40,075 nt of DNA, from the NCBI GenBank assembly GCA_017402445.1, contig JAFPME010000028.1:1-40075 (forward strand). Direction: 5' to 3'. The DNA is from Prevotella sp. GTDB taxonomy: Bacteria; Bacteroidota; Bacteroidia; Bacteroidales; Bacteroidaceae. The notes beneath the pieces are model-generated. The model was not told the DNA's origin. It saw only the letters and a program-made list of their open reading frames with translations, and made no database searches. Of this stretch, positions 1-40,075 are shown piece after piece (position 1 is the first letter of the stretch; each line of letters begins with the position of its first letter). Both the position numbers and the translations under genes were made by a program.

Positions 1-501
1 GAGAACCTCCTTCACATTCTCGAAGAAACCGGAACGGTTCGTATCTCGGCGTTCACTTTCCACGACTATCTGAAGGGTGATGACGATGAAGGTGTCATCA
101 GTGTGCCTTATATAGAAGACTGCGATAAGGAGGGAGAACTGACTCGCCAGCAGTATGATGATATCGTACGCTATGCAGAATGGGAACCAAACGACAAAGT
201 AGCACTAGATAAGCGCATTCCGCTGCACGACCCAGTCTATCATCTGATACGTGATGAGGTAAACGAGCCTATTACTCTTAGCGAAATTCGAAAGCGGATA
301 GAGAAGAAATATGACTGCTATCTTGGGGTTGCACAAAAGAGCGGATATTCAGGCTATTATCATGTAGGAGCCTTGAGGAACAGACAAATGTCTGCTGGGA
401 TTGAGGACATATATTATCCCACTTTCAACGAGGCGATGAAGGCGCTTATACTAAGCATAAAGGTTTTAGAACAAGATACAAACGATAATAGAACAGAGTA
501 A
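1..501 (+). CDS. Hypothetical protein, 5' end cut by window edge
   Basis: The reading frame is open from base 1, so the gene begins upstream of the window and the internal GTG at 103 is not needed as a start. About 166 residues are visible. The protein is acidic and looks soluble, with no signal peptide or membrane segment. A lysine/arginine-rich helical stretch (IRKRIEKKYDCYL) sits mid-protein, and a segment rich in Gly and Tyr follows it. I do not recognise the family. It ends two bases before the next start codon, so it is very likely the upstream member of the operon running to 2629. The context is the cargo end of an integrated element that terminates at the tRNA fragment at 3626. Confidence 0.7.
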   Translation, partial: ENLLHILEETGTVRISAFTFHDYLKGDDDEGVISVPYIEDCDKEGELTRQQYDDIVRYAEWEPNDKVALDKRIPLHDPVYHLIRDEVNEPITLSEIRKRIEKKYDCYLGVAQKSGYSGYYHVGALRNRQMSAGIEDIYYPTFNEAMKALILSIKVLEQDTNDNRTE

Positions 502-503
502 AA

Positions 504-1082
504 ATGGGAGTAGATATAAGTTTTCACATAGAGGTGCGCCACAGAAACGAGTGGCGGCCTCTTATATGGCAAATGCCAATAGAATTGAAGTCACACAAAG
601 ACGAAAAAGACGAAGGCAAGGAGTGGTTCACCAACAGCTGTTGCTACTGGTGCCGATATTACCATTTCCGTGACTTCCTAGATGATTATGGTAATGTGGG
701 GTTGCCTGACGATGTGAGTCCCCAAATGAAGACAGAACTATCAGACTATGAGATGGGGCAGGGCTATTTCATGTTGTCAGATCTTAGTAATTTCTGTGAG
801 CAGCAAGAGAAGGACTTGCTTGTAAGGCTTTTTCAATCACGTGACTATCAGATCACCAAACAACTGAACCGCATAGAGAGGTTTTTGAAGCAAGAGCCTA
901 CAACCAAGGATGAATCTGATGGGATTGGTTATGAAGGAATGGGCATCAAGGAAATCTACGAAGACTTCCAGGATGAGTATTGGTATTACCAAAGCCTTCA
1001 TCTCTCTGTGAGAGGATTCCTGAAAGGAGCCATGGCTTCTGTGAACGACAAGGATGTCAGGGTTCTATATGGAGTATGGTAA
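504..1082 (+). CDS. Hypothetical protein, MG-x-DI N-terminus
   Basis: This is a 192-residue protein of unknown function. The N-terminus MGVDISFHIEVRHRNEWRPL resembles the MGxDIxxxxE opening of small uncharacterised proteins often found in phages and mobile elements, which is a weak similarity from memory. The body is acidic with many aromatic residues and two Cys separated by two residues (CCYWC near residue 47), with no membrane segment. It starts two bases after the preceding stop, which implies translational coupling. The metallophosphoesterase start follows 20 bases after its stop. Its function is unknown; membership of the operon is the main clue. Confidence 0.7.
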   Translation: MGVDISFHIEVRHRNEWRPLIWQMPIELKSHKDEKDEGKEWFTNSCCYWCRYYHFRDFLDDYGNVGLPDDVSPQMKTELSDYEMGQGYFMLSDLSNFCEQQEKDLLVRLFQSRDYQITKQLNRIERFLKQEPTTKDESDGIGYEGMGIKEIYEDFQDEYWYYQSLHLSVRGFLKGAMASVNDKDVRVLYGVW

Positions 1083-1102
1083 ACATTCTAAGAACAAGAG
1101 CA

Positions 1103-1870
1103 ATGAAGATACAATACATGAGTGACCTGCATATGGAATTCGCAGAGAACAGCAGGTACATAAAGCATAATGAGTTTCCTGTTACAGGTGAAGTGCTTGT
1201 GTTGGCAGGTGATACGTTCTATCTGAACAATACGGTTGCTCCACTCAGTAAGTTCTGGAAGTGGGCATCAGCCAACTACCGTCAGGTGCTGTTAGTCCCA
1301 GGCAACCATGAGTATTACCAGTTTTGCGATGTGATGGAGCGTGGATTGCAATGGAAATGGATGTTCAAAGACAATGTGGGTATCTATCAGAACCAGGTAG
1401 TTCGGATTGACAATACCGACTTTATCCTAAGTACATTGTGGTCAAACATTCCTGCACAGGATGAGTATTTCGTGTGGAAAGGGTTGAACGATTTTCGTCA
1501 AACTAAATACAAAGGAAAGCTCATCCAGGTGAATGAGTATAACCAACTGCACCAGTTCTGCTTGGACTTCATCAAGAAAAGCGTGGCAGAAAGTACGGCG
1601 GAGAAGATTGCTGTGGCAACCCATCACTTGCCTACACGACAGGTGGTGGCACCACAGCATCTGGATTCGCTCATCAATAGTGCCTTCGCTACAGAGTTGG
1701 GCGATTTAATAGTCAACAGCCGTATTGATGTATGGATATATGGCCACTCCCACACCAATATAGATGCTACCATTGGCAAAACCAAAGTCATCAGCAACCA
1801 AATGGGGTATGTCTTCTATGACGAGCATCTTTCGAACGGATTTGATGCAGGGAAGTACGTTGAACTATAA
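1103..1870 (+). CDS. Calcineurin-like metallophosphoesterase
   Basis: This 255-residue protein is a binuclear-metal phosphoesterase. The metal-binding motifs appear in order: DLH (residues 8-10), GD (36-37), GNHE (67-70), a histidine pair in ATHHLP near residue 175, and GHSH near the C-terminus. The frame is open further upstream to 980, but the ATG at 1103 is preferred because it begins just before the first motif (MKIQYMSDLH) and avoids a 100-base overlap with the previous gene. There is no signal peptide, so it is probably cytoplasmic. The substrate cannot be told from sequence; nucleases, phosphodiesterases and protein phosphatases all share this fold. It lies 12 bases upstream of a second, distinct phosphoesterase. 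Confidence 0.9.
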   Translation: MKIQYMSDLHMEFAENSRYIKHNEFPVTGEVLVLAGDTFYLNNTVAPLSKFWKWASANYRQVLLVPGNHEYYQFCDVMERGLQWKWMFKDNVGIYQNQVVRIDNTDFILSTLWSNIPAQDEYFVWKGLNDFRQTKYKGKLIQVNEYNQLHQFCLDFIKKSVAESTAEKIAVATHHLPTRQVVAPQHLDSLINSAFATELGDLIVNSRIDVWIYGHSHTNIDATIGKTKVISNQMGYVFYDEHLSNGFDAGKYVEL

Positions 1871-1882
1871 AAAGTTAAGAAC

Positions 1883-2629
1883 ATGAAACAAAAAGATGAC
1901 AACCCGATATTGTTAATAATACCAGACATACATGGGCGTTTGTTCTGGATATCGGCCACAAGGAAGTATCCTGACTTGCCTGTGATTTTCCTTGGAGACT
2001 ATCTGGACCCATATACACATTATGAGGGCATCCTTCCAAGTGAGGCTCTTGCGAATTTCAAGGAAATCCTTGACTTCAAGAAAGCCAACATGGAAAGGGT
2101 TACTCTGCTTTTGGGTAATCACGACATCCACTACTTTGACAAGGATATGAATAGCAGCCGTAAAGACAAAGAACACTATGATGAGATTCATCAAATCTTC
2201 AGTGAAAATCTGTCTATGTTCAAACTAGCGATGACGGTAAGGACAGAAGAGAAGGATTTCCTCTTCACTCATGCCGGTGTAGATATCAATTGGCTAAGGT
2301 ATAGAATGCCCGATGTCAACCCGAAAGATGTGAATGACATCTGCAGATCTCTCAATGACAAACTGATGACAGAAGAGAGTCTTTATGATTTTGTTTTCAA
2401 TGGCTTGATGGATGTTTCCGCTTCACGTTGGGGCTATGCTCGATATCCCTCACCAGTATGGACAGATGAAACGGACCACCAATACATGAGAGAACGATTG
2501 CCCAATGTCTATCAAGTCTTTGGGCATACCCAACAGGAATCGGAACCTGTCATCACAGAGCAATATGCATGCTTAGATTGTCGCAGGGCCTTCCTGATAA
2601 CAAACAAAGGCAATATTATAGAAGCATGA
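1883..2629 (+). CDS. PPP-like metallophosphatase
   Basis: This is a 248-residue metallophosphatase of the serine/threonine phosphatase or ApaH-like branch. Visible motifs are DIHGR (residues 15-19), GDYLDPY (38-44), LLGNHD (about 107-112), FTHAGV (about 138-143) and FGHTQ near residue 213. The GDxxD-GNHD-HAG-GHT order is the classical PPP signature, different from the gene upstream. It could act on phosphoproteins or dinucleoside polyphosphates. No transmembrane segment is seen. It is the last gene of the four-gene operon, because a strong hairpin terminator begins 45 bases after its stop. Two unlike phosphoesterases at the end of an integrated element is an uncommon combination. Confidence 0.88.
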   Translation: MKQKDDNPILLIIPDIHGRLFWISATRKYPDLPVIFLGDYLDPYTHYEGILPSEALANFKEILDFKKANMERVTLLLGNHDIHYFDKDMNSSRKDKEHYDEIHQIFSENLSMFKLAMTVRTEEKDFLFTHAGVDINWLRYRMPDVNPKDVNDICRSLNDKLMTEESLYDFVFNGLMDVSASRWGYARYPSPVWTDETDHQYMRERLPNVYQVFGHTQQESEPVITEQYACLDCRRAFLITNKGNIIEA

Positions 2630-2673
2630 ATCTATCGGTTTATTCTTACAAGAAAAAAGTAAGGAATAACATT

Positions 2674-2704
2674 ACTCACGCAAAAATAATTGCGTGAGTT
2701 TTTA
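2674..2704 (+). terminator. Rho-independent terminator of the phosphoesterase operon
   Basis: A perfect 10-bp inverted repeat, ACTCACGCAA and TTGCGTGAGT, surrounds a 6-base loop and runs into a T tract. It ends the operon covering 1-2629. Confidence 0.9.
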
Positions 2705-2740
2705 CTTCTTGAAGCTATACATTGGCATTTCAATATAACA

Positions 2741-2801
2741 GTTTATTATCAAACTATTATTCATATATTTGCAGCACAAGAGTTCAATAATAAACTATTA
2801 T
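2741..2801 (+). promoter_or_regulatory. Promoter with paired operators for the HipB-like regulator
   Basis: A -7 element TATATTTG lies at 2764-2771, with a TTTA -33-like element at 2742-2745. GTTTATTAT (2741-2749) is matched in reverse complement by ATAATAAAC (2787-2795), and AAACTATTAT (2751-2760) recurs directly at 2792-2801. One operator therefore covers the -33 region and the other overlaps the start codon. Autorepression by the encoded XRE protein is the natural inference, although that gene is now broken. Confidence 0.65.
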
Positions 2802-3130
2802 GGATGACATTTACATGCTTGCCGATACCATTATCTTTAATAGAATAGGTGGTAACTTGAAAGCGGCTAGACTGAAGCAGAATATCACTCAACCAAGCTT
2901 GGCTGATGCGGCAGACATCTTCACTTTCCTCTCTGAAGAAAAATGAGAAAGGAGAGATTGGCTCGTTTAATTCGCTGCTGAGAGTATTGCGGACATTAGG
3001 GAAACTCGATGTGCTTCAGCCTTTGGTGGAAGAAGAACAACTGAGTCCGAGCGAATACTATAAACTCGTACATTCAATCAAGTCAAGACGTCAACGAAAA
3101 CGAGCATCCAGAATGTATAAGTCAAGTTGA
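2800..3130 (+). pseudogene. XRE/HipB-like antitoxin-type regulator, frameshifted
   Basis: Translation from ATG 2800 gives MDDIYMLADTIIFNRIGGNL and a helix-turn-helix start (KAARLKQNITQPSLADAADI), then runs into TGA at 2944. The rest of the domain (SLSSLKKNEKGEIGSFNSLL) continues in the +1 frame to 3130, so one extra base near 2919 breaks the gene. Rejoined, it is about 110 residues and matches the XRE regulators that Bacteroidetes encode next to HipA-family kinases. No hipA follows: the downstream DNA holds only repeats and the tRNA fragment. It is either an orphan relic or a sequencing error in a real orphan regulator. The operators upstream are still well preserved, which suggests recent decay. 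Confidence 0.8.
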
Positions 3131-3175
3131 AAAATCTTCACCCAATACCACAAAAATCACATTGTGGAAAATCTT

Positions 3176-3510
3176 GCGTAAACAAAGAGTAGTCTGGTTG
3201 CTTTTGCGAGACCTTACCAATGAATAGTCTGAAGGTTTTATCTCAAAAATGCGATTTTTCAACAAAAGTGCCGTCTGAAGAGTAAATGCAAATGTAAACA
3301 ACCATCGAAATACATTGATATACAGCCGTTTATTCTCGAATTTTGCGTAAACAATGCATAAACACCGCGTAAACAATGCGTAAACAGAGCAAATAAAACA
3401 AAGATTTGGCTATTATTCCACGAATAAATAAGTAAAAACAAGTAGTCTGTGGGTTTTATAAATGTGGACAAATAGGCAAAAATCATGTCTGCGTAAACAA
3501 TGCGTAAACA
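3176..3510 (+). repeat. GCGTAAACA direct repeats, 11-bp phased, next to att site
   Basis: GCGTAAACA occurs at 3176, 3345, 3367, 3378, 3491 and 3502, with a variant GCATAAACA at 3356, all in the same orientation. The starts 3345-3356-3367-3378 and 3491-3502 are exactly 11 bp apart, about one helical turn, with AAT or similar bases filling each unit. The cluster lies on the element side of the tRNA fragment, where tyrosine recombinases place arm-type binding sites. The interval 3131-3625 holds no credible gene. Confidence 0.75.
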
Positions 3511-3625
3511 TTTTATTTCAGTTAGGGGTATTTTTATAAGATTCTGTGAAAATCACAAAAATCTAAATCGTTGAGCATCAATATAGTTACGTATCATAGA
3601 GTATCATAAAAATCGTTATTTGCGG

Positions 3626-3667
3626 CTCATAATCTGGAGGTCCCAGGTTCAAGCCCTGGCTGGTCCA
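3626..3667 (+). other. 3' tRNA fragment (CAU anticodon), probable attachment site
   Basis: The sequence folds as the 3' part of a tRNA: anticodon loop CTCATAA (3626-3632), 3' anticodon stem TCTGG, variable loop AGGTC, T arm CCAGG-TTCAAGC-CCTGG (3643-3659), acceptor 3' strand CTGGTCC and discriminator A (3667). The bases before the loop (TGCGG) do not pair with TCTGG, and no D arm or 5' acceptor strand exists. Homology therefore begins in the anticodon loop, a known crossover position for tRNA-targeting integrases. The original tRNA terminator follows directly. The element should lie to the left, with an intact tRNA restored at its far end outside this window. Confidence 0.85.
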
Positions 3668-3672
3668 CACTG

Positions 3673-3714
3673 AAAATCAGCAACTTAGAAGAAATTCAAG
3701 TTGCTGATTTTTCG
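3673..3714 (+). terminator. Terminator of the interrupted tRNA gene
   Basis: A perfect 14-bp stem, AAAATCAGCAACTT and AAGTTGCTGATTTT, surrounds an 11-base loop and ends in a T run, starting five bases after the tRNA fragment. It is most simply the terminator of the original host tRNA. Confidence 0.9.
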
Positions 3715-3718
3715 TTTC

Positions 3719-3859
3719 GGGAAAACAATGGGAAAACACAGCGATTTTGAAAACTCCATGATTTTTTGATAAACTTGGCATCATATCAGCCTAAGTAAGA
3801 CATGTAAATAAGGTTTCTCGGAGTATCAAAATCTCGGTGGGAAAACAGTTGGGAAAACA
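3719..3859 (+). repeat. GGGAAAACA paired direct repeats
   Basis: GGGAAAACA occurs in two pairs: 3719 and 3730 (11 bp apart), then 3839 and 3851 (12 bp apart). The spacing and the AAACAAT-type filling resemble the GCGTAAACA set on the other side of the tRNA fragment, but the variable bases differ. They may be arm sites of a second, different integrase. Confidence 0.65.
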
Positions 3860-4265
3860 AGATTGAGCCCACCTTTCCCTATCAAGCAGACATAATCACT
3901 TGTACATTGAGGTGTTTCCTAAAACGGATATACCTCTATTATAATCCTTCGCTAGATAGGATAAAGTTCGAGCCGCATGACTCACCTTTGAGTTTTGCGG
4001 CTCTTTTTGTATGTCTCTTTACAAGAACGCTTGTTCGCCCCTATTTTTCAGCCTTTTACCTTACCCAATCCTTAAATTGTGTTTCAAAACCATACAAATT
4101 AAACTTACCCAGTTTTTGGCGTATAGCACTCATAATTCCTTCATGGATTAAACACTTCGAATTCCAAATCACGGGAGTTCAAAGATGGTTCATGAACCGA
4201 AAAAGAATGTTTAATCGGAACGTCAGGAAGTACAACTGGCAAACCACAAAAAAGAATTAGGTTTT
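3860..4265. other. Intergenic decayed DNA
   Basis: Apart from the hairpin at 3970-4008, I see no supported gene. A 117-codon open frame from 3907 runs through that terminator and has no recognisable protein features. Confidence 0.6.
3970..4008 (+). terminator. Strong hairpin with T tract
   Basis: GAGCCGCA (3970-3977) pairs with TGCGGCTC (3996-4003), with a second inner stem ACTCA/TGAGT, followed by five T. It is a good rho-independent terminator, but no gene directly upstream is intact. Confidence 0.8.
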
Positions 4266-4588
4266 ATGACAAGATTAGTTACAATTGAGCAATTTCTGGA
4301 GAAGCCCATCTGCATGATGTCGGGACAAGAATTCGTCCTGCTCCTCCAAAATGCAGAGAAGCAAACGGCAAAAGCACGTGCCGAGGTGGTGCCAAAGTAA
4401 CCTTATGAATATGGTATAGCTGGAATCGCCAAAATCTTCGGATGTAGCATCCCTACCGCAAATCGCATCAAAAAGAGCGGTGTCATTGATGCTGCCATCA
4501 CTCAGGTGAACCGAAAGATTACCGTTAATCCGAACTGGCTCTGAGCCTTACCAAGGAGGCTGGTACTACCATATCTATTAAGAAATAG
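4266..4588 (+). pseudogene. DUF3853 family protein, broken by a stop and a frameshift
   Basis: The N-terminus MTRLVTIEQFLEKPICMMSG and the middle GIAGIAKIFGCSIPTANRIK match DUF3853, a small helix-turn-helix, excisionase-like family of Bacteroidales mobilisable elements. The frame hits TAA at 4398. It then reopens, and near 4531 the frame shifts so that the expected tail (ELALSLTKEAGTTISIKK) is read in another frame to TAG 4588. Rejoined length is about 107 residues, normal for the family. Two independent lesions make this a true relic rather than a sequencing error. It marks an older element on the right of the tRNA scar. Confidence 0.85.
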
Positions 4589-5241
4589 GATATGTATTTG
4601 GCGTTGCCCTAATAATTCTGTCAGATACGACACAAGTTTCCACAAGTTTCTCAACCACAGCTTTGGCACACTCACGTATGTAGGAGACCTGTTTGGCACT
4701 CGGAGTGACCTTGCTCAGTGCCACCGCGTTTCTTGGCAATTCGTGGTCATAGCAAATATTATACAATGTACATATCAACAAGGGATGCCTGCCAGTGTCG
4801 AAATAGAATTGAGAGAAAAATAAGTTTCCTAACACCAAATGAGGTCTTTTTCAAACATTATACCTAAATTTGCAAGCAACTTGCACTTGATGATTGATTC
4901 TATAATTTATAGAATGCTCCTGAAGGATAACGCTTCATTGCATTTTCTTTTCGTCTTTCCTAACAAGGCGGAGTTCATCAAGAGACGATTCTATACCCAA
5001 GATGCTATATTTTTACTATGATTCCATTTCCTTTGAAGGAAAATGTGTACCTTTGTGGCTGAAACATCTGTCTGCTTCTGTCATCAAAGGTAGCATGGAT
5101 GGCAGGATGGTTTTCATGAGATAAGAATATCAGCATCGTAGAAGCAATGGAAAAATGATGATACCAACGAGCACAGACAGGGTGAGGTAATTGTTGGTCC
5201 TATGATGATGACAGGTTATAAGAAATGGCAATAATGAGATC
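4589..5241. other. Intergenic decayed DNA with a 19-bp palindrome
   Basis: No supported gene is visible; short open frames on both strands lack recognisable features. A perfect 19-bp palindrome, ATTCTATAATTTATAGAAT, lies at 4897-4915 downstream of a promoter-like TAAATTTG at 4865-4872. A second promoter-like TACCTTTG lies at 5048-5055. The base composition is clearly AT-richer than in the genes to the right. Confidence 0.5.
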
Positions 5242-8200
5242 ATGATAGTATTCATTGATACAGAGGTTAATCCGCAGACGAAAAGAGTGGCGGACTACGG
5301 AGCGGTAAAAGAGGATGGAGCTGTCATGCACACTCATTCCAAGGCCGACTTCGATGCCTTTGTGTTGGGATGCGGCACCGTATGCGGGCACAACATCATC
5401 CGACATGACTTAAAATATACAACACTACGGGGAAATCCCACGATTGTCGACACGCTGTTCCTATCCCCTCTGCTATTTCCCAAGCGTCCGTATCATCATT
5501 TGGTAAAAGATGACAAGTTGCAGGTGGACGAACTGAACAATCCAGTCAACGATTCGATGAAGGCTCGCGACCTGCTGAATGATGAGATTGCGGCTTGGAA
5601 TGAGTTGACTCCCGACAGGCAGGAAATCTACTACCAGCTGCTGCATCATACGATAGAGTTTGGTGGCTTCTTCAAATACACTCGATACGTACCCACTACT
5701 CCGCAATCACTTCTTGGAAAGATATTGAATACGCAACCAGACTGGTTAAAGCTTATACCAAAGGAATTTGAAGGAAAGGTATGCAGCCATGCTGATTTTG
5801 AGATGCTTGTAAGGCAATACCCCATAGAACTGGCTTATAGCCTGGCAGTAATTGGTGCTGACGATGTCTTTTCTATCACTCCTGCATGGGTTATACGCAA
5901 CTATCCACAGGTAGTCAATGTGATGAACCTGCTGTGCAACACGTCGTGCGGCAATTGTGAGTACTGCCATCAGCGATTGGATGCCCATTTTGGACTGAAG
6001 GAGTTGTTTGGTTATGACGAATTCCGCACGTTCGATGGAGTTCCCATGCAGCAACAGGCCGTGGAGTCTGCCATTCGTGGCGAATCGCTGTTAACGATAT
6101 TCCCTACAGGTGGCGGCAAATCATTGACCTTCCAGTTGCCGGCATTGATGGCCGGGAGAAATACTCACGGGCTGACAGTGGTTATCTCGCCGCTTCAGTC
6201 GCTGATGAAAGACCAGGTAGACAATCTCGCTGCCCGTGGCATTAGCGAGGCTGTGACCATCAACGGGCTGCTTGACCCCATAGAGCGAGCCACAGCCATC
6301 CAACAGGTGGCCGACGGAACAGCGAATCTGTTATATATCGCCCCTGAAATGCTTCGCTCGAAGACCATTGAGCGACTGCTACTAAGTAGAGACGTGGCCC
6401 GCTTCGTGATTGATGAAGCGCACTGTTTCTCCGCCTGGGGCCACGATTTCCGTGTGGACTATTTGTATATAGGTGACTTTATCCGGCAGTTGCAAGAAAA
6501 GAAACAGCAACAGAAGCCTATTGCCGTCTCATGTTTCACGGCTACCGCGAAGCAGAAGGTGATTAGCGACATCTGCGACTACTTCCGGGCGAAGTTAGGT
6601 ATTGAGCTGAAGGTCTTCGCTGCTAATGCCGAGCGAAAGAATCTACGTTATTCTGTGCTCCATGCTGATACTGCTGAAGAGAAATACAATCTGCTGCGTT
6701 CTCTGATACTCGGTCACAACTGTCCGACGATTGTCTACGTATCGCGAACCAAGCGTACCCGTCAGTTGGCTGACCATCTGCTCAGCGACGGCATACAGGC
6801 ACTACCCTTCAACGGCAAGATGGAAGCGGCAGAAAAGGTGAAAAACCAGAATGCCTTCATGAGTGGTGAGGCACAGGTCATCGTGGCCACCTCAGCCTTC
6901 GGTATGGGCGTTGACAAGAAAGACGTAGGACTGGTGGTTCACTATAACATCAGTGACTCCTTAGAGAACTATGTCCAAGAAGCTGGGCGTGCAGGACGTG
7001 ACCCACAGATGCAAGCCGAATGCTTCGTGCTCTATGCCGACAGCGACCTTGACAAGCATTTCATCCTGCTCAACCAGACGAAGCTCAGCATCAGCGAGAT
7101 TCAACAAGTGTGGAAGGCTATCAAAGACCTGACGGCTAAGCGCGATAAGGTGAGCTGCTCGCCATTGGATATTGCCCGACAGGCTGGATGGGGTGACGAG
7201 ATTGATGATATAGAAACACGCGTGAAGGCCGCCATTGCAGCTTTGGAGAATGCAGGATTCATTCAACGAGGCAGCAATTCGCCGCACGTTTTTGCAACAG
7301 GCATAGCGGTAAAGACCATGGATGAGGCACGACGGAAACTGACCGTTTCTCCACTTTTTGACGAACAATCGCGTGAAGAGGCCGCCCGCATCATCAAGTC
7401 GCTCATCAGCGCACGTGCTGTGCAGGAAGGGCATGGAACGGAGGCAGAAAGCCGGGTGGACTATTTGGCCGACATCCTTGGCATGAACAAGGCTACCGTC
7501 ATCAGGAATATCAACTTGATGAGACAGGATGGTCTTCTGGCAGACAACCGAGATATGCAGGCTTGGATTAGCAAGAGTACATCGCTGCGCAACCTCGACA
7601 TCACACTTAAACTGGAGCAATACCTCTTGCAGAAAATCGGCGGGCAGTCACATAGAATCAGTTATAAGGAATTGAACGAAGAAGCCCTGAAGGCAGGTCT
7701 GACTTATTCTAATGTCAAGCGCTTGCGAGTGTTGCTTCACTTCCTATCACTAAAGGGCTATATCCGCAAACAGGAACACGGATCTACAGGCAGCGTGAGC
7801 GTCCATCTGCAAGCGACATCGGAAGCCACAAGGGAACGTTTTGCTAAGCGGATGGACATCTGCCGATATATTGTGAAGACACTGAGCACCAAACGAGACA
7901 GCAGCAAGGAGATGACACTCGTCAACTTCTCGGAAGTGGAACTCCTACAACAGTTTATCGCCAACAGAGAGGCATCAATTTTCGACAGCCGAGGAAAGCA
8001 GAAGCCCACGATTGCCGACATCGAAGAAGCCCTGCTCTATCTGACGAAGACGGAGCTCATGAAAATTGAAGGTGGTTTCATCGTCATCTACAACACCATG
8101 CAGATAGGACGTTTAGCCGACCGACGTGCACGATATGGAAAAGAACAGTATCGACTGTTGGATGAGTTCTACAAGCAGCGCATACGTCAAATTCATATCG

Positions 8201-10026
8201 TGGGCGAATTTGCCAACCTGATGGTGCGCGACTACAACGCAGCCATGCAATTCGTCAACGACTACTTCACGATGGACTTTCGCCATTTCATCAACCATTA
8301 TTTCAAGGAAGAGCGACGAGTGCAGATTGACCAGAACATCACACCTGCCAAATACAACCAACTTTTTGGTGAACTCTCCCACCGACAACTTGAAATCATC
8401 AACGATAAACAATCGCGCTGCATTGTCGTGGCAGCAGGACCGGGCAGCGGCAAGACACGAGTATTGGTACATAAGTTGGCCTCACTGTTACTGTTGGAGG
8501 ATGTGAAGCACGAACAACTGCTGATGCTCACTTTCTCTCGGGCCGCAGCAACAGAATTCAGGAAGCGGCTCATCGGACTGGTGGGCAATGCGGCACATTA
8601 TGTGGACATCAAGACGTTCCATTCTTATAGTTTTGATCTCATTGGCAAACAAGGTAGCCTGGATGAAGCAAAAGACGTGGTGGGCCGTGCTGCCGGAATG
8701 ATAGAACGAGGCGAAGTGGAACCATCGAAGATAGCCAAGAGCGTACTGGTCATCGACGAGGCGCAGGATATGGGTGCCGACGACTTCCGACTTGTGCAGG
8801 CATTGATGCGGCAGAACGAGGAGATGCGTGTCATCGCGGTGGGCGATGACGACCAGAACATCTACGCTTTCCGTGGCTCCGACTCTCGCTATATGCAGTC
8901 ACTCGTCAGCGAGGAAAGGCTACGGGCAGGCGAGCAAAGCTCGGGAATGGGGGCCAAACTATACGAGATGACCGACAACTATCGTTCTGCTCGTGCCATT
9001 GTGAGCTGCGCCAATCGTTTTGTACAACGCATACCCGGTCGTCTGAAACATACGGCTATTCAATCTGTCACAGGCACTGAAGGCAAGGTTTTCACATTAA
9101 AGACACTCTTTGATGCAGAGATAAACGCTCAAGGCAGCACCGCTGTTTTGACCCGAACCAACGAAGAGACTATGCAAGTGGCCTATGAGCTGGAACGTCG
9201 TGGGCTACGTGCAACAGTTGCTCAGTCGATGGGCGGCTTCCGTTTCGGCAATCTGGCAGAAGTCAGATACTTTCTCAAGCAGCTTGGAAGTAAAGAAGAA
9301 GCCGCCATTCCCACAGACCGATGGCAAGAGGCGAAACGACGCACCATCGAGACATACGCCACGAGCACATGTCTGAACATCATGAAGCATTTCTTTGCCG
9401 ACTTCGAAGCAACCCACCGCACTTATTATCACAGCGACTTGCGAGAATACATCATTGAGTCGAACATTGAGGACTTCATAGTTGCTGATGAAAGGCTACG
9501 GGTAGGCGCGTCAGCGGGAACGCGGCCGGTGTTTGTAAGTACCATCCACAAAGCCAAAGGGCGTGAGTTTGACACAGTCTATCTACTGTCATCCGTGCCC
9601 GATAGCCGCGACGTCAATAATATGCGAGCCTATTACGTAGGGCTCACTCGTGCCAAGATGAATCTCTGTCTTGTAACGAGTCAAACTGCTGAATATGCTG
9701 CCATCTCCATAGCATTGAACATGCATGATGTCATTCTCGATTTCTTCAAAGGTCGCAAGGAGATAGTGCTTCAACTCCGTAGCGGTGACTGTTTGTATTA
9801 TCAAGAAGGCTATTTACTCAATGAGCAAGGTGTTAGCATTGCTGCCCTATCAGCAGCTGGCAAGGAAAAGCTGAAAGCATGGACAGACAGAGGATATGTC
9901 GTTACCGAAGCTAAGGTCAGTTTTACGTTGGCCTGGAGGCCAGTTAACTCTCAGATAGAATATGCCGTCTGTTTGGCAAATGTCGTGTTGACTAAGGTTG
10001 AATACGTTGTTAGAAAGAATTTTTAA
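5242..10026 (+). CDS. DEDD exonuclease-RecQ-UvrD helicase fusion
   Basis: This 1594-residue protein joins three enzymes. Residues 1-115 look like a DEDD exonuclease (FIDTE with D6 and E8, GHNIIRHD with D56, VDTLF with D70, and D104/D110). A four-cysteine cluster C232/C236/C239/C242 precedes a RecQ helicase with Walker A PTGGGKS (288-294) and DEAH (391-394), then QEAGRAGRD. A UvrD-type helicase follows, with GPGSGKT (1066-1072), DEAQD near 1172, GDDDQNIYAFRGSD, TIHKAKGREF and YVGLTRAK near 1465. The last 100 residues are unassigned. The zinc-type cysteines sit before the RecQ motor, whereas in ordinary RecQ they follow it. The protein probably unwinds and trims recombination or repair intermediates. 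It heads a run of nucleic-acid maintenance genes. Confidence 0.93.
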   Translation: MIVFIDTEVNPQTKRVADYGAVKEDGAVMHTHSKADFDAFVLGCGTVCGHNIIRHDLKYTTLRGNPTIVDTLFLSPLLFPKRPYHHLVKDDKLQVDELNNPVNDSMKARDLLNDEIAAWNELTPDRQEIYYQLLHHTIEFGGFFKYTRYVPTTPQSLLGKILNTQPDWLKLIPKEFEGKVCSHADFEMLVRQYPIELAYSLAVIGADDVFSITPAWVIRNYPQVVNVMNLLCNTSCGNCEYCHQRLDAHFGLKELFGYDEFRTFDGVPMQQQAVESAIRGESLLTIFPTGGGKSLTFQLPALMAGRNTHGLTVVISPLQSLMKDQVDNLAARGISEAVTINGLLDPIERATAIQQVADGTANLLYIAPEMLRSKTIERLLLSRDVARFVIDEAHCFSAWGHDFRVDYLYIGDFIRQLQEKKQQQKPIAVSCFTATAKQKVISDICDYFRAKLGIELKVFAANAERKNLRYSVLHADTAEEKYNLLRSLILGHNCPTIVYVSRTKRTRQLADHLLSDGIQALPFNGKMEAAEKVKNQNAFMSGEAQVIVATSAFGMGVDKKDVGLVVHYNISDSLENYVQEAGRAGRDPQMQAECFVLYADSDLDKHFILLNQTKLSISEIQQVWKAIKDLTAKRDKVSCSPLDIARQAGWGDEIDDIETRVKAAIAALENAGFIQRGSNSPHVFATGIAVKTMDEARRKLTVSPLFDEQSREEAARIIKSLISARAVQEGHGTEAESRVDYLADILGMNKATVIRNINLMRQDGLLADNRDMQAWISKSTSLRNLDITLKLEQYLLQKIGGQSHRISYKELNEEALKAGLTYSNVKRLRVLLHFLSLKGYIRKQEHGSTGSVSVHLQATSEATRERFAKRMDICRYIVKTLSTKRDSSKEMTLVNFSEVELLQQFIANREASIFDSRGKQKPTIADIEEALLYLTKTELMKIEGGFIVIYNTMQIGRLADRRARYGKEQYRLLDEFYKQRIRQIHIVGEFANLMVRDYNAAMQFVNDYFTMDFRHFINHYFKEERRVQIDQNITPAKYNQLFGELSHRQLEIINDKQSRCIVVAAGPGSGKTRVLVHKLASLLLLEDVKHEQLLMLTFSRAAATEFRKRLIGLVGNAAHYVDIKTFHSYSFDLIGKQGSLDEAKDVVGRAAGMIERGEVEPSKIAKSVLVIDEAQDMGADDFRLVQALMRQNEEMRVIAVGDDDQNIYAFRGSDSRYMQSLVSEERLRAGEQSSGMGAKLYEMTDNYRSARAIVSCANRFVQRIPGRLKHTAIQSVTGTEGKVFTLKTLFDAEINAQGSTAVLTRTNEETMQVAYELERRGLRATVAQSMGGFRFGNLAEVRYFLKQLGSKEEAAIPTDRWQEAKRRTIETYATSTCLNIMKHFFADFEATHRTYYHSDLREYIIESNIEDFIVADERLRVGASAGTRPVFVSTIHKAKGREFDTVYLLSSVPDSRDVNNMRAYYVGLTRAKMNLCLVTSQTAEYAAISIALNMHDVILDFFKGRKEIVLQLRSGDCLYYQEGYLLNEQGVSIAALSAAGKEKLKAWTDRGYVVTEAKVSFTLAWRPVNSQIEYAVCLANVVLTKVEYVVRKNF

Positions 10027-10072
10027 TCCGTCATTCCATCACTTTCTGCCTATTACGATCAACAGTCAGAGT

Positions 10073-10152
10073 GTGACGGGGGGAGGCGATATTTAGACTA
10101 TTAGACGGCGGTGACGGATGTGACGGATTTTGCGAACTATTGACTATCTTTG
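10073..10152 (+). promoter_or_regulatory. -7 element and GTGACGG repeats before the YgjP-like gene
   Basis: TATCTTTG at 10145-10152 is a good Bacteroidetes -7 element 18 bases before the ATG at 10171; a -33 TTTG at the right distance is not evident. Upstream, GTGACGG occurs three times (10073, 10111, 10120) and TTAGAC twice. These may be activator sites standing in for the missing -33 element. Confidence 0.45.
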
Positions 10153-10170
10153 CAAGCAGAATAAGAAAAA

Positions 10171-10737
10171 ATGGATATACAGTTGACATACAGGCGAACG
10201 AGCAGATTGTCGATGCGCATTGTCAGTAACGGCGATGTGCATGTGTCAGCCCCTATTGGCATGCCGAAGAAAGAGGTGGAATCATTTATCTGCCAGCATC
10301 AGGACTGGATAGTTGAGGCAAGAAAGAAAACAAAGGAACGGCAGACGCAGCGAGCAGCATTCTTCAATCAGCTCCCAATGAAGACCATGACTCAGAAGAA
10401 TGAGGCAACAGAGAAAATGAAGAGGCTCATTGAGCCCATGATAGAACGGCATTCTAAGAATTTAGGTGTCAGTCCTTCTGCCGTTTCCTATAAACCGATG
10501 ATATCCAGGTGGGGAATGTGCAATGTGCGAGAACGTAGTATCACTTTTTCCACCTACCTATTGCTGTTGCCTGAATGGTGTGTCGAGCACGTGGTAGTCC
10601 ACGAGCTTTGTCATCTCTTAGAACCCACCCACAATGCTCATTTTCATGACCTGATGGATAAGTATTATCCGCGGTGGAGAGATGCAAGAAAGGAAACTCA
10701 CAGAATAACAAAGGGGACACCTAACCAACGACCGTAG
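10171..10737 (+). CDS. YgjP-like M48-type metallopeptidase domain protein
   Basis: This 188-residue protein carries the zinc-peptidase core HELCHLLEPTHNAHF near residues 146-160, where the HExxH histidines and glutamate and a downstream histidine could bind zinc. The N-terminus (YRRTSRLSMRIVSNGDVHVSAPIG) and the RWGMCN segment are typical of the YgjP/DUF45 family. There is no signal peptide, so it should be cytoplasmic. Family members are often encoded beside restriction or repair genes, and the substrate is unknown. The Nudix gene starts 12 bases after its stop, and vsr follows, so the three probably form one transcript. Confidence 0.88.
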   Translation: MDIQLTYRRTSRLSMRIVSNGDVHVSAPIGMPKKEVESFICQHQDWIVEARKKTKERQTQRAAFFNQLPMKTMTQKNEATEKMKRLIEPMIERHSKNLGVSPSAVSYKPMISRWGMCNVRERSITFSTYLLLLPEWCVEHVVVHELCHLLEPTHNAHFHDLMDKYYPRWRDARKETHRITKGTPNQRP

Positions 10738-10749
10738 AATAGAAGAAAT

Positions 10750-11133
10750 ATGAAACAGATAGAAGTGGTAGCAGCCATCATCCATGATGACCAAGGCCGT
10801 ATCTTCGCTACGCAGCGAGGATATGGTGAATGGAAAGACTGGTGGGAGTTCCCTGGTGGAAAGATGGAAACTGGCGAGACACCTGAAGAGGCTTTGCAAC
10901 GGGAGATATGGGAAGAACTGGAGACGCGGATCGTGGTGGAACGGTTCGTGGAGACGGTGGAATGGGATTATCCTCAGTTTCATCTGACCATGCACTGCTA
11001 CCTCTGTCGTGTGGAGAGTGGACATCTGGAACTGAAGGAGCACGAGGCAGCGAAGTGGCTCAACAAGGATGAACTGGAAAGCGTCAACTGGCTGCCTGCA
11101 GACAGGGAATTAGTACGGGAACTGAAATTATAA
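10750..11133 (+). CDS. MutT-type Nudix hydrolase
   Basis: This 127-residue protein has a complete Nudix box beginning at GGKMETGETPEEAL and ending REIWEEL, which supplies the metal-binding glutamates. Size and sequence fit the (deoxy)nucleoside triphosphate pyrophosphohydrolases that clean oxidised nucleotides such as 8-oxo-dGTP; the exact substrate is inferred. It lies between the YgjP-like gene (12-base gap) and vsr (6-base gap). A truncated paralogue lies at 15462-15741, sharing the TMHCYLC, VESGHLE and SVNWLPAD segments. Confidence 0.9.
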   Translation: MKQIEVVAAIIHDDQGRIFATQRGYGEWKDWWEFPGGKMETGETPEEALQREIWEELETRIVVERFVETVEWDYPQFHLTMHCYLCRVESGHLELKEHEAAKWLNKDELESVNWLPADRELVRELKL

Positions 11134-11139
11134 TCAGAT

Positions 11140-11703
11140 ATGGATAGTCATACCCCACAACAGCGTCATGCTAACATGGCTGCCATCCACGGCAAGGACA
11201 CGAAGCCGGAGATGGTGGTGCGCCGTTGGCTGTGGGGACATGGGTATCGGTATCGGCTGAATCATCCTCGACTGCCTGGGAAGCCTGACATCGTGATGCG
11301 AAAATACAGGACGTGCATCTTTGTGAACGGGTGTTTCTGGCATGGACACAATGTGAGCCTCACCCCCAACCCCTCTCCAAAAGGCGAGGGGAGCAAAGAA
11401 ATTGACAATTCTGAGTGCTGCAAGATTCCGAAGACGAACCGTGACTTCTGGGTGGCAAAGATTCGGAGGAATCAGGAGCGGGACACGAGAGTGCAGCATG
11501 AACTGGCTGCGATGGGCTGGCACAGCATCACCATTTGGGAATGTGAACTGAAACCGAAGGTGCGGGAGAAGACGCTGGAATCGCTGACGTTCACGCTCAA
11601 CAGGATATTCCTGCAAGACCATAGCATCAGACGATATGAAATACCAGAGGAGGAACCACAGATGGCGGCAGAGGAGATGCCTGACAATTACAATAAAAAA
11701 TAG
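11140..11703 (+). CDS. vsr: Very-short-patch repair endonuclease Vsr
   Basis: This 187-residue protein nicks DNA at T:G mismatches left by deamination of 5-methylcytosine. The family signature is clear: MAAIHGKDTKPEMVVRR, then LPGKPD with probable catalytic D50, and NGCFWHGH with H68/H70, then NSECCKIPKTNRDFWVAKI. It is longer than E. coli Vsr (about 156 residues). Part of the excess is a repeat-encoded insert, SLTPNPSPKGEGS at about residues 73-85, placed in the loop after the catalytic histidines; the rest is a longer C-terminal tail. No cytosine methyltransferase gene occurs in the window, so it is an orphan here. It sits six bases after the Nudix gene, probably in the same operon. Confidence 0.93.
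   Translation: MDSHTPQQRHANMAAIHGKDTKPEMVVRRWLWGHGYRYRLNHPRLPGKPDIVMRKYRTCIFVNGCFWHGHNVSLTPNPSPKGEGSKEIDNSECCKIPKTNRDFWVAKIRRNQERDTRVQHELAAMGWHSITIWECELKPKVREKTLESLTFTLNRIFLQDHSIRRYEIPEEEPQMAAEEMPDNYNKK
11355..11394 (+). repeat. GC-rich palindromic repeat inside vsr
   Basis: The segment contains a run CACCCCCAACCCC and a hairpin, CCCCTCTCC-AAAA-GGCGAGGGG (one mismatch). It is translated in frame as SLTPNPSPKGEGS. It resembles the copies at 30505-30538 and 31016-31050: a CCCCCA-type lead, a C-rich arm, a short loop, a GAGGG arm, then AGC. Confidence 0.75.
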
Positions 11704-11853
11704 AAATACAATCATCACATATACAAGAAAAAAGATTGTAAATATTTCATACCGAAAAAAATGGGTAAAGATTTTCTTTCATTCTACGAAGACGGAAACG
11801 GTTGTTTTGTTAAAAGAATCGGACAAAACACGAAGATTTTTCTATCTGTTTTT

Positions 11854-12045
11854 CAAAATGGCTCATTTTACATCGCAAAATGGCTCATTCTGCCGTTCAG
11901 AATGAGTCATTCTGTCAAACAGAATGGCCCGTTTTCGAGAGCAAAATGAGTCATTTTGAAAGCCCAAAAAATGTAAAGAAAACACAAGTTGCTTGTTCCC
12001 AGCGTCTTATAACTTTCTCATATTTCGCGTGTACGCGTCCGCCGG
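11854..12045. repeat. Palindrome array copy A: five 17-bp palindromes, 22-bp period
   Basis: Units start at 11854, 11876, 11898, 11920 and 11942, exactly 22 bp apart. Each fits CARAATGRSYCRTTYTG or nearly so, and 5-bp spacers separate them. Units 3 and 5 are perfect palindromes. A conserved tail follows (AAAAAATGTAAAGAAAACAC near 11967, then GTACGCGTCCG near 12031). The same arrangement recurs at 35626-35820. The intergenic region 11704-12288 holds nothing else except the esterase promoter; open frames through it change register at every unit and look spurious. Confidence 0.85.
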
Positions 12046-12220
12046 CTTTTTATTTTGGAAAACGGGCCGTAATTTCGTATAATAAATGTTATTTTGTAAG
12101 CATAATTCAGCGTCTGCAAAGTCATCACCTGCAGAGGGAGAAACCACGTTCTTACAACACTTTCCTATTCCGAATCGGCGTAAGTTTATGACAATATCAG
12201 CTACATATAATCTCCTTTCA

Positions 12221-12252
12221 TTTGCTAAATCAAAAATTTTGCACTAACTTTG
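12221..12252 (+). promoter_or_regulatory. Promoter of the esterase gene
   Basis: TTTG (12221-12224) and TAACTTTG (12245-12252) are separated by 20 bases, a near-ideal Bacteroidetes housekeeping promoter, 46 bases before the chosen start. Confidence 0.8.
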
Positions 12253-12297
12253 CCATGAATTACTCAAACTCCTGATTTAAGGATAAAAATGTTCCGT

Positions 12298-14079
12298 ATG
12301 AAAAAAATCTTATTATCAACAATTCTTTTCGGCTGCGCTCTTGGAATGACAGCACAGCCTGCCGGGGGCTTCGGAGGTTTCCAGATGCCCCAGGTGCAGT
12401 TAGAGACCTCACAACAATGGAAAGACGTTAACTATGCGGGCGACGACCAGAGCTATCACACCTGCGACATCTACCTTCCCAAGCAGGCGAAAGACAGCTA
12501 TCCCGTGGTGATTCATATCTACGGAAGTGCATGGTTCAGCAACAACAGCAAGGGAGCGGCCGACCTCGGCACCATCGTCAAGGCCCTGCTCGATGCCGGC
12601 TATGCCGTGGTGTGCCCCAACCATCGTTCGAGCATGGATGCCAAATGGCCGGCACAGTTGCATGACATCCGTGCCGTTATCCGGTTTGTGCGAGGCGAAG
12701 CCCAGAAGTATAAGTTCGACACCTCCTTCATTGCCACCTCCGGATTCTCTTCAGGCGGACATCTTTCTTCTACAGCCGCCACTACCAGCGGCCTGAAACA
12801 GGCCACGGTGGGCACCCTGAATATCGACCTGGAAGGCTCCGTTGGCAACCATCTTATGGAGAGTAGCAGCGTGAATGCTGCCTGCGACTGGTCGGGTCCT
12901 GTAGACCTGACGGCCATGGACTGCGGCGAACACATGCAGATGGGCGACAACTCGCCCGAGGACATACTGCTCGGTTCGAAGCTCTCTGAGGAGCCAGACA
13001 AGTATCTGAGTCTGAGTGCCGTGACCTATATCGACCGAAACGACCCCCCGATTATCATCTTCCATGGCGAGAAAGACAACGTGGTGCCCTGCTGCCAAGG
13101 AAAGAAATTCTTCGAGCTGCTGAAAGCCGCCGGCGTAGAGACCGAAGCCACATTCGTGCCCGAAGGCGGCCATGGCATGGGAATGTATGCCCAGGAGAAC
13201 CTGCAAAAGATGGTCAGTTTCCTCAATGCTGTCCGCGAAGGGAAGTCGCGCGTCGTGGAAGACGGCGGAACAGGGCCCCACAAGGCCATCATGAAAGAAG
13301 ACAGCAGCCTGCCGGCCCACACCCTTTTCGTACCCCAGGACCTCTCCCCGTTCAGCTCCGGCAACCCGCTGCCCGTGCTTGTGTGGGGCAATGGTGCCTG
13401 CACCAACTCCCCGTGGGAGCACTACAAATTCCTCAACGAGATTGCCTCACATGGGTTTATCGTTCTGGCCACGGGCTATATCCCCATGGAAGAAAAGCCC
13501 TATCACGGCCCAATGTCCACCACACAGCAGCAGATAGAGAGCATCGACTGGGCATTTGCACAGAACAACGACCCACAGTCGCCCTACTACGGGAAGATTG
13601 ACGTGAAGAACATCTGTGTGGCTGGTATGTCGTGCGGCGGACTTCAGACACTCTTCAACTGTGCCGACCCGCGCATCACCTCATTGATGATTTGCAACAG
13701 TGGACTCTTCAACCAACAGAACGCCTCGCAAGCCGTAGGCGGAATGCCCATGCCCCCCAAGGAGAAGCTCAACGAGATTCACACCCCCGTCATCTATATT
13801 CTGGGAGGACCTACCGACATTGCCTACGAAAACGGCATGGACGACTTCCACCGCATCAGCCATGTGCCGGCCTGTGCTGCCAATTTCCCCGTAGGTCATG
13901 GCGGCACCTATCGTGAACCCCATGGCGGCGAGTTCACCGTCGTAGCCCTGGCCTGGCTTCAATGGCAGCTGAAGGGCGACAAGACAGCCGCCCAAATGTT
14001 CAAGGGCAAGACGCCCCTGCTCTCAAAGCGCAAGGACTGGACTCTCGAGAAGAATGCCAAGTTCAGCAAACTCAAGTAG
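12298..14079 (+). CDS. Secreted two-domain alpha/beta-hydrolase esterase
   Basis: This 593-residue protein has a signal peptide (MKKILLSTILFGCALGMTAQ) and two alpha/beta-hydrolase domains. Domain 1 (about 40-310) carries the nucleophile elbow GFSSGGHL with S151, and a late GGHGMG histidine. Domain 2 (about 330-575) has GMSCGG with S445 and a late VGHGG histidine. Domain 1 resembles acetyl-xylan/feruloyl esterases of Bacteroidetes, and domain 2 resembles dienelactone-hydrolase or polyester-hydrolase folds. A role in removing ester groups from plant polysaccharide is likely but inferred. An ATG nine bases upstream (12289) is possible; ATG 12298 gives a cleaner signal peptide. The promoter is at 12221-12252. 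Confidence 0.88.
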   Translation: MKKILLSTILFGCALGMTAQPAGGFGGFQMPQVQLETSQQWKDVNYAGDDQSYHTCDIYLPKQAKDSYPVVIHIYGSAWFSNNSKGAADLGTIVKALLDAGYAVVCPNHRSSMDAKWPAQLHDIRAVIRFVRGEAQKYKFDTSFIATSGFSSGGHLSSTAATTSGLKQATVGTLNIDLEGSVGNHLMESSSVNAACDWSGPVDLTAMDCGEHMQMGDNSPEDILLGSKLSEEPDKYLSLSAVTYIDRNDPPIIIFHGEKDNVVPCCQGKKFFELLKAAGVETEATFVPEGGHGMGMYAQENLQKMVSFLNAVREGKSRVVEDGGTGPHKAIMKEDSSLPAHTLFVPQDLSPFSSGNPLPVLVWGNGACTNSPWEHYKFLNEIASHGFIVLATGYIPMEEKPYHGPMSTTQQQIESIDWAFAQNNDPQSPYYGKIDVKNICVAGMSCGGLQTLFNCADPRITSLMICNSGLFNQQNASQAVGGMPMPPKEKLNEIHTPVIYILGGPTDIAYENGMDDFHRISHVPACAANFPVGHGGTYREPHGGEFTVVALAWLQWQLKGDKTAAQMFKGKTPLLSKRKDWTLEKNAKFSKLK

Positions 14080-14139
14080 TTATATCAAAGAAATCCCAAT
14101 TGTTAAACAGAAATAACAGTTGGCAGGCCATTCTATGTT

Positions 14140-14161
14140 GCGGGCGGATGATTCCGCCCGC
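14140..14161. repeat. Perfect 9-bp-stem hairpin
   Basis: GCGGGCGGA and TCCGCCCGC surround the loop TGAT. There is no T tract, so it is not a normal terminator. Its inner GCGGA/TCCGC arms match the hairpin of the 33-bp RAYT-flanking repeat, so it may be a relative. Confidence 0.6.
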
Positions 14162-14194
14162 ATCCTATTTGCTCTCCCTCATTCTCCAAACAGT

Positions 14195-14255
14195 TCCCGC
14201 CATTGAGAAACACGTGACAAAAGTCCCGCCATTGACGAAACAAGTGACAAAAAAG
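14195..14255. repeat. Two tandem ~30-bp units left of the RAYT element
   Basis: TCCCGCCATTGA opens units at 14195 and 14224, each ending GTGACAAAA plus one to three bases. A third opening, TCCCGTCCATTAAA, at 14256 leads into the 33-bp repeat. The left end of the RAYT element is therefore a small stack of related repeats. Confidence 0.7.
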
Positions 14256-14285
14256 TCCCGTCCATTAAACGCGGATTCCATCCGC
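14253..14285. repeat. 33-bp repeat, left end of RAYT element
   Basis: The repeat begins AAGTCCCGTCCATTAAACGC and ends in the hairpin GCGGAT-TCC-ATCCGC. It is 31/33 identical and in the same orientation as 15429-15461. Confidence 0.85.
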
Positions 14286-14297
14286 ACCACTCCCCGC

Positions 14298-15317
14298 TCA
14301 CCTGCACGCGCAAATCATCCGCCCCATTTCATTCAGAGCCACAAACCGATACCGTAGAGAATCAACCGGCAACCCGGTATAGCTGAGATGCTTTGCCTCA
14401 GCTTTCCTTTGCAAGGTTTCCTCTGCAGCCGCCCTAACAAGAGGGTGAGCGAAAGCCCTCTCATCCGGTTCCAACAGCAGCAGCTTACCCTTCGAACAAG
14501 CTTCAAAATACACCCCTCCAGGTTTGTAATAACGCTCTTGAGGAGTCCCTGCCGCAGGAAAGCCTTCGTTCATCAGCACCACCAACGGGAACCCCAGCTC
14601 ACGAATCTTTCTGGCAATCATCCGCTCACCCTTGCTGATACTTGCCGTATAGGTTACAGCCCCATTATGTGCAGAAGCCAACACCGACTCCAACCGTTCC
14701 ATGATCTGTTGCTCGTCAGCACTACGCGACATCTCAACTAATTGCCTGTCAGGCCAGTTTAGCAGGAAATGATTGCCCATCGACGTAAACGGCAGACCGC
14801 AAATCTCCGTCTGCCGGTGCATACGGAAGAGGTCGGGATTCTGCCGACGCTGCCAGGCACGATCGGCATTCGCCTTCACGTATTCGATCATCGCATGAAG
14901 CTGTCCCTTATGAGTCAGAACCCGGTAAAAGGGCGGCCCGTCGTAAATGTTCTCTGTGACCCCAAGCCTCCGGGCCTCCGCCTTGCAGCCTTGCATGTAA
15001 CCGCGCAGCACCTCCTTGATGCTACGAGTCATCGTCTGCTGCACATGAAGCACCATGTGATGATGATCAGGCATCACCTTGTCAGCAAGAATCCTGACCT
15101 CAGGACAAAGCTCGAGCATCCGGCGTTCCTGATTGACGAGCGCCCAGCCGATAGGCGTCTTTTCCACCATCGCCACACCGCCATTGCAGGCCAGCGAACC
15201 AAACAGCGGTCTTCGTCCATTAGCCACCATCGTGACATGGACAATGCAAGGTTTTCGCCAAGTCCCTGGCTGCAGCCAAGTGAAGGTTTCCCTCATAGGA
15301 GTTTTCTCGTTTGTCAT
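14298..15317 (-). CDS. REP-associated tyrosine transposase (RAYT, Y1 family)
   Basis: This 339-residue protein has the HUH single-strand transposase core: a strand CIVHVTMVANGRRPLF, the MPDHHHMVLHV motif with metal-binding H85/H87, and a probable catalytic tyrosine, Y146, in MIEYVKANADRAW. A C-terminal domain of about 140 residues (from about TASISKGERMIARKI) extends beyond the minimal transposase. RAYTs are usually single-copy, domesticated relatives of IS200/IS605 transposases that recognise palindromic REP sequences. The ATG at 15317 is preferred over 15380 because the extra upstream residues show no family features. The gene is framed by 33-bp repeats and faces the convergent esterase, and its far side abuts a truncated Nudix gene. 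Confidence 0.88.
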   Translation of the reverse strand: MTNEKTPMRETFTWLQPGTWRKPCIVHVTMVANGRRPLFGSLACNGGVAMVEKTPIGWALVNQERRMLELCPEVRILADKVMPDHHHMVLHVQQTMTRSIKEVLRGYMQGCKAEARRLGVTENIYDGPPFYRVLTHKGQLHAMIEYVKANADRAWQRRQNPDLFRMHRQTEICGLPFTSMGNHFLLNWPDRQLVEMSRSADEQQIMERLESVLASAHNGAVTYTASISKGERMIARKIRELGFPLVVLMNEGFPAAGTPQERYYKPGGVYFEACSKGKLLLLEPDERAFAHPLVRAAAEETLQRKAEAKHLSYTGLPVDSLRYRFVALNEMGRMICACR

Positions 15318-15428
15318 CAGCAAATACAATTTGCTCTCAAGCAACGGGACAACAATCCCCGCTACCCATCGCGCTCGCAAAGATAATCATAATTACCCAC
15401 ACAGCCATGGGAAACCCGATGAAAAACC

Positions 15429-15461
15429 AAGTCCTGTCCATTAAATGCGGATTCCATCCGC
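15429..15461. repeat. 33-bp repeat, right end of RAYT element
   Basis: This copy begins AAGTCCTGTCCATTAAATGC and ends in the same GCGGAT-TCC-ATCCGC hairpin. Nudix homology starts at the very next base, so the repeat marks the junction of a rearrangement. Confidence 0.85.
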
Positions 15462-15741
15462 CCGAGGAGACATGGAAGCGGGAGATATGGAAGGAATTGG
15501 AAACGCGCATCGTGATGGAGCGACTGGTGGAGACGCTGGAGTAGGATTATGCACAGCCGGCCGAGCCTCCTCTCGCCCGACCGCTGCCTTTCACCAGACC
15601 ATGCACTGCTATCTCTGCCATGTGGAGAGCGGTCATCTGGAACAGAAGGAGCACGAAGCGGCGAAGTGGCTCGGCAAGGATGAACGGTCGAGCGTCAACT
15701 GGCTGCCTGCCGACTGGGAACTGGTGAAGAAACAGAAATAG
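15462..15741 (+). pseudogene. Truncated Nudix hydrolase paralogue
   Basis: This is the 3' two thirds of a gene like the intact Nudix at 10750-11133. KREIWKELETRIVMERLVETLE matches the end of the Nudix box and beyond, then the Trp codon of the intact copy is TAG here (15542). A 32-bp GC-rich insertion at 15557-15588 shifts the frame, after which TMHCYLC, VESGHLE and SVNWLPAD resume to the stop at 15741. The first 40 residues are absent; the RAYT-flanking repeat replaces them. Three independent lesions make this a firm pseudogene. Confidence 0.88.
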
Positions 15742-15761
15742 CAGGATCGGGAAACGCTTTT

Positions 15762-18182
15762 TTATAGTCTGCAAGTGAGTCCTACCTTGGTCTCGAAAGT
15801 GTTGGCACGAACCGTACTGTTCTGCTGTAAGATGAAGTTGCGGTCGTAGTAGTAGTTGTAGTGTGTGCGACGAGCATAGTAGGCAACCGACAGGCTGAGC
15901 GACCACTGACGGGCCAGGTGGACGTCCATGACGGGGTTGATCACGAAGAGCGCGGCATTGCTGTTGTCGCCCTGCACGCTGAGGTAGTGCAGGTCTTTGG
16001 TACCGTCGGCGAAGGCCTGGAGGTCGCGGCTCTCGTAACCCTTCCATGTGAACAGACGGAAGAACTTCGTGTTGAGCAGGAAGCGACCGGACCTGCCGAA
16101 GTCAATCTGTGTCTTCGACTTGATGCTGAATCCGCTCCCCATGTTGTAGTCGCGGTCGATGACGTTGAAGAAGTCGCTCTTGGTTCCACCCAACAGGATG
16201 CCGCTGAGGAAGATGCGCTGTTCCATGTGCGAGATGGCTCCCATCTGCGGCAGCGAGATAATGAAGCCCGGTCCGAAGCCGGCGGCCTCGCTGATGCGGT
16301 AGGGGGTCAGTTCGGAGCCGTCCTTGATGGGCTTGGCATCGTAGTAGTTGTAGTGCTGGTAGATGCCGAACTCACCTGCCATGTTCTGACTGTCGTTTCC
16401 CTTTATCGTCTTGTTCAGGATGGGCACGCTCCACAGCCTGCCCACAATCTGCAACTGGTTGATCAGCGGTTGTCCGCCGCCGAAGGCGATGTTGGTTTCG
16501 ATGTCGAAGAAGTCGTAGGGTGTGGTGTGTCGCTCGCCGTCGACAGACGTGCCGTAGGTCAGCGTGATGTTGAGGTAGGGGGCATGAACGCCGCGGAAGA
16601 GGGCTCCGTCGTCGGCCAGATAGCGCCACCCGAACGACACCGAGGCGTCGATGGGAATCTTCGTGAAGTCGTGATAGCGGTAGTGGTTGCGACGGACACG
16701 CCACGCGTCGCCGCTGATGATGCGGTGGAGGCCCTGGATGGGGTTGACAAGGGTTGCTGCCGCCTCGCGCAGGAAGCGACTGAAGCCCCGTTCGCGGTCG
16801 TCGAGCATCGACAGGCTCAGTCGGTGCGCCATTTCGCCGATGGCCATGCCGCCCATCGAGGTGGCCAGCACGTCGTTGATGGCCGGCGGCTCCGTCTCGC
16901 CCAGAAACTCCCACATGAGCGACCCGCCGAGCGCATAGGGTGCCGACTCCCAGAACGTCAGTCCGTTGGTGCGTGCGGCATTGTAGTAGAGATTGCCGTG
17001 GTAGGGATGGGCAAACATGTTGGTGGTGAAGAAATCGTTGTCCCACACCATGCCGTCGGTGAAGTTGCGCTTCAGCGAGCGGAAGGTGGTCTGCGCGAAG
17101 TCGGAGTTGAGTGCCCATCGGTCGAACAGCTGCACGCCCACGTTGATGCCCGTCACCTCGGCAGCGGCCTGCCAGTAGCGCTTCCTCACGGGCAGGGCCA
17201 TCGTCGAGTCGGCGAAGATGAGCTTCGAGCGCTTCTCCTCCCACGCCCGTTTCCACGTGTCGTGCTGGTTGTGCGTCTGGCGAAGGGTCAGTCCTATCTC
17301 TGCCAGCGGGCGGTTGCGGTAGGTCTCGTCGCGGTCGTAGTAGCGCGTCAGGCCCCATCCCACCGAGGCGAAGGCCCCGAGCCGGTCGGTAATCCTGTAG
17401 TCGGCGTTGATGCGCGCCTGCAACGAGTAGAGTCGCTCGGGCTTCTCGCTGCTCCCCTTTGTGAAGGTCTCCACGTGGAAGTAGCCGATGTCGCCGCTCA
17501 GGCTCCATCGGGGCGACAGCTCGAGATACTGTCCGAGCCGGTAGAACAGGGCTCCCGAGAACTTAGAGTCGAGCCCCATGAAGTGGGTTCCCAAGCCGAT
17601 GATGTTGTACGTGCTGCGGTTGCGGTAGCGCACGGCATAGTTGGTCTTCGACGACGTTCCGGCATAGACCATCATGTCGATGCGTGTTCTCGGACTGATG
17701 TTCACCAGTCCCACCTTGTGGCCGATGCTGTCGGAAGACACGTTGACGAGTCCTACCTGCCAGCCTTTGGGGTGCTTGCGCGCCATGTTGAACACGCCTA
17801 TCTGCGCGCCGTTGAGCGAGTCGGCATAGTTGACGGTTCCTATCTGCACGCCTCGCTGCAAGTCGGAAGAGACATTGAGGATGGCCGATAGCTGCACGCC
17901 GCGGTCCATGCCGGTGGTGATGTTGTTGACAGTCGACAGCTGCAGGCCGTTGAACTTCCGCGCCGACGCATTTGAAACGCCCGAGAGCTGCACGCCGTGC
18001 CCGCCGCCGGGCGCCACCGACGAGATGACACCCAGCTGAACGCTCTTCACCGAGTCCTGCACGCTGACGACGCCGACAGGACTTTTCTGTGCCAAAGCCA
18101 TTGTAGCAGCCATCATGACGGCTGCGGTCGTCAAAAGTATGCGCGACACACTTTGACATTGAGGTCGAAGAACGGTCTTCAT
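15762..18182 (-). CDS. Outer-membrane DUF3943 protein with N-terminal repeats
   Basis: This 806-residue envelope protein has a signal peptide ending near TMALAQ (about residue 32). Residues 35-170 form short repeats of the type GVQLS-x-x-x-N and QIGxxN, reminiscent of a beta-solenoid. The rest is a long beta-rich region with alternating aromatic residues; the signature PPAINDVLATSMGGMAIGEM places it in DUF3943. The last residues (TKVGLTCRL) are strand-like. It is probably an outer-membrane barrel with an accessory domain; no function is known. It is a single gene, convergent with the Nudix relic, and a 134-base gap separates it from the corrinoid pair. Its composition is notably GC-rich. Confidence 0.82.
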   Translation of the reverse strand: MKTVLRPQCQSVSRILLTTAAVMMAATMALAQKSPVGVVSVQDSVKSVQLGVISSVAPGGGHGVQLSGVSNASARKFNGLQLSTVNNITTGMDRGVQLSAILNVSSDLQRGVQIGTVNYADSLNGAQIGVFNMARKHPKGWQVGLVNVSSDSIGHKVGLVNISPRTRIDMMVYAGTSSKTNYAVRYRNRSTYNIIGLGTHFMGLDSKFSGALFYRLGQYLELSPRWSLSGDIGYFHVETFTKGSSEKPERLYSLQARINADYRITDRLGAFASVGWGLTRYYDRDETYRNRPLAEIGLTLRQTHNQHDTWKRAWEEKRSKLIFADSTMALPVRKRYWQAAAEVTGINVGVQLFDRWALNSDFAQTTFRSLKRNFTDGMVWDNDFFTTNMFAHPYHGNLYYNAARTNGLTFWESAPYALGGSLMWEFLGETEPPAINDVLATSMGGMAIGEMAHRLSLSMLDDRERGFSRFLREAAATLVNPIQGLHRIISGDAWRVRRNHYRYHDFTKIPIDASVSFGWRYLADDGALFRGVHAPYLNITLTYGTSVDGERHTTPYDFFDIETNIAFGGGQPLINQLQIVGRLWSVPILNKTIKGNDSQNMAGEFGIYQHYNYYDAKPIKDGSELTPYRISEAAGFGPGFIISLPQMGAISHMEQRIFLSGILLGGTKSDFFNVIDRDYNMGSGFSIKSKTQIDFGRSGRFLLNTKFFRLFTWKGYESRDLQAFADGTKDLHYLSVQGDNSNAALFVINPVMDVHLARQWSLSLSVAYYARRTHYNYYYDRNFILQQNSTVRANTFETKVGLTCRL

Positions 18183-18316
18183 GCTATCGATATCTTTCTT
18201 GTCTTTACCTTATTAAACACAAAACGTATAACTTTTATTGCTCAGTAGCCTGGCAATACTCCGACAGCTTTGTTTGGAAGTCGGTTTTTCCTCAGCCTGA
18301 CAGTCTTAGCCTAATA

Positions 18317-19138
18317 TTACCTCGATGAGATGCCGACTGGGACAGCCCTTGTCGCTCCTGACGGCGTATGCGAGGGACGACGGCGTTTGTAGCATTGCTT
18401 GAAGTCGCACAGGCCACAGGTGTAGTCGAGCCGTCGCACCTCACGACCCAGTCCGATGATGCCACTGACGCTCTTGATGGGCACCATCAGACTGCTTTCT
18501 GTGAGCCGCACGCCGCAGGGAATAGGAGAAACGGACGTATGCATGGATGAGAAAGCCGTATGTGACGCTACGGAAGGAGACTGAGGATAGTGCTGTGCGT
18601 GGGTGTCTCGTTCATAAAAAAGTGGGAAAAGGAGCTGTTGTTGCGACACGTGCCATCCGCAATAACCCGGACTGAAACGGTTGGTGTGTTGCCAGTGGAG
18701 CTTGTCTATGCTCTGCTGCACTGCAATTTCCATGCGGTCGGCACACTTCTCGGCGATGACGCTGCCCAAGGCGTCGGCGATGAACGTGCGCACCTGATCG
18801 TCGGTCGCCTTCAGCTGCTGCTGATAGTGTTCGTATTCCGTACCTGCCGTGCATACGAAGAACGCAAAGGCTTCCGAGTGGCGCAGCTGCCGGGCGATGA
18901 TGGGGCCGATGTCGAAGTGCGTTTCGTTGACGTTGAGCTGCGCAGCCTCGTCATCTAAGGTGCCACGGCTGACAAAGAAGCAGAAACAGGGACGCAGGAA
19001 GGCCTGCACTTCGCCGACGATTACCTGCATCTCGTGCAGGACGCTGTCGTCGGGAACAGCCTCGCCGTAGCCCATCTGCTCGCTGACGTCAGCAAGACTG
19101 ATGTCTAAGTCGGAGTATGTAAGCGTTTTTTCTGTCAT
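18317..19138 (-). CDS. MetH activation-domain-like corrinoid reactivation protein
   Basis: This 273-residue protein resembles the AdoMet-binding activation domain of B12-dependent methionine synthase as a stand-alone protein. The FSPGYCGWHVSQQQLLF segment corresponds to the AdoMet-binding region, and the tail carries a cysteine cluster C-x2-C-x4-C (CGLCDFKQC). The ATG at 19138 is chosen; the frame extends upstream to 19264 but would overlap the preceding gene without family support. It starts 37 bases after the URO-D-type methyltransferase, consistent with one operon in which this protein re-reduces or re-methylates a corrinoid. The matching corrinoid protein is not in the window. Confidence 0.85.
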   Translation of the reverse strand: MTEKTLTYSDLDISLADVSEQMGYGEAVPDDSVLHEMQVIVGEVQAFLRPCFCFFVSRGTLDDEAAQLNVNETHFDIGPIIARQLRHSEAFAFFVCTAGTEYEHYQQQLKATDDQVRTFIADALGSVIAEKCADRMEIAVQQSIDKLHWQHTNRFSPGYCGWHVSQQQLLFPLFYERDTHAQHYPQSPSVASHTAFSSMHTSVSPIPCGVRLTESSLMVPIKSVSGIIGLGREVRRLDYTCGLCDFKQCYKRRRPSHTPSGATRAVPVGISSR

Positions 19139-19175
19139 GGTGGCAGCTTGACGTTCAAGGATTTCGTCTTCTCCT

Positions 19176-20189
19176 TCACGCGAGACGTCCGTTCCATGCC
19201 TCCACCGCTTCGAAGAACGCATCGATGTTTGACAAGGGCGTGAACGGGGGTGTGTCGCATCCACTGGAGAGGACGAAGTTCGGGTAGTCCTTCATACGGC
19301 CGAGCAGGTCGTTGACAGTCTGTCTCATCGTGTCGGACGTGCCGTCCTTGAACACGGAGACAGGGTCGATGTTGCCCATGGCGAGTGCCGTCGGGGGCAC
19401 GTCGCGTATCACTTCCTCCATGCGGCATTTGTTGCCGAAGTGGTAGGCAGCGGCTCCGGTGGCCGTCATGGCCTTTGTGCAGTGACCTGTGTTGCCACAG
19501 TTGTGGAGCACCACGCTGAAGTTGTCGTCCTGCACCACCTGCACAATCTGCCTGACATAGTGCGAAGAGAACGACAGACAGTCGTCGTTCGACAGCAGAC
19601 CGGCAGCCGGTTCGGCCATGACCACGCCCTTCGCACCCGTCTGCCTGAGCGCCATGCAGTATTTCAGGATGAAGTCGGTGCACTTCTCCAGCAGCTCATG
19701 GGCCGCCGTAGGGTTTTCGCAGATGAGCACCATAATGTCGGACATGTCGTAGAGGCGGCCTGCCAACGAGAACGGACCGATGCAGCCCGCCAGCAGCGGA
19801 CGGTCTTTGATGACGCTGGCCGCCAGCACGTTCGCCTTCAGATAGGCCGGAATACGGCCCGCGCTGAGCGAAGGAACGGTCAGTCGGCTGATGTCTTCAG
19901 GTGAGTTCAGCAGACGTCCGTGCACAGCAGGCACAGCTTCGTCGCTGAAGACGACCTGCGATCCGAAGGCTTCGGCCTCGGTTGTCAGGTCCATGATGGT
20001 GCAGGCTGCTGCCGACGGATAGCGCTCGCTGAGCCTGATGACCGCCTCGGCATGCACCTGTCCGTCGCTAACGGCTTCGCGCACGGTTCTTCCTCCCAGC
20101 TCGATGCCGGGATGTGTCATGATGGGGATGGCCGCCACGGCGTGTCCGTTGATGATGCCCGCCCTCCATTCTTTCATGTTCTGATTCAT
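19176..20189 (-). CDS. URO-D superfamily corrinoid methyltransferase (MtaA/CmuA-like)
   Basis: This 337-residue protein belongs to the uroporphyrinogen decarboxylase superfamily but has the zinc-site pattern of corrinoid methyltransferases: H229-x-C231 in VVLHNCGNTG and C311 in SSGCDTPPFTP. The spacing is like that of MtaA. It should move methyl groups between a corrinoid protein and a thiol acceptor; which acceptor is unknown. Haem synthesis (true HemE) is unlikely given those cysteines. It is the first gene of a minus-strand pair with the activation-domain protein and is divergent from the patatin gene. Confidence 0.87.
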   Translation of the reverse strand: MNQNMKEWRAGIINGHAVAAIPIMTHPGIELGGRTVREAVSDGQVHAEAVIRLSERYPSAAACTIMDLTTEAEAFGSQVVFSDEAVPAVHGRLLNSPEDISRLTVPSLSAGRIPAYLKANVLAASVIKDRPLLAGCIGPFSLAGRLYDMSDIMVLICENPTAAHELLEKCTDFILKYCMALRQTGAKGVVMAEPAAGLLSNDDCLSFSSHYVRQIVQVVQDDNFSVVLHNCGNTGHCTKAMTATGAAAYHFGNKCRMEEVIRDVPPTALAMGNIDPVSVFKDGTSDTMRQTVNDLLGRMKDYPNFVLSSGCDTPPFTPLSNIDAFFEAVEAWNGRLA

Positions 20190-20328
20190 CGATTGTCGTT
20201 TTCTTCAAGGACGTCCTATTACACAAATGTAACCATTACGATGAAGAGGAAGCCGAAACTATTCGGCTATTATGTCATGGCTCACAAGGCAACACCATAA
20301 GGTTTCGCCGAAAAAACGATGCAAAAAG

Positions 20329-20359
20329 TTGGTAATATACAACAAAATGATTACTTTTG
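20329..20359 (+). promoter_or_regulatory. Promoter of the patatin gene
   Basis: TTGG (20329-20332, one mismatch to TTTG) and TACTTTTG (20352-20359) are 19 bases apart, 25 bases before the ATG at 20385. Confidence 0.65.
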
Positions 20360-20384
20360 CCGCATATGAAAAGCAAAGACGGAA

Positions 20385-22637
20385 ATGAAAAGAATTCTAC
20401 TCGCCATCATCGCGGTTGCATGGATGGGCAGCAATGGATGGGCACAAACTGACCAAACCTCTTCCGAACGGAAGAAAGTGGCCGTCGTACTGAGCGGCGG
20501 CGGTGCAAAAGGCATGGCACACATCGGTGTCCTGAAGATACTGGAGCGGGCAGGCATTCCCATAGACATCATTACCGGTACGTCGATGGGCAGCATCATC
20601 GGCGGACTGTACGCCATCGGCTACAATGCCAACGCGCTCGACTCGATGGTGCGCGTGCAGGACTGGAGCTATGTCATCACAGACCGCGAAGACATGCGCC
20701 GCCAGAGCCTCAACGACCGAAAGAAACAGAACACATACGCCTTCACTACAGGGCTGACCATCGGCAAGAAGGACATGCAGGCCGGCGGCATCATCAAGGG
20801 AAAGAACCTGGCCGAACTGTTCCAGCAGCTCTGCACGGGCTACACCGACTCGCTCGACTTCACTCGCGACCTGCGCATTCCCTTTGCCTGTGTGGCCACA
20901 AACATCATCGACAACAGCGAAGTAGACTTCCACAGCGGACGGCTGCCGCAGGCCATGCGCGCCTCGATGGCCATTCCCGCCGCTTTCTCACCAGTCAGAA
21001 TCGGCTCCAAGGTGCTGGTGGATGGTGGTCTGAAGAACAATTATCCAGCAGATATAGCACGCGAAATGGGTGCCGACATTATCATCGGCGTCACAGTGCA
21101 AGGAGCACCGAAAGAGGCCGAGGACCTGGGGGGAACGATGAGTATACTGAGTCAGATCATCGACGTGAACTGTAAGAACAAATACGACGAGAACCTCGCC
21201 ATCACCGACCTGCACTTGCAAGTGGACACGAAGGGCTACGGTTCGGCCAGCTTCTCGCAGTCGGCCATCGACACACTCATCCACCGCGGCGAAGAACTGG
21301 CCATGCGCCACTGGGACGACATTGTCGCCCTGAAGAAACGCATCGGCATCAGCGATTCGTTCCGTCCGAACATCTATCAGCCCTTGCGACCGCAGGTAAT
21401 GACCGAGAAGCGGCATATATCCTGTTTTACGTTCGAGAACATGACATCGCGCGACAAGCTTTTCCTGTACGAGAAATTCAAATTGAACCGGACGGACAGC
21501 ATCGATGCCGAACTGGAACAAGAACTGACCACGTCGATGCGTGTGGACCTGTTCTACCAGACAGCGGAATGCAGAGTGGTGCCCGAAGGGGACGGCGTGC
21601 GCGTCATTCTCTCGGCCGGCAACCGCAAGACGGTGCAGCTGCACGCTGGATTCCGCTACGACACCGAGGAGTATGCCGCCGTGCAACTGGGTCTCGACAT
21701 CCCGCTAAAGACGAACATACCCATCAATACCGACATCACGCTGCGACTGGGTAAGCGTCTGATGGCAAGAGGAGAGCTGACCATGCACCCCCGCAGCTTC
21801 ACTCGGCCCACGCTCAGCTGCTCTTTCCGGCGCAACGACGTGGACATCTATATGGACGGTAACCGCTCCTACAACATTCTTTACAATCAGTTTCAGGGCG
21901 AATTCACACCCATCAACTTCGACCTGCGCCACTTCAACCTTCAGCTTGGCCTGCGATGGGACTACATGCACTACCGCAGCAAGCTCGGTTCGGAAACGTC
22001 TACACAGGTGACACTCAAGGACGAGCACTTCTTCAGCTACCGGGCCCGCATGCACTACAACAGCGAAGACAACTGGTACTTCCCCACTCGCGGCGCTCGC
22101 TTCAGTGCCGAATATGCCTATGTGACCAACAATTTCACCAAGCTCAACCAGCGTGCAGCCGACGGAACCCTGATCGGGAAGAAGACGGGAATGAGCGAAG
22201 TGAGCGCTAACTGGCGCATGTCGTTCACTTTCGGTGACCGATTCACGCTCCAGCCTATGCTCTATGGACGCCTGCTCTTCGGCTCTGTCGTCCCTCCGGT
22301 CTTCAGCAATGCCATCGGCGGCGATTGGTTCGCACACTATGTGGAGCAGCAGATGCCCTTTGCCGGCATCGGCAACATTGAGTATGTGAGCCACCAGTTC
22401 GTGGCCGCCCAGCTGCAGGCACAGCAGCGCATTGCCACGAACAACTACGTGCTGCTCCGCGTGAGCTGCGGTCAGCAGGCAGACGAGATGAAAGAATTGC
22501 TGGACCACCGCACACTGCTCGGCGTTCAGGCCTGCTACAGCTACAACACGATGTTCGGGCCTGTCGGTGTCACATTGGGCTACAGCAACCGGACGAAGAA
22601 AACGTACTTCTACCTGAACGTCGGATACGAATTCTGA
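20385..22637 (+). CDS. Patatin-like phospholipase with outer-membrane barrel
   Basis: This 750-residue protein has a signal peptide (MKRILLAIIAVAWMGSNGWA) and a patatin domain at about 30-330: oxyanion loop GGGAKG (38-43), nucleophile S67 in GTSMG, and catalytic D213 in DGG. The region after about residue 340 is first POTRA-like and then beta-rich with alternating aromatic residues, ending NVGYEF, the terminal aromatic expected of an outer-membrane barrel. This fits type Vd secretion (PlpD-like). It probably cleaves phospholipids at or outside the outer membrane. It has its own promoter and is divergent from the corrinoid pair. Confidence 0.9.
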   Translation: MKRILLAIIAVAWMGSNGWAQTDQTSSERKKVAVVLSGGGAKGMAHIGVLKILERAGIPIDIITGTSMGSIIGGLYAIGYNANALDSMVRVQDWSYVITDREDMRRQSLNDRKKQNTYAFTTGLTIGKKDMQAGGIIKGKNLAELFQQLCTGYTDSLDFTRDLRIPFACVATNIIDNSEVDFHSGRLPQAMRASMAIPAAFSPVRIGSKVLVDGGLKNNYPADIAREMGADIIIGVTVQGAPKEAEDLGGTMSILSQIIDVNCKNKYDENLAITDLHLQVDTKGYGSASFSQSAIDTLIHRGEELAMRHWDDIVALKKRIGISDSFRPNIYQPLRPQVMTEKRHISCFTFENMTSRDKLFLYEKFKLNRTDSIDAELEQELTTSMRVDLFYQTAECRVVPEGDGVRVILSAGNRKTVQLHAGFRYDTEEYAAVQLGLDIPLKTNIPINTDITLRLGKRLMARGELTMHPRSFTRPTLSCSFRRNDVDIYMDGNRSYNILYNQFQGEFTPINFDLRHFNLQLGLRWDYMHYRSKLGSETSTQVTLKDEHFFSYRARMHYNSEDNWYFPTRGARFSAEYAYVTNNFTKLNQRAADGTLIGKKTGMSEVSANWRMSFTFGDRFTLQPMLYGRLLFGSVVPPVFSNAIGGDWFAHYVEQQMPFAGIGNIEYVSHQFVAAQLQAQQRIATNNYVLLRVSCGQQADEMKELLDHRTLLGVQACYSYNTMFGPVGVTLGYSNRTKKTYFYLNVGYEF

Positions 22638-22811
22638 AAATAAAGAATTGAATCTTCCAGATTGCATCTGTCACATCTACGGACGACATCTCAAACCGTG
22701 TACAGCCCTCTCCACGGAAGGGGACACAATCGGCAACGTCTTCGCCCATGGAGGAGCATACATAGTTCAAAAGGAGACTCCATCCATGATAAAAGGATAA
22801 ATGAGAACAAA

Positions 22812-23849
22812 ATGAGAATCATTAGAAAACAAAAATGCAAACGATGGTTAACGATGATCGGTTTATCGCTGATCATTTGTCATTTTTCATTTAGCACTGC
22901 AATGGCGCAGTCACTGACAAGAAAACAGCGCAGGGCGCAGGTGGACAGCGCGCTGACCGCCCGCTATTACAAGACGCCCTACGACACGAACTATGTCGTA
23001 AGGCCTGAAGGCAAGCTGACGCTGAAGGTGAGGCTGAACCAGACGGGAAACACGTTTCATGCCAAGGGTACCATCAACGATGTCAAGGCGAAAGCCGACC
23101 TCAGCACCAGCCACAAGACGACGCTCTCGGTGGGTGCGTCGTACCGCGGGATCGGCGCCGCCATCGCTGTAAACCCCGCCAAATGGAAAGGAATATACAA
23201 GGACTACGAGTTCAACCTGAACTACTACAGCAACCGCTTCTGTCTCGACTTCAGCTACCAGCGGTCAGAATCGCTCTCGGGCGACATCCGGCGCGATGAT
23301 AACCTGTCGCAGATGCAGTCGGGCGACGTCACGCTGAAGGTGGCCAATATCGCGGGCTATTACATCTTCAACCACCGCCGCTTCTCTTTCCCCGCAGCCT
23401 TCACGCAGAGCTACATACAACGGCGCTCGGCCGGTTCGTGGTTGGCGGGCTTCTGCTACCAAGGAGGCAGCATCAAGACAAACAAGGAACTGAAGGAAAG
23501 AAGTGCTGATGCCCCTGAAGTGAACATCAGCGTAGGCCACTTCGGCATCGGAGGCGGCTACGCTTACAACTGGGTGCTGGGCAAAGGGTGGCTCATCCAT
23601 TTCTCCATGCTGCCCACTGTTGTGGTCTACGACCGCGACAAGCTCACCGTGAGAGGTGAGCGCAAGCAGGCGAAGAACTTTCATTTCAACATGATTTTCA
23701 ACGAGCACGTCGCCATCGTGCGCAATTTCTCTTCACGCTACTACACGGGAGCGACGCTCGTAATGAACAACTCGGTCTTCGACGACAACGTTGTGGTCGT
23801 CAACCAGAACAAATGGCGCGCCCGCGCCTTCTTCGGAGTGAGGTTCTGA
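22812..23849 (+). CDS. DUF4421 family outer-membrane protein
   Basis: This 345-residue protein has a signal peptide (from MRIIRKQKCKRWL to about TAMAQS) and a beta-rich body typical of DUF4421, ending FFGVRF with a terminal phenylalanine as in barrel proteins. The frame is open from 22662, but the ATG at 22812 is chosen because it starts the signal peptide; upstream residues show no protein-like features. It lies 174 bases after the patatin gene and may share its transcript. It converges on the TlpA-like gene with a 22-base gap. Function unknown. Confidence 0.82.
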   Translation: MRIIRKQKCKRWLTMIGLSLIICHFSFSTAMAQSLTRKQRRAQVDSALTARYYKTPYDTNYVVRPEGKLTLKVRLNQTGNTFHAKGTINDVKAKADLSTSHKTTLSVGASYRGIGAAIAVNPAKWKGIYKDYEFNLNYYSNRFCLDFSYQRSESLSGDIRRDDNLSQMQSGDVTLKVANIAGYYIFNHRRFSFPAAFTQSYIQRRSAGSWLAGFCYQGGSIKTNKELKERSADAPEVNISVGHFGIGGGYAYNWVLGKGWLIHFSMLPTVVVYDRDKLTVRGERKQAKNFHFNMIFNEHVAIVRNFSSRYYTGATLVMNNSVFDDNVVVVNQNKWRARAFFGVRF

Positions 23850-23871
23850 CGCTTCCGTCCAACCCCTTTTC

Positions 23872-24960
23872 TTATTCTCCGAAGATCTTCTGCAGCTTCT
23901 TTTGCAACGGCATGCCCCGAAGGCCACGGCCGATAATCTTGCCCTGCGGGTCGATGAGAATGTTGTCGGGAATGCCATCTATCTTGTAGACATCGGCGGC
24001 GGCGCACTTCCAACCTTTCAGGTCGGAGATCTGAAGCCACGGCATGCTAAGCTGTGAGATAGCTTTCACCCATGCCTCCTTCTTATTGTCGAACGAAACA
24101 CCAACCACCTCGAAGCCCTTGACGTGATATTTGTTGTAGGCCTCCAGCACGTTGGGCATCTCAGCACGGCAGGGACCGCACCACGAAGCCCAGAAGTCGA
24201 CCAGCACCCAGTGCCCTTCGCCCACAAGCTCGCTGATTTTGTGCATCTTGCCGTCGGGGTCTTCCATCTCCAGGTCGGTGAACTGCTGTCCGATGAAGGC
24301 TGTCTTCTCGTTGTCCTGCAGCCCCATCATCTTCGCTATTTCATCGCGCGACTTCTTCAGATAGGGATGGTTGGCAAAGGCCACCTGCTGCTTGACCAGC
24401 TCGTCGAAGGCATCCACACCGTTTTCCATGAAGTAGAATCCGGAGAAAGCCACCGGTATCAGCGTGTTGCGCTCCTTGTCGAACACCTTGATGGCGTTGG
24501 CCGTGATGTTGTCAATCATGCTGTTCATCTCGTCCATGAGTTCATCCTGATGTGCAATGATCTCCTGCTCGGTCATCGTGGACGTTTTTTCGGAAAAGGC
24601 CGTTTTCGGTCTGTACACTTCCTTTTCGTATTTCGCCAGGCGTTCGTTCAGCGGAGAGCCTTTCACCGTAGAGTCGTTGACGTTGACGCTGACAGGCGTT
24701 CCGTCGTTGAAGAAGCCTGTCGTCCAGTCCGAACCCTCTGCCATGACGCCCAACAGGGCATCTTTGTCGGCACGTCCGCTGAACGAGAACTTACCATCGG
24801 CAACGGCAACGCTGTCGACAGCCTTCTCTGTCAGTTGGTCCATCAGGTAAACTTTCTTCCCTTCTTTGCCGTAGGTGCCGCTGACGGCATACGCTACCTG
24901 CTGTGCCATCGTGGGCATCGCAGCCGCCACGAAGGCCATTGTCAGAATCGTCTTTTTCAT
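23872..24960 (-). CDS. TlpA-like thiol-disulfide protein with DUF4369-type domain
   Basis: This 362-residue periplasmic protein has a signal peptide (to about TMAQQ), an N-terminal beta domain of the DUF4369 type (about 22-115), a helical linker, and a C-terminal thioredoxin fold with WCGPC (C261/C264). Family members reduce or exchange disulfides in exported proteins. It starts nine bases after the stop of a membrane-anchored protein of unknown function, so the two are probably co-transcribed. Confidence 0.9.
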   Translation of the reverse strand: MKKTILTMAFVAAAMPTMAQQVAYAVSGTYGKEGKKVYLMDQLTEKAVDSVAVADGKFSFSGRADKDALLGVMAEGSDWTTGFFNDGTPVSVNVNDSTVKGSPLNERLAKYEKEVYRPKTAFSEKTSTMTEQEIIAHQDELMDEMNSMIDNITANAIKVFDKERNTLIPVAFSGFYFMENGVDAFDELVKQQVAFANHPYLKKSRDEIAKMMGLQDNEKTAFIGQQFTDLEMEDPDGKMHKISELVGEGHWVLVDFWASWCGPCRAEMPNVLEAYNKYHVKGFEVVGVSFDNKKEAWVKAISQLSMPWLQISDLKGWKCAAADVYKIDGIPDNILIDPQGKIIGRGLRGMPLQKKLQKIFGE

Positions 24961-24969
24961 ATTCCTCTT

Positions 24970-25719
24970 CTATTTCTTCTTAGCCTTGTTAATTTTGTCT
25001 TGAAGTGCTTTCAACTCTTCAAACACAGTCGTCCATTCTTCATTATCCCAGGAGGAATTCTCCTCCATCTGCATTCTCTCTTTCCGATAGGCTTCCATGT
25101 CGTCTGTGCTGACATCCATCATCAGCTTGCACTGGTCGAACAGGTGCTTCATGTTTCTCACGAAGCCGCCGCTCATGATGGCGTACGTCATGAAGTTGAA
25201 ATCGAGCGTGCTACCCACTCTGCTGAAGTCATCGATTCTGAGATGGTGGAAGAGAGAATCGCACACCATCGTCTTGTAATGATTGCGGACGCGATAGAAA
25301 TCGGCCACGTTCTCGGTGAAGAACACGTTGCCCACGGTGTTGATGGTTTCGATGTTCGACGAGAAGATACGCTCGGTGGTCTCAGTGTATTCAACAAAGG
25401 GCAACGACACAAGTAGCTCATTGCTTATATTGCTGAACTGCGTGGTGTCTTCAGCCAAGCGCAACTGAAGGTTCATGGAGCGGCGAATCATGGAGTCAGC
25501 CTGCTCGAACGACTGCAGCGAGTTGTACATATCGTACATCACCATCATCACAATCTCGCGCTTCTCCTTTGCTTTCTTGTTGGAATCGACGACGGCCGCC
25601 GTGCCGAACGTCAGGGCAATGGAGATGCTGGTGGCCACTATCGACAGCAGGAGCTGCTTCGCCGTGGACATTCCGCTGCCGCTCTTCAGCGTCTTGGGGG
25701 TGTGCAACTTGATGTTCAT
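24970..25719 (-). CDS. Hypothetical single-pass membrane protein
   Basis: This 249-residue protein has one hydrophobic segment near residues 24-45 (LLLSIVATSISIALTFGTAA), followed by a mostly helical, charged domain rich in Met, Asp and Glu and a lysine-rich tail. The positive residues before the segment suggest an inner-membrane anchor with the bulk outside the cytoplasm. I do not recognise the family. It is the first gene of a pair with the TlpA-like protein (9-base gap). The region 25720-25998 between it and ruvB holds the ruvB promoter. Confidence 0.7.
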   Translation of the reverse strand: MNIKLHTPKTLKSGSGMSTAKQLLLSIVATSISIALTFGTAAVVDSNKKAKEKREIVMMVMYDMYNSLQSFEQADSMIRRSMNLQLRLAEDTTQFSNISNELLVSLPFVEYTETTERIFSSNIETINTVGNVFFTENVADFYRVRNHYKTMVCDSLFHHLRIDDFSRVGSTLDFNFMTYAIMSGGFVRNMKHLFDQCKLMMDVSTDDMEAYRKERMQMEENSSWDNEEWTTVFEELKALQDKINKAKKK

Positions 25720-25960
25720 AATCCTTCTTCATCAGGTATGACAGAAAGCAACATAATGCAAACGACGATGCTATCTGTCTTCAGGTGATACATAACGACG
25801 TGTAAAATTACTCATTATTTGTCGGAAAAAAAGAGAACACATTGCGTTTTAACATCTTTTTTGTGCTTTTTGTCATCATAGCTCTCGACTTTTCGTAACT
25901 TTGCGATAAGAATCGAGAACTTACTTTCACTCGGAAATGAAAAGAAAAGCAAGCTTTCCT

Positions 25961-25991
25961 TTTGCGTTTCGCTCGTTTATTCGTAACTTTG
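25961..25991 (+). promoter_or_regulatory. Promoter of ruvB
   Basis: TTTG (25961-25964) and TAACTTTG (25984-25991) are separated by exactly 19 bases, eight bases before the ATG at 25999, so the transcript is nearly leaderless. A second TAACTTTG upstream near 25897 lacks a well-spaced -33 element. Confidence 0.85.
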
Positions 25992-25998
25992 CAGCACA

Positions 25999-27033
25999 AT
26001 GAACGAAGAATTTGACATCAGGCAAGAACGCCTGTCATCGGCAGAAAAAGACTTCGAGAACGCCCTGAGGCCGTTGAAGTTCGACGACTTCAGCGGTCAG
26101 AAGAAGGTGGTAGAGAATCTGGAAGTGTTCGTCGAGGCAGCCAAATACCGCGGCGAGCCGCTCGACCACACGCTGCTGCACGGTCCGCCAGGACTGGGCA
26201 AGACGACGCTGTCGAACATCATCGCCAACGAACTGGGCGTGGGATTCAAGATAACAAGCGGCCCGGTGCTCGACAAACCAGGCGACCTGGCAGGCATCCT
26301 GACGTCGCTGGAGACGAACGACGTGCTCTTCATCGACGAGATACACCGTCTGTCACCCGTCGTCGAGGAGTATCTCTACTCGGCCATGGAGGATTATCGC
26401 ATCGACATCATGATTGACAAAGGACCGTCGGCGCGCTCCATACAGATTGACCTGAATCCCTTCACGCTCGTCGGGGCCACCACGCGTAGCGGTCTGCTGA
26501 CGGCTCCGCTGCGTGCACGCTTCGGAATCAACATGCACCTGGAGTACTACGAGCCCGAGACGTTGCAGAAAATACTGAAGCGGTCGGCCTATATCCTGAA
26601 GGTTCCCATCACCGACGAGGCTGCCATGGAGATAGCACGACGCTCGCGCGGCACGCCACGTATTGCCAATGCGCTGCTGCGCCGCGTGCGCGACTTCGCT
26701 CAGGTGAAGGGCAACGGCAGCATTGACATGCGCATCACGCAGATTGCCCTGCAGGCACTGAATATCGACCAGTACGGACTCGACGAGATAGACAACAAAA
26801 TCCTGCTTACCATCATCGACAAGTTCAAGGGCGGACCCGTCGGCGTGGGCACCATCGCCACAGCCATCGGCGAGGATACAGGCACTGTAGAGGAGGTCTA
26901 CGAGCCCTTCCTCATCATGGAAGGCTTCATCAAGCGCACGCCACGCGGCCGAATGGTGACCGAACTGGCTTATCAGCACTATGGCCGCAACCCTTACACG
27001 GGCAACATCATGGAGCCAGGACTCTTCGATTAG
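25999..27033 (+). CDS. ruvB: Holliday junction branch migration helicase RuvB
   Basis: This 344-residue AAA+ motor drives branch migration of Holliday junctions with RuvA. Walker A GPPGLGKT is at 62-69, Walker B IDEIHR at 112-117, the sensor region is GATTRSGLL, the arginine finger lies in LRARFG, and the winged-helix end is [10 protein letters not shown]. Length and order are normal for the family. It has its own consensus promoter and a strong terminator at 27070, so it appears monocistronic; ruvA and ruvC are not in the window. Confidence 0.98.
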
Positions 27034-27069
27034 GCGCCTCCTATCGCTTGCCCAACCACTTCACACTGC

Positions 27070-27119
27070 TTCCGCAGGCATCGGTTTCACTGGAAGCTGA
27101 TGCCTGCGGAAATTTTTTT
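27070..27119. terminator. Bidirectional terminator after ruvB, with adjacent palindrome
   Basis: TTCCGCAGGCATC (27070-27082) and GATGCCTGCGGAA (27099-27111) form a perfect 13-bp stem followed by seven T. Directly after it, CGTTATGACG (27120-27129) and CGTCATAACG (27144-27153) form a second inverted repeat without a T tract. Confidence 0.9.
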
Positions 27120-27219
27120 CGTTATGACGGAATAACGTAATAACGTCATAACGATAAAAGAAAATGAGACTTCACCCAACCATTGTACGGCCGATTCTGT
27201 TCGCCAGAACGCCGCCCGG

Positions 27220-27753
27220 TCATATCGCCACGCCGACATGGAAGCCGAGCGAAGGCCCAAGGGTGGGCCCAACGAAGAGGTTCGACTTGCCCCAAAGGCG
27301 CAGCGACAGGCCCGGCTGCCAGCTGATGAGCCAGCCCACGCTGCCTTTTTGCGACACGGCGGGATCGTCGGAGTTGGCCTCGTAGACACATCGCCCGCCC
27401 AACATGAGGTCGCTATAGAGCGAGAGACGCCGGTTGCGGTCGAGCGGCAGGTAGTAACGATGGTAGGCGAAGAAGCGGAAATGGTAGTCGTCGGCCGGCA
27501 CCGCGTCGTAGTATTTGGTGCCAAGTCCGACGCCTACACCCAGAACAAGATTGGATGCGAAGCGCACACCGCCTGTTATATCGGTAAACTTGTAGCCGAT
27601 TTGTACGCCGCTACGGATGCTGAACTCCGGCATCAGACTGCTGTTGCTGCAGCGATAGGGTTCATTCACTCGGACTGAATCAGGCTGATTGGCCTGTGCA
27701 CTGACAGAAAATGCCGTCAGGACAGCCATGATTGCGATTCGGATTTTTTTCAT
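27220..27753 (-). CDS. Small outer-membrane beta-barrel-like protein
   Basis: This 177-residue protein has a signal peptide (MKKIRIAIMAVLTAFSVSAQA) and a beta-rich body with glycine-aromatic alternation, as in small porin-like barrels. An upstream ATG at 27771 is also possible (MMNKQP). There is no assigned family. It converges on ruvB across the shared terminator. Confidence 0.7.
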   Translation of the reverse strand: MKKIRIAIMAVLTAFSVSAQANQPDSVRVNEPYRCSNSSLMPEFSIRSGVQIGYKFTDITGGVRFASNLVLGVGVGLGTKYYDAVPADDYHFRFFAYHRYYLPLDRNRRLSLYSDLMLGGRCVYEANSDDPAVSQKGSVGWLISWQPGLSLRLWGKSNLFVGPTLGPSLGFHVGVAI

Positions 27754-27854
27754 TGGTTGTTTGTTCATCATCTACCTCTATAACACAAGAAACGCAGAAA
27801 GCTTGCATCCGTGAGCCGTTTTCTTCATGATTCGTGCCATTTATTGCTCTTTTT

Positions 27855-27885
27855 TTTGCCGTATCGAAAAAAAAGAGTATCTTTG
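27855..27885 (+). promoter_or_regulatory. Promoter of coaD-ybeY
   Basis: TTTG (27855-27858) and TATCTTTG (27878-27885) are 19 bases apart, six bases before the ATG at 27892. This fixes the coaD start there rather than at the upstream frame opening at 27811. Confidence 0.85.
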
Positions 27886-27891
27886 CAACGT

Positions 27892-28329
27892 ATGAGAACA
27901 GGAATATTCGTGGGCAGTTTTGACCCCTTTACCATCGGACACGACAACGTCGTGCGCCGTGCACTGCCGCTCTTCGACCGCCTCATCATCGGTATCGGCG
28001 TCAACGAGCGTAAACAATGTCTTCAGGATGCCGATACACGCAAGCGGAAGATACAGGAACTCTACCGCAACGAGTCGCGCATCACGGTGAAGACCTACTC
28101 AGACCTCACCATCGACTTTGCCAAACGAGAGAAAGCGGACTTCATCGTGAAAGGCGTCCGCTCAGCAAAAGACTTTGAATACGAGCGCGAACAGGCCGAC
28201 ATCAACCGCCGCCTGGGCGACATTGAGACGCTGTTGCTCTTCGCCGAGCCGGGTCTTGAGGCTGTCAGCTCGTCGCTGGTGCGCGAACTGGTGCACTTCG
28301 GAAAGGATGTGAGACAGTTTCTTCCCTGA
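27892..28329 (+). CDS. coaD: Phosphopantetheine adenylyltransferase
   Basis: This 145-residue enzyme makes dephospho-CoA from phosphopantetheine and ATP, the penultimate step of CoA synthesis. The nucleotidyltransferase motif GSFDPFTIGH is at 8-17, and the C-terminal VSSSLVREL matches the ISSTxVR signature. It is a little shorter than E. coli CoaD (159) but has all motifs. ybeY follows 24 bases later, probably on the same transcript. Confidence 0.95.
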   Translation: MRTGIFVGSFDPFTIGHDNVVRRALPLFDRLIIGIGVNERKQCLQDADTRKRKIQELYRNESRITVKTYSDLTIDFAKREKADFIVKGVRSAKDFEYEREQADINRRLGDIETLLLFAEPGLEAVSSSLVRELVHFGKDVRQFLP

Positions 28330-28353
28330 TACATCAACCGTAAGCGTTAGAAA

Positions 28354-28779
28354 ATGATTACCTATAATACCGACGGCGTGAAAATGCCGAAGATCAAGAA
28401 GCGCGACACGACGGCCTGGATTCGCGCCGTAGCCGCCTCGTACGGAAAGAAAGTGGGCGAAGTGGGCTATATGTTCGTCGACGACGAGAAGATTCTGGAG
28501 GTGAACCGCGAATATCTGGGCCACGACTACTACACCGACATCATCACCTTCGACTACGACGAAGGCGATGTGCTCAACGGCGACCTCGTCATCTCGCTCG
28601 ACACGGTGCGCACCAACGCCGAACAGTTCGGCAAGAGCTACGAAGAAGAGCTCCACCGCGTCATCATCCACGGCATCCTGCACCTCTGCGGCCTTAACGA
28701 CAAGGGTCCGGGCGAGCGCGAAATCATGGAAGAAGCCGAAAACCGTGCACTGGCCCTGCGCAACGACCGCAAGGGTTAG
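28354..28779 (+). CDS. ybeY: rRNA maturation endoribonuclease YbeY
   Basis: This 141-residue protein carries the zinc motif HGILHLCGLND (H-G-x-L-H-L-x-G-x-x-D), characteristic of YbeY, which processes 16S rRNA 3' ends and helps ribosome quality control. The N-terminal region NREYLGHDYYTDIITFDYDE is also typical. It is second in the coaD operon and ends before a hairpin at 28896. Confidence 0.95.
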   Translation: MITYNTDGVKMPKIKKRDTTAWIRAVAASYGKKVGEVGYMFVDDEKILEVNREYLGHDYYTDIITFDYDEGDVLNGDLVISLDTVRTNAEQFGKSYEEELHRVIIHGILHLCGLNDKGPGEREIMEEAENRALALRNDRKG

Positions 28780-28895
28780 GCTTCCCGCCAGCCTTTCCGT
28801 CGCATGGTATGCGGCGTCTGCATAGTCTGGAAGAAGAAAGGGGAAAAGAAGAAGGTTCTCGTTTGAAAAGAGCAGAAACACTCATCATAAAGAAT

Positions 28896-28939
28896 TGCGG
28901 CGCGAAGCACTGTCTGCCAGTTGCCTCGCGCCGCATTTT
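28896..28939. terminator. Terminator between ybeY and the S41 protease gene
   Basis: TGCGGCGCGA (28896-28905) and TCGCGCCGCA (28926-28935) form a 10-bp stem followed by TTTT; convergent genes flank it. Confidence 0.8.
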
Positions 28940-28951
28940 CTTGTTTCGTAC

Positions 28952-30577
28952 TCACTGCTGAATCACTTCGAGCGCACGTTGCACGATGTCGTTCCGCTCG
29001 TTCATGATCTGGAAATATTCACTCATATCCCACAGGTCGCGCGCCACAAGAGCCTTGAGCTGCAGGCGCAGATAGGGCAGCGTTCGCTGCAGTTCGTCGT
29101 CGTCCTTGGGTTTCACTTTTTCCTTCTCGGCATCAACCAGAATCGTATCGATGAGTGTCTGCGGTACTTCAAATTCTCGGTTGAACAGCTCGAAGCTCTT
29201 GTACTTATTCCTGAGCTGCTTGCGGTTGTTGTCGATGTAGCGCAGGTTGTTGTTGATGATGATGTTCTTGGCTGCCAACTGACGGTGGAAGCGCGTATAT
29301 TGAAGCGTGTCCAGGGGCACGAACTCGTCGGGCATGATGCCGCCGCCGCCGTAGACGGTGCGGTGCTTGCGCAGCGTTTCGTAGCGCAGCGAGTCGCTGA
29401 AGTGTATGCTGTCACGGTTGGTCAGCTCACCGTGCTTCAGACGGTTCTCGAAATCCTGCTCGTACTCCTTCAGCTCACCTTTCTTGTACGGCTTCTGAAT
29501 GCAGCGACCCGAAGGCGTATAATAGTGAGCCACGGTCAGACGGATCATCGACTCGTCGGGCAAGTCGATAGGACGCTGCACGAGCCCCTTGCCGAAGGAG
29601 CGCCTGCCGACCACTATTCCGCGGTCCTGATCCTGTATGGCACCGGTTACAATCTCTGCCGCCGACGCCGAGAATTCGTTGACGAGCACCACGACGCGGC
29701 CCTTCTTCAGCGAACCTGATCCGTCAGCAAGATAGTCGCGGCGCTTCTGCTTGTTGCCTTCCGTGTAGACGATGAGGTCGTTGTCCTCAAGAAACTCGTT
29801 GGCAATGCGCACGGCAGCCTCCAGATAGCCTCCACCGTTCTCTTGCAAGTCCAGTATAAGACTCTCCATGCCCTGCTCCTGCAGTGTGGCCAGACCTGCC
29901 ATGAACTCCGTATAGGTGGTGGCACCGAAGTTCTCAATGCGGATGTAGCCTACGCCGGGGCGTATCATGTAGACAGCATCGATGCTCTTCACGGGAATCT
30001 TGTCGCGCGTCACGGTGAAAAAGAGCGTCTCAGCCACCGAACGGCGCTTGATGCCCAGCTTTACCTTCGTGCCACGAGGACCGCGCAGCCGCTTCATAAT
30101 CTCGTTTCGCGGCATCTTCACACCGGCAATGGACGTGTCGTTGACCGTAATGATGCGGTCGCCGGCAAGGATTCCTACCTTCTCCGACGGTCCTTTCGTA
30201 GTGGGCTGGATGACGAGCAGCGTGTCGTCAATCATGTTGAACTGCACGCCGATGCCGTCGAAGTTGCCCTGCAGCGGTTCGTTCAGTGCTTTCACCTCCT
30301 GCGGTGTGGAGTAGCTGCTGTGCGGGTCGAGCTCTTTCAGCATGCCGCGTATGGCGTCTTCCACGAGTTTTTCCTCGTTGACGGAGTCCACGTAGAGGTT
30401 GTTGATGGCCATCTCAGCATATTGCAGCTTGCTCATGGGCGAGTTCTTGCCCAGGTTGATGCGGAACTGGGCTGATGTCTCCAATGATAAGCATAGGAGC
30501 AGGAGACCCACCCCCACCCTCCCTATGAGGGAGGGAGCGATTAGCCATTTCAGATAAGATAAGGTGTTCTTAAACAT
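28952..30577 (-). CDS. S41 C-terminal processing protease with repeat-altered signal peptide
   Basis: This 541-residue periplasmic serine protease of the CtpA/Prc family has a PDZ domain (about 85-175) and a catalytic core with S305 in NEFSASAAEI and K330 in FGKG, the expected 25 residues apart. It trims unfolded or tagged proteins in the periplasm. Residues 14-25 (APSLIGRVGVGL) of the signal peptide are encoded entirely by a GC-rich palindromic repeat (30505-30538), so the hydrophobic core is extended and contains Gly and Arg. A shorter signal peptide would remain if the repeat were removed in frame. The gene is downstream of the DUF559 relic and parE. Confidence 0.92.
   Translation of the reverse strand: MFKNTLSYLKWLIAPSLIGRVGVGLLLLCLSLETSAQFRINLGKNSPMSKLQYAEMAINNLYVDSVNEEKLVEDAIRGMLKELDPHSSYSTPQEVKALNEPLQGNFDGIGVQFNMIDDTLLVIQPTTKGPSEKVGILAGDRIITVNDTSIAGVKMPRNEIMKRLRGPRGTKVKLGIKRRSVAETLFFTVTRDKIPVKSIDAVYMIRPGVGYIRIENFGATTYTEFMAGLATLQEQGMESLILDLQENGGGYLEAAVRIANEFLEDNDLIVYTEGNKQKRRDYLADGSGSLKKGRVVVLVNEFSASAAEIVTGAIQDQDRGIVVGRRSFGKGLVQRPIDLPDESMIRLTVAHYYTPSGRCIQKPYKKGELKEYEQDFENRLKHGELTNRDSIHFSDSLRYETLRKHRTVYGGGGIMPDEFVPLDTLQYTRFHRQLAAKNIIINNNLRYIDNNRKQLRNKYKSFELFNREFEVPQTLIDTILVDAEKEKVKPKDDDELQRTLPYLRLQLKALVARDLWDMSEYFQIMNERNDIVQRALEVIQQ
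30505..30538. repeat. GC-rich palindromic repeat, copy inside the protease signal peptide
   Basis: GACCCACCCCCA is followed by the hairpin CCCTCCC-TAT-GAGGGAGGG and AGC. It is an almost exact inverted copy of 31016-31050 and a relative of 11355-11394. Confidence 0.85.
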
Positions 30578-30603
30578 ATTATTTATTATCGCCGTAATTA
30601 TTG

Positions 30604-30970
30604 TTATTTTAATTGCTCTCTTATTGTATCTAAGACGTTATCTAAATCATTTAGGACCTCTTCGTTACTGAACCTGATAACGTGGTATCCCATCGCTGTC
30701 AGCCAATTCTCGCGCAGCTCATCCGACTCATGTTGTAAGCGGTCTGCATGATATCCGCCATCAACTTCTATGATTAAGCCAAAATCACGACAGAGAAAAT
30801 CCACTATATAATCACCTTGTTATGTGCTGTCGCAGAAACTTGTGCTCCAAAGCGTTACCCTTGAGTTCATCCCAAAGCACTCTTTCTGCTAAGGTCATGT
30901 TGCTTCTGTTTTCTCTTGCAAAGGCTCTCAGCAGTTCATATCGGTCAGGACTCGCTGTCTTGTATTCCAT
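30604..30970 (-). pseudogene. DUF559 (Vsr-fold) nuclease gene, frameshifted
   Basis: The N-terminal part starts at ATG 30970 (MEYKTASPDRYELL) and includes NMTLAERVLWDELKGNALEH and FLRQHI, but ends in a stop near 30812. A one-base shift near 30817 restores the frame as GDYIVDFLCRDFGLIIEVDG, then GGYH to the stop at 30604. Rejoined, it is a normal 122-residue DUF559 protein with the PD-(D/E)XK-type residues D (IVDF) and E-V-D. One frameshift could be a recent mutation or a read error. It sits exactly between two inverted copies of the GC-rich repeat, in the gap between parE and the protease gene. Confidence 0.87.
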
Positions 30971-31015
30971 ATTAATAAACTGATATTCGCAACAAAACAC
31001 TCAAAAAGAGCAATT

Positions 31016-31050
31016 GCTCCCTCCCTCATAGGGAGGGCGGGGGGTGGGTC
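31016..31050. repeat. GC-rich palindromic repeat, copy at the parE stop codon
   Basis: This is the reverse complement of 30505-30538 with a one-base length difference in the lead (CCCCCCG against CCCCCA). Its last base is the outer base of the parE stop codon. Confidence 0.85.
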
Positions 31051-32990
31051 TACAATTCCTCTTCGGGCAGGTCTTCCTCGATGACGAGGTTGTCGATGAT
31101 GAAGTTCTGGCGCTCGGGGGTGTTCTTGCCCATGTAGTATTCGAGCAGTTTCTGCACCTGGTCGTTCTTGTGGAGCGTCACCTGCTCCAGCCGGATGTCG
31201 GGACCGATGAAGTTGGCAAACTCGTCGGGCGAGATTTCGCCGAGACCTTTGAAGCGCGTGATCTCCGGTTCGGGTCCCAAGTCAGCAATCGCCTTCTGCC
31301 GTTCCTCCTCACTGTAGCAGTAGCGGGTGATGAAGTCGAGCTTCTTGCCCTTCGCCTCGTCGGCCTGGGCCACGACTTCCTTGTCCTTGATGCGCGTGCG
31401 GCGGTTGCGTACGCGGAAGAGCGGCGTCTGCAGCACGTAGACATGTCCCTTCTTGATGAGCTCGGGGAAGAACTGTAGGAAGAACGTGATGATGAGCAGT
31501 CGGATGTGCATGCCGTCGACATCGGCATCGGTAGCTACGATGACCTTGTTGTAGCGCAGCGTGTCGAGGCCGTCCTCAATGTCGAGCGCCGCCTGCAACA
31601 GGTTGAACTCCTCGTTCTCGTAGACCACCTTCTTCGTCAGTCCGAAGCAGTTGAGCGGCTTGCCGCGCAGCGAGAAGACGGCCTGTGTGTTCACGTCGCG
31701 GCTCTTGGTGATGCTTCCGCTGGCCGAGTCGCCCTCGGTGATGAAGATACAGGAGTCCTCCTTGCGCTCGTTCTTCACGTCGCTGAAGTGAATGCGGCAG
31801 TCGCGCAGCTTGCGGTTGTGCAGGTTGGCTTTCTTGGCACGCTCGCGTGCCAGCTTCGTCACGCCTGCCATGGCCTTGCGCTCCTTCTCGCTCTCGCTGA
31901 TTTTCTGCAGCATCACGTCGGCCACGTCGGTGTGCTTGTGCAGGTAGTTGTCTACCTCCTGCTTGATGAAGTCGCCCACATACTTGTTCACCGAGACGCC
32001 GTCGGGGCTCATGGTGAGCGATCCGAGCTTGATCTTCGTCTGGCTTTCGAACATCGGTTCCTCCACGTTCACCGCGATGGCGGCCACCAGGCCGTTGCGG
32101 ATGTCAGTGAATTCAAAGTTTTTTCCGCTGTATTCCTTGATGGTTCGGGCGATGTGCTCCTTGAAAGCACTCTGGTGAGTGCCGCCCTGCGTGGTATGCT
32201 GACCGTTGACGAACGAGTGGTACTCCTCGCCGTACTGGTTGGTGTGCGTGAAAGCAATCTCTATGTCCTCACCTTTCAGGTGGATGATGGGATAGATGCC
32301 CTCTGTGGTCATCTGGTCGTTGAGCAGATCCTCCAGTCCGTTGCGGCTGAGGATGCGCCGGCCGTTGTACATGATGGTCAGACCGGTGTTCAGATAGGTG
32401 TAGTTGCGGAGCATCGTCTCCACGATGTCGTCGTGGAAACGGTAGTTCTTGAACAACGTGGCGTCGGGTTCAAAGAAGATGTACGTTCCCGTCTCGTCCT
32501 CCGTGGCCACCGTGCTGTCGGTCTGCAGCACGCCGCGCTCGAACGTCACGCAGCGCATCTGGCCCTCGCGGTAGCTGCGAGCCTCAAAACGCGAGCTCAA
32601 GGCATTCACGGCTTTCACGCCGACACCGTTCAGTCCGACCGACTTCTTGAAAGCCTTCGAGTCGTACTTGCCGCCCGTGTTGAGCACGCTGACGGCCTCG
32701 ACGAGCTTTCCCTGCGGTATGCCGCGGCCATAGTCGCGCACGCTGACACGCAGGTTGTCGTCGATGTCCACCTCGATGCGGCGCCCGGCGTTCATCTTGA
32801 ACTCGTCGATGGAGTTGTCGATTACCTCCTTCAGCAGCACGTAGATGCCGTCCTCGGGCAGCTGTCCGTCGCCCAGACGGCCGATGTACATGCCTGGTCG
32901 GGTGCGCACGTGCTCCATGTCGGAGAGGTGCCTGATGTTGTCGTCGGTATATTCAACCTGTTGGTTCTGCAATGTCTTGTCTTCTTCCAT
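31050..32990 (-). CDS. parE: DNA topoisomerase IV subunit B
   Basis: This 646-residue ATPase subunit acts with ParC to unlink daughter chromosomes. GHKL motifs are [10 protein letters not shown] (N59), DYGRGIP (86-92) and [14 protein letters not shown]; the TOPRIM motifs are [10 protein letters not shown] (E419) and DADVDG. The ATG at 32990 is chosen because AAGGAG lies five bases upstream; an in-frame ATG at 33008 overlaps the preceding stop (TGATG). The gene is thus tightly coupled to the acetyltransferase-like gene. Its stop codon touches the GC-rich repeat at 31016-31050. parC is not in the window. Confidence 0.96.
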
Positions 32991-33007
32991 GTCTTCTCCT
33001 TCTCTCA

Positions 33008-34159
33008 TCACTTCTGAATGTCCTTGCGGTAGCAGCGGCGCCGCTTGTGGTTGACGGTCTCGAAGTAGCTCCACTGGCCCTGCACGTTCTCGTTCGTCTC
33101 CATCTCCACCTGGCTCTCGCCCCACTTGAAGCCGTACTTCACGTAGCGCGGGATGAGGTCGTAGAACATCAGGGCGTTTGTGCCCTTCGAACGATACTCG
33201 GGCAGCACGCCCAACAGGAGCAGATCCACGCCCTCGGTCTTGTGCATCTTCAGCGCACGGAGCACATGCCACCAGCCGAAAGGCCACAGGCGACCACGCC
33301 GGCATTTCTGCAAGGCGCGCGAGAGCGACGGTATGGTGATGCCAACGCCTACGAGCTTGTTGTCCAGCGACGCGTCCTCGACGAGGGTGATGAGGTCCAG
33401 GTCGGCCATCTTCAGATACATGTTGATGTACTGGTCGATCTGTTTGTCCGACAGCTCGCTGTATCCGTAAAGGTCCTTGAATGTATCATTGATGAGCGCG
33501 AAGATTTTCTTGCCGTATCCGCCCTCGAAGACGTCGGCCTTGCAGAGCTTCTTGATGCGCAAGTGATAACGCTTCTGAATCATCTCGGCAATCTTCCGCA
33601 TCTTGTCAGGGATCTCGTCGGGCACGAAAATCTTGAATTCAACGTAGTCGTTGTCCTTCACTACGCCAGGAATGGCTTCCAGATGCTCGGGGTAGTAGGG
33701 GTAGTTATAGATGGTGGCCATCGTGCCTAACTGGTCGAAGCCCCACGTGAGCATGCCCTCGGGATCCATGTCAGTGAATCCGAGCGGGCCCACGAGCTCC
33801 GTCATGCCCTTCGAGCGACCATAGTCCTCGACGGCTTTCAGCAGTGCCGAGGACACTTCGCGGTCGTCGACGAAATCAATCCATCCGAATCGCACCGACT
33901 TCCTACCCCACCGGGCATTGGCCTTGTTGTTGATGATGGCGGCCACGCGCCCGCAGAGCTTCCCGTCCTTGTAGGCCAGAAAATACTCTGCCTCGCAGAA
34001 GTCGAACGCTGCGTTCTTGTCTTTGCTCAGGGTGTTGATGTCGTCACTGTACAGATTGGGAACGTCGTAGGCGTTGCCTTCATACAAATCGTAGTGAAAC
34101 TCTATGAATTTCTTCAGGTCTGCTTTCGACCTGACCTTTTTAATCTCTACTTCAGCCAT
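33008..34159 (-). CDS. GNAT-like N-acetyltransferase superfamily protein
   Basis: This 383-residue protein is conserved in Bacteroidetes and looks like a GNAT relative: an N-terminal part ([10 protein letters not shown], then [18 protein letters not shown]) and a C-terminal [20 protein letters not shown] segment resembling the acetyl-CoA loop. The substrate is unknown. The ATG at 34159 is used; the one at 34186 lies too close to the -7 element at 34188-34195 to be in the transcript. It is the first gene of the parE operon. Confidence 0.82.
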
Positions 34160-34187
34160 CTTTTCAATGAAAAGTCTATAATTCATG

Positions 34188-34219
34188 CAAAGTTACGGAA
34201 AAGCAGCGAGATGGGCAAA
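34188..34219 (-). promoter_or_regulatory. Promoter of the GNAT-like-parE operon
   Basis: On the minus strand, TTTG (34219-34216) and TAACTTTG (34195-34188) are 20 bases apart. The position argues for the 34159 start. Confidence 0.8.
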
Positions 34220-34330
34220 AGAAGGCGCAATTATTTCAATTTTTTATCATAACAGATGCGGCAAGGTGCGGCCTGCGGCCTAAATGACAAATAGTAAATG
34301 ACAGATGGTGGATGACGAATGATGCTTCGG

Positions 34331-35365
34331 CTACCTGACAACGAACTTCCGGCCGTCGCGGACATAAACACCCTTTGGCAGCGGACGGGCGTCGACGCGC
34401 TGACCGCTGAGCGTGTAGACGGTGGCTCGCACTCCCCACTCGGAGGCTTGGGGGGACTCTTCGCTTTCTACCAGCCGGATGCCGTCGGTCTCTTGTCCGT
34501 AGTGATTGTAGCTGAAGGCAACGTTGGTCTTGCTTCCCCACACGTACTGTTCCAGCCCCGGATAGTCAATATACGGGTTTCGGTTCTTCTGAATGGCCCA
34601 CACCGCTTCGTTGCGGTTGAGCTCTTTCTCACTGACAGGGTCGTCGGCCGACCATCGCATCAGCATCTCTACAGCCCACGGGCTCAGTGCGGGGTACACG
34701 TTGCGCGCCAGCATGGTGCTGTTCCAGCTGGAGACACTCTTGCGATTGCCCTGCGCGTCAACGTAGTTCTCGTAGCAGGTGACCATGTAGAAGTAAGCAC
34801 GCGCGAAGTCGCCCTTGTATTCGTCGGCAGGTTCGAACACGATGCCGTCGTAGCCAAGCCCGGCCCTGGCCGGTCCCATCTTCGAGAAGCCCTCGGCCGA
34901 GGTGAAGGTGGGAGCATCGGTCTCGCCGAAGGGCTCGCTGCCGCGCTTGCTGTTCAGCCAGCTGTCGGTGGGACAGACATGGTGGAGGTCGGTGTACATG
35001 GGATAGTCGCGGTTGAACCAGCTGCTGGGCATGGAGTGCTCGCGGTTGTAGTTGTCGCCTTCCTTGCGCGCCGAGCCGGTGTTCTGGTCCACGCCCGGAG
35101 TGTAGTTGGTGATGGCGGAGTACATGTCCCATATCTTGCCGTCAGCACGGAGGTCGGTGCTCTTGAAGTCTTCCCACAAGTCTCTGTAGCTGCGCGTCAC
35201 GTGTGGGAGCACCACCAGGCCGAGTGCCGTCTTCAGTTCGGCGCCGCTGCGGCCGTCGGCCGGTTGGTAGTAGTCGCCCGTCTGGTGGGGTCCCTGCGCC
35301 CAAAGCGTCGCGCTGAGGGTCAGCAAGGCTGTGATGATGGCCTGTCGTCTGTTCCTTTGTTTCAT
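34331..35365 (-). CDS. Secreted endonuclease I family nuclease
   Basis: This 344-residue exported nuclease has a signal peptide (MKQRNRRQAIITALLTLSAT to about LWAQ) and the endonuclease I core with NREHSMPSSWF and DLHHVCPTD. The C-terminal 50 residues (VYTLSGQRVDARPLPKGVYV and following) look like a type IX secretion sorting domain, suggesting export to the cell surface or medium. ATG 35365 is chosen because the upstream ATG at 35389 falls inside the promoter. It probably degrades extracellular DNA for nutrients. Confidence 0.9.
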   Translation of the reverse strand: MKQRNRRQAIITALLTLSATLWAQGPHQTGDYYQPADGRSGAELKTALGLVVLPHVTRSYRDLWEDFKSTDLRADGKIWDMYSAITNYTPGVDQNTGSARKEGDNYNREHSMPSSWFNRDYPMYTDLHHVCPTDSWLNSKRGSEPFGETDAPTFTSAEGFSKMGPARAGLGYDGIVFEPADEYKGDFARAYFYMVTCYENYVDAQGNRKSVSSWNSTMLARNVYPALSPWAVEMLMRWSADDPVSEKELNRNEAVWAIQKNRNPYIDYPGLEQYVWGSKTNVAFSYNHYGQETDGIRLVESEESPQASEWGVRATVYTLSGQRVDARPLPKGVYVRDGRKFVVR

Positions 35366-35386
35366 GGTTAATGGTTTTTTCGTCAG

Positions 35387-35417
35387 CAAAGTTACGATTA
35401 AACGAGCAAACTACAAA
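35387..35417 (-). promoter_or_regulatory. Promoter of the endonuclease I gene
   Basis: On the minus strand, TTTG (35417-35414) and TAACTTTG (35394-35387) are exactly 19 bases apart. Confidence 0.8.
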
Positions 35418-35625
35418 AAGTACTGACCAAAAAAAGAACACAGCGTGGCAGCTGCGTCGCTTTTTTAAACGACGCCTGCACTCCCGTCTACTCTCCAAGT
35501 CCTAATTTTCTTCAAGATTTTTTTCCAAAAAAAACTGCACGGATTTTTTTCAATTCTGGAGAGACGAAAGCTCTTGAAACGCGAAAAAATCCTGTCAAAA
35601 ACGCGAGAAAAATGGTTCGGTTTTT

Positions 35626-35820
35626 CAGAATGAGCCGTTTTGCATCGCAAAATGGCTCGTTTTGCTCGTCAGAATGGCTCATTCTGCGCGACAAAAAGGC
35701 CCGTTTTGAAGTGTAAAATGAGCCATTTTAGAAGCCGAAAAAATGTAAAGAAAACACAAGTCGTTCGTTTCCAGCCGTTTGCAACATTCGCGAGAATCGC
35801 GCGTACGCGTCCGTCGGACA
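35626..35820. repeat. Palindrome array copy B: five 17-bp palindromes, 22-bp period
   Basis: Units start at 35626, 35648, 35670, 35692 and 35714, again exactly 22 bp apart with 5-bp spacers (the first spacer, CATCG, is the same as in copy A). A weak extra unit may lie near 35608. The tail again has AAAAAATGTAAAGAAAACAC and, further on, GTACGCGTCCG. Apart from the endonuclease promoter and the terminator at 35946, the gap 35366-36002 holds nothing else that I can support. Confidence 0.85.
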
Positions 35821-35945
35821 AAAAATTCAGAACGATGGCACTCACAGAGCGCAAAAACGACTTTTTTGTCCTGATATTTCAGAAAGCGAGATGCGAACGA
35901 CGCGATGCCCGTTACACCCGTTCGGGTCGTCACATCGCAGACGAA

Positions 35946-35977
35946 AAGAGGCACTGCAGATGTCCGCAGTGCCTCTT
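35946..35977 (-). terminator. Terminator after the DUF3332 gene
   Basis: AAGAGGCACTGC (35946-35957) and GCAGTGCCTCTT (35966-35977) form a 12-bp stem. Read on the minus strand it ends in TTTT, 26 bases beyond the DUF3332 stop. Confidence 0.75.
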
Positions 35978-36002
35978 CTCGTTGATTCTTTCCACAGCTT
36001 TT

Positions 36003-36554
36003 TTATCTCATGGCGAAGAAATTGCCGTTGCTGACAGCCATGCGAACCTGATAGACACCGGCCTCGTCGGGGGTGACGGTGATCTGATTGCCGTCGGTGA
36101 GCGTGGTCAGCGTGCCGTCTTCGTTGTAGCGGAAAAGCTGCTGTGTGGTGCCGTTCTGCTCGAGCGACCAGATGTTGGTCTTCTTGTCGTAGCGGAAATA
36201 GCTTGTCTGACCGTTCGGGGCCTTGATTTCGTAGCCGTTCTTCAGCGTGGTGACGGCATAGAGCAGGCCGTCGCCGCCGAGGATGTTCTGCGTCTTGCCC
36301 ACTTTGGATGCCACGGGATTGTCGCCAGTCCAGAACTCAACGGTGTTCAGTACGAGCCAGTCGGCTGCCATGGTGAGCGATCCGGCTATCGGCATGAGGA
36401 TGAAGCCGACAATAGCGTTGACAAACTTGTTGTCTGTCATGGTGCGCTGCCACTCGGCATACTTGTTGAAAAGGCTGAAAGAGCCGATACACGAACTGCA
36501 GGCCACGCTGCCCAGAAGCAGGAAGGCCACCACTTTCACATTGAATTTTCTCAT
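36003..36554 (-). CDS. DUF3332 family lipoprotein-like protein
   Basis: This 183-residue protein has a signal sequence with Cys at residues 19 and 22 (VACSSCIGSFSLFNK), a form usual for DUF3332, and may be lipid-anchored. Residues 45-70 are hydrophobic (FVNAIVGFILMPIAGSLTMA), and the C-terminal half is a small beta domain (FRYDKKTNIWSLEQNG). Function unknown. It stands alone between the DUF-less envelope gene at 36678 and the terminator at 35946. Confidence 0.8.
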   Translation of the reverse strand: MRKFNVKVVAFLLLGSVACSSCIGSFSLFNKYAEWQRTMTDNKFVNAIVGFILMPIAGSLTMAADWLVLNTVEFWTGDNPVASKVGKTQNILGGDGLLYAVTTLKNGYEIKAPNGQTSYFRYDKKTNIWSLEQNGTTQQLFRYNEDGTLTTLTDGNQITVTPDEAGVYQVRMAVSNGNFFAMR

Positions 36555-36677
36555 AACCTTATTGTTTTAATTGTAATACAATTGCGCCTCAAAGACACTG
36601 TTTATTTCAAACATACGGCAAGGAAAGGTAAAAAAACTGCCTCTTGCCGACAGGGGAACAGGCTGGCGGAACAGCGA

Positions 36678-37196
36678 TTAAAATCCGATGCTGATGACAA
36701 ACGCCTTGTAGTTGGGCATCACGTCGTCGCGCGAATTCATGTAGCGGAAGCCCAGTCCGACGAAATGATTGCGGCTACGCATGCGAAAACCGCCATAATA
36801 GGACGTGTTCTTGTAGTCGCGGCCCACGCTGGTGGTGACGTTGCCCGTGAACTCAAACCTGATCTGATCAATATTTCCCTTTTTGTCTTTGTCATCCCAC
36901 TGCAAGAGAACGACGCCCAGGCCGCCACCGATGTTCGATGTGTTGCCGTAGGTTTTCGATCCCTCGTGCTTGTAGAGCATCAGGCTGCTTTCATAACGGA
37001 AGTATGGGTACACACGGTCGAAGAGGCAATAGCCCACATCGATGGCTCCGTTGGCCTGCTGTAGGCCGTGATAGCGTGTTCCTGCGCTCACTTCGAGGTC
37101 GAGGATGAGATCATCGATGGTTGTCTTTTCCTGTGCGGAAGCTGAGCCGACGGCCAGCAACAGTACGGCCAGCAGAGTAGTAATTCTTGATTTCAT
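36678..37196 (-). CDS. Putative outer-membrane beta-barrel protein
   Basis: This 172-residue protein has a signal peptide (MKSRITTLLAVLLLAVGSASA) and a beta-rich body with regular Gly/aromatic alternation, ending FVISIGF, as expected of a small barrel. The frame opens upstream to 37340, but those residues are low-complexity and cover the -7 element TACTTTTG (minus strand, 37231-37224). No family assigned. Confidence 0.75.
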   Translation of the reverse strand: MKSRITTLLAVLLLAVGSASAQEKTTIDDLILDLEVSAGTRYHGLQQANGAIDVGYCLFDRVYPYFRYESSLMLYKHEGSKTYGNTSNIGGGLGVVLLQWDDKDKKGNIDQIRFEFTGNVTTSVGRDYKNTSYYGGFRMRSRNHFVGLGFRYMNSRDDVMPNYKAFVISIGF

Positions 37197-37361
37197 TGTC
37201 TTACGGTTTAAAATTATTTGGCACAAAAGTAATAATAAATTCTTGAATAAGAACAAAAAAAGTAAAAAAATCTTTTTTTCGGTACGTTCAGAAGCGGAAG
37301 TCGCAGCTACGACGCACACGACCTGGCCGTAGACGGTCATTTTCGAGCGGACAGCCGTTGC

Positions 37362-37814
37362 TTACAGAGTGAGAATCTGCGAAGCGTGCTCCTTGGTCTT
37401 GATCTGACGGCCGGAAAGAATCTGCTCGATGATGCCTTCTTCGTTGATGACGAAGGTGGTGCGGATGGTGCCCATCGTCTTGCGGCCATACATGTTCTTC
37501 TCGCCCCAGGCGCCCATGGCCTCCATGAGTGTGCGGTCCACGTCGGCTATCAGGGGGAAAGGCAGCTCGTGCTTCTCCTTGAACTTCTGGTGCGATTCGG
37601 CCGTGTCCTTGCTCACGCCCACCACCTCGTAGCCCGCTCCCTGCAGCTCGGCGAAGTGGTCGCGCAGGCTGCAGGCCTCCGACGTGCATCCGCTGGTGTT
37701 GTCCTTCGGGTAGAAATAGAGCACGAGCTTTCGCCCGCGATAGTCACTCAGACGGATTTCCCGTCCCTGTTCGTCCTTGCCCAGAATCTCGGGCGCCTTG
37801 TCTCCAATGTTCAT
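37362..37814 (-). CDS. bcp: Thioredoxin-dependent thiol peroxidase (BCP/PrxQ)
   Basis: This 150-residue peroxiredoxin reduces peroxides. The peroxidatic C43 and resolving C48 lie in TSGCTSEACSL, the C-x4-C pattern of the alpha-type BCP subgroup. ATG 37814 gives the standard N-terminus MNIGDKAPEI. A -7 element (TATCTTTG, minus strand 37871-37864) lies upstream. It is divergent from the formate/nitrite-family gene. Confidence 0.95.
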   Translation of the reverse strand: MNIGDKAPEILGKDEQGREIRLSDYRGRKLVLYFYPKDNTSGCTSEACSLRDHFAELQGAGYEVVGVSKDTAESHQKFKEKHELPFPLIADVDRTLMEAMGAWGEKNMYGRKTMGTIRTTFVINEEGIIEQILSGRQIKTKEHASQILTL

Positions 37815-38004
37815 GATTGCTGATCTATTTTTGATTGTTCTTGTTACAAACACTTAATTGTTGCAAAGATAAAGAATTATTCTGGTTTACAGACGCTCCT
37901 TTGCAACTTTTTTCTTATTTTTGCAACAACATGTGACACATGTCGCACACGCGATGTGGTCGCACTTGGGCTTGTTGCAGATTAAAGGAAAAAGAATAAT
38001 CATC

Positions 38005-38643
38005 ATGAAGGGAACGGAATTGCTGAGAGAGGTGTTTCCGCCGGCCATACTGGCGGGAGTATGTATATCCATCGGATGCGTAGTGAACCTGAGAGTGGGC
38101 GGCGTGGCCGGTGCCGTGCTGTTTGCCTTCGGACTGACCACCGTGGTCTACTACGGACTGAAGCTCTACACGGGTACGGCGGGCTTCATTCGCCGACGGG
38201 GCGACTGGTCGATGCTCGCCGTGGTGCTGCTGGGCAACATCGTGGGCTGCCTGCTGACGGCATGGATGATTGCCTACGCGCAGCCCGACTGCGTGGAACC
38301 GGCATCGAAGATACTGGCCGGAAGGCTGGACAAGGGTCCGTGGGCCTGCTTCCTGCTGGCTATCGGCTGCGGATTCATCATGACCACGGCCGTGGAGTTC
38401 GCCCGAAAGGGGAAGATGCTGACGCTGCTGCTCGGCGTCCCCGTGTTCATACTCTGCGGATTCGCCCACAGCATCGCCGATGCTTTCTACTTCCTGGTGT
38501 CGCCGACGGCGCAACTGCTACGGACAGAGGTGCTCATCGTCTACATCAGCGAAGTGCTGGGCAACTTCGTGGGCTGCAACCTCTATCGCTGGACGCTCTT
38601 CGCAGGCAAGCTGGGCTCATCGTCAACATCGGGCTCCCACTGA
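38005..38643 (+). CDS. Formate/nitrite transporter family protein
   Basis: This 212-residue inner-membrane protein has about six hydrophobic segments and FNT-type features (ILAGVCISIGCVVNLRVGG, LYTGTAGFI, ILCGFAHSIADAFYF, LGNFVGCNL). It probably passes formate, nitrite or a similar small anion; specificity is not decidable. ATG 38005 is chosen, since the residues encoded from 37921 lack family features and a -7-like TATTTTTG lies at 37916-37923. Its 3' end overlaps the convergent MGMT gene by 61 bases. Confidence 0.85.
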   Translation: MKGTELLREVFPPAILAGVCISIGCVVNLRVGGVAGAVLFAFGLTTVVYYGLKLYTGTAGFIRRRGDWSMLAVVLLGNIVGCLLTAWMIAYAQPDCVEPASKILAGRLDKGPWACFLLAIGCGFIMTTAVEFARKGKMLTLLLGVPVFILCGFAHSIADAFYFLVSPTAQLLRTEVLIVYISEVLGNFVGCNLYRWTLFAGKLGSSSTSGSH

Positions 38644-38957
38644 AAACGCGGCATGTCGACGTGCCCGTTGGACTTGAAGACAACTCCTTCTTCCTCTAAC
38701 AACAAGCGCTGACGGCCCCAACCCGGAGCGGTGCGACCCACCTTGTTCACCACGCGATGGCAAGGCAGACGGTCGGCACCGGGCGAATAGCGCAGCACAC
38801 GGCCCACCATGCGCGAATGGCTGGGCCATCCGGCCCACGCGGCGATGATGCCGTAGGTCGTCACGCGCCCACGGGGAATCTGCGCCACGATGTTCAGCAC
38901 GTCGTCGCTGAACGTCCGGGCCTGTTCGGCGGTCATCTTGTCGGGATAGTCTTTCAT
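38583..38957 (-). CDS. Alkyltransferase-like protein with active cysteine (MGMT family)
   Basis: This 124-residue protein matches the DNA-binding and active-site domain of O6-alkylguanine-DNA alkyltransferase: IPRGRVTTYGIIA, SRMVGRVLR and LPCHRVVNKVG. The alkyl-accepting cysteine is present (PCHRV), unlike ATL proteins, which have PWHRV. The usual N-terminal domain is missing. ATG 38957 or 38936 may be the start. It lies 80 bases downstream of the AlkD-like gene on the same strand, an apparent alkylation-repair pair, and overlaps the tail of the FNT gene. Confidence 0.85.
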   Translation of the reverse strand: MKDYPDKMTAEQARTFSDDVLNIVAQIPRGRVTTYGIIAAWAGWPSHSRMVGRVLRYSPGADRLPCHRVVNKVGRTAPGWGRQRLLLEEEGVVFKSNGHVDMPRFQWEPDVDDEPSLPAKSVQR

Positions 38958-39037
38958 CTCCTTAGGGTATCTCCTGTTTTGAGATGCTGCTCCATGTTTT
39001 TGATTCTTTCCAATTGATCCATATCCGTGTCGTTTTG

Positions 39038-39796
39038 TCAAGATGAAACGTTCATCCAATAGCTGCGTTCCTCGTCGGTCATTTTCTCAATGGCATAGCG
39101 CAGGGACGTGCGTGCCATCTCGTGGGCATGCTGGCGCAGGAAGTCACGAAGCAAATCCACGCTCACACGCTTTCCCACTTCACGAAGCATCCATCCCACT
39201 GCTTTGTGCATCAAGTCGTGGGGATGGTGCAGGTGGATCTCTGCATAGCGGAGGCACCAGGAGGGATCGCCCATCTGTGTGGTTTTCCATGTGCATACCA
39301 TGCTCATCCGTTGTCGCCATAGGTTCTCACTATAGGCAAGTGCATCGACAATGACCTGTTTGTCTCCCAAATGAGTGGGGAGCATCAGCCAATAGCCTAA
39401 GATCTTGGGTGCCGACATATCCACAAGATCCCAGTTGTTGGCCCGCTCGGCATGATCGAGATAGAGCATCGTGATCTCATCACGTTGACGTATGGCATGC
39501 TCATCGTTGATCCATCGCTTTGCTGCCAGTTTCTCGAACTTCGATACCATTATCAGCAGGCCGCATAACCTGACTTCGTGCCACCGGCTCTCCAATAAGG
39601 CAGGAATCTCATCAAGGGGCAGATCCTTAGCCGCCATCTTCACCACCTCGCGTGTCTGCGGCACCTTGAGCCCGATAAACTCATCGCCCTCACCATACTC
39701 TCCAGGACCCGTCTTGAAGAATCGCATCAGCACCTGCCGCTGCTTCTCATCGTGCAACGACTCCATATACTGGATGATATCTTTCGCTGTCATCAT
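39038..39796 (-). CDS. AlkD-like DNA alkylation repair protein
   Basis: This 252-residue HEAT-repeat DNA glycosylase removes bulky or cationic alkylated bases. The key W-x3-D pair is present (NNWDLVD), as is the downstream KAVGWMLREVGK segment, which corresponds to the second essential tryptophan of Bacillus AlkD. It is cytoplasmic. It is first in a likely two-gene unit with the MGMT-family protein, which would cover alkyl damage at both N and O positions. Confidence 0.92.
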   Translation of the reverse strand: MMTAKDIIQYMESLHDEKQRQVLMRFFKTGPGEYGEGDEFIGLKVPQTREVVKMAAKDLPLDEIPALLESRWHEVRLCGLLIMVSKFEKLAAKRWINDEHAIRQRDEITMLYLDHAERANNWDLVDMSAPKILGYWLMLPTHLGDKQVIVDALAYSENLWRQRMSMVCTWKTTQMGDPSWCLRYAEIHLHHPHDLMHKAVGWMLREVGKRVSVDLLRDFLRQHAHEMARTSLRYAIEKMTDEERSYWMNVSS

Positions 39797-39910
39797 CTAC
39801 CATTGTTGGTTAGTTGCCACAAATTTAGATAAAATATCCGAATTATAAGCCAGTTGGGCAAAGAAAAAGCATTTTTTTATATTACTGTCCGCTAAACCAT
39901 AATCCGCATA

Positions 39911-39946
39911 GCCCAACTTCTTGACCGTCAGAAGTTGGGCGTTTTT
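39911..39946 (-). terminator. Hairpin after the partial gene at the window end
   Basis: GCCCAACTTCT (39911-39921) and AGAAGTTGGGC (39930-39940) form a perfect 11-bp stem followed by GTTTTT on the plus strand. It lies just downstream of the minus-strand stop at 39967 and may work in either direction. Confidence 0.75.
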
Positions 39947-39966
39947 ACATTCATGCACAAGCCCCC

Positions 39967-40075
39967 TCAGTCTTTCCCTTCATCCTTTGGAGGTGCTTCA
40001 GATGCTTCGGCCAGCATGTTTTTCAGGTCGGCATCTGGCTGATTGAAGAAAGTATGCAGGTTCAGATAGTACATA
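39967..40075 (-). CDS. Hypothetical protein, C-terminal fragment
   Basis: A minus-strand frame enters at the window edge and ends at TGA 39967-39969. The visible 35 residues start with MYYLNLHTFFNQPDADLKNM and end in a charged tail (APPKDEGKD). The ATG at 40074 may be internal. The family cannot be told. Confidence 0.5.
   Translation of the reverse strand, partial: MYYLNLHTFFNQPDADLKNMLAEASEAPPKDEGKD

Follow-up and report, generated by a model that had tools for sequence, protein, structure and literature searches.

Arrays of phased palindromes dispersed between the genes of Prevotella: candidate docking sites for a dimeric DNA-binding protein

Several Prevotella genomes hold about 80–100 arrays of four or five short palindromes, in which the spelling is specific to the species and the geometry is kept. 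Two of these arrays lie in the window, i.e., the whole 40,075-nucleotide stretch of Prevotella sp. DNA that was analysed. From sequence comparisons, there seems to be an even chance that the arrays are chromosome-wide docking sites for the dimers of one sequence-specific DNA-binding protein, whose role would most likely be architectural. The genome of the window is referred to as G000; G248, G085, G218 and G108 are other genomes which were compared to it.

According to this proposal, each array would offer several dimers of one protein a place to dock on double-stranded DNA. The dimers would occupy 17-bp dyads which are separated by two helical turns and hence lie on the same side of the helix, with five dyads per array in G000 and usually four in G085. 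About 80–100 or more such arrays per genome would lie between genes, regardless of the direction of these genes, rarely less than about 7 kb from one another and most often, in G000, at 10–16 kb. They would act as anchor or domain-boundary sites, each serving several kilobases around it, and a second array nearby would be redundant or harmful. Since the spelling changes between species, the reader protein and its sites must change together; we infer both the dimeric protein and its co-evolution with the sites.

The elements of the window and their copies in the same genome

The first array of the window is composed of five 17-bp near-palindromes, which begin at positions 11854, 11876, 11898, 11920 and 11942 with a pitch of exactly 22 bp, as the original prediction had it; the palindrome consensus is CARAATGRSYCRTTYTG, in the spelling given there. 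The window contains 20 strand matches to this palindrome (at most two mismatches), compared to a mean of 0.48 and a maximum of 6 in 100 shuffled sequences. A second array with the same unit number, period, tail and orientation had been announced about 24 kb away, and it is indeed found at a distance of 23,772 bp, with units beginning at 35626, 35648, 35670, 35692 and 35714. The two arrays are 77% identical across 201 bp and both have the GTACGCGTCCG tail.

A gapless alignment of 77 copies from G000 on unit 1 gives conserved columns from about -119 to +258, and conservation is near zero beyond. The element consists of a leader of about 119 bp, five palindromes and a tail of about 153 bp; the tail was correctly predicted to be conserved, but the real element, of about 377 bp in total, is longer than was first stated. 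Both elements of the window are on the forward strand, at about 11735–12111 and 35507–35883. The leader of element 1 (11735–11853, about 119 bp, defined by gapless column conservation in the 77 copies) has a TTGTAAA-type motif near its start and a T-run before unit 1. It is followed by unit 1 (11854–11870), unit 2 (11876–11892), unit 3 (11898–11914), unit 4 (11920–11936), which is the least symmetric unit of the family, and unit 5 (11942–11958), all 17-bp palindromes, and then by the tail (11959–12111), which comprises a AAAAAATGTAAAGAAAACACAAG block, the GTACGCGTCCG block and a TTTTGTAAGCATAATTCAG end. In element 2, the leader (35507–35625, from column conservation) precedes units 1 to 5 (35626–35642, 35648–35664, 35670–35686, 35692–35708 and 35714–35730). 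The right end of the element exists in two subtypes among the G000 copies, and the tail of element 2 (35731–35883), which ends near TTTTTTGTCCTGATATTTCAG, has the other subtype.

Other repeats are present in the window. A tandem array of 11-bp units (TGCGTAAACAA) lies at 3344–3397 and 3490–3510, with a further copy 113 bp on; the unit is about one helical turn long and its sequence differs from the array palindromes. A 29–30-bp tandem repeat is found at 14187–14285, and its 33-bp end stretch recurs 1.2 kb away, at 15429–15461 (94%). A G/C-rich sequence with CCTCCC/GGGAGG is present in two inverted copies, at 30511–30542 and 31012–31043; G248 has a similar repeat, CCTCCCCTCGGGGAGG (L157, 1795–1950), and this looks like another dispersed family. 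Lastly, 10882–11128 and 15461–15739 contain two direct repeats in series, one of 96 nt (77%) and the other of 151 nt (83%), which correspond to a duplicated gene stretch, presumably Nudix-like as judged by eye.

The G000 assembly (1.87 Mb in 44 contigs, 50.7% complete) was read over 1,736,808 bases (93%), with a scan that required at least two units and listed single units only at one mismatch or less. In the DNA search, 40 of 85 candidates were scored and yielded 62 matches; the reading gave 77 arrays, one per 22.6 kb. In 76 of the 77, all five units are within three mismatches of the consensus and the spacings are 22, 22, 22 and 22; the exception is C10:1792, in which the second unit is more degenerate. 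Truncated or expanded arrays were not found by the scan for two or more units in this 93% of the assembly, and the bases read contain one solo unit at one mismatch or less. Rather than two copies only, or copies with random spacing or unit number, G000 thus has 77 arrays on a fixed grid, and the two of the window are nothing special, being 2 of these 77.

The position of the arrays relative to genes, whose tabulation had been recommended at the outset, was determined with genes predicted by in-house codon-score ORF calling. The cores of 75 of the 77 arrays are outside predicted genes, and for 74 of the 77 elements, any overlap with a predicted gene is limited to 60 bp. All gene contexts are used: 20 arrays are between convergent genes, 33 between co-directional and 15 between divergent ones, and 9 have no predicted gene on one side. 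The orientation shared by the two window copies is not a rule, since neighbouring arrays agree in 18 of 49 cases (two copies being mis-oriented in that count). No gene family stands out beside the arrays, the best p value being 0.015, uncorrected, and a gene-linked operator was rejected for lack of a neighbouring gene family. A plasmid or phage origin was rejected as well, no blastn match being found.

The intergenic position could also be that of a regulatory element, such as an operator, promoter or terminator used across many operons. Convergent pairs are slightly enriched (20 of the 68 copies which have both neighbours, vs 48 of 225 intergenic gaps of at least 300 bp in G000; 7 of 19 arrays in G085), and segments of the BrickBuilt repeat carry promoter elements in P. 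gingivalis, according to the available part of its description (PMC4596501). This explanation is nonetheless improbable: every gene orientation is used, the arrays share no adjoining gene family, and a regulon does not explain why the sites avoid one another.

One geometry, many spellings

Queried as DNA, the array matches none of 59 relatives at E ≤ 0.001. Across the genus, 32 of 398 genomes have some match at E ≤ 0.01 and near-full-length matches occur only in G248 and in the genome of origin, with two candidates scored per genome. A model built from 95 cores has matches at E ≤ 0.001 in 119 of the 398 genomes, and in 63 of the 175 good ones (eight candidates scored each). Among 28 loci taken from these matches, 26 have 22 as their best period, with other palindromes; these loci were preselected with a model that contains the 22-bp grid, so the unbiased evidence is that of scans which are blind to the sequence. 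Such a scan of 400 kb of G085 and of two G000 contigs gives 6, 27 and 19 four-unit phased dyads, respectively, at a score of at least 20 with period 22, compared to 0–2 for each of the other periods between 16 and 30. Similarly, of 80 gltX loci of Prevotellaceae (1.46 Mb), 18 contain a total of 22 clusters with period 22; any other period between 17 and 28 yields 0–3 clusters, and three shuffled versions yield none. The gltX scan demands four units and is therefore silent on the unit number, and a few of its matches, e.g., L267 and L302, do not resemble arrays. The palindromes found elsewhere include CAAAAGCTTAGCTTTTG in P. brunnea, ATTCCCACGTTGGGAAC in Prevotella sp. RUG047 and GTACAAGGCCCATGTAC in Prevotella sp. 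RGIG4872. The sequence-blind scan detected no array in the loci of P. disiens (L239) and P. pallens (L238), of about 21.5 kb each, nor in the 21.5 kb of the laboratory rumen strain B14 (L244).

In G085, the dyads are of the CAAATTCGnCGAATTTG type. Over the 400 kb read, 18 of 19 arrays have four units and one has three, and by eye they have no evident long leader or tail. The G085 contig of 2,685,380 bp carries at least 84 arrays (66 near-full-length, 17 partial, and one known from the 400-kb reading), mapped by scoring 150 candidates with a model derived from 18 arrays; 18 of the 19 arrays of that reading are among the matches listed. In G218, 97 arrays were found with the model R1 (150 candidates scored). 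The arrays among the matches listed for G085 occupy every 200-kb bin of the contig and the largest void is 119 kb, for which reason a site linked to the origin or terminus was rejected.

The largest void within the 400 kb of G085 (C1 103–174 kb, L217–L220) is a stretch of 70 kb without arrays, in which a scan of 45 proteins identified contractile-injection (eCIS) genes, DDE transposases and an ATP-synthase operon. In a control with 45 of the 153 proteins of array-rich G085 stretches, no transposase is among the 25 of 74 families listed. Array voids may be foreign DNA.

The variation between copies bears on the way in which the dyads are recognised. Watson–Crick pairs number 2463 in the G000 dyads (77 copies, 40 dyad positions), where 2467 are expected from independent columns; G.T and A.C combinations number 248 and 259, with no strand asymmetry, in 3080 cells. 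The largest single departure from independence is in unit 5, whose columns 8 and 10 are paired in 61 copies vs 43 expected. The values are similar in G248 (802 pairs vs 800 expected, 28 copies) and G085 (336 vs 352, 18 copies). RNA or single-stranded DNA hairpins should show changes matched between the arms, or G.U on one strand, and there is no such signal overall. The half-sites thus appear to be constrained one by one, as they would be in duplex DNA read by the two subunits of a dimer. The dyads recur every 22 bp, i.e., at two helical turns, with half-sites about every 11 bp, so dimers would align on one face.

The same counts bear on the idea that the element is a structured non-coding RNA with five short hairpins, which is hardly credible. 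The dyads could fold and the conservation of the element is gapless, but there is no overall compensatory or G.U signal and no strand asymmetry in the 3080 cells, Rfam gives no match in the window at the gathering score, and the palindromes vary freely among species. RNA hairpins were disfavoured on the basis of the pair counts and of the Rfam result. Curvature due to phased A-tracts was also discarded as a common feature, some palindromes being devoid of A-tracts (e.g., GTACAAGGCCCATGTAC in L282). A separate observation concerns the linkers of G000: within a copy, linker 2–3 is less complementary to linker 3–4 than expected (0.15 vs 0.36 when shuffled). This looks like avoidance of a long hairpin around unit 3, and the existence of two subfamilies may also cause this effect.

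The evolution of the sites was followed by comparing G000 to G248, from which the 30 best-matching loci, not a random sample, were fetched. By their scores, 29 of these have five units in phase; in the remaining one, L176, the sequence is broken by Ns. About 12 of the 30 lie next to a gene whose orthologue flanks a G000 array (within about 610 bp), and the others are not shared. Nine shared-position pairs were hand-picked from these approximately 12 candidates. Compared without gaps, 93–100% of the half-site core columns agree, vs 30–80% of the linker columns, and the leaders and tails have 0–7 indels each. Given that the core columns hardly vary across the whole set of copies, this agreement shows upkeep, either by selection or by conversion.

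Seven of the nine G248 arrays are clearly closer to the other copies of their own species (mean identity 0.83–0.88) than to their positional counterpart (0.66–0.76). The two others are L154 (0.78 to own-species copies vs 0.81 to the counterpart) and L161 (0.86 vs 0.90), the latter in a segment which is 98% identical over 3.2 kb. The mean identity between arrays is 0.755 within G000, 0.845 within G248 and 0.717 between the two, i.e., the species-wide similarity is clear in G248 and weak in G000. The right end of L163 is near-identical to its counterpart and then diverges in the manner of the arrays, which suggests the kind of pattern that gene conversion would leave. It appears from these comparisons that the sites persist at their positions and that their spelling, in G248 at least, is rewritten across copies, in what would be a concerted change. 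With the distant G085, positions are not conserved: 4 of 23 flanking genes are shared, against a background of 13%.

Distances between arrays and candidate proteins

The most surprising feature of the arrays is that they avoid close neighbours, which is common to three species with three different palindromes. The shortest of the 49 gaps between neighbours located on the same G000 contig is 6,684 bp; the median is 14,979 bp and the mean 19,211 bp. None of the 49 is below 6.6 kb, whereas random intergenic placement (5000 trials of each randomisation) predicts 17.0 such gaps when arrays are placed freely and 14.8 when their number per contig is fixed, and never fewer than 5. In G085, a single gap out of 84 is shorter than 8 kb vs 18.4 expected, for the arrays among the matches listed and uniform random points. 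In G218, the minimum gap among the 97 arrays is 6,780 bp; contig C1 has 79 gaps, none of which is shorter than 6.6 kb (14.3 expected) and 2 of which are shorter than 8 kb (17.0 expected), also with uniform random points. The median gaps of 25.7 kb in G085 and 23.5 kb in G218 come from incomplete maps, which miss some arrays and therefore lengthen the gaps.

For the most part, the gaps fit an exclusion followed by a random tail, which extends up to 119 kb in G085. Gaps of 10–16 kb number 23 in G000 vs 14 expected under a model with a 6.5-kb exclusion and an exponential; the excess is modest (bootstrap p = 0.036, plain KS p = 0.15). The distance rule has exceptions: G085 has one gap of 4.7 kb, and among the six arrays in 100 kb of G108, one gap measures about 3.3 kb.

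The main rival of the architectural proposal is a mobile element with target immunity, which we consider unlikely but far from negligible. The arrays would belong to a MITE-like, non-autonomous element, moved in trans by a transposase that binds the phased dyads; target immunity of the kind of Mu and Tn7 would produce the avoidance, and the spelling would follow the transposase. The transposase sites of Mu and Tn7 are about 22 bp long, which counts in favour of this explanation, and the gaps are reasonably well accounted for by exclusion with a random tail. Copies are unshared between G000 and G248, and the elements have sharp edges. One near-empty site was found, which carries extra genes: at L157 of G248, about 1.57 kb (358–1925) containing small reading frames and an array correspond to about 14 bp in G000 (C23:8108–8123). 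The ends have TGTAAA-type motifs, which by eye are direct in G000 and resemble imperfect inverted repeats in G108.

Several observations speak against mobility: both G000 and G248 retain the half-sites at single loci, truncated copies were not found in the bases read of G000, inspection of the G000 ends by eye reveals neither clear terminal inverted repeats nor clear target duplications, and no gene family is linked to the arrays. In addition, PINSR, a repeat of P. intermedia which is discussed below, has about three quarters of its sites in common between two strains and no terminal inverted repeats, as far as the available part of the article describes it (PMC4755523).

Some motifs recur at the borders. 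Next to 53 arrays, from 47 loci, TGTAAAA and GATAATC are over-represented relative to a background which is not matched for intergenic A+T, and a TGTAAA-type motif (TTTTGTAAAGATAATTC) occurs at the ends of the G108 element, with a variant form in G000. These end and flank motifs are possibly the site of a second protein.

A co-occurring DNA-binding protein, which the original prediction proposed to look for, was sought in 12 genomes, and no reader emerged among the Lrp/AsnC, RAYT and HU-HIG candidates. Lrp/AsnC proteins, which bind phased dyads as rings of dimers, are present in 12 of 12 genomes. Of 28 matches, 27 were handled; 18 gave a reading frame, of which 14 are Lrp-like. Their helices, which we take to be the recognition helices, are VSRAAIHQRVQ[HR]L (5 frames), VSGAAIHQRIQKL (7) and LTPTPVFERQKRL (2), and are constant in each group across differing palindromes. 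They do not account for a species-specific spelling, and Lrp/AsnC is disfavoured as the reader for this reason. HU-HIG proteins are also found in 12 of 12 genomes, but in 9 of 14 control genomes as well, so that these matches indicate nothing specific to the arrays. In the search for Mu-type transposases, the controls were silent.

The original prediction offered a composite REP-like element as an alternative. Such a REP/BIME would result from the action of a RAYT (Y1) transposase on single-stranded DNA hairpins, and the many dispersed intergenic palindromes, together with Y1_Tnp matches above the cut-off in 5 of 12 genomes, including G000 (one match, 31.4 bits) and G085, are what it would lead one to expect. 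The alternative is very improbable and found no support. Y1_Tnp has no match in 6 of the 12 genomes (G248, G108, G157, G259, G269 and G402), two of which, G248 (76% complete) and G108 (99% complete), have arrays that were read directly; RAYT is disfavoured as the reader on this account. There is moreover no overall hairpin covariation, the unit number is fixed, and, apart from one single unit at one mismatch or less, no solo or odd-numbered units were found in the bases read of G000.

Returning to the architectural proposal, the original idea of phased sites for a dimeric chromosome-organising protein is supported as far as phased, dimer-type duplex sites are concerned, by the independence of the half-sites, the invariant geometry and the intergenic cores. 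The organising role is more conjectural: a placement which is genome-wide, independent of the gene context and mutually avoiding would fit it. Several points count against it: the gaps mostly follow exclusion and a random tail, with a weak excess at 10–16 kb; the short gaps of G085 and G108 break the distance rule; positions are unconserved between distant species and many are unshared between G000 and G248; no reader was matched and the Lrp/AsnC helices are constant; and the species-wide similarity is weak in G000, where columns 8 and 10 of unit 5 tend to pair.

To our knowledge, little has been established about what organises the chromosomes of Bacteroidota. If the proposal is true, a site which tiles the chromosome at a minimum distance, with a near-fixed number of dimers, gives a handle on domain organisation in this phylum. 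It would also be a natural experiment on how about 100 sites and their reader shift specificity together.

Comparison with known repeats and binding sites

The architecture of the arrays, their spacing rule and the turnover of their code were not found described in the literature searched, including the available parts of the texts on PINSR and BrickBuilt. Tentatively, and with a probability which falls somewhat short of even, the arrays may represent a new class of architectural site, in which the geometry is conserved genus-wide and the code is rewritten in each lineage with a fast-evolving reader, as a bacterial analogue of boundary elements.

REP and BIME elements are dispersed intergenic palindromes with a high copy number and a lineage-specific sequence, and the arrays resemble them in all these respects, including the lineage-specific spelling. 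They differ from them by their fixed number and phase, the lack of visible hairpin selection, the dispensable RAYT and the avoidance of close neighbours. The sites of nucleoid proteins (NBS/Noc, SBS/SlmA, matS/MatP and parS/ParB) are single dyads whose spelling is widely conserved and which follow chromosome-scale gradients. Like the arrays, they are palindromic duplex-DNA sites scattered over the chromosome, whereas the arrays have four or five phased dyads, a species-specific spelling and, in G085, no empty 200-kb bin. Closer in their layout are the octamer sites of Lrp/AsnC and the iterons or parC of plasmids, where several dyads or half-sites follow one another at whole helical turns; iterons are confined to a single locus and the arrays are chromosome-wide.

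BrickBuilt, in P. gingivalis, is also dispersed and intergenic, and consists of a leader, tandem bricks of 23 nt and a tail (PMC4596501). According to the available text, the number of bricks ranges from 1 to 22.8, and 8 of the 19 copies of strain ATCC 33277 are without leader, tail or both; the terminal inverted repeats are like those of IS elements (PMC4596501). The brick, AGAYCATARTATCCTCTCRTRTG, has 23 nt, a variable number and, by eye, no 17-bp odd palindrome, so that it does not match the window arrays, with their five units at 22 bp.

The closest known repeat is PINSR, a 188-bp intergenic repeat of P. intermedia whose function is unexplained (Naito et al. 2015, PMC4755523). In the part of this article which is available, 177 and 184 copies are reported in genomes of 3.15 and 2.70 Mb, and PCR was positive for P. 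falsenii and P. disiens and negative for P. pallens (PMC4755523). Like the arrays of the window, PINSR is intergenic, apparently non-coding and dispersed in high copy number. The densities are comparable, with one copy per 15–18 kb for PINSR and one array per 22.6 kb in G000, where the median gap is 15.0 kb. The lengths are not: the element of the window has about 377 bp, five units and another spelling. The available text on PINSR mentions no palindromes, phasing or spacing rule and finds the repeat in only one Prevotella clade (PMC4755523).

The link comes from G108, a genome close to P. falsenii (97% identity between the GltX proteins). Its element is 189 bp long, from TTTTGTAAA to ATTTACA, in four of five anchored copies, and the P. 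falsenii element also has 189 bp, in one copy. Judging from clade, length, density and position, PINSR would correspond to the G108 element and is probably the P. intermedia-group member of the array system. If this membership is true, PINSR gains a concrete anatomy and a place in a genus-wide system.
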